NCBI GenBank assembly: GCA_023301465.1
Contig: JALZUQ010000011.1
Coordinates: forward strand, 1 to 47,665
Reading direction: 5' to 3'
Origin: Oligoflexales bacterium
Lineage (GTDB): Bacteria > Bdellovibrionota_B > Oligoflexia > Oligoflexales > JALZUQ01
DNA length: 47,665 bases
A program made the position numbers and the translations under genes. Numbering within the stretch: the stretch's first letter is position 1; each line of letters starts with the position of its first letter. The notes under the pieces are model-generated. The model searched no databases. It worked only from the letters and a program-made list of their open reading frames with translations, and was not told where the DNA came from. Below are positions 1 through 47,665 of this stretch, one piece after another.

Positions 1-91
1 TTCAAGAACTTTGGTGCATAGTGCTAAAAATTGAGTCGAGCATTGGTAAACATCGAGTTTTTCGTGGGTTAGTTGAGGCTGATTCATTTAC

Positions 92-167
92 GTCGATCAA
101 GATCACCGCTCTTCGAACTGATCACGATCACGATCACGTCTACGAATACGTCAAGGATTACGAGTCA
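92..167. repeat. Degenerate six-base-period tract
   Basis: From 120 the sequence reads as consecutive hexamers: GATCAC three times (120-137), then GTCTAC, GAATAC, GTCAAG, GATTAC and GAGTCA. Less regular hexamers lie upstream from about 92. Both strands stay open through it because the period is a multiple of three, so apparent coding here is suspect. The hairpin at 38144-38223 is built from similar hexamers of the form NNCANG, suggesting a shared element type. No inverted partner is seen here; it could lie left of the window. Confidence 0.55.
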
Positions 168-499
168 ACTAGCGACAAATTACTTATATTTGCTCATCAG
201 TTTGGCCAGCATATCGGCTTTTAAAAGTAAACCTGCTCCTGTTTCTACCCTGAAGCAGAATTTTTTTAATAGAATAATCATAATATATTACCTCAGATCG
301 AACACCCAAAGAATCAGGAGTCTTTTTACTCATTTTTTTGTATCTAGGACGCCTATAGAAAATAAAGTCAACATGGCTATTAATCAGTACAAGCATCCTG
401 ATTTGAATTACAAAATTTGTCAAATTGATCCGGTCGAGCAAAGAGCAGCATTTCACCTGAATGTGGACAATAATAATTACATTTAAAAGAAAATAAAAG

Positions 500-529
500 T
501 TGAAGGATAAGTACGGTCGAAATTATAAT
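500..529 (+). promoter_or_regulatory. Probable sigma70-type promoter
   Basis: TTGAAG at 500-505 (-35, four of six consensus bases) and a perfect TATAAT at 524-529 are separated by 18 bases. Transcription would start near 536, giving a leader of about 16 bases before the ATG of the small secreted peptide at 552, and could read on into the recombinase gene. Confidence 0.5.
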
Positions 530-551
530 TTTTGTATGATATAGTTTTTCC

Positions 552-674
552 ATGAAAGCAAAACTCATTTTTTTTCTTAAATACTTATTTTTTCCCATTT
601 TAATCATGGCAAACCCTAAGATTTATCTTCAAGAAGAAGAAAAAAACCAAGAAAAAACTTCCCCAAAACCTTAA
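552..674 (+). CDS. Small secreted peptide, 40 aa, unknown
   Basis: A 40-codon frame. Residues 1-20 form a Lys-started hydrophobic segment ending in MANP, like a signal peptide with cleavage after Ala20. The mature part would be only about 20 residues, rich in Glu, Lys and Gln. No strong Shine-Dalgarno is visible, but a good promoter ends about 22 bases upstream. It precedes the recombinase gene by 70 bases on the same strand. I do not recognise it; such a short peptide could also be a fragment or a chance frame. Confidence 0.4.
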   Translation: MKAKLIFFLKYLFFPILIMANPKIYLQEEEKNQEKTSPKP

Positions 675-744
675 ATCACCTACAATTGCTGCCTAGGTAA
701 TATATTCCCTTTAATTCAAGTGGATTACAGCCGTTAAGTATTCT

Positions 745-1329
745 ATGCAAGGATGTAGACCATTAACAGACTTAGAAATCCAAAGAGTACTTAACTCTCT
801 TGGGGGACGTTTTAACGAACGTGATCAAGCGTTGTTTGTGCTTGGTGTTAAAACTGGTTTTAGAATATCAGAGTTACTATCATTAAAAATAAAAGACTTC
901 ATTCAACACGGGCAATACGTCACTAGACTTAAAGTTAAACGTGAAAATATGAAAAAGAAAATGCAAGGCAGAGATGTTCCGCTACACCCTGAAGCTAAAA
1001 AAGTAATTCACCAGTGGTTAGAAAAGTTAAAAAAAGAAAATCGATACCATGAAGATCATTACGTTTTTTTGAGTCAAAAAGGATATAATAAACCAATATC
1101 TCGAAGGCATGCACTGCGAGTACTCAGAGCTGCTTATGACGCAGAATGTCTAACGGGTTCCTTAGGAACACACTCCATGAGAAAAACCTTCGCAGAACGC
1201 GTGCACCGCAACTTTGATAAAGACTTAATTAAAACACAAAAAGCCTTAGGCCATAAAAACATTAACTCTACCGTTTCTTACTTAAGCTTTGATGAAGAGG
1301 AAATAGACGCAGGAATCCTTGCAAGCTAG
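745..1329 (+). CDS. Tyrosine recombinase, catalytic domain only
   Basis: A 194-aa site-specific recombinase of the phage-integrase/XerCD family that would cleave and rejoin DNA through a 3'-phosphotyrosine. The active-site set is visible: Arg40 in TGFRISEL, His143 and Arg146 in THSMRKTF, His170 in LGHKN and the nucleophile Tyr179 in VSYLSF; Lys65 or Lys72 would be the beta-hairpin lysine. Family members usually exceed 290 aa because of an N-terminal SAM-like DNA-binding domain, which is absent here. No phage genes or attachment-site repeats are nearby. It may be a stand-alone short recombinase or the conserved half of an old integrase. Confidence 0.85.
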   Translation: MQGCRPLTDLEIQRVLNSLGGRFNERDQALFVLGVKTGFRISELLSLKIKDFIQHGQYVTRLKVKRENMKKKMQGRDVPLHPEAKKVIHQWLEKLKKENRYHEDHYVFLSQKGYNKPISRRHALRVLRAAYDAECLTGSLGTHSMRKTFAERVHRNFDKDLIKTQKALGHKNINSTVSYLSFDEEEIDAGILAS

Positions 1330-1397
1330 TCAGCACAAGCCCTTCAACCTAAACCAGACACATTATTAAAAGCCTACATATCTAATTCATTGTTCTG

Positions 1398-1403
1398 TAT
1401 AAT
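1398..1403 (+). promoter_or_regulatory. -10 box suggesting a leaderless start
   Basis: A perfect TATAAT ends six bases before the ATG at 1410, so the usual start point falls on or next to the A of that ATG. No Shine-Dalgarno lies between. The -35 region (about 1375-1380) is weak. This fits a leaderless mRNA for the TonB-like gene. The alternative start at 1437 would have a 27-base leader, also without a ribosome site. Confidence 0.35.
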
Positions 1404-1409
1404 ACAAAT

Positions 1410-2135
1410 ATGTTGAAGATTACTATACTACTATCCATGATCACTCATCTCGTATTTTTATGGTGGCTACCAACAGAAATAGCACCAAAGAAAACAAAAA
1501 TAAAAGATGTCAAAGTCAAACTCGTTAAAAAAACACCTAAACCATTACCAACGCCTACTCCTACACCTATCCTGACCCCTGTTATTAGCCCTAAACCTTC
1601 ACCACCCAAAACCAAACCACCAAAATCACCCAAAAAAATAATCCGCAAAAAGAAAAAAGTTCCCACCAGAAGAAAACCTAAAAACAAACCATTAAAAAAT
1701 GCAAAGGCGATACAAGGCCTCACAAAAGAATCACTTGCTCCAAAAGATACAAAAACAAAAAAAAATATCTCTGCACCGGCAGGAAACACCATGATGATTC
1801 CCGATACAGGCATTAGAGTAAACCCTAACGACGTTCAAGAACTAGAACAAAACTTAGAGGCTGACGCTATATTGATACGCTCCAGCATCAGAACACCGGA
1901 ACTCACAGATGCAGCAATTGACTCTGGCATTGAAGGACAATTTAGAATTGAGGTATTCGTAGACGAGGGTGGAAATGTCGTCAATACAGAGCAAGACCGT
2001 AAAGTTGGCTATGAGATGGATGTATTGCTCATTCAAGCAGCAAAAAAAGCTCGTTTTATCCCTAGAAAAAATAAAAAGGGCCAAGCTATATCTGGTTGGT
2101 CTTATATCTTATTTAGCCTTGTGCAACCATTTTAG
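1410..2135 (+). CDS. TonB-like energy-transducer protein
   Basis: A 241-aa protein with TonB architecture. One N-terminal membrane helix (about residues 3-20) is followed by a long Pro/Lys-rich periplasm-spanning stretch (about 27-100, with PTPTPTP and PKPSPPK runs). The C-terminal alpha/beta domain (about 145-241) includes the GQFRIEVFVDEGGNV core and ends in WSYILFSLVQPF. TonB passes energy from ExbB/ExbD to outer-membrane receptors; neither partner is in the window. It lies 71 bases upstream of the thymidine phosphorylase gene on the same strand. A TonB-domain protein with another envelope role is also possible. Confidence 0.75.
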   Translation: MLKITILLSMITHLVFLWWLPTEIAPKKTKIKDVKVKLVKKTPKPLPTPTPTPILTPVISPKPSPPKTKPPKSPKKIIRKKKKVPTRRKPKNKPLKNAKAIQGLTKESLAPKDTKTKKNISAPAGNTMMIPDTGIRVNPNDVQELEQNLEADAILIRSSIRTPELTDAAIDSGIEGQFRIEVFVDEGGNVVNTEQDRKVGYEMDVLLIQAAKKARFIPRKNKKGQAISGWSYILFSLVQPF

Positions 2136-2206
2136 GTCGTCAATACTTTGCTTTAAGTGTAAGATCTTGCCTATCGACGAGGTAAATAAAAAGGTCCAGG
2201 TAAATA

Positions 2207-3523
2207 ATGTTTATCCCTAGTGAGATGATAAGAAAAAAAAGAGATGGCATCAGCCTTAGTGAACAAGAACTAAATCACTTCTTGCATGGTTTTCTTGAAG
2301 GTCAAGTCAGCGATTACCAAATGAGTGCTTTTTTAATGGCCGGATACATAAACGGCTTTGAAGACGATGAAGCTGCATCACTGACTTCCATCATGATGAA
2401 GTCTGGGCACTGTTTTTCATGGTCAGATATGGACGCACCTATTGTCGACAAACATTCCACGGGTGGTGTGGGAGACAAAGCTTCCATGATCATCTTGCCT
2501 CTTCTATTGTGTGAAAACATGAAAGTCCCCATGATTGCTGGACGCGGCCTGGGACATACTGGTGGCACTCTTGACAAACTAGAAGCCATTGAAGGAGTCA
2601 AAGTCTTTTTTGAAAAAAATGAGATCACTGACATGATGCATAAATCTGGTGGACTTATCATGGGACAAACAGAAGATATTGTGCCGCTAGATAGACACCT
2701 TTACGCCATGAGGGATGTCACCGCTACTGTTGAGTCTATTCCATTGATTACTGCTTCTATATTATCAAAAAAACTTGCTGCAGGCGTAAAGAACCTTGTC
2801 ATGGATGTTAAAGTTGGAAACGGTGCATTCATGGACAGCATAGAAAAAGCAAGAGAACTAAGTCGTTCTTTGATTCGTGTTGGTGAAATCAATCACTTGA
2901 AGGTCACCTGCATTCTCTCAAGCATGAATCAAATCCTTGGCAGAAATGCAGGTAATGCCCTTGAAATCATGGAGTGCATGGATGTACTAAAAGGAGAAGG
3001 TCCCAAAGACACACTAGAGCTATCAGTTGAGTTAACAGCACACGGCATTAAATTAGCCCAACCAAATCGTGATATTCAAGAAATCAAAGAGGCTTGTCAC
3101 GGCCATATTAAATCTGGCCAAGCACTTCAAAAGTTTATAGAAGTCATGACCGAGCAAGGTGCTACTCTAAGTAATAAAGCTTTAGTTTATCGCAAAGTTT
3201 CTGACAGAGACATCATGACAACCAAAGTCTTCCCAAGTGGAGAAGGTTTTATACAATCTATGAACACCCGGAAACTAGGCCTTGGACTTGTTCATCTAGG
3301 AGCAGGTCGAAAACAAAACACGGACCCAATACACCCTAATGTTGGATATGAAAATGTTATAAAAATCGGTGAAAAAGTTGATAAAATGACACCTCTACTA
3401 ACGATTCATCACGACCAACCGTTAGAAGACCATTACACTGGGTTTATAAAATCATGTTTTGAACTAAGCGATAAACCAACAAAAAAAGACGAACTCGTCC
3501 TAGAATATATTGCAGAATCATAA
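2207..3523 (+). CDS. deoA: Thymidine/pyrimidine-nucleoside phosphorylase
   Basis: A 438-aa enzyme that splits thymidine (and in the Pdp branch uridine) with phosphate into the base and (deoxy)ribose 1-phosphate in pyrimidine salvage. The phosphate loop DKHSTGGVGDK is at 81-91 and the family signature GRGLGHTGGTLDKLE at 112-126. Length matches the family (about 430-440). I cannot separate DeoA from Pdp by eye. An AGG-type ribosome site precedes the ATG. The gene is followed 10 bases later by hpt, so the two salvage enzymes are probably co-transcribed, perhaps with the TonB-like gene. Confidence 0.93.
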   Translation: MFIPSEMIRKKRDGISLSEQELNHFLHGFLEGQVSDYQMSAFLMAGYINGFEDDEAASLTSIMMKSGHCFSWSDMDAPIVDKHSTGGVGDKASMIILPLLLCENMKVPMIAGRGLGHTGGTLDKLEAIEGVKVFFEKNEITDMMHKSGGLIMGQTEDIVPLDRHLYAMRDVTATVESIPLITASILSKKLAAGVKNLVMDVKVGNGAFMDSIEKARELSRSLIRVGEINHLKVTCILSSMNQILGRNAGNALEIMECMDVLKGEGPKDTLELSVELTAHGIKLAQPNRDIQEIKEACHGHIKSGQALQKFIEVMTEQGATLSNKALVYRKVSDRDIMTTKVFPSGEGFIQSMNTRKLGLGLVHLGAGRKQNTDPIHPNVGYENVIKIGEKVDKMTPLLTIHHDQPLEDHYTGFIKSCFELSDKPTKKDELVLEYIAES

Positions 3524-3533
3524 GGCGTATTCA

Positions 3534-4052
3534 ATGAAATTAAACCAAACACCTCTTATCACCAAAGAATCTATTGTAAACCAGATCAATCAGATGGCTG
3601 AGACCATCAACCAAGACTACCAAAATAAAGAATTGACTGTAGTTGGTGTCCTTAACGGTTCATTTATCTTTGTTTCGGACCTCGTCAGAAAACTAAAACT
3701 TAAAGTTAAAATTGATTTTATTGGCGTCTCAAGCTACGAAGGCACATCATCGACAGGGAATGTAAAGTTAACAAAAGACCTCAAAGAAGACTTAGAGGGC
3801 AAACATGTACTACTCGTTGAAGATATTGTTGACACTGGAAGAACCCTAGACTACCTCGTAAGAACCCTGAAACAACGAGGACCTGAAAGTCTAAAGGTTT
3901 GTACTTTTTTATCAAAACCTAGCTGCAGAATCGTTGATGTGCAGGTAGATTATATTGGTTTTGAAATAGAAGACAAATTTGTTGTTGGTTACGGACTTGA
4001 TTACAATGAAACTTGGCGAGAGCTTCCTGCTATTTTTGAAGTGATTCAATAG
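3534..4052 (+). CDS. hpt: Hypoxanthine phosphoribosyltransferase
   Basis: A 172-aa purine-salvage enzyme making IMP or GMP from hypoxanthine or guanine and PRPP. The PRPP loop VLLVEDIVDTGRTL lies at 92-105, and the flexible-loop segment SSYEGTSSTGNV at 66-77. I start it at 3534 because AAGG lies just upstream and this clears the deoA stop; an in-frame codon at 3510 would overlap deoA and has no ribosome site. Its 3' end overlaps the convergent ATP-grasp gene by about 23 bases. Confidence 0.93.
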   Translation: MKLNQTPLITKESIVNQINQMAETINQDYQNKELTVVGVLNGSFIFVSDLVRKLKLKVKIDFIGVSSYEGTSSTGNVKLTKDLKEDLEGKHVLLVEDIVDTGRTLDYLVRTLKQRGPESLKVCTFLSKPSCRIVDVQVDYIGFEIEDKFVVGYGLDYNETWRELPAIFEVIQ

Positions 4053-5007
4053 ACTTCAAAAACAACTCACAGGCCCTTTTATTAACTGTATTTCCAGCAT
4101 CACTTCTTTGAAGAAAGAATAGCTCTGGCTCAATCATTTCAATTTCACCAATACACCACCTACTCTCATAGAAAACCAAATCATACCTAGCGTATAAAGG
4201 ATGTTGCTCTTTACCAAACCATTTTTTACTATGGCTAAATAATTTATTTGACGCAAAACATGCAGACTCTTTGACTTCCGAAGGTGGATCTAATGAGACA
4301 ACACTCCCACCGTATTCATCTTGCACAAGCCACCCACCTACTGGAGGTCTTTTTAAAACTGCATGAGAGTATTCCCCACCAAAAAATACTAATGACCACT
4401 CACCCACTTCAGAAATAGAATCCACAAATGGCTGAATCATAAACTCTCTATTGCCACGCCAAATGGAAAAATCTTTAATACTAGATGTATTTGGTGCAGA
4501 CATCTTCTCAATGTCAGCAGGAGTTTTAAAATAAAATGTGTCTCTTGCCCCAGCTGACACGCAAGGCTTCAAGACAAATGGACCTCTAACATTTAAATGG
4601 TTATTTAAAGCACATCTATCAAAAGAATCATCTTTTAATAGATAGTCTGTAGGAATGACAGGTATTTCAACAGACTCTAGGTCTTCTAAGTACCTTTTAT
4701 CGTAGTTCCAAGACATTAATGCAAATGTATTTGAAGTGGCTATTTTATTTTTTTCAATTTTTTTCAGCCACTCAAAAAAACCGTTTGAATTTTCTTGAGA
4801 GTCCATGTAGTCCCACGGAGATCTTATCACTAAAACATCAAAATCTTGTAACTTTGCAGGGTCTTCTCCCCAAACAACAGGCATAACCTGATGTCCTGAA
4901 GATTGTAAATACTCAGCTACAACCGCATCATCATGTGTATACAATGGTTGCTTCTTATCATAAAAATATTTAGATAAATCAACACAAGTCACAAATCCAA
5001 TTTGCAT
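4030..5007 (-). CDS. ATP-grasp ligase, DcsG/RimK-like
   Basis: A 325-aa protein of the ATP-grasp superfamily, which joins a carboxylate to an amine or thiol through an acyl-phosphate. Visible pieces are IRSPWDY in the pre-ATP-grasp domain (61-67), the ATP-binding KPCVSAGARDT (147-157), a central GEWSLVFFGGEYSHAVLKR segment and the Mg-binding end GEIEMIEPELFF. This pattern resembles the family that includes D-cycloserine protein DcsG and RimK/glutathione-synthetase-like proteins. The substrate is unknown. It sits 14 bases after the exported protein gene upstream, so they are likely one operon. Its start is preceded by an AGAGATC ribosome site. Confidence 0.8.
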   Translation of the reverse strand: MQIGFVTCVDLSKYFYDKKQPLYTHDDAVVAEYLQSSGHQVMPVVWGEDPAKLQDFDVLVIRSPWDYMDSQENSNGFFEWLKKIEKNKIATSNTFALMSWNYDKRYLEDLESVEIPVIPTDYLLKDDSFDRCALNNHLNVRGPFVLKPCVSAGARDTFYFKTPADIEKMSAPNTSSIKDFSIWRGNREFMIQPFVDSISEVGEWSLVFFGGEYSHAVLKRPPVGGWLVQDEYGGSVVSLDPPSEVKESACFASNKLFSHSKKWFGKEQHPLYARYDLVFYESRWCIGEIEMIEPELFFLQRSDAGNTVNKRACELFLKSIESLQK

Positions 5008-5021
5008 AAGATCTCTATTTT

Positions 5022-6119
5022 TTAATTTAATTCAACTTTATTTATATGACCAAAACCAAAGCCATTACTATTCAAAAAACGACTATAAGCTTTAGCAAAC
5101 ATATGATTGCAATCTTCGGGTGTGTCTTGATGCTGTTTTTTTTTCTCAGATTCAAATTCACCTAAACTACTAAACAACATTTTTAAAAAACTGCTTTCAA
5201 GCTCTACTTCAGGTGAAAATTGATTGTAATAATCTAGTTGCTCTTTTGTATTTTTTTTGTGATGGCGTTGTTTCAATAACCCAAACCCCATATCATTCCA
5301 CAGGTAATCTTGCCCTTTTATTCGTTCAGACATACCTGAAAAGAGGTCTTTTGTGATAGACTCTAATGCTTTTTCACTTGAAACATTCTCGTAAAAACTA
5401 TCTTTATAGGGTAGTACAAGTTCAATATAGATACCATCCATCTTGAACCGTATTTTCTTTTCTTTAACATTACTTTCTAAGAAGTTTCTTTGGGGTTTTT
5501 CGTCTGTTTCATAAGAATGCACTTCAGTAGAATCGATATATTCGACATTACGGAAATTTGTATTAAGCTGTATCCATTTTGCAAAATAAACACTTACGAC
5601 TTTTACATTGGCGTTGAAACCTTTCGATAATTCTTGATGAGACAACCCTAAATCTTTAAGCTCACCAACAGAGTCTATAAAACTTAGCAGATCCTGTTTT
5701 CTACTTTCTTCAATAGGCGTACTTCGATTTCTATATTGAGGATTTTGCTGAAAAAACAAGAGCAATTCATTCATAAATATTTTTTTTACTTCTGTAATAA
5801 ACATATTCTGGTTTCCACCAAAACCATCTAGCATTTTTTGATGGTTTATTTTTGGAAGCTGAAAATGTGTTAGAATTTTATTTTGCTGATCAGCAAAAGC
5901 GACAAACCAAGTTGTTGATAGAGTGGAAAGCCCCTCTTCAATAAAATTATCATTTTGGTACGTAATATCCATTCGGAATGAGTCATCTACGTATTTGCGT
6001 AGTACTGAAGAACCGAGATGATGGATATTAGTTTTAATGAAAGAATGTAAGACATCTGCGTATATTATTTTTGGACTTAAAAAATAATAAATCATTAAAA
6101 TCAGAATTAATTTCTTCAT
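5022..6119 (-). CDS. Exported protein of unknown function, 365 aa
   Basis: Residues 1-21 (MKK start, hydrophobic core, cleavage near YADV) look like a Sec signal peptide, so the protein is probably periplasmic. The rest is soluble, rich in Phe, Lys, Asn and Gln, with only one Cys, near the C-terminus (CNHMF). I see no catalytic motif. A GAGG ribosome site precedes the ATG. The ATP-grasp gene follows after 14 bases, so this protein may act on or carry that enzyme's substrate, but nothing in the sequence shows it. Confidence 0.75.
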   Translation of the reverse strand: MKKLILILMIYYFLSPKIIYADVLHSFIKTNIHHLGSSVLRKYVDDSFRMDITYQNDNFIEEGLSTLSTTWFVAFADQQNKILTHFQLPKINHQKMLDGFGGNQNMFITEVKKIFMNELLLFFQQNPQYRNRSTPIEESRKQDLLSFIDSVGELKDLGLSHQELSKGFNANVKVVSVYFAKWIQLNTNFRNVEYIDSTEVHSYETDEKPQRNFLESNVKEKKIRFKMDGIYIELVLPYKDSFYENVSSEKALESITKDLFSGMSERIKGQDYLWNDMGFGLLKQRHHKKNTKEQLDYYNQFSPEVELESSFLKMLFSSLGEFESEKKKQHQDTPEDCNHMFAKAYSRFLNSNGFGFGHINKVELN

Positions 6120-6297
6120 CTTAAAACCTCGTAATCAGACTTTTGCTGTTTATAACATAAGCAGGGCTTCTAGTTAACTTTTTTCTGACAAAAAAAAGAA
6201 TTAAAAACATCAATACTATCAAGTAATTAGCGTACATTCTCAGCTTTATCCTCTCCACTCCGATCACTAACATGATGGCAATTAGAGGAGCCTCATC

Positions 6298-6990
6298 ATG
6301 AAATTATTATTAATACTATCTTTACTATGGTTATCCATTTCTTGCGGAAGTGCACCAGAAAGCAAGTTCAACGTAAGCTCCACAAATCTCAGTGATAACA
6401 ATGATATTGTAGTTGGAAACTCAGAAGACTCAACCGTTGAAAATGAAGACCTGACTGAAAACACCAATGACCCCGAAGAAGAAAATGAGAGCTCAGATGA
6501 CCTGATAAACCAAGATACTGACAATAAAAATAACCCAGATGACTCGATAAACCAAGATACGAACAATAAAGATAACCCAGAGAACCCGCTATTAGCTTCC
6601 AGCGTTTATGACTCACAAGGTGACTTGCATCTTGTCGACAACCTTTTTGAAAATGCCGAATATGCCGTATTGGCTCTGTTTGATCAAAACTGTGCCTTGT
6701 GTGAAAGCATGGCACTTACACTTGAAAGAAACCAAAGAACTCAGAAGCTGGTATCATCTGATCGTTGTGAGATATCACTTATTTTTGATGATTTCGGTAA
6801 TGAGAATAATGTTTTAGATAGTATATCAAAAAACCTGCCAAACTTTGTTGCTGGTAGAAGTTTTGTTCGAAGTAATAGCTTCATAGATATAGAGCATTTT
6901 GGCCCTTTATACTTAGCAATTAACAAACAAGGTGAAATTGTAAAGCAAATGAGGCTTTTATCTGTAGTTGAAAATTTTTGTAGACAATAA
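6298..6990 (+). CDS. Lipoprotein with thioredoxin-like CxxC domain
   Basis: A 230-aa protein with a lipobox (LSISC, lipidated Cys16). An acidic Asn/Asp/Glu linker (about 25-97) contains a 14-residue near-duplicate starting DDLINQD/DDSINQD. The C-terminal domain (about 98-230) has YAVLALFDQNCALCESM, a beta strand and CxxC (Cys132, Cys135) placed as in thioredoxin/AhpC folds. An exported thiol redox role is inferred. It has a strong AGAGGAG ribosome site, is divergent from the 6119 gene, and converges with pgpA 15 bases downstream. Confidence 0.75.
   Translation: MKLLLILSLLWLSISCGSAPESKFNVSSTNLSDNNDIVVGNSEDSTVENEDLTENTNDPEEENESSDDLINQDTDNKNNPDDSINQDTNNKDNPENPLLASSVYDSQGDLHLVDNLFENAEYAVLALFDQNCALCESMALTLERNQRTQKLVSSDRCEISLIFDDFGNENNVLDSISKNLPNFVAGRSFVRSNSFIDIEHFGPLYLAINKQGEIVKQMRLLSVVENFCRQ
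6496..6579 (+). repeat. Two-copy 42-base in-frame direct repeat
   Basis: Copies at 6496-6537 and 6538-6579, with only a few mismatches, encode 14-residue units DDLINQDTDNKNNP and DDSINQDTNNKDNP in the acidic linker of the thioredoxin-like lipoprotein. This suggests linker growth by slippage or unequal recombination. Confidence 0.8.
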
Positions 6991-7005
6991 AACTCTAACA
7001 CTAAC

Positions 7006-7488
7006 CTAAATAGCTTTTACAAAAACACGTAAGATCATCATCACACCAAGAGTAAAAACACCTGCAAGAATGTCGTCAACAATAGTCCCTAAACTAGAAC
7101 GCATCTTTTTATCTACCGCACCTATTGGCCAAGGTTTCAAAATATCAAAAAACCTAAAAATGATAAATATCGACAAAAAACCCCAAGGCTTTGGAGGCCA
7201 TAAAAAACACACAAGCCACACACCTAACAACTCATCAATGACTATTTCTGAATGATCGTGCCCCATCCAAAGAACTTCCGTAAAATGAACCGCATACCAA
7301 GCAATAAAAAACACGACTGCATATAAAGCCCAAAGCACGGGCTGGGTTAAGTAAAATCGTAATATTAACGCTGCAAAAATCGATACTAAACTCCCCCACG
7401 TACCGGGCCCCGGCCTCATGAAACCTGTAGGACCTAGGGTTGCAACATTTGTCCAAAAACTTCTAGGCTTCATGAAGGTCTTTGCCAT
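7006..7488 (-). CDS. pgpA: Phosphatidylglycerophosphatase A
   Basis: A 160-aa inner-membrane enzyme that removes phosphate from phosphatidylglycerol phosphate to give phosphatidylglycerol. Family marks are GPGTWGSL near the N-terminus, EIVIDELLG, FFDILKPWPIG and DDILAG, with hydrophobic helices between. Length fits the family (about 160-170). It overlaps the biotin-carrier gene by 19 bases, placing it as the last gene of the carboxylase operon and linking precursor carboxylation to phospholipid synthesis. It converges with the thioredoxin-like lipoprotein gene. Confidence 0.92.
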   Translation of the reverse strand: MAKTFMKPRSFWTNVATLGPTGFMRPGPGTWGSLVSIFAALILRFYLTQPVLWALYAVVFFIAWYAVHFTEVLWMGHDHSEIVIDELLGVWLVCFLWPPKPWGFLSIFIIFRFFDILKPWPIGAVDKKMRSSLGTIVDDILAGVFTLGVMMILRVFVKAI

Positions 7489-7958
7489 TTAAACAAAATT
7501 TGGTCTGCATCAACCATTGCAGCTACCTCTGTATGAACGGAAAGTATCTGAGCGTCTTCTTCGAGTTTGATAGGGTTTTCCATTTTCATCGCTTCCACAA
7601 CCATAATTGGATCAGAAGCCTTAATGAGATCTCCCGGCTTTACAGAAACACTCAACACTTTACCAGTCATTGGGGATAAAAAGTCTTGAGGCCCAGAAAG
7701 TGCTTGCTCAAGCCTTTCTTCTATTCCCGGAATATCAGGAATTAACTCGAAACGACCAAACTTTAAAACCACCCCTTCGTAATACTCAACCGTCAGAACT
7801 TTACCAAATTTACCATGTTGTAAGTTATGTCTATTGATGCGGTAACTATTGGTAATATTATCTTTTTCAATCAGTAAATAGCCACGTTCCATTCGAACTT
7901 TTGAACCATTTAAACTTGCCTCGTGTTTTTGATCACCACTTTTGATAAGCCAGTTCAT
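7470..7958 (-). CDS. Biotin carboxyl carrier subunit of acyl-CoA carboxylase
   Basis: A 162-aa biotinyl-domain protein. The C-terminal half (about 90-160) has VEAMKMENPI with the biotin-accepting Lys125, plus SPMTGKV and the VKPGD turn typical of BCCP/propionyl-CoA carboxylase alpha C-termini. The N-terminal half (about 1-85) is beta-rich and resembles the BT-type region joining carrier and carboxylase. Its start overlaps the biotin carboxylase stop by four bases, so translation is probably coupled. It would carry CO2 as carboxybiotin between the neighbouring carboxylase and transferase. Confidence 0.88.
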   Translation of the reverse strand: MNWLIKSGDQKHEASLNGSKVRMERGYLLIEKDNITNSYRINRHNLQHGKFGKVLTVEYYEGVVLKFGRFELIPDIPGIEERLEQALSGPQDFLSPMTGKVLSVSVKPGDLIKASDPIMVVEAMKMENPIKLEEDAQILSVHTEVAAMVDADQILFKWQRPS

Positions 7959-9463
7959 TGCAGTGCCTCCTGCCTAGAAACTTTTGACCAATTGGAAACT
8001 TCCGACCTGGGTATGGGAGATGGTGCTGAAGCTTGTTTAAAAGCAGCTTCGACGCTGCCTTTCACTACATCATTCACCGTCGAACTATGTTCAAGTAATG
8101 ACTCTAAGTTTTTTTCAAGAAATTTTGTCGTAAAATCACCGGAAATAAAATCAGGATGATCCATAACTTTTTGGATAAGGGTGACACTAGTTGGTCTATT
8201 TCCTAAATACAGCTCTTTTAAAGCCGCTTTGCATTTTTGAATACAAGCATCTCTGGTTCGGTCATGACAAATTACTTTTGCAATCATGGAATCAAATTGT
8301 TCAGGAATTGTATAGCCTTCGTATAAGTGTGTATCAACCCGAACACCTTTTCCACTGGGTAAGTGCATGTTTTTAATGGTGCCTAAACTGGGCTGAAAGT
8401 CTTGGTGTGGGTTCTCAGCATTAATGCGGCATTCAATACTCCAGCCTTGAATCTCGATATCGTCTTGTTTAAAGCTTAATGGATTTCCCATAGCAACACT
8501 CACCTGCTCACGGATCAAATCTACACCTGTAATTTCTTCTGTGACCGGATGTTCTACTTGAATTCTTGTATTCATTTCCATAAAGAAAATTTCTTCAGGA
8601 CTTTCACAAATAAACTCTACTGTTCCAGCACCATGGTAATTAGCTGCTTTCGCAATCGCACAAGCTCTCTTACCTAGATTTTCACGCTGTTCTTCGTTGA
8701 GGAATTTACTTGGTGCTTCTTCTATGAGTTTTTGGTGCCGCCTTTGAATACTGCAATCTCTTTCGAAGAGATGCACATAGTTACCGTGTTGGTCAGCGAT
8801 CACCTGGACTTCGATATGTCTTGGGTTTTCAATGAACTTTTCACAAAACACTGCATCATTAGCAAAATAGGAGAGAGCTTCACGCCTACAAGCCTCGAGA
8901 GCGGACTCACACTCACTCATATCTCTTACAATTCTCATACCACGACCACCACCACCTGCGGCAGCTTTGAGAATCACAGGCAAACCAATCTTGGAGACGA
9001 CATCTTCTAGGTCTTTTTTAGTTTTAAGTTCATTCTTGCTGCCTGCAGTTGTGGGAACATTCACATTAGCAGCTAGATCTCTAGCGGCAATCTTGTCTCC
9101 AAGCTTTCTGATAGATTCTGGGTTGGGTCCTATAAAAACCAAACCAGCAGCTTGAACCGCTTCTGCAAAATCAGCATTTTCTGACAAAAAACCATAGCCG
9201 GGATGCACCGCATCAGCACCTGTGTCTTTTGCAGCTTTAATAATTTTTTCGCTTAATAAATATGACTCATTTGATTGCATACCGCCTATTGCAACACTAA
9301 AGTCAGCCATCTTCGCATGCAGGCTTTCCCTATCCGAGTCAGCATAGATAGCGACAGACTCTAAACCCATTTGAGATAAACAGCGGATAATTCTCACAGC
9401 TATTTCACCACGGTTTGCAATTAAAACTCTTTTTATTTTATGTTTTTTTACCGTTTCACTCAT
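7955..9463 (-). CDS. Biotin carboxylase subunit of acyl-CoA carboxylase
   Basis: A 502-aa ATP-grasp enzyme that carboxylates biotin with bicarbonate and ATP. It starts with the [16 protein letters not shown] biotin-carboxylase hallmark. It has the glycine-rich ATP lid [12 protein letters not shown] (about 167-178), [12 protein letters not shown], and the catalytic [14 protein letters not shown] segment. It is longer than FabH-linked AccC (about 450) by a roughly 50-residue Ser/Pro-containing tail. Four-base overlaps on both sides tie it to the transferase and carrier genes. With a PccB-like partner it most likely serves a propionyl- or broad acyl-CoA carboxylase. Confidence 0.93.
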
Positions 9464-11001
9464 AATGGAATGTTTCCATGTTTACGCTTTGGTCTGTTTA
9501 CGCGTTTATTTTTATTTGCTCTTAATGACTGCAATAAATAATGCCTTGTTTCATGAGGCATGACTACGTTGTCAATATACCCTTTAGATGCAGCAATATA
9601 AGGGTTTGCAAATTTTTCAGTGTATTCAGCAGTTTTATCTGCTCTCACTTTTTCAGGGTCTTTAGCATCCTTGATTTCACCCCGAAATATAATATTACAA
9701 GCCCCAGAAGCGCCCATTACAGCAATTTCTGCAGATGGCCACGCAATATTAAGATCCGCACCAATATGTTTTGAACTCATTACATCGTAGGCACCGCCAT
9801 AAGCTTTACGTAAAATCACTGTAAGCTTTGGCACTGTCGCTTCACAGTAAGCATATAAAAGCTTAGCACCATGCCTTATTATCCCGCCTTTTTCTTGAGC
9901 CGTACCCGGCAAAAACCCCGGTACATCTACTAGTGTAATTAATGGAATATTGAATGAGTCGCAAAAGCGTACAAACCTAGCCGCTTTGATGGATGCATTA
10001 ATGTCTAAAACACCTGCTAGATTTCCAGGATTATTAGCAACAACACCAACAGACTCCCCGCCCATCCTCGCAAAACCAGTCACAATATTTTTTGCGTAGT
10101 TTGCTTTGACTTCGAAAAAGCTTCCACCATCAACGATGCCAGAAATTGCTTTATAAATATCGTAAGGTTGCCCAGCACTATCTGGAAGCAATGTATCTAG
10201 ACCATCAAAACTTGGGTCTACTGACTGTACCTTTGCAGTAGTTTCAAGATTGTTGTCAGGCATATAAGACAAGAGTTTTTTGACTTCTTCAATTGCTTCT
10301 TGTTCATGTGGAAACTGAAGGTCAGCAACTCCGCTTATCTTTGAGTGAGTTGCAGCACCACCAAGTTCATCAAATCCTACCTCTTCACCCGTTACCGTTT
10401 TAATAACATCAGGACCAGTAATAAACATATGAGACGTGGTGTCCACCATGCAAATAAAATCTGTTATCGCCGGAGAATAAACTGCACCACCAGCACACGG
10501 CCCCATAATCAATGAAATCTGTGGAATGACACCACTGGCTTGTACGTTTCTATAAAAAATATCAGCATAACCACCTAGAGAGGCAACCCCTTCTTGAATC
10601 CTTGCTCCACCAGAGTCATTCAAACCAATGATAGGAGCTCCATTTTGCACAGCTTGTTCCATGACCTTGCATATTTTCTTTGCCATCATAGAGCTTAAGC
10701 TGCCTCCAAACACTGTAAAGTCTTGAGAAAACGCATAAACTAGTCGACCATCTACTGAACCAAAACCAGTTACAACACCGTCACCTAAAAACTGTTTTTC
10801 TGACATTCCAAAATCACGACATTCATGAAGAGCAAACGGATCTAATTCTGTAAAAGTTCCAGCATCAAACAATCTTTCAATTCTCTCTCTTGCAGTCAAC
10901 TTTCCTCGCTTATGCTGCGACTGAGTACGTTTTTCTCCTCCGCCTAGAAGAGATTTCTCCCGAATTGACTTTAGTCTTTCCTGGTTTTGTTTTGTTGTCA
11001 C
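9460..11001 (-). CDS. pccB: Acyl-CoA (propionyl-CoA) carboxylase carboxyltransferase
   Basis: A 513-aa crotonase-fold carboxyltransferase moving CO2 from carboxybiotin to an acyl-CoA; propionyl-CoA would give methylmalonyl-CoA. Visible marks are [36 protein letters not shown] in the N half and [24 protein letters not shown] in the C half. Asp406 in GGAYDVM matches, from memory, the residue favouring propionyl-CoA over acetyl-CoA in actinobacterial beta subunits. The start is GTG with AAGGGTGA upstream. It is the first carboxylase gene, 17 bases after the upstream lipoprotein gene, and overlaps the biotin carboxylase by four bases. Confidence 0.92.
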
Positions 11002-11018
11002 TAAATCACCCTTTACTA

Positions 11019-11774
11019 TTAATGGATCCTACCGGGAAAATCCCGCCATAATTCTTTTACTAATGTATCTTTAAAGACAAGCTTCCAAGGCGGAAACTGT
11101 TTTTGTTTTGGGTCACTCACTTGAGAAAGTGCTTGGTTTTGTTTAAAAACTTTTTTTCCGCCAAACCAGATGATTTTTCCAGTTTGGGTGGACACCAGCA
11201 ATAACCCAACTCGAAGAGACCGGCCCGTCACATGAATCCCCCGAGTGTTTTTTTCAAATTGCTTAGCTTCAACCATAAACGGAAACAAAATCGCATCTGA
11301 TAACCTTGTTCTTTTTGAAAACTCAGTAAGAGCCATTTTCCATGAATCATTATTAAGGATACTTTCTTGGTAGAAAGACGCAATATCTTGGCAACCAATA
11401 CATTTAGGAGAGGCCTTCACGAAAGTTTTCCATAATGCTTTTATTTGATAACCGTTTTTGGAGTGTATGCGACTTAAAAGCCTTGGCGTAAAACCTCTCA
11501 TATAAGGTTGGTTTTTAAAGGCACTGACCACATGACTATCAAATACACCACAAAAACCACTCAAACTCTCAGAAGAATGACTATTATCAACTCCCATAAT
11601 CAGATAAGATTTTGGCCAAACACTACATGGCAACACACTAATACGTGCTGGTATCATAGGTTCTGGGTCGATTAAGCCATAGTTCAAAGAGTGTTTAAAA
11701 ACACAGCCAGTGCATAAAAAAGCAGCGAGCAATGAACTCATAACGGCTAAAATTCTTAAATCAATCTTAAGCAA
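11019..11774 (-). CDS. Lipoprotein of unknown function, 251 aa
   Basis: The N-terminus has a signal peptide ending in lipobox FLCTGC (Cys24). The mature part has a [11 protein letters not shown] strand, a CIGC pair in the middle and a late strand [21 protein letters not shown], reminiscent of lipoproteins that form a FlgO/LPP20-like or tolB-like alpha/beta domain, but I cannot name the family. I use the TTG start because GGAG precedes it and it supplies the Lys/Arg of the signal. The carboxylase operon begins 17 bases downstream, so it is probably the first gene of that transcript. Confidence 0.7.
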
Positions 11775-11919
11775 CCTAAATCACTCCATAAATTCAACAT
11801 ACAGAGGATATATCAATTTGAAGGACAATACAAAAGAACAAACCTGAGCTGATTGCCATTTAAAGCCCTGTGATTTATCCTCCAAACAAACTACGAAACA
11901 ACTACCCAAGGAGCACTCA

Positions 11920-12612
11920 ATGCGAATCCTCATATTATCTTTTTTTATACCATCTCTTTGCTTTGCAAATAGCTTCACGAGCTACTCCAAAAGCGACGCA
12001 AATAAAAACAATCATTTTCTTTTTGGACTACAATACGTAGACGCAGGTTTTGACTACACAGTTGAAAATAAAATCCTCAACCAAAAATCAAGTGACACAA
12101 CAGGAATAGAAAGGACTATTATTGGTGGTAGTTATATAATAAGTGTGAATGATAAATTACTACTTTCTTTGAACTTAGGTTACGTGTCAAAAATTGAAAC
12201 GGGAGATTTTGACGAATCTAGCAAGGATTCAGGAGTTTTAGTTGGTGCTCATGTAAAGCCTATCCTTATCCAAAAAGAAAAATTCTCACTTCACGGGCAA
12301 ATTGGTGGTAGTTTTATATACGAGAAATTATCTGATGATATAAAAGGTTATTACGTTGAGTTAGACACTGCTATTATTAGTAGTTTTCACGCTACAGAAA
12401 ACTTTCAGCTTTTCGCGGGCATTCACATTTACCCTTGGTCTACAGGTCACTTGGATATAAATGATAATGATAGTGAAATATCTTATGATCGTGATGATGT
12501 TTTTAGTTTTAAGTTTGGAGCAGGCTACGATTTTAGACCTTACAATATATCGATTGAAGCAGGGATTATTGGCGAAAGAAGCCTATCGATGAATTTTGGC
12601 TTAGCAATATAG
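11920..12612 (+). CDS. Outer-membrane beta-barrel protein, 230 aa
   Basis: Signal peptide at 1-16 (cleavage after CFA). Alternating hydrophobic/polar strands run through the mature part, with turns rich in Asn/Asp and a terminal strand SLSMNFGLAI suited to BAM recognition. Strands such as KLLLSLNLGYV, FSLHGQIGGSF and FSFKFGAGYDF suggest an 8-10 strand barrel. There is a clear AAGGAG ribosome site. Function cannot be told. It is divergent from the carboxylase operon with a 145-base shared upstream region. Confidence 0.75.
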   Translation: MRILILSFFIPSLCFANSFTSYSKSDANKNNHFLFGLQYVDAGFDYTVENKILNQKSSDTTGIERTIIGGSYIISVNDKLLLSLNLGYVSKIETGDFDESSKDSGVLVGAHVKPILIQKEKFSLHGQIGGSFIYEKLSDDIKGYYVELDTAIISSFHATENFQLFAGIHIYPWSTGHLDINDNDSEISYDRDDVFSFKFGAGYDFRPYNISIEAGIIGERSLSMNFGLAI

Positions 12613-12677
12613 AAAAAAGATCTCATGAAAAAGGCTTATTACCACTTAGCCTTCAACTCAACAAAGCCTTATTGATC

Positions 12678-12699
12678 AGCCTCTTGCAAGATAGAGGCT
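12678..12699. other. Perfect 7-bp hairpin without U-tract
   Basis: AGCCTCT (12678-12684) and AGAGGCT (12693-12699) form a hairpin 66 bases after the beta-barrel gene. No T-run follows on either strand, so it is not a standard intrinsic terminator. It may stabilise the 3' end or be chance. The rest of 12613-12861 shows nothing else. Confidence 0.4.
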
Positions 12700-12861
12700 A
12701 CCTCAAAAAAAATGACTACATTAAAAACCTTACTTACTCAGCATACATTGCAAGACTCTACGTATTATTATAACATATTAATAAGATTGAATTAAAAACT
12801 TTTCATTCAGACTATTCAAACAACGCGTCGATATAATTGTTGTCGAATGGAGAACACTATT

Positions 12862-14283
12862 ATGAATATAAAAAAAACCTCTGGAATGTTTTTCCCCACA
12901 ATATACTTATGCTCATTACTCACAATAGCTTTAAGCTGTTCTGCTGAGATACAATCCCCCGTAAAACAACAAACCACAATAGAAAGCAAACCGTTAAATG
13001 CGGATTTAGAATTAGATAAATCATTAGAAGAAACAGACAAAGACACCATTTGTCAGTTTAATGGAAGGATTTACAAAGCCGGTGAAGAGTTATCAAGTGA
13101 TTTTATAATATCATCTGACAGCACACTCAAACTACTAGAAGATAGTGAAACGGATTTTTTTCTGTCAACATACATACCAGAAAACACTGAACATAACTCT
13201 TGCCAAAAAACTGCACTCATTTGCACAAATGAAGGCGAGTTTAAAGCCACAGCAACACAAACGGATTGCAATAATAGCTGTTTCCACAACGGAAGAAAAT
13301 TCTCAGCAAACTCTCTTATAAGTATTACAAGAGAGATAGATAGTATTAGTGGTTGCGAATTTTTAAAGTACACTCAGTGCAACAACCTAGGCAAGACCAT
13401 CAGCGTTTCAAAAGATCAATATTGTGAAAACCAAGAATCTAAACCGACAATAAATACATATGTTGAGTTTGTTGGTTTTCATAAAGGTGTCTCAAGCTCA
13501 AAAGAGCTAATTCATAGAGAGCTGCATTTAGTGAGCAACAACAACGATTTAAACGATATTCCAGGGCTAGAAAACGTCAAATTACCACCCATTGACTTCG
13601 ACAAGCAAATACTTATTGGGGTAAAATCGCCGACTTACTCAAACGATTTCACGATCCAAATTGAAAAAATAATTCTTGAGAATCAAAAAATTTATGTCTC
13701 TGGCTCAAACATTACACCAGACAAAAAAACCTGTTTGTACACACAACAAAACCAAGTTGCGTTCTCTTATGTACTTGTTGACCTTGAAGACGTTCCAGAA
13801 AACATCAGCTTAGATTCCTTTACCGGAATTTTCACCAACATCATCAAAGAATGCAATCAAAAAAGTGACGATGACAATACGGCGAGTATCGAATTCAAAA
13901 CCCTGAAACACGGCTCTGTATCCTCAAGCGAACTAGCTGACGGAGACTACCTTATTACATCTGAAAACACACTTAAAGAAACCTTATCAAAAATAAATCA
14001 AATCGACTTAGAACCTTCTGATATAGATTTTAATAAAAATATTGTCTTATATGGCCAACGTACATTTGGCGGACCTGTTTGGCAGAGATACACCTATAAA
14101 ACGATCACTCTAGACTCAAAAGAAAAATTTCCACAAGATTTAATTGGCTATTCTGAACTAACGGAATTCTTAGATGTAACTTTTTTCAAGCCACACGTTG
14201 CTGTTCATCTTATCGTTTTCCCAAAACCAGTTTCCGTAAATGAAGGAAGTTCTATTTTTGTAACAACTAAAGAAATTAAGTGA
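12862..14283 (+). CDS. Lipoprotein with duplicated Cys-rich and PrcB-like domains
   Basis: A 473-aa lipoprotein (lipobox TIALSC, Cys26). I start it at 12862 because GGAGAAC lies upstream, while an in-frame ATG at 12847 has no ribosome site. Two Cys-rich units follow (CQFNGRIYKAG near 62 and CFHNGRKFSAN near 134). Then come two repeats (about 195-325 and 340-470), each with a KxGxxSSxEL start, an xxIDFxKxIxxxG strand and a late PxxxxxLxxxP stretch, resembling the PrcB C-terminal domain. The PrcB match is by eye. A terminator lies 20 bases downstream. Confidence 0.75.
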   Translation: MNIKKTSGMFFPTIYLCSLLTIALSCSAEIQSPVKQQTTIESKPLNADLELDKSLEETDKDTICQFNGRIYKAGEELSSDFIISSDSTLKLLEDSETDFFLSTYIPENTEHNSCQKTALICTNEGEFKATATQTDCNNSCFHNGRKFSANSLISITREIDSISGCEFLKYTQCNNLGKTISVSKDQYCENQESKPTINTYVEFVGFHKGVSSSKELIHRELHLVSNNNDLNDIPGLENVKLPPIDFDKQILIGVKSPTYSNDFTIQIEKIILENQKIYVSGSNITPDKKTCLYTQQNQVAFSYVLVDLEDVPENISLDSFTGIFTNIIKECNQKSDDDNTASIEFKTLKHGSVSSSELADGDYLITSENTLKETLSKINQIDLEPSDIDFNKNIVLYGQRTFGGPVWQRYTYKTITLDSKEKFPQDLIGYSELTEFLDVTFFKPHVAVHLIVFPKPVSVNEGSSIFVTTKEIK

Positions 14284-14303
14284 ATTTTCATAATACAACC
14301 TTA

Positions 14304-14339
14304 ACAAGATGCTTCATTAACCAATATTAAGCATCTTGT
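14304..14339 (+). terminator. Intrinsic terminator after the PrcB-like lipoprotein
   Basis: A perfect 11-bp inverted repeat, ACAAGATGCTT (14304-14314) and AAGCATCTTGT (14329-14339), with a 14-base loop and a short T-rich tail. Confidence 0.7.
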
Positions 14340-14413
14340 TTGCTAATCAGCTCATATTAAAGGCATTCCCAGCCTCTCTATTTTCAAAACAGCTCAAATA
14401 AGATACTTTCTGG

Positions 14414-14419
14414 CATAAT
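14414..14419 (+). promoter_or_regulatory. Extended -10 promoter element
   Basis: TGGCATAAT carries an extended TG and a five-of-six -10 hexamer, about 29 bases before the ATG of the outer-membrane protein. No convincing -35 is seen, as expected for an extended -10 promoter. It would drive the outer-membrane protein/hutU/ABC operon. Confidence 0.4.
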
Positions 14420-14447
14420 CTCGGTTAGACCTTAAAAGGAAGTAAGC

Positions 14448-15521
14448 ATGCAATTACAAAAACTTATCATTATTGGCTTTTTCAGTTTTTTCTGTTCATC
14501 ATCTGTTCTTTTTGGACAAGAAAAAGTAATGGAAGCACCTCACTCAAACCAAACATCAGAAAGCAGCTCTGGTGTATTTTTTCCTTCATGGAACGCCCCA
14601 TCTCTTGGTGTGGACCTTAGTACAGTTGGCGGAATTGCACATAGTTCTAGGTTTGGTGAAGAAGGTTTTAATGATGACGTTTCTGGAGAACTCGGTCTTA
14701 GTGCTAGAATTCGAAACCTACCGATGATACCCGGCTTATTATATGGAACAGCACATTTTCTTTATGCACGCGGATTAAGAAGAGCAGCTCTTTTTTCTCT
14801 ATCCGAAAAAAACCAGCTATTCAATCGTTACTGGGGAGGAGGCGGAGTGACAGTCCTCTGGAACCATTTCAAAAACGCATTTTCTATTTCTCTAGGCAGT
14901 ATAGATTTTGATGATAAATCTCTAACAGATTCAAAACTATTCATTATAGAAAATGATTTTGGCATAAAGTTACTTCCTTTAATATCTCAGCACTTAGCAT
15001 TTAACTACCAACGCTTTTACACAGAAGAATACCGAGAGCCTTCTGCAGACGACACGAACTTTTGGCTTTACACAGCAATAAAAGTTGATTTTATGATAGA
15101 TCTTGATTTTCGCGTTGGACCCGGTGTTCGCTATGTACAAACATATGATCAACAACAAGAAGTCACTAACAAAGGGACCGCAACTTACTTAAAATCTTTC
15201 TTGGATGTTTCTATCTTTGGGCCACTTGTTGCAGACGGATCTGCTTACTATGTCTTTAATGATGACATACACCTATCTGGAATTAGAGATAACGCTGACA
15301 GACTCCCTAACCAGGACATACAATCATCATCATCGGATGAGTTTTTATCAAGAGACACACTTGATCTTAGCTTTTTTGCGGGTGTACGTGGTTTAATTAA
15401 CGGACTTAATGTTGGTTGGAGATACAACATGAGAATCAAAAACGCCTTAGAAAGAGAAGACAAAAACAGAGAGTTTTCAAGATACTCTGGCTTTGAATTC
15501 AACTATAAGCTTAGCCTTTAA
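14448..15521 (+). CDS. Outer-membrane protein, predicted beta-barrel, 357 aa
   Basis: Signal peptide at 1-23 (cleavage near LFGQE). The mature protein is made of amphipathic strands with aromatic girdle residues and ends FSRYSGFEFNYKLSL, a typical barrel-closing strand. RYVQTYDQQQ, GLNVGWRYNMRIKN and HLAFNYQRFY are strand-like. A loop near 290-300 has a run of Ser followed by Asp. AAGGAAG precedes the ATG. It is 30 bases upstream of the urocanate hydratase gene, with no terminator between, so they are probably co-transcribed. Function is unknown; a substrate channel or surface protein fits. Confidence 0.75.
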   Translation: MQLQKLIIIGFFSFFCSSSVLFGQEKVMEAPHSNQTSESSSGVFFPSWNAPSLGVDLSTVGGIAHSSRFGEEGFNDDVSGELGLSARIRNLPMIPGLLYGTAHFLYARGLRRAALFSLSEKNQLFNRYWGGGGVTVLWNHFKNAFSISLGSIDFDDKSLTDSKLFIIENDFGIKLLPLISQHLAFNYQRFYTEEYREPSADDTNFWLYTAIKVDFMIDLDFRVGPGVRYVQTYDQQQEVTNKGTATYLKSFLDVSIFGPLVADGSAYYVFNDDIHLSGIRDNADRLPNQDIQSSSSDEFLSRDTLDLSFFAGVRGLINGLNVGWRYNMRIKNALEREDKNREFSRYSGFEFNYKLSL

Positions 15522-15551
15522 AAAAATCATTATCCTACTCAAGGGCTACTC

Positions 15552-17528
15552 ATGACTCATCCACTTATTGAACTTTATGGGCCAATTCTGCCAGAAGCTG
15601 CATCTATAGATCCATCATACAGAAGAGCACCAAAACGAAGATGTGAGCTTTCGGCACGTGATAGTAAGCTGGCGGTAGAAAACGCACTTCGTTATGTTCC
15701 GGAAACATGGAAAAAAGATCTTAAACCAGAATTTGAAAAAGAACTTTTAACTTACGGAAGAATTTACGCCTATAGGTTTCGACCAGAAGGCCGCATATAC
15801 GCACAACCAATTGATAGTTACAAAAGTAAGTGCTTAGCAGGTGCATCTTTGCAGCTCATGATGGATAATAACCTAGACTTTGAAATCGCATTATATCCAT
15901 ATGAGCTAGTTACTTACGGTGAAACCGGACAAGTTTGCCAAAATTGGCTTCAATATATTTGGATTAAACATTATTTACAAACCATCACCGAAACTCAGAC
16001 TCTTGTGGTCATGTCTGGGCACCCTCTTGGGTTATTCCCATCTTTAAAAAACTCGCCACGAGCAATTGTGACAAATGCCATGATGATTGGTGAGTACAAT
16101 GACCCTGAAAACTGGGCAAGAGCTGCCGCGATTGGCGTCGCAAATTACGGCCAAATGACTGCAGGTGGTTGGATGTATATTGGCCCACAAGGCATTGTGC
16201 ATGGAACTTATAATACTTTGATGATTGCAGCCAGAAAAGTACTTGGAGGACTAACAGACCTCAAAGGAAAACTATTTGTTACATCTGGACTCGGGGGAAT
16301 GTCAGGTGCTCAAGGCAAAGCCATAAAAATTGCCGGTGGTGTTGGGATCATTGCAGAAGTCGACCCATCTCGAATTGAAACAAGACACTCACAGGGGTGG
16401 GTAGACTCCGTCGCAAAAACTTCAAAATCTGCATTTGAAACCGCTCATGAATATATGAACAAAAATGAAGGACACTCCATTGCTTACCAAGGAAATGTTG
16501 TAGACCTTTTAGAGTACGCCATTGATAACGATATTCACATTGACCTTCTTTCTGATCAAACTAGCTGCCATGCAGTTTATGAAGGTGGCTACTGCCCTAC
16601 TTCCATGAACTTTGAGGAACGCACTGATGCACTTGAAAACCACCCAGAAAAATTCAAGCAAGAAATAGACAAGACACTCAAGCAACATTATCAAGCGATT
16701 AAGAAACTCCATAAAAAGGGTACATACTTTTTTGATTATGGAAACAGTTTTATGAAGGCTGTTTACGATTCTGGAATTCTTGCCATTTCAAAAAATGGTG
16801 TAGATGACAAAGAAGGCTTTATATGGCCTAGTTATGTAGAAGATCTTTTAGGTCCTGAGTTGTTTGATTATGGTTACGGTCCTTTTAGGTGGGTTTGCTT
16901 ATCTATGAAACCTGACGATCTTCGAAGAACAGATCAAGCTGCAAGCAAGGTCATTTCAAGCCTTAGAGAAAAATTACGTTATCAGGATATAGACAACAAA
17001 AACTGGGTAGATGATGCTGATAAGAACCAACTCGTTGTTGGCTCACAGGCTCGTATTCTCTATCAAGACGCTATTGGCCGAATGAGTATCGCATTAGAGT
17101 TCAATAAAATGGTAAGAGAAAAACAAGTAGGGCCTATCATGCTTGGAAGAGACCACCATGACACAGGTGGAACAGATTCACCTTTCAGAGAAACCAGTAA
17201 TATTAAAGACGGAAGCAACATCATGGCTGACATGGCAACCCAATGTTTTGCTGGTAACTGTGCACGTGGAATGACCTTGGTAGCCCTTCATAATGGTGGA
17301 GGTGTTGGAATTGGAAAGTCTGTCAATGGTGGTTATGGTTTATTGCTTGATGGCTCCACTCAAACAGATGAAATCATTCAATCAGCACTCCCGTGGGATG
17401 TCATGGTCGGTGTTGCCAGAAGGGCATGGGCAGGAAATAAAAACGCCCTCACCGCTGTACATGAATACTCAAACACTCAAATGAACATTACTATCCCTAG
17501 TAAACCTCTAAAAGAAGGAAATCCATGA
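15552..17528 (+). CDS. hutU: Urocanate hydratase, long form
   Basis: A 658-aa NAD-dependent urocanase converting urocanate to imidazolonepropionate, step two of histidine breakdown. Hallmarks are SGHPLGLFPS, the NAD-site VTSGLGGMSGAQGKA, SDQTSCHAVYEGGY, GRDHHDTGGTDSP and LHNGGGVGIGKS. Length matches the long (about 660-680 aa, animal and some bacterial) form rather than the 555-aa classical HutU. The usual QGLPARICW-like segment appears only as YGPFRWVCLS. No hutH, hutI or hutG is in the window. The gene overlaps the ABC ATPase start by four bases, so it is in an operon with a transporter. Confidence 0.9.
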   Translation: MTHPLIELYGPILPEAASIDPSYRRAPKRRCELSARDSKLAVENALRYVPETWKKDLKPEFEKELLTYGRIYAYRFRPEGRIYAQPIDSYKSKCLAGASLQLMMDNNLDFEIALYPYELVTYGETGQVCQNWLQYIWIKHYLQTITETQTLVVMSGHPLGLFPSLKNSPRAIVTNAMMIGEYNDPENWARAAAIGVANYGQMTAGGWMYIGPQGIVHGTYNTLMIAARKVLGGLTDLKGKLFVTSGLGGMSGAQGKAIKIAGGVGIIAEVDPSRIETRHSQGWVDSVAKTSKSAFETAHEYMNKNEGHSIAYQGNVVDLLEYAIDNDIHIDLLSDQTSCHAVYEGGYCPTSMNFEERTDALENHPEKFKQEIDKTLKQHYQAIKKLHKKGTYFFDYGNSFMKAVYDSGILAISKNGVDDKEGFIWPSYVEDLLGPELFDYGYGPFRWVCLSMKPDDLRRTDQAASKVISSLREKLRYQDIDNKNWVDDADKNQLVVGSQARILYQDAIGRMSIALEFNKMVREKQVGPIMLGRDHHDTGGTDSPFRETSNIKDGSNIMADMATQCFAGNCARGMTLVALHNGGGVGIGKSVNGGYGLLLDGSTQTDEIIQSALPWDVMVGVARRAWAGNKNALTAVHEYSNTQMNITIPSKPLKEGNP

Positions 17529-18172
17529 GCAAATTTAGCTGCCAAAACATCACTAAAAACTACGGCAATAAAGTAGCTCTTACTAGCTTTACTAGCGAAG
17601 TCCCAGACAATGTAGTTATTGGACTTATTGGAGACAATGGTGCAGGAAAATCTACCCTATTAAAAGTCTTAGGAAAAGTTCACCACCCTTCATCAGGCAC
17701 CTACCATTGCAATGGAGAAACGGTATACCACAGTGATCTTGATCAACTGTATGATTGGATGTCACCAAAATTAACAGAAACCATGTACCAGGACCTTTAC
17801 CGTGATTTTGAAATAGAGAAATTCCGTGAATTGGTAGAGCTTTTAAAAATACCTCAAAACGCTGGTTCTGGAATGTCAAAAGGACAAAGAGCAAGACTTA
17901 GACTTGCAAGTTCACTTGCCAGAAACGTCGACATGTACCTATTGGATGAACCTCTCTCTGGCATAGACGCACTATCGAGAGAAAAACTACTAGAAGCTAT
18001 TCGCTCAAGAAAACAACCGGGTAAAACCATCATACTATCCACTCATGAAGTAAGAGATGCACAAGACGTTGTCGACCATTTATGGATCTTAAAATCTGGA
18101 GAGCTCATGATGAACGAAGCTAAGAAAAAGATCTCCATCATTGATCAAATGAAGGAGATTTACGGTGATTAG
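17525..18172 (+). CDS. ABC transporter ATPase
   Basis: A 215-aa ABC ATPase. Walker A GDNGAGKST is at 36-44, the signature region reads SGMSKGQRARLRLA, Walker B is MYLLDEPLSGID, and the switch His is in STHEV. The signature is MSKGQ rather than LSGGQ, common in ABC-2 type export ATPases. It starts within the hutU stop (ATGA) and overlaps the permease start by eight bases, so the three products are translationally coupled. Substrate is unknown; export or membrane extrusion is more typical of this subtype than import. Confidence 0.92.
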   Translation: MSKFSCQNITKNYGNKVALTSFTSEVPDNVVIGLIGDNGAGKSTLLKVLGKVHHPSSGTYHCNGETVYHSDLDQLYDWMSPKLTETMYQDLYRDFEIEKFRELVELLKIPQNAGSGMSKGQRARLRLASSLARNVDMYLLDEPLSGIDALSREKLLEAIRSRKQPGKTIILSTHEVRDAQDVVDHLWILKSGELMMNEAKKKISIIDQMKEIYGD

Positions 18173-19016
18173 AACATTAGTCAGAATAGAGCTTAATAGA
18201 GGGCGTGGCTGGATTGTTGCAGGAAGCATATTAGCTGCGTTTGGGTTGCTTCTTAGTATTTGGATCTATTACAAAAGCTTGGGAGTGCTTGAACTAAACG
18301 TTGGAAGATTAATGGGCGGTGAAGAAGGCATCAAAAAAGAAGTCATGAGATTTGCTACTGGCCTTACTGGATACTTTGGTTGGGTGTTTTTCTTTTTTAG
18401 TGGGCTTATCTTTTTTCAAAACACATTAAGCTTACTAAACATGAAAAAACTTAGAGATCCACGGTTTGATATCGTCCGTTTAAGCCAAGTCCCTTGGTGG
18501 CTTAAACTATCTGGGGTTTATGGTCTTCAAATACTATTTGGCATCATTACCATTTTAACTAGCTGGGGATTAATTGCGTATTGCGGAGTCGAAAAGCTAG
18601 ACTATAGTTTCCATGCGTGTTGGATTATTCTTGTTTGTTTTACAGTATATTATTGCTCTTACATCATGCCTTTTGTTTGTTGGTGGATTTTTGGGGCGAC
18701 TATCTACAGGAAACTATCAAGTAAATTACTAAGAATCGGTTTTCTGTTTAGCTTCTTTCTATTTTCTATATGGTTGATGTACCAATACCTTTGGGTCATC
18801 ACATTTAGTAGTTTTAAAATTCTTCCCCCTATCAATATCCAACCACTGTTAGAACCCATTGAAAAACTTAGCAGTTTTCTTAAAAGTGACAAAACCGACG
18901 TTCTTACCGATATGGTGCCGCTAGGTGCTTTGCACGCAGAGCCGATGCTCATCGGGTTATTTATTTGTTTTATGATTTACCTGAGCTCTAGTTGGGTCTA
19001 TTCCAAAACTAAATAA
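18165..19016 (+). CDS. ABC-2 type transporter membrane protein
   Basis: A 283-aa polytopic protein with about six hydrophobic segments (near 15-35, 70-92, 122-142, 150-175, 190-212 and 265-280). The N-terminal RTLVRIELNRGRGW is typical of ABC-2 permeases, which open with a cytoplasmic basic helix. The start is GTG with an AAGGAG site six bases upstream inside the ATPase gene. It is the partner of the adjacent ATPase. No periplasmic binding protein is encoded nearby, which favours export. Confidence 0.8.
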   Translation: MIRTLVRIELNRGRGWIVAGSILAAFGLLLSIWIYYKSLGVLELNVGRLMGGEEGIKKEVMRFATGLTGYFGWVFFFFSGLIFFQNTLSLLNMKKLRDPRFDIVRLSQVPWWLKLSGVYGLQILFGIITILTSWGLIAYCGVEKLDYSFHACWIILVCFTVYYCSYIMPFVCWWIFGATIYRKLSSKLLRIGFLFSFFLFSIWLMYQYLWVITFSSFKILPPINIQPLLEPIEKLSSFLKSDKTDVLTDMVPLGALHAEPMLIGLFICFMIYLSSSWVYSKTK

Positions 19017-19195
19017 CCACCTGAAGTGATAACGCCCCCACAAAGCTGTGGGCTTCTTGGTTTGGAGCAGTCCCAAGGACTGCTCCAAACCACGATCTAA
19101 AATGAACCCTCTTTATTGACACTTTTCACTTGGAGTGGACCAAACTCTGAAATGCCACTTTAATCTCTTAAAACTGTGAACTTAGAAGATTAAAA
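19017..19195. repeat. Inverted-repeat cluster, possible small mobile-element remnant
   Basis: The gap between the transporter and DUF1573 genes holds a 6-bp hairpin (19037-19042/19047-19052), then a perfect 15-bp inverted repeat with a three-base loop (19059-19073/19077-19091). A TTGACA at 19116 and a CACTT..AGTG dyad near 19127 follow. No T-run follows the 15-bp hairpin, so it is not a normal terminator. The strong dyads and absence of a gene suggest a MITE-like or insertion-sequence end fragment. No target-site duplication or matching terminal repeat was found. Confidence 0.4.
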
Positions 19196-19232
19196 AACAG
19201 CGTAAAATGAGCGGTAGCTCTTTTTACGCTGT
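19192..19232 (-). terminator. Intrinsic terminator of the envelope operon
   Basis: Read on the minus strand, ACAGCGTAAAA pairs with TTTTACGCTGT, and the stem continues after one mismatch as GAGC/GCTC around a GGTA-type loop (19197-19232). Five to six T follow (complement of 19192-19196). It lies about 80 bases after the stop of the DUF1573 gene. Confidence 0.75.
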
Positions 19233-19311
19233 ATCAAACTAGTGACTTACTTGTCAGATCATTAAAACCAATACTAGACTATACTTTATATTAATTAGTT
19301 TTTAAAGCAAC

Positions 19312-20283
19312 TTAGAGCATCGCCAAAACATGGAGCTTATGTTTTTTCTCTTTATTTACCAAGTGAATAACACCATCCACTGCCCCACTTTCTACGCCTT
19401 TTGCTTTTTTCAGCCTTACCCTAAACTGAACACCATTTACACTTCGGACACGTTGGATATGAAACATCTCTTTTAGTTGCTGCTTTCCAATTTTCTTATT
19501 ATTCACATGCAACGAAACACTCAAATCATATGAATCATTTTTCGAGGCTTTTTTTATAAAAAAACTTTTGGATATGAATTTATTTTTTAACTGACCAAAC
19601 TCCAAATGCTTGTCTGACAAGTAAGGTTTTATTTTTTTAAACACAACTGACACACGTATTTTTTTTCTAAATTTACTGGTCGTGTTTAATATCAACACCT
19701 CGTTTTTTAACTTTGAATGATCTATGTTCTTCATTTTCACTTGTACTGTATAAGAGTCTTTGTGTTGAGAAGTCTTTAATAAGAAAACATCTTGATTATA
19801 ATCAATATTTAAGAGTTTTGCTTTAGAGTTTTTATGCACCTTAAACTCAATGAACTTTTGATCATTCTGAACCATTAAAATATTTTTATCAATGGATAAC
19901 TCAGGAATAATATTTACCTTAATAGATAAAACAGCAGGTTTTTCGTTATTTTCTGCCCAGAACACAATATTTTTAATAACCGCGCCATCTAGATTTTCTG
20001 TTTTAAGCTTAACAGTCAACTCCCCCTTTTCCAAAGGCTGATAAACTTGATCAGGGTTAAGATCACTCACTAAACATCCACAATCTGCTTGGTGGTTTGT
20101 GATTTTAAGTAATTGATCTGATATATTTTGAAATTTTACTTTTAAAGTGGCTAACTCACCCTTAAATACATCACCCAAATCAAAAACTTTTTGTTCAAAA
20201 TGGATGACGTTTGCTTTTGCACTAAAAGAAAAAACGAAGTGCGTAACAAGGAACATCACAAAAGTACAAAACTTAATATTCAT
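19312..20283 (-). CDS. Exported DUF1573-domain protein
   Basis: A 323-aa protein with a signal peptide (1-24) and a DUF1573 (Ig-like) domain at about 26-125. The domain has FDLGDVFKGE, a KVKFQNISD strand and DCGCLV (Cys68, Cys70), the hallmark Cys pair of the family. The rest (about 130-323) looks like further beta-sandwich repeats rich in Lys and Asn. An ideal AGGAGG site precedes the ATG. It is the last gene of the five-gene envelope operon, nine bases after the 1203-aa lipoprotein. DUF1573 proteins are exported and often co-occur with surface-protein genes; molecular function is not known. Confidence 0.8.
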   Translation of the reverse strand: MNIKFCTFVMFLVTHFVFSFSAKANVIHFEQKVFDLGDVFKGELATLKVKFQNISDQLLKITNHQADCGCLVSDLNPDQVYQPLEKGELTVKLKTENLDGAVIKNIVFWAENNEKPAVLSIKVNIIPELSIDKNILMVQNDQKFIEFKVHKNSKAKLLNIDYNQDVFLLKTSQHKDSYTVQVKMKNIDHSKLKNEVLILNTTSKFRKKIRVSVVFKKIKPYLSDKHLEFGQLKNKFISKSFFIKKASKNDSYDLSVSLHVNNKKIGKQQLKEMFHIQRVRSVNGVQFRVRLKKAKGVESGAVDGVIHLVNKEKKHKLHVLAML

Positions 20284-20292
20284 ATCAACCTC

Positions 20293-23200
20293 CTAATTAC
20301 ATTTAATGTTTTTCAACTGTCCAGAAGTGACATTTGCTGGCATTCTAATAATATCAAAATGCTCGACATACTGCATGTTATTAAGACTTCCACCCGTAAG
20401 AACTTCCAAGCGATTTAGAAGATCAATTCCATCATTTAATGATTCTTTAGATCCACCACCATAGTGACTTAAATTACATGTAACAGATGAATAATCTGTC
20501 TCTTGAACGGGGTGATCCCATTCATCCACAATAGAAATCGACCACACACAATCACTCGCTGATGTCCCTTTTTGATACTCTGCTATTGCTGCAAGACCAC
20601 TTCCTACAAGACCAGAACCATCAGCGGCATTAATCACAACCCCCGTTGCTTCATCCCCCCTTATAAACTTCCAAGTATTTGCAAAGTCAGTGTTGTCCTC
20701 TACCAAAAGTGTATACGGAGTCAAGGGGCTATTATTATTACAAGTACTACTAGAAATTCCGAGTTGTGTATTTTCTGCCTTTACTTTGCCACCTACATTA
20801 CTAAGTGTTCCAGCTGTAGTCGAAACCGAAGAGGTAAATAGCTTATCATACCTTCTCTGAGTAGTAGAATAAAACGCTTTGATATTTGCATCGTCCCAAC
20901 TAATCGCTAAATCAGAATCGGACAGTGTATTATCAATACAGCAGTTACTAGGGTCAGTGGGGTAGAGCCCCGTAAAGTCTAGGGTTATTTTATTATTTAA
21001 AGGGTCAAAAACTCCCATACCTTTTTTGTAGTAGATCCTTCTAGTACCCGCTATTGCTGGGGCATCATCAGCACAAGCTGATGCTTTATATCTTTGATGA
21101 TTAAGTGTGATGGTATGCAACTCATTTCCGATAAGAGCTGGAGTTTCAGCGTCAAGTGAAGCAAAAAACAAGACACCCTTGTTGTATTCTGCTGCACTAT
21201 TAAAGTTGATTTCAACAACTGATCCAGTAACTGTGTGAGTTCTCTCTAGTGGATCAGAAAAATTGATGCAGTTATTTATAGTGCCTGTATTTCTGGTGCA
21301 AGCATTACTAAGTACTGTGCGAGCTGTTACTGCACTTGAATCAAATAAGCAGCTTTGAGGTTTGTCGTCTGTAATCACAAAGCCTTGGCAACGTGTTACA
21401 CAAGTAGTTGTGCAGTATCTTGTGTTAGCTTGCATGGTCCATGAGCATGTATTTGTAGATTCACGGACGATATGCAAAATTGGATCTAAAAAAGGAAGTG
21501 TGAAAGGACAATTACTTCCACTTCCACTCCCACTTCCACTTCCACCGCAGCAACCTAACTTAAGATCATAAATAGTAATCTGGTCAGCTGCACCTCCAGA
21601 AACTAGACTCACGTTTAACTTACCGCAACTTAGATCCTTACCAGCTAATGGTGTTGTTACATTGGCGGGGTTTGTCACCGATACCATCCCTGAGTCATAA
21701 ACCAATGCTCCAGCACAGTCTCTCACAACAGCCTGATCGGGAACTGATAAACTTATAAATTGTGACTGAAGCTCAGTCATATTTGTAGGAATAGGAATTT
21801 GATAATTAAAGCCGCCGTTCAAAGACCACCCTTCATACTCAAAAGCAACAGCACGCTTGCATATATCCCAATCATCAACACACAATGGACCAATTGGAAC
21901 TTTTACACCACTACTTAACTCAAGCACTAAATGATAACTTCCTGCAGGAATTGGAGGCAAAGGATAAGTGGAACTGTCAACATTTTGTAGTGCCAACGTC
22001 GTTGGGTTTAGTATTTGAGGGCCTGCAGGATAGTGAGTGCCAGCAATGTAAGCCGTACCATTCCCCCAACTCAGCAAGGGTGTCGTCGCAGTATTATCGT
22101 AAACATGAACAATGAAATTTGAAACCGCTGGAGAGATGAGAGAACTATTCACTGTTAAAGAGGTAGACCCTATCATTGCAGAGTCGACATCAAACTCATA
22201 CTCATAGCTATCTGCTGACCACTCCAGAGAAGTATCTCTTGAAGCACCTGCACAGTCGTATATCTGCTTAACATTCAAAACAGCTTCTACTCTAGATGCT
22301 GTTATGCCTGCTCCTGGGTTATAAATAAGCGTATTTCCATTTGGCCCTACCGAAAGCATAGCCTTCATATTTGCTGGGGCTGCTGTTAAGTCTATGTTTG
22401 AACTGAGTGGTACCCAACTAGGAGCGTTATACTCTTCAATCAATACGCCGTTTACATTGTAAGATCTGAGTGTAACCGTGTACTCTTCATTATTTTGACT
22501 ATAACAAGAATTTGTTTCTACTGTGTTATTGCCAAAAACAAGGTTGCCACCAGCTCTATCTATGGTGATCACAGGTTGTGGAATTTGTTTTATGTCGCAC
22601 ACTTCAGGAGCTGTGGTCCCAACTGCTCGTAAACAATTTCTTAACATGCCTCCAGCTGCCGGAGAAAGAGATATAGTTTTGCTCCCCGATTGCTGAGGCG
22701 AGGCTGCCACAGCCCAGGAAACACCACCTGCAAAAGATACCGGGTTCAACCATGTTGCACCGCTATCGCTAGAATACTGAAGTTTTTGTTCGTATGTATT
22801 TGAGTCGGCCACGAGTGGGGCAGAGAACAATTCTAGATCACCCGAATCATCTACAGAACCTGATTTTTGAATGCACGAATTTTCTATTTGAGCTGTCTCA
22901 AGCTTAATAAATGGCGAGATAGGCTTGATTTCTACGACTTCTTGATACTGGCATGTGTCATCTTCGTACTTTAAAAGATAAGAACCGCTTAACAAAGTTT
23001 GAACCGTCCCCGGAGCGATGTCTCCAGTACCCACATAGCTTCCAGCAGAGTATGTATGGATATCTGTACCTACTGCTGTAAGGTTATTTTGATCGTCTTC
23101 TAAGATCGTTGTGTTTTGGATGACTACTCTCCAATCCGTCACACTAGGAGTAGAACTTATAGAGTCAAGACTGAAAGCTTGCCAATTACCAACGGTGTAA

Positions 23201-23904
23201 TCAAGACTGAGAGTTGGTGAGCAGTCTTTTTTTGTTAGCGGAATAGTATTGTTTGCTGCACCTGAGTCTGTAGAAGAGAACTTACAAGTTAGTGAGTCAT
23301 AGATCCAATTAAAACCAGTCAGTACTTCTAGTCTATCCTCTAAAGCAGTAGAATCTATAAATATCTCAGCAGCATTTCCACTTGAATAGCTTGAAAGATC
23401 AAATACCCGAGAATTGAAAGACAATGGGCATGTTGCCACACTATTGTTTTCTGAGTGTGTAAAATCGATAAATACTACGGTTGGTTCTACAGTTGGTGTC
23501 GGAATTGGTGTCGGAGTTGGATTTGGTAGGATAGCAGGAGCGGATAGAGGGACAGTATAGTCTTGAGCATTACCATCTGTGCTTGTAAACAAACAAGTCG
23601 ACTGATCATAGTTCCACTGAATACCCGTTAAACTTAATAAATCAGACTGTAAAGACTGAAAATTACTATATAAGACCCCGGCTGAGCCCCCGAACGGAGT
23701 CATATCGAATTGGAAAGTGCTAAAATCTATAGGGCAAAGAGCAGATGAATCATCGGAACCATTTATAAAGTTAATTGTCCCATTCAATGAATCACTAGCC
23801 CCACCTACGCCACAAGTACCGTCACAGGGAATACGGTTTTTGTTGGCATCAAAATTACAACCAACCACTAATAATATTAATAAAATAAAATACTTCAAAA
23901 TCAC
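20293..23904 (-). CDS. Very large lipoprotein, 1203 aa, repeated modules
   Basis: The start is GTG with GGGGAGAG upstream. Lipobox LLVVGC gives lipidated Cys16. Two N-terminal modules of about 80 residues (43-120 and 143-223) share INF/IDF, a central Cys-Pro, a Phe-Asp strand, LxxLTGxxWxYD and CxFxSTD, and end in a Pro-Leu strand. They are split by a TPTPIPTPT linker. A shortened third copy with RLEVLTG lies near 1150-1180. The middle is Thr/Ser/Cys-rich Ig-like beta structure with a GSGSGSGSGS spacer near 787-797. It looks like a surface-exposed fibrous lipoprotein. No enzyme motif was found. Confidence 0.8.
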   Translation of the reverse strand: MILKYFILLILLVVGCNFDANKNRIPCDGTCGVGGASDSLNGTINFINGSDDSSALCPIDFSTFQFDMTPFGGSAGVLYSNFQSLQSDLLSLTGIQWNYDQSTCLFTSTDGNAQDYTVPLSAPAILPNPTPTPIPTPTVEPTVVFIDFTHSENNSVATCPLSFNSRVFDLSSYSSGNAAEIFIDSTALEDRLEVLTGFNWIYDSLTCKFSSTDSGAANNTIPLTKKDCSPTLSLDYTVGNWQAFSLDSISSTPSVTDWRVVIQNTTILEDDQNNLTAVGTDIHTYSAGSYVGTGDIAPGTVQTLLSGSYLLKYEDDTCQYQEVVEIKPISPFIKLETAQIENSCIQKSGSVDDSGDLELFSAPLVADSNTYEQKLQYSSDSGATWLNPVSFAGGVSWAVAASPQQSGSKTISLSPAAGGMLRNCLRAVGTTAPEVCDIKQIPQPVITIDRAGGNLVFGNNTVETNSCYSQNNEEYTVTLRSYNVNGVLIEEYNAPSWVPLSSNIDLTAAPANMKAMLSVGPNGNTLIYNPGAGITASRVEAVLNVKQIYDCAGASRDTSLEWSADSYEYEFDVDSAMIGSTSLTVNSSLISPAVSNFIVHVYDNTATTPLLSWGNGTAYIAGTHYPAGPQILNPTTLALQNVDSSTYPLPPIPAGSYHLVLELSSGVKVPIGPLCVDDWDICKRAVAFEYEGWSLNGGFNYQIPIPTNMTELQSQFISLSVPDQAVVRDCAGALVYDSGMVSVTNPANVTTPLAGKDLSCGKLNVSLVSGGAADQITIYDLKLGCCGGSGSGSGSGSNCPFTLPFLDPILHIVRESTNTCSWTMQANTRYCTTTCVTRCQGFVITDDKPQSCLFDSSAVTARTVLSNACTRNTGTINNCINFSDPLERTHTVTGSVVEINFNSAAEYNKGVLFFASLDAETPALIGNELHTITLNHQRYKASACADDAPAIAGTRRIYYKKGMGVFDPLNNKITLDFTGLYPTDPSNCCIDNTLSDSDLAISWDDANIKAFYSTTQRRYDKLFTSSVSTTAGTLSNVGGKVKAENTQLGISSSTCNNNSPLTPYTLLVEDNTDFANTWKFIRGDEATGVVINAADGSGLVGSGLAAIAEYQKGTSASDCVWSISIVDEWDHPVQETDYSSVTCNLSHYGGGSKESLNDGIDLLNRLEVLTGGSLNNMQYVEHFDIIRMPANVTSGQLKNIKCN

Positions 23905-23941
23905 GCTCTCCCCAAAAAATCTAATATGCTATTTTTAAAAG

Positions 23942-24679
23942 TTAAAGTTTCTGAAAATAATCTCTTAAAGCTTGAAGAGCAAAAGACGGATTCGATAAAA
24001 CTTCTTGTGAACCCACTTGTTTGATTAAGCGATTATACTGATCCACCGCCTTACTCGCCTTCTCTTCATCTCCATTACTTTTATGCAGGGTCGACAAAAG
24101 CTCACGAATTTGCTCTGCTTCAGAGTCTCCGAGATTCGCTTTAAGTTCTTCATAAAGATCCACAGCCGAGGACCTAGCTTTGGTGCCTACTAAAATAATA
24201 TTGTATAAATTTTGAAGCTGACCTGCTTTGTTCCAATTGCGAACGGGACTATCAGCATTTGTGTATAACTCGTAAGGAGTGTCTGATTTAGATTTATCTG
24301 CGTACTCAGATTCTGTGACCCAAACAATTTCTCTAGTGAGACGTTTCATTTGCTTTTTTATTTTTTTATGAGCACACGGACATTTTCCGTAAGGGCAGCC
24401 ATGTCCAGACGCATCATGAACTTCTGCACTACTATCACTCACACTCTCTACAAGTGACTCTTGACTCTCACCGTAAACAGGCAGGTATTGTTCGCTTTGT
24501 GATGCAGATAACGCACTCAAACCAGTCGGTGCGTTTTTAGCTCCCAAAACAGAGGGCTGAGCTCCTCCAGCATGAACACCTGCTCCACAACCACACCCCG
24601 TTTGTGCATAGGCTTGCACAGAAAAAATCAACATGATGCACCATAAACCACTCAACTTTACAACTACTCTTGCAATCAT
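23942..24679 (-). CDS. Exported Cys-rich/helical protein, 245 aa
   Basis: Signal peptide at 1-25 (cleavage after AYA). The mature start has TGCGCGAG. A second Cys cluster HGCPYGKCPCAHKK (about 93-106) begins a basic helix, and the C-terminal half (about 145-245) is alpha-helical and TPR-like. The Cys clusters could bind metal or form disulphides. It sits four bases after the LysM gene and 37 bases before the giant lipoprotein, within one operon. AAGGAAT precedes its ATG. No family is recognised. Confidence 0.7.
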   Translation of the reverse strand: MIARVVVKLSGLWCIMLIFSVQAYAQTGCGCGAGVHAGGAQPSVLGAKNAPTGLSALSASQSEQYLPVYGESQESLVESVSDSSAEVHDASGHGCPYGKCPCAHKKIKKQMKRLTREIVWVTESEYADKSKSDTPYELYTNADSPVRNWNKAGQLQNLYNIILVGTKARSSAVDLYEELKANLGDSEAEQIRELLSTLHKSNGDEEKASKAVDQYNRLIKQVGSQEVLSNPSFALQALRDYFQKL

Positions 24680-24683
24680 GTTT

Positions 24684-25406
24684 TTATTCCTTGTAATTAA
24701 GTTTTAATTTTTGACCCACATATAAACTATCTGGAGTATCCAGTGAATTATACAAAGCAAGCTCTTTCCAGCTTCTCACATCACCGTAAACCTCAGCCGA
24801 TATGGATGCGAGTGAGTCACCTTTTTTTACAGTATAAAACTTAGGAATACCTTTATGATCAGTGTAGAAACTATTCATTCCTGAATCTTCAGGCCTTATG
24901 GGTGATTTATAACGAATAACTTTACCAGGTTTCCAGTTCTGCCTACCACCAACTACGCTCAAAAGTTCTGCACCGCGAGAACGGTCTCCCCAAATAAAAA
25001 AAGCTAGTTTTTCTGGACTATCATCACAACTTCTCAAGTAGTAGTACCGATTATTGTCTCCTGATGGGCGAGGTGGAATAATTTTTACTGTTTTTGCAAA
25101 GTTAGTCCCACCAAAAGGCTTTGGAAGAGGCTTACCTGGACACACTTTTACTTCTGAACAATGACAAGAACCATCACTAGGCGCGTCTTCTAATACGACA
25201 TCTTCACCAGAGTTAACTAAACCTAAGTCTTCTGGCCGAATATCAGATTTTTCAGACTGTGCGTATTGCAAGTACCCATCTCTTTGAAAGTAATTTTCAT
25301 CTAATACTAAGTCATCTTCACCAGAAGTTTGGCATGCTGCAACTTGAAAAATAAATAAAAATAAACACACACTTCTTTTCACGTTAGACCCCACTTTAGA
25401 TTTCAT
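24684..25406 (-). CDS. LysM-domain lipoprotein
   Basis: A lipoprotein with lipobox QVAAC and a C-terminal LysM domain of about 50 residues (YTVKKGDSLASIS ... NSLDTPDSLYVGQKL), which binds peptidoglycan glycan strands. The middle has a short Cys cluster (CHCSEVKVC). Start is uncertain: ATG at 25406 overlaps the upstream barrel gene, while a GTG at 25382 lies eight bases after a GGGG stretch and gives a compact signal peptide MKRSVCLFLF. The protein would tie the envelope operon's outer-membrane parts to the cell wall. Confidence 0.8.
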   Translation of the reverse strand: MKSKVGSNVKRSVCLFLFIFQVAACQTSGEDDLVLDENYFQRDGYLQYAQSEKSDIRPEDLGLVNSGEDVVLEDAPSDGSCHCSEVKVCPGKPLPKPFGGTNFAKTVKIIPPRPSGDNNRYYYLRSCDDSPEKLAFFIWGDRSRGAELLSVVGGRQNWKPGKVIRYKSPIRPEDSGMNSFYTDHKGIPKFYTVKKGDSLASISAEVYGDVRSWKELALYNSLDTPDSLYVGQKLKLNYKE

Positions 25407-26205
25407 AGTTATAAGCCACACTCAAACCTAACCGAACCCCATCTCCCGAAATATCAAGTAGATCCAGCAGAGATCCCGTGACCACTAAACCCAAGGAAGT
25501 AAAAGGAACCACACTTAACCCAGCATCTACATTTTGACCGTTAAAATTACCAATGAGGTTCACTTGGTTATGAATTGCTAAAGCCAAAGCACCAAAAACA
25601 TCAAAATTTGAAAAGTTTGACTCGGCTTCAAGTAAAATCCTATCTGCTACAACCTCTCGGTTATATGCACCATTTCCAACACCTAATGTCAGACTTAAAG
25701 CGTTAAACCAAGACGAGTCGCTCAAAGAAATGTTTGATGTTGCTGCAGAGTAATAACTTGGAAGAAGATATTCTTCTGATGACTTTGTACCTACAATATT
25801 TTGAACACCAACCGCCAAAGACAAGAAACTAACGATTTGCCTTGATAAACTTGCACTCAGTGTTAACGAGTCTCCAAAATTCCCAAAAACATTATAAGCA
25901 TTGACAGAAACTGATGCACCCACCAAATCCTGATGGTCTCCAAGACCAAGACCAAGACTTAAAACCCCATCAGAAAACTCACCATAACGAACTCTATCTA
26001 CCGTAGAAAATGAAGCAAATACATTTAACCAATCGCCGGCGTAACCTGTCGGTGAAGAAACGCTAACAGAGGGCGAAGCAGAGCTAGACGACCCAGCGTA
26101 ATCGATTAGCCACTCATTTTTAAGATCCCCAAGAGAGGCTTGTCCATGCAAAACACTACCAATTGACACCACAATATAAACAAATAATACTTTTTGAACG
26201 TGCAC
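25396..26205 (-). CDS. Outer-membrane beta-barrel, first gene of envelope operon
   Basis: About 269 aa. Signal peptide (VQKVLFVYIVV ... LHGQ), then a Ser-rich stretch and regular Gly/Leu/Val amphipathic strands to a C-terminal Tyr-Asn-Tyr-Glu-Ile strand. I choose the GTG at 26205, with AGGGG eight bases upstream. An in-frame TTG at 26223 has no spacing-appropriate site. Strands such as LSLGLGLGD, LTLSASLSR and LSLTLGVGNG suggest a 10-14 strand barrel. The last codons overlap the LysM gene. Role unknown; a pore or anchor for the operon's surface protein is inferred. Confidence 0.7.
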   Translation of the reverse strand: MHVQKVLFVYIVVSIGSVLHGQASLGDLKNEWLIDYAGSSSSASPSVSVSSPTGYAGDWLNVFASFSTVDRVRYGEFSDGVLSLGLGLGDHQDLVGASVSVNAYNVFGNFGDSLTLSASLSRQIVSFLSLAVGVQNIVGTKSSEEYLLPSYYSAATSNISLSDSSWFNALSLTLGVGNGAYNREVVADRILLEAESNFSNFDVFGALALAIHNQVNLIGNFNGQNVDAGLSVVPFTSLGLVVTGSLLDLLDISGDGVRLGLSVAYNYEI

Positions 26206-26787
26206 AGCATCCACCCCTACCAACTACTTTATAATAAAAAAATGTTTTTCTTATCTTATTATATCGCTTTAAACTTTTAATATGCAAGCCCTGCAAAAGT
26301 TACTTGAAAGTAACAAATCCCCTAGAAGCAATATAGAGAAAGCAATGTGAGATTTGTACTTTGATTTCAAAAAAAAAACACAAAACCATGAAACAACAGG
26401 GTTTTATACTTTGTTTTTTTAGCAATGAACCATAGAACTGCTGCTTTGAGGTGTCGTTTGTAAAGGGGTTGAAAATTAAGGTAAGCCAGGATCAACAGTA
26501 ATACTACAACTTTTACTTAGGAAGCCTGAATTGCGGTGCATCAGACAAATAAACTTATTTTATTCGAATTTTCGCAGAGAAACACACATGAGGCAAATAC
26601 CACGAAATTACTATAAGGTAAAAATTCAAAATTATTCGACGATTGACGGAAAACTTACATTAGTAGAATTGCGAAGAGACCTATAGGCGATAGCTCACAC
26701 TTTCCCATGATAAAAAGCCAGTTCTTCACCTTACAAAAGTACTTTTATAGGCAAGGACGAGCTAACTATTTATAAAAAAACCTAGGA
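26206..26787. other. Intergenic region between envelope operon and tdk
   Basis: No recognised gene. A 32-codon + frame (26588-26686) with no clear ribosome site ends in LTLVELRRDL and could be a fragment. On the minus strand a 6-bp hairpin with a long T-run (about 26365-26400) could end transcription from tdk, though it is 390 bases downstream. The promoter for the envelope operon occupies 26258-26287. Confidence 0.5.
26258..26287 (-). promoter_or_regulatory. Probable promoter of the five-gene envelope operon
   Basis: On the minus strand a perfect TATAAT (26258-26263) is preceded after 18 bases by TTGCAT (26282-26287), a weak -35. The start point would be near 26251, about 45 bases before the GTG of the beta-barrel gene. 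No other promoter or terminator is evident down to 19232. Confidence 0.45.
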
Positions 26788-27414
26788 CTAAGGTGCGTCA
26801 GCGAGAGGGGTTTCTTTTAATTTGGGCTCAGGTGTAATTCCTAATTGAGCTTCCTCTAAACGATGACGATAGCAACCAGCACAAGATGGTGTATATGTTT
26901 CATCTTTTCCAAGCTGAATTTGAGGCCCAGTTTGCACGTAAACGCCATCTACAGATTTCAAATTAAAAACAGCTTTGCTGTTACAAAAACCACATGTAGT
27001 CTTAATTTCTTCTAGAGAATCAGCAATTTCTAATAGCCTTCTACTTCCTTCGAAAAGTCTTGATTTGAAATCAGTTCGCAGACCATAGCAAATGATTGGA
27101 ATATTTTGTTCAATGGATATGCTTCTTAACTTATCAATCGTTTGAGCTGATAAGAACTGTGCTTCGTCGACCAGAATACAATGGTATCCACTATAGTTTT
27201 GGATATCGAGTTCTGAGCGATCATCTAGTAGCATATCAGCCTCAGTATGGAGACCAGATCTGGATTGAACCACATCAGCACCGTACCGAGTATCTATCTT
27301 AGGTTTCATGACGAGAATTTTTTTCTTTTGTTTGCGGTAATTATGAGCAACTGCAAGTAAATTCATAGTTTTTGCACTGCTTACTGTTCCGTATCTAAAA
27401 TAAAGTTTCGCCAT
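26788..27414 (-). CDS. tdk: Thymidine kinase
   Basis: A 208-aa type II thymidine kinase phosphorylating thymidine to dTMP. The P-loop GTVSSAKT at 9-16 is a variant of GxMxxxKS. DEAQFLS gives the Mg/catalytic segment. The zinc-site pairs TTCGFC and SCAGC and the lasso region with YVQTGPQIQLG are present. A roughly 15-residue Pro/Lys tail extends the C-terminus. It follows the small Cys-rich gene by 11 bases, probably one transcript. Six to seven T downstream of the stop on the minus strand may help terminate it. Confidence 0.93.
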   Translation of the reverse strand: MAKLYFRYGTVSSAKTMNLLAVAHNYRKQKKKILVMKPKIDTRYGADVVQSRSGLHTEADMLLDDRSELDIQNYSGYHCILVDEAQFLSAQTIDKLRSISIEQNIPIICYGLRTDFKSRLFEGSRRLLEIADSLEEIKTTCGFCNSKAVFNLKSVDGVYVQTGPQIQLGKDETYTPSCAGCYRHRLEEAQLGITPEPKLKETPLADAP

Positions 27415-27425
27415 TTGCGGCCCCC

Positions 27426-27701
27426 TTAAAGAAGTTCAAGATTACTCAAACCACTTGCAGCAACCTTTTCGGAGTATTGTATATCTCTTGTTGGTACTAC
27501 GTCGTTTCTTTGAATACTTGATTTAAACGTAGCACGATAATTTTCGCAATCTAAATAATCAAAAACCTTTGGGAATGGAAGTTGATGGCAGTCCACTACT
27601 TCTTCACGTTTCAAACCACATCGTGATCGAAACTCAATGGTTTTATTGTCAGCCGCTAATTTGCCGTGACGCACTAAATGTGGACATTTCTTACATGTCA
27701 T
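27426..27701 (-). CDS. Small Cys-rich protein, 91 aa, unknown
   Basis: Starts at an ATG with a GGGGAGG site six bases upstream; an in-frame codon at 27731 lacks one. Cysteines sit in CKKCPHL near the N-terminus, then RCGL, VDCHQLP and LDCENY, a pattern suggesting a small zinc-binding fold. The C-terminal 40 residues are hydrophilic. No family is recognised. It is the first gene of the tdk operon, so a role tied to nucleotide metabolism or its regulation is possible. Confidence 0.7.
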   Translation of the reverse strand: MTCKKCPHLVRHGKLAADNKTIEFRSRCGLKREEVVDCHQLPFPKVFDYLDCENYRATFKSSIQRNDVVPTRDIQYSEKVAASGLSNLELL

Positions 27702-27799
27702 CTGAGACCTCCCCTTACTTCCCCAAGTCAATGATGTCTGTGACGATAAGCCACTAAAAACAGCAGCTACTAAATTGTATTTTTCTAAGTGATAACCAG

Positions 27800-27828
27800 A
27801 TCATAGGAAATCATAAGCAAAATTGCAA
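27800..27828 (-). promoter_or_regulatory. Promoter for the Cys-rich protein/tdk operon
   Basis: Minus-strand TTGCAA (27823-27828), 17-base spacer, TATGAT (27800-27805, five of six). The start point is near 27793, leaving a roughly 90-base leader. The plus-strand accD gene starts about 125 bases away, so this is a divergent control region. Confidence 0.5.
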
Positions 27829-27951
27829 ACATCAAAATCATGAAACCTACTAATATTTTTAGATGTTTTTTAAAAATCATTGATAAGACGAATAGTATTA
27901 GTTAGTTAAGAATTCCGAAGTCCGTTTAATGAAGTAAGGATGCCAAATATT

Positions 27952-28815
27952 ATGGCTTGGCTTGATCGAGAAAAACCAAAGGTCCACCCGGGACAAAAAA
28001 AAGATACTCCATCTGGTTTATGGAAAAAATGCACTCACTGTCACGAAGTCATATTTAAAAAAGACTTCATCATGAACCAATGGGTATGCCCTAAGTGCAG
28101 TTTTCATTACCCACTACCAAGCCTACAAAGAATTCAAGGCTTTTTAGATGGTGACTCCTTTAAGGAACTCGATAAGGATCTAGTAAGTAACGACCCACTT
28201 CAGTTTTCTGACTCTAAAACTTACAAAGAACGCCTTGATATCGCCTTCAAAAAGACTGGGCACAAAGACGCCATTTTAACTGGACGAGGAAAGCTTCACG
28301 GAAAACATGTACAACTTGGAATTTTTAATTTTGATTTCATGGGTGGAAGCATGGGGTCTGTCGTTGGACAAAAGATAACGAACCTATTTGAAAGAGCCGC
28401 AAAAAAGAAAGAGCCTGCTATTATTGTTACAGCTTCTGGTGGTGCTCGCATGCAAGAAGGCATCGTAAGCTTAATGCAAATGGCACGTACATGTGCTGCT
28501 CTGACTCAACTCAGAGAAAACGGCGTGCCTTTTATTTCAATTTTAGCTCACCCTACTACAGGTGGTGTGGCTGCAAGCTTTGCAATGTTAGGTGATGTCA
28601 ATATCGCTGAACCCGGAGCATTGATAGGGTTTGCTGGGCCTCGTGTCATCGAACAAACCATTGGAGAAACACTACCTGAAGGGTTTCAACGTTCAGAGTA
28701 TTTATTAGAGCATGGCATGGTAGATATGATTTGCCACAGAGATTCGCTTAGACTTCGCGTATCCCAAATACTTGCGATTTTGGCTGCGAAGTTACCGCAA
28801 TATGCTCAATCTTGA
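27952..28815 (+). CDS. accD: Acetyl-CoA carboxylase carboxyltransferase beta
   Basis: A 287-aa AccD, half of the transferase that makes malonyl-CoA for fatty-acid synthesis. The zinc ribbon CTHC...CPKC (Cys27, 30, 46, 49) is followed by the crotonase core with FNFDFMGGSMGSVVG, TASGGARMQEG and HPTTGGVAASF. I favour the ATG at 27952 because MAWLDR aligns with the usual AccD start; ATG at 27940 would add four residues. AccA is not in the window. The stop overlaps the folC start by 14 bases, so the accD-folC-lptD transcript is coupled. Confidence 0.95.
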   Translation: MAWLDREKPKVHPGQKKDTPSGLWKKCTHCHEVIFKKDFIMNQWVCPKCSFHYPLPSLQRIQGFLDGDSFKELDKDLVSNDPLQFSDSKTYKERLDIAFKKTGHKDAILTGRGKLHGKHVQLGIFNFDFMGGSMGSVVGQKITNLFERAAKKKEPAIIVTASGGARMQEGIVSLMQMARTCAALTQLRENGVPFISILAHPTTGGVAASFAMLGDVNIAEPGALIGFAGPRVIEQTIGETLPEGFQRSEYLLEHGMVDMICHRDSLRLRVSQILAILAAKLPQYAQS

Positions 28816-29983
28816 TGAACTGTTTTCAAAGAAAAAGGTTCCTGCACCTTTTCATTTAGAGCATGTTAAAGAAGCATATGAAAAACTTGACTTAAATAAC
28901 CACCAAAAAAGAGTGCTTATTGCTGGAACCAACGGTAAAGGTTCCACCTGTGGATACCTGGCATTAAGACTTAAACATGCCGGTTATAAAGTAGGGTTAT
29001 TTACATCTCCCCACATACTAAATTACACAGAACGTTTTTGGGTTGATGGTCATCACCCTACATTTCAAAAAGTAGAATCACTCTATGATCAAATATCAAA
29101 AAACCTCTCTAAACCAATTCTTCAAAAATTAAGTTTTTTTGAAATAAGCCTACTGATTGGATTACTTCACTTTAAAGAAAGCAAAACTGACATCGAGATT
29201 CTTGAGGTTGGACTCGGCGGAAGATTAGACGCCACTAACATTGTTACTCCAATAGTTACGGCCATCACATCAATCGGACTTGACCACACTCACATCCTTG
29301 GAAATACGATCGAAGAGATATCCAAAGAAAAATCAGGGATCAGCAGATTGAACACACCTCATATTATAGGTGAAACTAATACCAAAAAAACAAACCTATT
29401 AGAGTCTCACTCAAAATCTCAACAAACAATTTTCTATAGTGGCCCCACGCATTTTAAATCCACAAACCATCAAAATGATTCATTTGCGGCATTTTTGTCA
29501 AATTTCATACGCAAACATTTTTTTGACTTAAAAAATATAATACCACTCAAAACAACCCCCGACCTTAATCAAATAAAAAGCCTTAGAGGACGAGAACAAA
29601 CTCTTGAATTCTTTGTTGACTCAAAAAATAACTTACGCACTCAAATCCACACGAATGTTTGCCACAACATACATGGATTACAAAACATAAGCCAAAACAC
29701 CTTAGAAGAAACTAAAGTCATCATCATGACGATTATGAAGGACAAACCATTCAATGAAATGATTGAGTTCTTTGAAAAAAGAAAGATAACTGTATTATTG
29801 TTCAAGAATTTTTCTGAGCGATCAATCCAAGAAGTGCCTGGGCACCAGATCTTTGATAGCTTTGACAGTCTCTGGGTGAACTCACTCCCTCTTATAAAAT
29901 CAAACAAAACGGTTTATGCTGGCTCTGTTATGGGGTTAAAACATCTATTTGAGTCAAAATATTACGCTGGAGATAAAGTATGA
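28802..29983 (+). CDS. folC: Folylpolyglutamate synthase/dihydrofolate synthase
   Basis: A 393-aa Mur-ligase family enzyme that adds glutamate to (dihydro)folates. Visible are the P-loop AGTNGKGST, TSPHILNYTERFWVDG, the EVGLGGRLDATN Mg/ATP segment and SIGLDHTHILG. The C-terminal ligase domain is present but short and divergent (family about 410-430). The start is the ATG inside the accD 3' end. The stop overlaps lptD by four bases (ATGA). Whether it is bifunctional FolC or only FPGS cannot be told from sequence. Confidence 0.92.
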   Translation: MLNLDELFSKKKVPAPFHLEHVKEAYEKLDLNNHQKRVLIAGTNGKGSTCGYLALRLKHAGYKVGLFTSPHILNYTERFWVDGHHPTFQKVESLYDQISKNLSKPILQKLSFFEISLLIGLLHFKESKTDIEILEVGLGGRLDATNIVTPIVTAITSIGLDHTHILGNTIEEISKEKSGISRLNTPHIIGETNTKKTNLLESHSKSQQTIFYSGPTHFKSTNHQNDSFAAFLSNFIRKHFFDLKNIIPLKTTPDLNQIKSLRGREQTLEFFVDSKNNLRTQIHTNVCHNIHGLQNISQNTLEETKVIIMTIMKDKPFNEMIEFFEKRKITVLLFKNFSERSIQEVPGHQIFDSFDSLWVNSLPLIKSNKTVYAGSVMGLKHLFESKYYAGDKV

Positions 29984-32565
29984 TAAAATACCTAGTCTTC
30001 GCATATCTACTGATGACATTTAACGTTGCAACCGCTCAAGAAAATTTAGATAACTTACAAAAACAGTTTTTTGTTGATGCGAAAGAGTCCGAGTTTAGTG
30101 TTGATGGCCTTTTGCAAGTGTTTTCTGGCGATGCAGTTATCGTCTCACCTGCCGTATCTATCTCAGCTGACAGCATCACCATCAACAGAAATAAACAATA
30201 TATTGAAGCACTAGGGAATATCACACTTCTCCAAGAACAAATGATCATGAGAGGAGAAAAGCTTTTTTTTGATCTAGAAAACAACACATTTACCATTGAA
30301 GACGCCACTTTATACCAAGGCAACCCGGAAGAAATTCAAAAAGGACATCTAGAATTACTTGGAGTTAGCAAAGAAGACATTGAATACGAAAAGAAAAGAA
30401 CCGACAGGATCAAAAAATTAAAAAACAACATTAAGCAAACACAAGACCCAGAAGAACTAAAAGTCCTTTCTGATCAACTTAAGCTCTCTGAAAAATACAC
30501 TATTGTCGAAAAAAAACACTTCATAAACTCTTCATTTAAAAGCAGGCTCAAGTTCTGGATCAAGCAACCAAAACCAAGTACCGTCAATAAAAATGATTTT
30601 CACTTCAAGCTCCAAGGCAACAAGATACAAAGAATTAATGAAAATGAAATACGTTCTAAAAATATAAAGTGGTCTCCTTGCTTATGCAATCAAAACAGCT
30701 CCCCTGATTGGAGTTTAAGCACAAATAGATTTTCAGCAAAAAAAGAAGGTTACGCTGACTTTTACCAATCCATCTTTTATATCAAAGACGTCCCCATACT
30801 GTACTTACCTTACTTAAGACTTCCAACTAAAACCAAAAGACAAACAGGCCTGTTGTTTCCAACCTTTTTCTTTGACAAAGACTCTGGCACAACCATTGAA
30901 GCCCCTATTTTTATAAATATAAACAATAAATCAGACATCACTTTATTTCCAACCTGGTATCAACAACGAGGTTTTGGGCTTGGGATTGAAGCTAGATACC
31001 AACGAACAACAAACTCTGGATGGAGCGTACGCACAGAGTATTTAAACGATCGTAAACGAGAAGAGTTAACAAAAAACTCTCCCCACAGAACCCACATTGA
31101 ATGGCAAGGCTTAGAAATTTTAACAAGCCGTTGGAGTTTTATAAGCTCTGGAACTTATTACGCCGATCATATGCATAATGAAGAGCTCGTCATTTCAAAA
31201 AGCTTTTCAATCATCGAAGAATCTCAACGGTATTTCGAACCATTTTATGAGATCAACCAACAGCTTAAATTCTCTGGCGAGAACTTCTCATTAAGTCTTG
31301 GAAGCTATTATGGCGACCACACACAAACTGAAAAAAGCTTCGAAAATGTACAAAAACCCGTTTACATCGCACTAAACACTCGCTACTTTTCATTACTAAA
31401 TATATTTTCTAGACCTCTTTATTTTCAAAGCAACGCTTCCGTTGAATTATTCACCGATAGTCTCAACTCTTCTAATATTGAGAGTGGAAACTGGATACAT
31501 TTAAAACCTGAGATATCATGGTCTAAAAACATCTTACGTTACTTTCAACTTCATACTTTTTTAAACGGCGAGATCAGACACATTCAAGCAGGTGGTTACA
31601 AAGACAGGAACCACCTCATTTCCACTTATCGCAGCGGAGCTAGCTTAAAACTAAAGTCAATAGGTAGATCTCATTCTCCTAAATGGCTAAAAAGTATCGT
31701 CGGCACAAATACTAGAGACACTAGTTCGATTGAACACAGATCCTCTTTAGAGTTAGGGGTTTCTGTTAGACCCAATGTCGTTAGAAATACTAACTACGGT
31801 ATCGGACAGAGCAATTTAGATTTTGGAACATACAAACTTAGCGATAGAGGGTCACTATATCAAGACTTTGGCATCATTGATGATAAAGAACAGATGTCAC
31901 CGCACCAAAGAGCCTATATCCTTTGGAATAATGATTGGGCTATTTCTAAATCAGCAAAGAGCAATAGCTCAAAAACTTTCGCTGAGATTAATTTGGGGAT
32001 CGAATATGACGCCCTCATTGAAAGGGAGGGCTCTAATGAACTAGAACCCCTTCTAAAACCATGGTCAGAACCAATTGCTGATATATCCATATTCACTAAG
32101 TATCTATCTATTACATCTGCATTAAGATATAATATTTTCGAGAAAATCATCACTCGTGCAAATATATATTTATCTCTTAATCTAAATAAGAACTTAACGA
32201 TTGGCGGTAAATGGCTTCAATCTGAGCCTGCGTTTAACAACAACCAAACCAGCAAAGAAGACTACAAAAAAAGCCTTACAAAAGAATTAAGCGTAAATCT
32301 TCAGCTTTGGGACAGTTTGAAGATACAAACTTTATTTGGAAGACAAAATATTGACAACCTAGACTCTACAAAAGAAGATCGTTTTCAGACTCAGTACGCT
32401 TTAAGATACTCTCCACCTTCAGATTGTTGGGCATTAAATTTTTCACGTGTCAAAAGATATATAGACACCAGTAATAACGACGCCACATACCTTTTACAAT
32501 TCGAAATTGATTTTGGCACAGAGCAGCATAAGCTTCCAAATCTCTTGCCAAACGATCTTTTCTAA
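29980..32565 (+). CDS. lptD: LPS-assembly outer-membrane protein
   Basis: An 861-aa LptD that inserts LPS into the outer leaflet with LptE. Signal peptide 1-19, OstA/LptA-like jellyroll (about 30-110), then a charged coiled-coil insert (about 119-180, rich in Lys/Glu) before the barrel. The barrel has the conserved PDWSL, DVPILYLPY and GLLFPTF segments. Only three cysteines are seen (Cys234, Cys236 in SPCLCN and one near 823), whereas E. coli uses four in two disulphides. Orthology is otherwise clear. It ends the accD-folC operon and has a terminator after it. Confidence 0.93.
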   Translation: MIKYLVFAYLLMTFNVATAQENLDNLQKQFFVDAKESEFSVDGLLQVFSGDAVIVSPAVSISADSITINRNKQYIEALGNITLLQEQMIMRGEKLFFDLENNTFTIEDATLYQGNPEEIQKGHLELLGVSKEDIEYEKKRTDRIKKLKNNIKQTQDPEELKVLSDQLKLSEKYTIVEKKHFINSSFKSRLKFWIKQPKPSTVNKNDFHFKLQGNKIQRINENEIRSKNIKWSPCLCNQNSSPDWSLSTNRFSAKKEGYADFYQSIFYIKDVPILYLPYLRLPTKTKRQTGLLFPTFFFDKDSGTTIEAPIFININNKSDITLFPTWYQQRGFGLGIEARYQRTTNSGWSVRTEYLNDRKREELTKNSPHRTHIEWQGLEILTSRWSFISSGTYYADHMHNEELVISKSFSIIEESQRYFEPFYEINQQLKFSGENFSLSLGSYYGDHTQTEKSFENVQKPVYIALNTRYFSLLNIFSRPLYFQSNASVELFTDSLNSSNIESGNWIHLKPEISWSKNILRYFQLHTFLNGEIRHIQAGGYKDRNHLISTYRSGASLKLKSIGRSHSPKWLKSIVGTNTRDTSSIEHRSSLELGVSVRPNVVRNTNYGIGQSNLDFGTYKLSDRGSLYQDFGIIDDKEQMSPHQRAYILWNNDWAISKSAKSNSSKTFAEINLGIEYDALIEREGSNELEPLLKPWSEPIADISIFTKYLSITSALRYNIFEKIITRANIYLSLNLNKNLTIGGKWLQSEPAFNNNQTSKEDYKKSLTKELSVNLQLWDSLKIQTLFGRQNIDNLDSTKEDRFQTQYALRYSPPSDCWALNFSRVKRYIDTSNNDATYLLQFEIDFGTEQHKLPNLLPNDLF

Positions 32566-32619
32566 CTTACTTTTTAGTCTTTTCATGACATACCGGTAGT
32601 TTTGTAAGTTAGCTTTTTT
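32562..32619 (+). terminator. Terminator after lptD
   Basis: CTAACTTAC (32562-32570, covering the lptD stop) pairs with GTAAGTTAG (32604-32612), with a 33-base loop, then C and six T. The long loop makes it a moderate intrinsic terminator between convergent genes. Confidence 0.6.
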
Positions 32620-33376
32620 ATTCCTCATCTTTTTCATCAAGGGCTTCAAGTTCTTGGTAAAGCCTATCTTCTGGCACTAGCCAAACTTTAGGGTCACGAA
32701 TATCAAAGTTTTGAGGTGATAGAGGCTCTAAAAGAGCTGTTGCTTCTTCAGGGCTTAGTTCTTTACCGTTGTGCAAAAACCTCGTCTTATTAAATAGTTC
32801 TGGCAGGTTTACGAGATATACCAACATAAATGCTTCGTCTACATAGAACTCAAGATTGCTCACAAAATCTTTACGACTCTCTAAGTTAAAATCTGTGAGA
32901 TCAAAAACAACTGGTTTTTCTCCTTCACGAGCATTATCTGCTACTTCTTTTAGTGCAGCCAATCTTTTTAACTTATTTCGAAATGGGTAAATCCCTTCAT
33001 CAAAATATATTTTTTTGGGATGAAAGTGAAAATGAGGTGTTTTGTAGCTCATGACTGTACCTTCAAATTGAGAGGTGACTTCATCTAAGTGTTTTTGATT
33101 TACATTTTCAAAACCAAGAAAGCCCCCATCTATAATAATGTCTTTAGCGTTTGTGAATGTTTGTTTTAAATTTGAAAGTACTGAAGTTGATTTACCCCAG
33201 TTTTCACCTGCACTTAAATAAAAAATTTTCTCTTCGCTAAATTTATTACCTGGTGACCATACAATTTTGCTTGGTTCGACTGAGTTTGCATTACATTTTT
33301 GAACAAGCCCAAATAACCCGTAAAGATGAGAGTTGATAAAAAAACAAAATAATACGGCTATAAATACTTTTTTCAT
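32618..33376 (-). CDS. Exported protein of unknown function, 252 aa
   Basis: Signal peptide 1-19 (MKKVFIAVLF, cleavage near HLYG). The mature part has an IIIDGGFLGFEN strand-turn, a His-rich THFHFHP-like segment (PHFHFHPKK) that could bind metal, VVFDLTDFN, and an acidic tail rich in Glu and Asp. No known family. Tail-to-tail with lptD; separated from the dioxygenase gene by 104 bases on the same strand. Confidence 0.7.
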   Translation of the reverse strand: MKKVFIAVLFCFFINSHLYGLFGLVQKCNANSVEPSKIVWSPGNKFSEEKIFYLSAGENWGKSTSVLSNLKQTFTNAKDIIIDGGFLGFENVNQKHLDEVTSQFEGTVMSYKTPHFHFHPKKIYFDEGIYPFRNKLKRLAALKEVADNAREGEKPVVFDLTDFNLESRKDFVSNLEFYVDEAFMLVYLVNLPELFNKTRFLHNGKELSPEEATALLEPLSPQNFDIRDPKVWLVPEDRLYQELEALDEKDEE

Positions 33377-33480
33377 AAAAATCCTTCATCACATTCTGGA
33401 TGAAGATAATTATACATGAAGAAAATCATTATTTATAACCGCATATTTCAAAGTTTTTATAACTTTAAATATAATTGCTT

Positions 33481-34185
33481 TTATAGTTCAGGAGTTAATT
33501 GACCTAGATTGTTCTCGCCCTCTCCACTTAAAGTCAAATTGAAAATGCATTCTTGCTTTACATCACCCTGCCTTGCACCTTGCACTGACTGAATTGGAGC
33601 CGTCACTAAACCTGCTAACCCTTTTTTTAGAAGAGACACATAAATGCCATCTTGCGAGTTATTTCTTTTGAAACGATCAAAATATAATTGAGTCACAAGA
33701 CTTAAACTTCTATCATCACTAACAACTCTTATGTGAATATGTTGAGTCCGACCTGAGTATTTTCCCGGAACAATCGTCACAAACTCATACTCACCTTGAT
33801 CATTTGTCTTTGCTTCTCCAAAGTACTGGAAGTCAGGATCACGTGCACCCGGATTTTGTTGCTCATCTCCACTGTGTTTATATTTGCCTGAATCATCTGT
33901 TTGCCAAATTTCGACTCGTGCGTTTTTCAAAACTGAGCATTTTCCATTACGGCTCACTGAAACGACTCCTTTCAGAAGCATTGCATCAGCACGACCATGA
34001 TCTGAACTTCCATCTACGCCGGTTAAATCATTGTCTTCCCAATCTTGATGTGCCTCAGGGTAGAAAGGACCTAAAGCTTGCTTAGGTGTCAGGTCACAAT
34101 TCGCTGCTGCTGTGGATGCAATCAAAGCACCCCCAAGCGTGATGGTTGAACTAGCAATAAGGTTGCGTCTATTAATCTTTTTCAT
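33481..34185 (-). CDS. Exported intradiol-dioxygenase-like protein
   Basis: A 234-aa protein with a Tat-like leader (NRRNLIAS at 5-12, then a hydrophobic core and ASTAAA cleavage). The mature part matches the catechol/protocatechuate intradiol dioxygenase fold. The Fe(III) ligands can be placed as Tyr102 (GKYKH), Tyr143 (GKYSG), His149 and His151 (HIHI). LVTQLYFDR is another family mark. A secreted Fe(III) enzyme acting on catechol-like aromatics is inferred; the natural substrate is unknown. A large intergenic gap separates it from ndk. Confidence 0.85.
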   Translation of the reverse strand: MKKINRRNLIASSTITLGGALIASTAAANCDLTPKQALGPFYPEAHQDWEDNDLTGVDGSSDHGRADAMLLKGVVSVSRNGKCSVLKNARVEIWQTDDSGKYKHSGDEQQNPGARDPDFQYFGEAKTNDQGEYEFVTIVPGKYSGRTQHIHIRVVSDDRSLSLVTQLYFDRFKRNNSQDGIYVSLLKKGLAGLVTAPIQSVQGARQGDVKQECIFNLTLSGEGENNLGQLTPEL

Positions 34186-34364
34186 TGAATCTCCCCCTCT
34201 TTGTTTTTCATTCTCTTTACAAATATTACGAGCAAGCTCAAAAAACTGCTAATAAAATGGCCTAATACCCGGCATAGTTTTGAGTTATAGTCTAAGGTGA
34301 ATAACTTTCTTTCAAACTTACTGTTTAATTTTAATGCCTTAGCTCTTATTTTTTGCATCAACTC

Positions 34365-34392
34365 TTGATTTTAAAGGGGATAGAGGTATTCT
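34365..34392 (+). promoter_or_regulatory. Possible promoter for ndk
   Basis: TTGATT (34365-34370), 16-base spacer and TATTCT (34387-34392), ahead of an AAAGGA ribosome site for ndk. Both boxes have about four of six consensus bases. Confidence 0.35.
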
Positions 34393-34421
34393 AACCGGCG
34401 AGAACATAAAGGAAACTACTC

Positions 34422-34835
34422 ATGGAACGAACACTATCTATCATCAAGCCTGACGGCGTCAAAAGAAACCTTATTGGTAAAATTGTAGGACTATTCGAAG
34501 AGAACCAACTTAAAGTTGCTGCAATGAATATGAAATATCTTTCAAAAAGAGAAGCTGAAGGTTTTTATGCTGTTCATAGCGAACGCCCTTTCTTTGGTGA
34601 ACTAGTAGAGTACATGACAAGCGGACCAGTTCTAGTAATGGCACTTGAAGGTGAAAATGCGGTATCTAAAAACCGTGAACTCATGGGAGCTACAAACCCA
34701 GCTGAAGCTGCACCTGGTACCATTCGTGCTTTATATGGCGTAGATATTGGCACAAATACTGTCCATGGCTCAGATTCACTAGAGAACGCGAAGATCGAAG
34801 TAGATTACTTTTTTCCTCAAACATCCGTTTACTAG
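34422..34835 (+). CDS. ndk: Nucleoside diphosphate kinase
   Basis: A 137-aa housekeeping kinase equilibrating NDPs and NTPs through a phosphohistidine. [11 protein letters not shown] opens the protein and the catalytic His115 lies in NTVHGSDS. The [14 protein letters not shown] stretch is typical. Length is close to the family (about 140). It precedes tex by 48 bases on the same strand. Confidence 0.95.
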
Positions 34836-34883
34836 TTAATATAATACTTATAATCATTTCATTCTTGAAGAGAGGTTTAAACT

Positions 34884-37238
34884 TTGAACCCAGAACACAT
34901 TAAGCAAATTGCACAAGAACTCAAATTTAAACCCTCGCAAGTACAGAACGTTCAGAATTTAATTTTTGAACAAGAATGTACTGTGCCGTTTGTCGCGAGA
35001 TACCGTAAAGAAATGACGGGGTCTCTCGACGAAGTAGGCATCATGGCGATACGAGACCGAACGAAGTACCTCACCGAGCTCGACGCTGCAAAAGTTCGCT
35101 ACCTAAAAGTAGTCGAAACAGCAGCTCAATCAAACCCTGCCATCATGAAACGACTAGATGAACTTCGAAAAAAGTTCTTAGCGTGCACAGACAAACAAAC
35201 ACTGGATGATTTGTACTTACCCTTCAAACCAAAAAGGCAAACAAAAGCACAAATCGCAAAAGAGAAAGGCTTACAACCTCTAGCCGACGAACTCCTGGCT
35301 GGCCTTACAACGATTAAAGACACTAAAGAAGTCGCACAAAAATTTGCAAAAGATGACCTCACAGTAGAAGAAGCTCTGAAAGGAGCTGGGTTTATCTTTT
35401 CTGAAAACTTAAATGAAGACGCAGAAATAAGAAAATTCGCAAGGGACTACCTACAAAAAAACGGACTGATCACAGCCCAAGCAAGAAAATACAAAGAAGG
35501 CGAAAAGAAGCCAAAAAACTACGGAAAATACACCAACTATTACGAATACCAAGAACCTATCACGAAGGCCACACCTCACCGAGTGATGGCGGTTCGTCGC
35601 GGCGAACAAGAAAAGTGTTTAAGGCTCAAAATAACATATGAAGCAGCTCCCATTACGGAGCATTGTTTGCAGTCCCTCACAAAGGGACACCCTGTTTCTG
35701 AGGACATGTCTAAGTTTCTTACGGATGTCACAGGAGATTGTGTAAACCGCTTACTTGGCCCTGCCATTGAAACCGAAGCTCGGGTACAACTCAAAGAAAA
35801 AGGCGAAGACAGTGCCATTAATGTGTTCTCAAGCAACCTTGGTCGCTTGTTAATGTCTTCTCCTCTTCCAAACCAAGTCGTTCTAGGGATTGACCCTGGA
35901 TTACGTACGGGCTGTAAATGTGCTGTTGTTTCATCAACCGGCAAGTTTTTGGGCTCAGAGGTCATCTACCCAGACTATCGAGACAGCGAAGCTGCCAAGA
36001 CGAAGCTGGCAAAAACCATCATTCACACATCTATCGACCAGTTCAAAGTAAACTTTGTTGCAATCGGAAACGGCACCGGCAGTAAAGAGATTAGCGGACT
36101 AGTCTCAGAAGTTTTAAAACAACATCCAAACGTTAAGAAGATGATTGTCAATGAATCTGGTGCGAGTGTCTACTCCACCGATGATATTGCTAGAGAAGAA
36201 TTTCCAAAATTAGACGCAACCATTAGAAGTGCCATCAGTATTGCTAGAAGACTACAAGACCCACTTGCAGAGCTCGTGAAAATCGACCCAAGATCTATTG
36301 GTGTTGGTCAATACCAACACGATGTTAACGTAAAGAAACTAAACGACTCTCTAGGTGATGTTGTTGTTAGTTGTGTAAACAGGGTTGGAGTAAACCTAAA
36401 CACTGCTTCTTATAAGTTACTCAGCTACGTTTCAGGGGTTGGTCCTTCACTGGCTAAAAGCATCGTCAAACAACGTGATGCCTCTGGTGCCTTTAAATCT
36501 AGAGACGAGCTTAAAAGCATCAAAGGCTTTGGGCCAAAAGTTTTTGAACAAGCAGCTGGTTTCTTACGTGTTGTTGGAGGTGATAACCCACTAGACAACT
36601 CTGCCGTTCACCCTGAACGCTATGGCCTAGTCGCAAAAATCGCAGCCGACAAAAACAAACCACTCAAAGAGATCATCGGAACCAAAACCCTTGGAGATTC
36701 TATTAATCTTGAGGAATATGTTTCTGCAGACGTAGGTCTACCTACCATCAGAGATATCATTGAAGAGCTTTCAAAACCAGGACGTGACCCTCGTGAACAA
36801 GGCACTCACCTTGAGTATGATGACAATGTCAGCGAGATTTCTGACTTAGAGATTGGAATGGTTCTTAAAGGTACTGTGACAAATGTTACCGATTTTGGTG
36901 CGTTTGTAGATGTTGGCGTTCACCAAGATGGCTTGGTACACAAAAGCGAAATAGCACACCGTTTTATTGAAAACACGACAGAAGCAATTGCTGTTGGTGA
37001 TATTGTTGATGTAAAAGTGACTGAAGTTGACGAAAAGAAAAAACGTATTAGTTTAAGCATTAAAGCAACAAAAGAAGCTCCTGCTGCTCCAAAACGCAAC
37101 TTTCAAGCACGTAATAAATCTCAAAATAACGGACCTCAGAGAGGCAATAGACCTAATCACAACCGAAAACCACGCAGCAAAAAACCAGAGAAAAGTTATT
37201 CGGTAGATGATTTACTAAGTAAGTTCAATCAACGCTAA
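34884..37238 (+). CDS. tex: Tex-family RNA-binding transcription factor
   Basis: A 784-aa Tex protein, a conserved nucleic-acid-binding factor of transcription or RNA handling. Order: helical N-region (about 1-190); YqgF-like RNase-H domain (about 330-455) with GIDPGLRTGCKCAVV; helix-hairpin-helix (about 490-560) with LLSYVSGVGPSLAKSIV; S1 domain (about 655-730) with VTDFGAFVDVGVHQDGLVH. A basic, Asn/Arg-rich tail follows. The start is TTG with AGAGAGG upstream. It ends in a strong terminator. Confidence 0.95.
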   Translation: MNPEHIKQIAQELKFKPSQVQNVQNLIFEQECTVPFVARYRKEMTGSLDEVGIMAIRDRTKYLTELDAAKVRYLKVVETAAQSNPAIMKRLDELRKKFLACTDKQTLDDLYLPFKPKRQTKAQIAKEKGLQPLADELLAGLTTIKDTKEVAQKFAKDDLTVEEALKGAGFIFSENLNEDAEIRKFARDYLQKNGLITAQARKYKEGEKKPKNYGKYTNYYEYQEPITKATPHRVMAVRRGEQEKCLRLKITYEAAPITEHCLQSLTKGHPVSEDMSKFLTDVTGDCVNRLLGPAIETEARVQLKEKGEDSAINVFSSNLGRLLMSSPLPNQVVLGIDPGLRTGCKCAVVSSTGKFLGSEVIYPDYRDSEAAKTKLAKTIIHTSIDQFKVNFVAIGNGTGSKEISGLVSEVLKQHPNVKKMIVNESGASVYSTDDIAREEFPKLDATIRSAISIARRLQDPLAELVKIDPRSIGVGQYQHDVNVKKLNDSLGDVVVSCVNRVGVNLNTASYKLLSYVSGVGPSLAKSIVKQRDASGAFKSRDELKSIKGFGPKVFEQAAGFLRVVGGDNPLDNSAVHPERYGLVAKIAADKNKPLKEIIGTKTLGDSINLEEYVSADVGLPTIRDIIEELSKPGRDPREQGTHLEYDDNVSEISDLEIGMVLKGTVTNVTDFGAFVDVGVHQDGLVHKSEIAHRFIENTTEAIAVGDIVDVKVTEVDEKKKRISLSIKATKEAPAAPKRNFQARNKSQNNGPQRGNRPNHNRKPRSKKPEKSYSVDDLLSKFNQR

Positions 37239-37259
37239 TTATAAGCATAAATCATAAAG

Positions 37260-37296
37260 AAAACCTATCTAAGACTGATAAAATAGATAGGTTTTT
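37260..37296 (+). terminator. Intrinsic terminator after tex
   Basis: AAACCTATCTA (37261-37271) and TAGATAGGTTT (37284-37294) form a perfect 11-bp stem with a 12-base loop. Five T end the right arm. Confidence 0.75.
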
Positions 37297-37342
37297 AAAG
37301 CTGTCATCAGAAGACTGATAAGATGTCTTTTATATTCTGTCG

Positions 37343-37600
37343 ATGCACGCAAGACGACTCACTCTAGACGACAACGCTTATAGCCGCGTATTCTTTCGTT
37401 GCTATAATAGATAGTTTTTGCTCAATCTAAAGGTTATTAAACAATTCTTCTTACTACTGCCTGCAAAGCATAAAGATAAGTATGGAATTAAGATCTATGA
37501 GTTCAATATTCTAGATAACCACGCTCATCTATTGATTCAATTAAAATCAACCACAAAAACGAAAGCTCCACCGTATGTTCTATGTTATACTAAAGTGTAG
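37343..37600 (+). pseudogene. Broken REP-associated (RAYT/Y1) transposase
   Basis: From the ATG at 37343 the frame reads an N-terminal RAYT-like start (ARRLTLDD, then VFFRCYNR), meets TAG at 37412 where relatives have NRE, then continues in the same frame: IKQFFLLL, KYGIKIYEFNILDN, and the HxH metal motif HAHLLIQL. The TAG is most simply a GAG-to-TAG change. After STTK the sequence diverges, so the catalytic Tyr half is missing. A single-strand transposase remnant that cannot be active. A long REP-type hairpin lies 544 bases downstream. Confidence 0.65.
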
Positions 37601-37632
37601 TCTTTTTTTTAAATACGTTTAAAGGAAAATGT

Positions 37633-38076
37633 ATGAACACCTTACTTTTTGTTCTCGTATTGTTTTTTCCAGCGTTTTTATTGAAAGCTTCACCGACTGG
37701 TTTTATATCTGCAGGAGTAGGTATGACTTTTGAAGATGAAGGATTGTTTTTTGAACTTTCTGGTGGTCTATCTGAAGAAGGTGTTGTTTTTGCTGGGGGA
37801 CTAGTAAATATTAATCAATCTGGTGAGTTTCTTATTGGGGGTGAATTAGGGGCATTACCAGCAGTTGGTGTAGATTACCTTTACAATATAACCCGTGCTC
37901 GTCATATCATAAGAGCCTATCCGGCCTATCAAAATCTTTTTACAACTCATTGGAACTTTATGGTTTTTCCCTATTGGCAATATGATTTTCATGAACATTC
38001 ATTCGGTCTTAGTTTAAAAGTGCCAATAACAATAAATGGTGAAGGTTTTCGTTTAGCAAGTAAAATTGATCGCTAA
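37633..38076 (+). CDS. Small outer-membrane-like protein, 147 aa
   Basis: Signal peptide 1-19 (cleavage after KAS). The mature part alternates Gly/Phe/Val strands (GFISAGVGMTFED, FFELSGGLSEE, VFAGGLVNI), like a small 6-8 strand barrel, with a Trp/Tyr-rich segment near 105-120. AAAGGAAA is upstream. No family recognised. It lies between the RAYT remnant and the long hairpin. Confidence 0.65.
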   Translation: MNTLLFVLVLFFPAFLLKASPTGFISAGVGMTFEDEGLFFELSGGLSEEGVVFAGGLVNINQSGEFLIGGELGALPAVGVDYLYNITRARHIIRAYPAYQNLFTTHWNFMVFPYWQYDFHEHSFGLSLKVPITINGEGFRLASKIDR

Positions 38077-38084
38077 TACTTTAT

Positions 38085-38123
38085 AAACCTCAGAGATTTT
38101 TATAAAAATACTATGAGTTTTTT
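38085..38123 (+). terminator. Probable terminator after the small barrel gene
   Basis: AAACCTCA (38085-38092) pairs with TGAGTTT with one bulge. An inner ATTTTTATAAAAAT dyad extends it, and a six-base T run lies at 38118-38123. It starts nine bases after the stop. Confidence 0.5.
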
Positions 38124-38143
38124 GTACTAAATACCAAATTTCG

Positions 38144-38223
38144 ACTTAGTCTTGATCATGAACTTGAACGTGCTCTTGAGCTAAAGTTATAAAAGTAGCT
38201 CAAGCTCATGATCAAGACTAAGT
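38144..38223. repeat. Long near-perfect hairpin, REP-like
   Basis: Outer arms of 18 bp are perfectly complementary (38144-38161 and 38206-38223) and inner arms of 9 bp also match (38175-38183 and 38196-38204). A 13-base asymmetric bulge lies on the left side and a 12-base apical loop at the tip. Both arms are built from hexamers such as CTCAAG, CTCATG, ATCAAG and ACTAAG. This resembles the palindromic units moved by RAYT enzymes, whose remnant lies upstream. Alternatively it is the closed end of a decayed element. Confidence 0.65.
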
Positions 38224-38250
38224 AAATAAGCGAGAGATTGTTGTTTATTT

Positions 38251-38424
38251 ATGAGAGATGGCTTGGTCATCAACTCTATGGAATATAATGAGAAAACTTC
38301 CTGGTTATGTAGTGTCATTTCCCGTCAGTTCGTATGTGAACCGTTAGTTGAGGACTATTGGGACGGAGTCGAAGTTATCCTCAATAGCCATAACTTGAAA
38401 AATTTATTTAGCTACTTACCATAA
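38251..38424 (+). CDS. Possible small ORF, 57 aa
   Basis: A 57-codon frame with GAGAGATTG upstream; a second ATG at 38278 is possible. It is Trp/Cys-containing (TSWLCSV, VEDYWDGVEV) and has no match I know. It sits directly after the long hairpin and its stop touches the terminator of the convergent lipoprotein gene. It could be a gene fragment from a decayed element. Confidence 0.25.
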   Translation: MRDGLVINSMEYNEKTSWLCSVISRQFVCEPLVEDYWDGVEVILNSHNLKNLFSYLP

Positions 38425-38430
38425 GATGAA

Positions 38431-38459
38431 ACGAAAAACGGCTCAGTTTTTTTGAGCCG
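38431..38459 (-). terminator. Intrinsic terminator of the 38498 lipoprotein gene
   Basis: Read on the minus strand, CGGCTCA, a loop of A/C, TGAGCCG, then TTTTTCG. The 7-bp GC-rich stem is at 38439-38445/38453-38459. It starts about 40 bases after the lipoprotein stop. Confidence 0.75.
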
Positions 38460-38497
38460 CAAAAGTTTTATAAAATCTTCAAAAAACACAAAAATGT

Positions 38498-39379
38498 TTA
38501 TTGACTTAAGATCAAAGGATTCTCCTCACCAGACCAAATTTCATCATTTATTTCTGATTTATCAGGAAATTTTTCTTGAATACTTTTATGAGAACGTTCT
38601 AAATAACTCTGCCTTGACTCTTTTTCAACAAGCTCCTTACCGAAAACAAAAGCCGCTACTGAGGCAAGTAAAGCAAAAAACACTGCACCTACCTGATAAC
38701 CACCTCCCGGTAACCCTGGTGTAATAGCTGTTTTGTATAACAGAAAAATTGTCACAGCGACGAACGCTCCTACGATCATTGCTGACGCAATATATCTGGC
38801 AATTGGTTGCGATTCATTAAATTGAGCTACCTGTTTCTTAAAATCAGGATACTGCACCTCTAAGTAAGAACTTGCAACTTTTTGACTAGATTCAATCCCG
38901 CTTCGAAATTCTGCCATAAATGCTCCAAGGCTTTTAGTTGTATCAAATAGAATTGCTCGTTGAGTCCCATCAATTTCTTTTAGATTATTTTTCCAATCAT
39001 ATGATTTAATTGTAATGACATAATCCCCACGAAAAGGCTGTATGCCTGTTTTAAATGCTAAATAAATATCGTCTAATCCTTTAATGATGGGAGCAAGGTA
39101 AAAAACTTTATCTGAGGATGCTTGGTAGTACTCATCGCGTGAGTATTCACGTTTATTCTCATCATAAATCCTCCAGTGACTAGGAACTAAAGCCTTGTCT
39201 ATTTTATCCTTAAAACTAGTTAATAGCTTTTTTTGTACATCTGTCATAGAAGCAAAATGCTCTGATTTTGTAAAATCAAATGATTGAACACCAGAGCTTT
39301 GAGGAGCTCTGTTTCGACATCCTACGGATAACAATGTCAGTGAATACGATAATAAAATAATGATGCTATTATTAAACAC
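38498..39379 (-). CDS. Lipoprotein with two membrane helices, 293 aa
   Basis: Lipobox LLSVGC gives Cys21. A soluble domain (about 30-190) has KVFYLAPIIKGLDDIY and VITIKSYDW. Two hydrophobic helices follow (about 195-217 IASAMIVGAFVAVTIFLLY and 230-250 VGAVFFALLASVAAFVFG), separated by a Pro/Gly loop. A lipid anchor plus inner-membrane helices is unusual; the N-terminal segment may instead be a third helix. No family recognised. A terminator follows the stop. Confidence 0.7.
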   Translation of the reverse strand: MFNNSIIILLSYSLTLLSVGCRNRAPQSSGVQSFDFTKSEHFASMTDVQKKLLTSFKDKIDKALVPSHWRIYDENKREYSRDEYYQASSDKVFYLAPIIKGLDDIYLAFKTGIQPFRGDYVITIKSYDWKNNLKEIDGTQRAILFDTTKSLGAFMAEFRSGIESSQKVASSYLEVQYPDFKKQVAQFNESQPIARYIASAMIVGAFVAVTIFLLYKTAITPGLPGGGYQVGAVFFALLASVAAFVFGKELVEKESRQSYLERSHKSIQEKFPDKSEINDEIWSGEENPLILSQ

Positions 39380-39428
39380 AACGACTCCAATATAAATCTA
39401 CAAATTATACTTACAATATCATGAAACT

Positions 39429-39463
39429 AAAAAAAAACCACTCAGCCTGCTTGGGGTTTTTGG
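39429..39463 (-). terminator. Probable terminator of the 39490 gene
   Basis: On the minus strand AAAAACCCC and GTGGTTTTTTTTT flank a short AGC/GCT-containing centre and are followed by eight or nine T. The stem is imperfect. It is about 27 bases after the stop. Confidence 0.5.
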
Positions 39464-39489
39464 CAATAAAGTTTTTTTTGCTTAATTTA

Positions 39490-40752
39490 TTACGGACTTA
39501 GTTCTAACGATGCTGCAACGATGGATTGGTAGGCGTTTAAGTAGCTTACAATAAACTCAAAGTCAGGGTGGTTATCATCTATCGTAGGGCTTTTATTCTG
39601 GGATATTAATGCAGCATAGGAAAGTGTTAGTGTCATGGTTTCTTCACTTGGTTCACCATTTTCAATAATGTATACAAGCAACCATTGTTCCATTGCAATT
39701 CTAGTATGATCGTATGAGGTATAAGCATCAAATATTTTTTGTGAGTTTTCTTCTAGAAAAGGCAACTCTAAGGCTAACAAAAGATAATCAGAACTCTCAT
39801 AAACAGCATGGAATGTCATCAACATTAATAATGACCGCATGATACTACGTGAAATTTTCACAGATGAATCAAAGTATTGATATGAACCTAAGTACTTATG
39901 GTACTCTTTAATGGCTGACTCCGGCCCTTCTTTTATCAACAGGTCATAAATTTTGTCACTCGGCAGCTTAGAAAGCTTAAAAGTTGGGGAGTAATTAAAT
40001 CTCATAAAAGAAGCAAATGCCCTAGTTGGAACAATCAGCGACCTCGTTAAAATTTTTATACCGATGCTTCGATGGTGCTCCATGTAGTTCGCTATTTTTT
40101 TTGCATTCTTTCGAAAAATAGAACGATCTTGATAAACCAAATTATTTCCGATATTTGATAAACCGTCTTTCAAATTTTTGGTGATATATTGCTGATACAT
40201 AAAATCAACCACTGAATCACGAGTATGATACCCCGAAATAAAACTCAGAAATTTAGAAGCGTAGTATTTGTACTTATTATCTCGGTAAATATTGTGAACA
40301 GTACTTGCTAGATATAAAGTTTTTGCAATATCTTCAATATCTTTTGCAGTGTATTTTTTAGGTGCTGTAATACGAAGAGGGAATAAAGATATTTTAAATT
40401 TTTTCTTATTTGAAATTTTATTAATATAGCTTATTAAAGATTTTTTAATGACTGGGTTTTCTTCAACTGAAAGCTGCCTACCTAAATCCCAAACATTTGA
40501 AGACCCTCTATTTGCAACTGTTGTCCAAAAAGCTAATTTTTCTTCAATAGACGATTGAGGTATCTCATCAGGAAGTTTACTATCAAAGGCTTCAAGGTAT
40601 GACCTATATAAATTTCCGCTTATTTTTTGAGATCGAGAAATTTTCTGCGAGAAAGCATTAAAAATACTACAGCTGTTGGAGGCACTTGCTTCAACCACAA
40701 CACTTTGCGTGATCACCCACAAAACAAATAATGTTCTTATCATTTGAAACAA
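39490..40752 (-). CDS. Exported protein of unknown function, 420 aa
   Basis: Signal peptide of about 25 residues (RTLFVLWVITQSVVVEASA). The mature protein is mostly alpha-helical, with many Ser/Lys/Tyr helices (NMFSPTF-like FNYSPTFKLSKL, YLGSYQYFDSS) and no catalytic motif or transmembrane helix. The TTG at 40752 has AAGGA six bases upstream; the in-frame ATG at 40743 is 15 bases from that site. Spacing of about 110 bases to the 38498 gene suggests separate transcription. Confidence 0.7.
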   Translation of the reverse strand: MFQMIRTLFVLWVITQSVVVEASASNSCSIFNAFSQKISRSQKISGNLYRSYLEAFDSKLPDEIPQSSIEEKLAFWTTVANRGSSNVWDLGRQLSVEENPVIKKSLISYINKISNKKKFKISLFPLRITAPKKYTAKDIEDIAKTLYLASTVHNIYRDNKYKYYASKFLSFISGYHTRDSVVDFMYQQYITKNLKDGLSNIGNNLVYQDRSIFRKNAKKIANYMEHHRSIGIKILTRSLIVPTRAFASFMRFNYSPTFKLSKLPSDKIYDLLIKEGPESAIKEYHKYLGSYQYFDSSVKISRSIMRSLLMLMTFHAVYESSDYLLLALELPFLEENSQKIFDAYTSYDHTRIAMEQWLLVYIIENGEPSEETMTLTLSYAALISQNKSPTIDDNHPDFEFIVSYLNAYQSIVAASLELSP

Positions 40753-41030
40753 ACTGATTCCTTTTGACTATGCTTACCAATGATAATAGCAGAATATCAA
40801 AACTTCCTCAGTGCCTAAGTCACATATTAATTGGAACCGAGGTAAATACGTACCAGTAGGTTTTCGTTTTTCCTCCCTTTAAAAAACGATTGATAAACAT
40901 TTAAATACATTCAGATTGTCTACTTATCGCACAGAGACCTAGCAAAAGAATAATATCATTGGAAACTTTAGATATAAGGCACAATCAACATTTCATGAAA
41001 ACATTTATAAACTTTTCACACACTAAATAC

Positions 41031-41984
41031 TCAAGGAAGCTCTTTATGCTCCACCAACCTCATAAACCGAATCAGCTCTTTTGGCTTTGGCATACCTGAT
41101 TGAACATATTTAGGAAACATCACTACCCCGCCCTTTTCAGCAGTAAGCTTCTTTCCATTTGCATCGCCAAACTCTTGGCCTTGATGATAAATATCAAAAT
41201 TATGAATCTCACTGTTTAGAGCAACATCCCCATCAGGATAGGAGACCACTTCACTCCAAGTGTAGATAGGTTGATCTATTGCGTTTGAAGAAAACGACGT
41301 TCCTTGATTCATAGCCTCTACAGCACGCAAAACCAGATTCAAACCATCTTGGGTTTGATTGTCATCAAATCCTTTTTGCCCTAACTCAATAGAGATTCCT
41401 GCCCCGCCATTTTTGTTAACGAATTCATCTGTACACATACCGTCTTTTGAAAAACCCTTTCCCCAATGGGTAACCACAGGTCTCTTTGGGTCTAAGTAAG
41501 ATGCAAACCGCAGTGAGCCACGAGTGTACGGAAAAATAAAAAAGCTCTTTTTTGTTGGCTCAATGGTTTGGTGAATATCGAATAGGTAACGAGTACGCTT
41601 AAGAATATGCTCAGATATGAGCACACCACGTTTTTCTTCGCTGTTTTTAACAGCTTTTAGACCCATGCTTCGGTTCATATCAGAAAGAATAAAGCGTTTA
41701 TTTTGAAGAGACGCTTCTACATTTCCTAGCAACAGAGCAAACTTAAACTCTATCTTCAACTCATCGTTAAGAATCTTTTGCAGTAATTCACAGGCAATAT
41801 CTAAACCTACAACCTCGTTACCATGGGTAATCGCCATTAGAGTAAAATCAATGGGAGCTTTGTTGTTTTTTACAGGTGAGATAATTACCGCGTACTCAAA
41901 GGGGTATTCAATATGATATTTTTTTTCTTGGAGCTTTTGGACTAAGACCCCAAAACGATCTATCATTTCTGCATTTCTAATCAT
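41031..41984 (-). CDS. AstE/aspartoacylase-family zinc hydrolase
   Basis: A 317-aa zinc carboxypeptidase-fold enzyme. Zinc ligands His54 and Glu57 are in THGNEVVG and His138 in FDIHQT. DMNRSMG matches the DxNRxF substrate loop, and the general-base Glu lies in SIELGQKG. The C-terminal beta domain (about 235-317) is present. Substrates of the family are N-acyl amino acids; the natural one here is not known. It starts only six bases after the TldD gene, so they form one operon, and may act on the same peptide or modified product. Confidence 0.88.
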   Translation of the reverse strand: MIRNAEMIDRFGVLVQKLQEKKYHIEYPFEYAVIISPVKNNKAPIDFTLMAITHGNEVVGLDIACELLQKILNDELKIEFKFALLLGNVEASLQNKRFILSDMNRSMGLKAVKNSEEKRGVLISEHILKRTRYLFDIHQTIEPTKKSFFIFPYTRGSLRFASYLDPKRPVVTHWGKGFSKDGMCTDEFVNKNGGAGISIELGQKGFDDNQTQDGLNLVLRAVEAMNQGTSFSSNAIDQPIYTWSEVVSYPDGDVALNSEIHNFDIYHQGQEFGDANGKKLTAEKGGVVMFPKYVQSGMPKPKELIRFMRLVEHKELP

Positions 41985-41990
41985 CCTGAA

Positions 41991-43649
41991 TTAGCTTTCC
42001 TTCTTAAGTTTTTTATCTTCAACTTTATCAAACCAAGGCATTGGTAAAGTGTATTGAGTCATCTTTGTAGTGTCTTTACTTTGAAGCTCTAAGTTTGACA
42101 GCAATAAAGCAGGACAGACGGTAGAAACCGCAACATTACCAGACTCTGCACCACAGTAACTATTATCCACTTCAACCTTATTTCCAACATCAACAATATT
42201 ACTAAGGCAACTAAGAGGGGTTCCCACAAAATCAACACCACGAACCAGCTCTTCTTTTCCATCGGGGTATACTTTTACAGCGTGTGTTATTTCACCCAAA
42301 AAAGCTTGAAAATCATATGCTTCAGTCCCCGTTTCTCCACCCTCTACCTCAAACAATATAACACCGTACTCTTCATCGTCTTCGATAATCATTTCAATCA
42401 ACAGTTTTTTAAGCTCATCAAATTCTTTGCCCTTATGAGGCTCTATAATAAGATTCCCCATTCTCGAAATAGGTCTTTCAAACACTTGATTTCTAGCATG
42501 ACCATTGCTCTTGTGTTCTTTTTGATAAGGTGCTTTTGAACTCAAAAAACCTCTTAACACTCCTTGCTCGACAAGCTCTACCCGACTTGAGGGGGTCGCT
42601 TCATCATCATAAGGATAGTAACCGCAAAGTTTTTTTCCATCGTATTCCATCAAGGTAGGATCATCCACCACAGAAATCTTATCGCTTGTTATCTTTTTAC
42701 CTAGCTTGTCCTTGAAGGTTCTTCCTTCATCATCAGAAAGAAGTCTGTTTCCTTCTAGCCTGTGCCCCATAGACTCGTGCATTAAAACACCTGCTGCTTG
42801 TGGACCTAAAAGAGCTGGCCCAGAAAAAGAGTGAAGAGGAGGACAGTTTTCGAGGGTATGCATCCAATCAATTTTTTCTTGAATATCTCCCATAAACTTT
42901 TCTAAAGACGGGAGTTCGGCAATGTCTACTGTGTTGTAAACGAGGGAGCGTTCAAAGTCAGCTTTTTCAGAATGCAACCAAAGATAAGCCATCAAACTCA
43001 CTTGATCTTCTTGCCAAACTCGCAAAACTCCTTCACTACTTAAAAAGAATTTCGTCTGCCTCATAACGTTTAACTCACAGTAAGAGTTTTTGATTTTTGG
43101 GTATTTTTTAGCAATTTCTGAGGACTTTGCAATATAATTTCGCCAGTACTCTTGATCTACTTTGAGAGGCTTAGGTTCATGGATGGTTTCTTCTTTTGTG
43201 CATTTTTGTAGTGATCCAAATTTTTTGTTTTCATCTAAAAAAGACACGTCTCTACTTTTTCGGTGATGAAATGCTTCTACAGCTTCTCGGTACTTTGCAT
43301 CTGCCAAACGCCATAATGCAAACTGCAAAACATCTTGATCCGATGAGAGTGGGAACTCGTATAACTCAAAGGATTCTTGGTTTTCTGCATCATCGTCAAG
43401 CCCACCCTTTATGATTTGATCGTAATCATAATCACCAACCCTTACATCCGTATAGCAAAAACGCTTCTTGGACGGACCTTCACGACAAACACTTCCGTAC
43501 CTACCCCATATGTTGTATTTATCTACTTCACGGATTAAATAGCTGATATAATAGGCATCTGGGTGGCCGGAAATTTTCAACCTGCCGTGTGTACGGTTCA
43601 TTTCGGCCTTCATGGCGTTGATTATAGCATTTGATGGAATTTGACTCAC
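41991..43649 (-). CDS. tldD: TldD-type metalloprotease
   Basis: A 552-aa TldD/PmbA family protease. The zinc motif MHESMGHRLEGNR and the late Cys segment NSYCGAESG (third ligand) mark it as the catalytic TldD-type rather than TldE. Family TldD is about 480 aa; the extra is in the N-terminal region. I start it at the GTG at 43649, because GAGG lies six bases upstream; the longer frame from 43742 would carry a spurious hydrophobic leader and overlap the divergent gene. No TldE is in the window. It is followed directly by the AstE-like gene. Confidence 0.9.
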   Translation of the reverse strand: MSQIPSNAIINAMKAEMNRTHGRLKISGHPDAYYISYLIREVDKYNIWGRYGSVCREGPSKKRFCYTDVRVGDYDYDQIIKGGLDDDAENQESFELYEFPLSSDQDVLQFALWRLADAKYREAVEAFHHRKSRDVSFLDENKKFGSLQKCTKEETIHEPKPLKVDQEYWRNYIAKSSEIAKKYPKIKNSYCELNVMRQTKFFLSSEGVLRVWQEDQVSLMAYLWLHSEKADFERSLVYNTVDIAELPSLEKFMGDIQEKIDWMHTLENCPPLHSFSGPALLGPQAAGVLMHESMGHRLEGNRLLSDDEGRTFKDKLGKKITSDKISVVDDPTLMEYDGKKLCGYYPYDDEATPSSRVELVEQGVLRGFLSSKAPYQKEHKSNGHARNQVFERPISRMGNLIIEPHKGKEFDELKKLLIEMIIEDDEEYGVILFEVEGGETGTEAYDFQAFLGEITHAVKVYPDGKEELVRGVDFVGTPLSCLSNIVDVGNKVEVDNSYCGAESGNVAVSTVCPALLLSNLELQSKDTTKMTQYTLPMPWFDKVEDKKLKKES

Positions 43650-43681
43650 ACTTATCCTCGAAGTTACGGTAATATATAAGT

Positions 43682-44296
43682 ATGGATAAAAAACAAAGAA
43701 TAAGAAAGTATAGTTTGCTAACGAAGTTAGCGATTGTCTCATTTTTGATTACTTTTAGCTGCAAAAGTAACCAAAAACAATCCAATGATAACGAAACAAG
43801 TAAGGCAAGTGCATTAGCCCTCTCTGGCGAACTTGCGAAAAAAAATTCCATTTGGCCAGCAGCAGCTAGCCAAGCCCTAGAAACTTTTAATACTCAAAAA
43901 AAGACTGGGAGTGTTGGAATCGCTTTAATCTCTAGCGGTAGCCTAGTAAACAGCGGGCAAACACTTGCAATCATCGAAGGAGATAATTGCATTATCTATA
44001 AAGCAGCTTCAAACGTTCAAAGTTTTCCTGTAGGCAGTAATCAATTCAAAAAAGTAACCACACATAAAAAAGATGATGACGCATACGGAACATGCTTAGA
44101 GCTCCATAAAAGACCCTCATTTGATATAGAACAAACCAAATACTTTGATGGCATTAGATATGAAGTTCACTACTTTAAAGAAGGCAAAACCACAGAGCAT
44201 GAGTTTTTTGGACCTTTATATGCTTCAAATATAAAACCCCCAACAAAAGAACAAACAGCCCTTTTAAACTACCTTGCCTTATTTAGTAAGCTATAA
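43682..44296 (+). CDS. Lipoprotein of unknown function, 204 aa
   Basis: Basic N-terminus, then lipobox LITFSC (Cys27) and a Ser/Asn linker. The mature part is beta-rich (SVGIALISSGSLV, TLAIIEGDNC, YEVHYFKEGK) with two more Cys. No family known. The start is 32 bases from the divergent TldD start, so the two promoters must lie inside the opposite genes. No strong ribosome site is seen before the ATG. Confidence 0.65.
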   Translation: MDKKQRIRKYSLLTKLAIVSFLITFSCKSNQKQSNDNETSKASALALSGELAKKNSIWPAAASQALETFNTQKKTGSVGIALISSGSLVNSGQTLAIIEGDNCIIYKAASNVQSFPVGSNQFKKVTTHKKDDDAYGTCLELHKRPSFDIEQTKYFDGIRYEVHYFKEGKTTEHEFFGPLYASNIKPPTKEQTALLNYLALFSKL

Positions 44297-44322
44297 AAAC
44301 ACACTGAAACTTAAGAGAACTA

Positions 44323-44350
44323 AAATAAAAAAGGCTCCCAGTTGGGAGCC
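44323..44350 (-). terminator. Terminator of the orphan RNA
   Basis: GGCTCCCA (44333-44340) and TGGGAGCC (44343-44350) form a perfect 8-bp stem. Read on the minus strand it is followed by six T (TTTTTTATTTTAG). No T-run follows on the plus strand. Confidence 0.75.
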
Positions 44351-44573
44351 TCTGATATTGAATTCGGCCGTCTAAAGTGAGTAGTTTTTTTGATAAGATA
44401 AACTCAGGAAGAGCCTGTAAATGTTGCAATACTTAAATAAAACGGGAAAGAAAAAAAATGCAACGGCCGATTTTTCAATTTTGTAACTTAACTCATAAGG
44501 CCAAAATGATGAAATATGATTCATGAAACAATTGTTCACTTATCAAGTTCCTATGCCCTTGCGAGGTAAGATT
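44325..44573 (-). ncRNA. Candidate orphan small RNA, about 250 nt
   Basis: A strong minus-strand promoter (44580-44608) is followed by about 250 bases and then a GC-rich terminator (44323-44350), with no recognised gene between. In the RNA, TCGGCCGT and ACGGCCGA (complements of 44463-44470 and 44364-44371) form an 8-bp closing stem around a 91-base domain that holds smaller hairpins such as CAGG/CCTG. A 50-codon frame with no ribosome site (44372-44524) exists, but its composition is low-complexity. I did not match it to 6S, RNase P, tmRNA or SRP RNA. Confidence 0.4.
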
Positions 44574-44579
44574 CGCAAA

Positions 44580-44608
44580 TTTATAGCTTGTATGGTGTTT
44601 TTTGTCAA
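44580..44608 (-). promoter_or_regulatory. Strong sigma70-type promoter of the orphan RNA
   Basis: A perfect TTGACA (complement of 44603-44608), a 17-base spacer and TATAAA (complement of 44580-44585, five of six). It is the best promoter match in the window and lies 59 bases downstream of tRNA-Cys on the same strand. Confidence 0.6.
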
Positions 44609-44666
44609 ATGTTCAATTAAAAATAATGGGGATAATGTAAGAGCTTATTAATACAGGGCTTTTAGG

Positions 44667-44742
44667 TGGAGGCACAGGCCGGATTCGAACCGGCGAATAA
44701 CTGATTTGCAATCAGACCCCTTAACCACTTGGGTACTGTGCC
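44667..44742 (-). tRNA. tRNA-Cys (GCA)
   Basis: Read on the minus strand: acceptor GGCACAG pairs with CTGTGCC, the D-arm has AAGTGGTTAAGG, the anticodon loop is TTGCAAA with anticodon GCA, the T-arm carries GGTTCGAATCC, and the 3' end has discriminator T73 and an encoded CCA. U73 is the discriminator expected for cysteine tRNA. Confidence 0.95.
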
Positions 44743-44851
44743 AACGTTGACGATTATGCTGCTCCCCTTCTCTATGGTCAAGCCCAAATATTGGTAATGA
44801 CATCCCTTTTGTTTTGAACTAGTCTCCTAGGAGCATTTATGATGGGACGCA

Positions 44852-45511
44852 GTGATCAAGTTTATTGCTATATTTATAGATTTATTTACCGCAATTTTAT
44901 TTGCGATAGTCGCTTTAGTATTCTCTCCACTTACTGTACTGCGTGGTGCAGATAGAATGGTAGGTTATATCAGGTTACTCCTTCCAAAGGCATTACTTGC
45001 TACAGGAGTAAGAGCACTTATGGATTGGCAGTTTGGTAATCTTGATCGCTCTGTTAGTCAAATGGAAGCGATACTCAGTTATTTTGAACCAGACCCAACC
45101 GACAAAAACAAACAAAGCATGCTACAACGCAAACTCGTTGAAGACCTATACTCTGCTATCGCACATGCTTATATTCGAAGTGGGCACATAGATGATGCAA
45201 TGGTTGTTCTTATACGTGCAAATAGCTCACTTGGCATAAGAAGACTACGTGGCCTTGGGGAACTAGATGCACGGACTGCACACATTATACGTGCTAGCAT
45301 TGCAACAGGAAAACTTCTAGACGACAACTCAACTGCAAGCCTAACTATTAGCTCTAAAGCTCCCAAAACAGAGAGAATGAACTCCACAAAACGGTCTGGA
45401 GCAACAAAAGAAAACAACGGCGATAAACAAATAAAGAAAACAAACAAGCCAAGAGTTTTGGCATTTCAAAGCAAACAAGACAGAGACGATTCAAACACTA
45501 CACCCTCATGA
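44852..45511 (+). CDS. Membrane-anchored helical protein, 219 aa
   Basis: One N-terminal membrane helix (about 3-27, FIAIFIDLFTAILFAIVAL). A helical region (about 55-150) follows with TPR-like pairs (SAIAHAYIRSGHIDDAMVVLIRA). The C-terminal 65 residues are Lys/Thr/Asn-rich and disordered. The start is a GTG. It is 16 bases from gap, in the same operon, and no family is recognised. Confidence 0.65.
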   Translation: MIKFIAIFIDLFTAILFAIVALVFSPLTVLRGADRMVGYIRLLLPKALLATGVRALMDWQFGNLDRSVSQMEAILSYFEPDPTDKNKQSMLQRKLVEDLYSAIAHAYIRSGHIDDAMVVLIRANSSLGIRRLRGLGELDARTAHIIRASIATGKLLDDNSTASLTISSKAPKTERMNSTKRSGATKENNGDKQIKKTNKPRVLAFQSKQDRDDSNTTPS

Positions 45512-45527
45512 AGGAGAGTTACTAATT

Positions 45528-46529
45528 ATGAGCATTAAGATTGGAATCAATGGATTTGGACGAATTGGACGCAACGTATTTCGCTTAGCACAAAACCACT
45601 CTGAAATTGAAATTAAACACATCAATGATTTAACAGATAACGAGACCATGGCACACCTTCTACAGTATGACTCTGTACATGGCACCTTCCCAAAAGAAGT
45701 TAAACATGATGATACAGGCATTAGTATTGACGGAAAGAAAACAAGTGTCTCAGCAATCAAAAACCCTGCTGAAATCAACTGGGCAGAAAAAGGCGTTGAT
45801 ATTGTCTTTGAATGCACGGGTATTTTCAGAGACCGTAAGGGCGTTGATTTACACCTTAAAGCTGGAGCGAAAAAAGTTATTATTTCTGCACCTGCAAGCG
45901 GTGAGGATGCAACGGTAGTTATGGGAGTAAACGATAGCGTACTCAAAAAAGAAGACGTGATGATTTCTAATGGAAGTTGTACTACTAACTGCCTAGCTCC
46001 TGTTGCTAAAATCATCCACGACAACTTTGGCATTGAAAGCGGACTGATGACAACGGTACACGCCTACACAAATGACCAAAGGATCTTAGACTTACCGCAT
46101 AAAGACCTAAGAAGAGCTCGTGCAGCTGCCCAAAACATGATCCCAACATCTACTGGTGCTGCAAAAGCAATCGCTCTTGTGATACCAGAGCTAAAAGGCA
46201 AGCTTCATGGAATGGCTATACGTGTTCCAACCGCAAATGTTTCTCTTATAGATTTAACAATACAAACCAAAAAAAGCACTACAGCTGAAGAAGTAAACGC
46301 TTTATTTAAAAAAGCAGCTGAAGGCAGCATGAAAGGAATATTAGGATACAGCCAAAAACCATTGGTTTCGACTGATTACAATGGGAACACAAATTCTAGT
46401 ACGGTAGATGGTTTATCTACTTCAGTCATGAACGGTAATCATATTAAGATTATTTCTTGGTATGATAACGAAACTGGCTTTAGCCACCGTATGATTGACC
46501 TTGCTAAAAAACTTAATGAACTGAGTTAA
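45528..46529 (+). CDS. gap: Glyceraldehyde-3-phosphate dehydrogenase
   Basis: A 333-aa type I GAPDH. NAD fold GINGFGRIGRNV at 6-17, Asp-type NAD selector NDLTD (31-36), nucleophile Cys151 in SNGSCTTNCLAP, HAYTNDQ, and the C-terminal SWYDNETGFSHRM. It converts glyceraldehyde 3-phosphate and phosphate to 1,3-bisphosphoglycerate in glycolysis or its reverse. AAGGAGAG is upstream of the ATG. It is followed by the pentapeptide gene after 13 bases. Confidence 0.96.
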   Translation: MSIKIGINGFGRIGRNVFRLAQNHSEIEIKHINDLTDNETMAHLLQYDSVHGTFPKEVKHDDTGISIDGKKTSVSAIKNPAEINWAEKGVDIVFECTGIFRDRKGVDLHLKAGAKKVIISAPASGEDATVVMGVNDSVLKKEDVMISNGSCTTNCLAPVAKIIHDNFGIESGLMTTVHAYTNDQRILDLPHKDLRRARAAAQNMIPTSTGAAKAIALVIPELKGKLHGMAIRVPTANVSLIDLTIQTKKSTTAEEVNALFKKAAEGSMKGILGYSQKPLVSTDYNGNTNSSTVDGLSTSVMNGNHIKIISWYDNETGFSHRMIDLAKKLNELS

Positions 46530-46542
46530 AGGAACCTTACTC

Positions 46543-46950
46543 ATGCCTAAAGACCAAAAAATTCTAACTCTTACTCGTAAAGAAGTTCTAGAAAAACTCG
46601 CTGTTAGTAGAGACTTTCGTAGTCTCGACATCCGAAAGTCAAACTTAGTAAAAATTGATTTTTCTGGATGCGACCTAAGAAAAGCTAATCTTTCCTACGC
46701 AAACCTAAAGGATTGTAATTTTACGAATTGCGACCTTCGAGGCACTTCGCTATGGAACTCCAATTGTGAAGGTGCAAATTTTACGAACGCTAACCTTGAA
46801 GAAGCTGATTTAGATTACGCAAAACTTCGCGGGGCTATTCTTTATCAAGCAAATATTCGTAGAGCATCACTACCAGATGAAACTATCTCTCGTGATGATA
46901 TCGAGCGATCAGTTAATACTGGCACTAGAATTGGACAAAACCGTAGATAA
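46543..46950 (+). CDS. Pentapeptide-repeat protein, 135 aa
   Basis: A right-handed quadrilateral beta-helix protein. The A(D/N)LXX-type repeats are seen from about 40 to 110: CDLRKANLSYANLKDCNF, CDLRGTSLWNSN, ANLEEADLDYAKLRGAIL. The N-terminal 35 residues and a basic C-tail are non-repeat. No DNA-gyrase-binding feature can be claimed. It lies 13 bases after gap with AAAGGAAC upstream and ends before a terminator, so it is probably co-transcribed with gap. Confidence 0.85.
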   Translation: MPKDQKILTLTRKEVLEKLAVSRDFRSLDIRKSNLVKIDFSGCDLRKANLSYANLKDCNFTNCDLRGTSLWNSNCEGANFTNANLEEADLDYAKLRGAILYQANIRRASLPDETISRDDIERSVNTGTRIGQNRR

Positions 46951-46994
46951 TACTGAAACTGTTTTTTATATTACAATCACTTCATTTAAACCTA

Positions 46995-47025
46995 AAAGCC
47001 ACTCATTCATCTTGAGTGGCTTTCT
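46995..47025 (+). terminator. Terminator of the gap operon
   Basis: AAAGCCACTCA (46995-47005) and TGAGTGGCTTT (47013-47023) form an 11-bp perfect stem with a 7-base loop, ending in TTTCT. It is 45 bases after the pentapeptide stop. Confidence 0.75.
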
Positions 47026-47471
47026 AGTGGTTAGATATTTACCGACCAAGTTTCTCTGATAAAACCACAAGAGATTTTGTTGTAGGTAATGATTTAGATA
47101 TTGAAGATAAAGAAGCATTTTTTATTTTTTTTGATAACGGGCACGAAATAAAAAAGTAGAGCTGGTTCAAATTTGACGAGCGTCGATAACAGACTAAAAG
47201 CCTGTCGGCTCGGATCTTTGCTCACGGCAGGGCTTTGATATTCATACACACTCCCGAGGATTAGAGAACCAAAGCAGTCCCCTGAGTGCTTTTAAACAGG
47301 AAGAATTAGCATCATTGGTCTGCTCTGTTCAGCCAGTCCCATGGTGCGAAACGCAAAACATCCTTGTAACCAACTATAACCATTGTGAAAAAGAATATTT
47401 TTAAAAGTGCTTTGAAGTTTACCGATAAGGAAACTGCAACTTGGGACAAACATATCTTAGGAGAATATCAA
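47024..47471. other. Intergenic region with possible gene fragment
   Basis: Nothing is clearly a gene. From about 47038 to 47158 one + frame reads SFSDKTTRDFVVGNDLDI and on to a TAG with no start codon; its composition is protein-like, so it may be the tail of a decayed gene. Around 47198-47242 the sequence AAAGCCTG and CAGGGCTTT can form a long hairpin. An AGGAG ribosome site lies just before 47472. Confidence 0.45.
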
Positions 47472-47665
47472 ATGAAAATGCATTACTTATTATACCCGCT
47501 TTTATCTTTTTTAATTTTGAACTGCTCGAACGACGACGATTTAAATATAAAGCAAGCAGACCAGAACCCAGTTATACCTGGACCTATACCTGAGCCTATA
47601 CCTGAGCCTATACCTGAGCCTATACCTGAGCCTATACCTGAGCCTATACCTGAGCCTATACCTGA
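47472..47665 (+). CDS. Lipoprotein with tandem PIPE repeats, cut by window end
   Basis: Partial; 64 codons are visible. A signal segment ending LILNC gives probable lipidated Cys18 (Asn at -1 is atypical). A short Asp-rich stretch (SNDDD) follows, then a repeat of Pro-Ile-Pro-Glu running to the window edge. AGGAG is nine bases before the ATG. A Pro-rich repeat of this kind usually spaces a downstream domain away from the membrane; that domain is outside the window. An IPEP-repeat surface lipoprotein is inferred. Confidence 0.8.
   Translation, partial: MKMHYLLYPLLSFLILNCSNDDDLNIKQADQNPVIPGPIPEPIPEPIPEPIPEPIPEPIPEPIP
47583..47665 (+). repeat. Perfect 12-base tandem repeat
   Basis: CCTATACCTGAG is repeated exactly six times (47583-47654), and a seventh copy (47655-47665) lacks its last base at the window edge. 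A variant copy (GTTATACCTGGA) precedes it at 47571-47582. The repeat is in frame, so copy-number change would lengthen or shorten the PIPE linker without shifting frame. Confidence 0.95.

Follow-up and report, generated by a model that had tools for sequence, protein, structure and literature searches.

The DNA analyzed here (the window, i.e. the whole stretch of 47,665 nucleotides) corresponds to contig 11 in the 66-contig, 2.77 Mb genome of a member of the Oligoflexales related to Oligoflexus. Five consecutive genes for exported proteins lie on its minus strand, with neighbors that overlap or are at most 37 bases apart. A preliminary description of this DNA had read them as an operon encoding one surface structure; all five open reading frames (ORFs) of the run that it listed are present, and the features of the locus are as follows:

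25396 to 26223, minus strand: gene 1, exported and probably a beta-barrel of the outer membrane (ORF 26223-25396, 275 aa; hydrophobic N-terminus)
24684 to 25406, minus strand: gene 2, lipoprotein with a C-terminal LysM domain and a conserved LAFFIWGDRSRG block (ORF 25421-24684, 245 aa; LysM E-value 2.4e-10)
23942 to 24679, minus strand: gene 3, exported protein that carries a conserved CPYGxCxCxHK motif and whose C-terminal half is predicted to be helical (ORF 24679-23942, 245 aa)
20293 to 23904, minus strand: gene 4, cysteine-rich lipoprotein of 1203 aa with 35 cysteines (ORF 23904-20293; lipobox-like C16)
19312 to 20283, minus strand: gene 5, DUF1573 protein (ORF 20283-19312, 323 aa; Pfam E-value 7.6e-16)
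19192 to 19232, minus strand: intrinsic terminator (inverted repeat at 19197-19232, then a T run)

Transcription signals and the first three products

The terminator is strong, judged by its inverted repeat and its folding energy: arms of 16 nt enclose a loop of 4 nt ahead of the T run, at -21.3 kcal/mol (z = -6.2). The promoter proposed near 26258 did not hold up as well; it consists of TATAAT and a poor -35 element, a weak match to the consensus, and promoter-like matches across the region number 18 compared to 22.9 in shuffled sequence, so that there is no excess. An N-terminal hydrophobic segment is found in all five products, in line with the export signals ascribed to them. A single transcript for all five genes fits the sequence and is likely, with the terminator supported and the promoter weak. 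Of the proposed operon, then, the packing, the terminator and the export signals stand, while the promoter is weak and the order of the five genes is not conserved in the sister genus. This other genus of the family is represented by one MAG, JALZUO01; it is the only other genome of the family in our comparison, and is called G001 below.

For gene 1, judging from the upstream sequence, GTG 26205 may be the start codon instead of TTG 26223, and we think it the likelier of the two. The product has no family above cut-off in Pfam or NCBIfam, and no sequence match in the PDB. Its strand alternation (9 alternating strand segments) is only slightly above the 7.1 found in shuffles (sd 1.9), and a structure model from a two-row alignment, with a pLDDT of 31, is too poor to show a fold. 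We consider the product a probable outer-membrane protein, for which the beta-barrel that had been claimed is a putative fold.

Gene 2 most likely starts at ATG 25406 (MKSK...), because the protein of the relative begins likewise; from this codon, it overlaps the stop codon of gene 1 by 11 bases. Its description as a LysM lipoprotein proved correct, with 40.6 bits for the Pfam LysM domain (cut-off 20.9) and the lipobox VAAC ahead of C30. The domain has good support in the protein of G001 as well, where the lipobox (GFAC) is poorer than VAAC; the cysteines C30 (of the lipobox), C86, C88, C94 and C132 are kept in both species. A second, degenerate LysM in the LAFFIWGDRSRG block was considered and is unsupported (probability 0.2% in a profile comparison). 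The amidase activators NlpD and ActS resemble gene 2 as LysM lipoproteins, and their NCBIfam models match it weakly, in the LysM region only; in gene 2, unlike in these proteins, LysM is C-terminal, and the conserved N-terminal part is different. Scores of 28 bits against a cut-off of 375, and of 18.6 against 311, as well as the absence of an M23/LytM-like domain in Pfam searches, led us to reject this assignment.

The product of gene 3 is exported, as had been described, judging from its hydrophobic N-terminal segment, and its cysteine motif is conserved in the relative. No Pfam or NCBIfam family scores above cut-off, and the sister genome holds its only known relative. A weak match to SpoIIIAH lies below the Pfam cut-off and is absent from the relative's protein, and we do not adopt it. 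The structure model from a two-row alignment is of low confidence (pLDDT 38).

Genes 1-3 in the sister genus

The G001 counterparts of this trio lie side by side at L005:7782-10160, with order and strand preserved. Gene 1 is ~43% identical to its counterpart (L005:7782-8648), gene 2 52% (L005:8682-9440) and gene 3 ~31% (L005:9444-10160). Within 19.5 kb of this locus, these are the only proteins that match the window, which argues that the block stayed together while its surroundings changed. The linkage of genes 1-3 is thus kept between two genera with different flanking genes. The five-gene order, on the other hand, is not found in this neighborhood: only genes 1-3 are together, and gene 4 and DUF1573 are located elsewhere in G001.

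Among the order, phylum and relative genomes searched (43 from the order and 58 from the phylum for gene 1, 56 relatives for genes 2-4), genes 1-4 were found in the window genome and G001 only; other matches to gene 2 among the 56 relatives cover the LysM domain alone. Plasmids, viral contigs and GTDB contigs were searched for homologs outside the phylum (the contig scans reach only close relatives) and yielded none beyond the sister genome; two plasmids gave matches in the LysM region only. A literature search turned up no description of this gene set. In G001, genes 1-3 are followed by a convergent tolB-like gene; its homolog in the window genome is on contig 9, and a functional link to Tol is unsupported.

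Our preferred reading, held tentatively, is that one Oligoflexales family has, in genes 1-3, a lineage-specific envelope cassette, which would act as a tether between outer membrane and peptidoglycan. The product of gene 1 would insert in the outer membrane; the lipoprotein of gene 2 would have its lipid in the outer membrane and its LysM domain holding peptidoglycan; and the product of gene 3 would be a soluble periplasmic partner, in which the cysteine motif might form disulfides or bind metal. Together, they might tether or stabilize either the outer membrane itself or a small pore. Pal/OmpA-type proteins are tethers between outer membrane and peptidoglycan, and the cassette resembles them in its proposed role only, as an outer-membrane protein and a lipoprotein joining the two layers; this is a likeness in working, not in membership, and unlike these tethers the cassette has LysM, while Pfam finds no OmpA-like domain.

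The block is found in two genomes only, and its adjacency may have been inherited without shared function. Genes 1-3 could accordingly be old neighbors with separate envelope roles, to which genes 4 and 5 were added by chance, a view to which the lack of an assigned function for genes 1, 3 and 4 also lends itself; yet no other nearby gene is common to both loci, while these three persist at 31-52% identity, and we regard mere loose neighbors as doubtful. With a cassette of genes 1-3, the apparent five-part surface machine gives way to a smaller, testable unit, three envelope genes kept together between genera, of which two have no family assignment. Should their products assemble into a complex, a little-studied bacterial order would harbor a lineage-specific means of anchoring its outer membrane to the cell wall.

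Genes 4 and 5

The description of gene 4 as a lipoprotein of 1203 aa was borne out by its reading frame, its N-terminal hydrophobic segment and the lipobox-like C16; no Pfam or NCBIfam family scores above cut-off. Its N-terminal domain seems to be present twice (about residues 44-125 and 144-225), compared to once in the relative: in BLAST, the N-terminal part of the relative's protein aligns with both stretches, although a self-comparison of gene 4 reported no such repeat. The homolog in G001 (~35% identical) lies on contig 117, where its upstream flank ends at the contig end; genes 1-3 sit on a separate contig, with flanks of their own. Downstream of it come a 429-aa protein, for which the window genome gave no match, and a MopE-motif protein, and no DUF1573. 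The MopE-motif protein (L033 3820-5160), two genes downstream of the gene 4 homolog, carries a MopE copper-binding-like motif with an E-value of 2.4e-7.

Gene 5 is a DUF1573 protein at the end of the row, as had been stated; it scores 58.4 bits in Pfam (PF07610, cut-off 26.1) and matches the whole domain including the CGC motif. The family is widespread in the order (43 of 56 relatives). At several other Oligoflexales loci, DUF1573 adjoins genes reading as ffh and miaB, and a gene for a hydrolase-like lipoprotein is near it at four (L036, L039, L040 and L041). Compared to these, gene 5 is a second copy outside the usual neighborhood of the family: the window genome has another DUF1573 gene on contig 28, and since this one is beside a homolog of the same hydrolase, it is probably the positional ortholog, and gene 5 the extra copy. 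The one DUF1573 protein of G001 is only about 21-26% identical to gene 5, which sits unplaced on a long branch in a DUF1573 tree. The low G+C of gene 5 (31%) had hinted at a foreign origin; at third positions, however, its G+C of 0.312 equals the mean of 0.311 closely enough that we dropped the idea. The contig-28 copy has, two genes away, a gene for a protein of 1202 aa whose N-terminus is signal-like (L006 775-4383); BLAST finds no similarity between it and the 1203-aa lipoprotein of the window.

These locations bear on the proposal that all five products form one surface structure, which would require that the sister genus split the loci while the products still cooperate. All five genes share short gaps and one terminator, and gene 4 has the same distribution as genes 1-3, limited among the relatives searched to the two family members; against this stand the separate contig of the sister's gene 4, with no DUF1573 after it, and a DUF1573 family that is order-wide, present twice in the window genome and represented in the sister by a single, distant copy. 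We consider such a structure unlikely. What remains of the five acting together is the linkage of genes 1-3, in two genomes of one family, while the homologs of genes 4 and 5 are unlinked to them in the sister genus. In the window genus, genes 4 and 5 lie downstream of the cassette in what is likely the same transcript, and this likely co-expression is the sole link to it that we found. That the cassette makes an as yet undescribed outer-membrane complex confined to this one family, in which a LysM lipoprotein holds a small barrel to peptidoglycan by way of a cysteine-motif linker, and which in some species displays the giant cysteine-rich lipoprotein of the adjacent gene, strikes us as quite improbable.

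Cysteine pairs and nearby genes

CxC pairs in gene 2 (C86, C88), gene 3 (C100, C102) and gene 5 (C68, C70), those of genes 2 and 3 conserved in the relative, together with the selenocysteine in a UGC motif of DUF1573 proteins in some organisms, which suggests redox chemistry (PMC9312934), could point to periplasmic thiol or metal handling, in which the pairs would coordinate metal or undergo disulfide exchange, with the LysM lipoprotein serving just to localize the set; but such pairs also act as structural disulfides, Pfam and NCBIfam find no thioredoxin or metal-binding family in the five proteins, and we think this distinctly improbable.

Two further gene pairs in the window drew our attention. 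At 29980-32565, an 861-aa protein without a Pfam match is encoded directly after a folC-like gene, with a 4-base overlap; and at 15552-17528, a urocanase gene shares 4 bases with the start of an ABC-transporter ATPase gene, which is an odd pairing.
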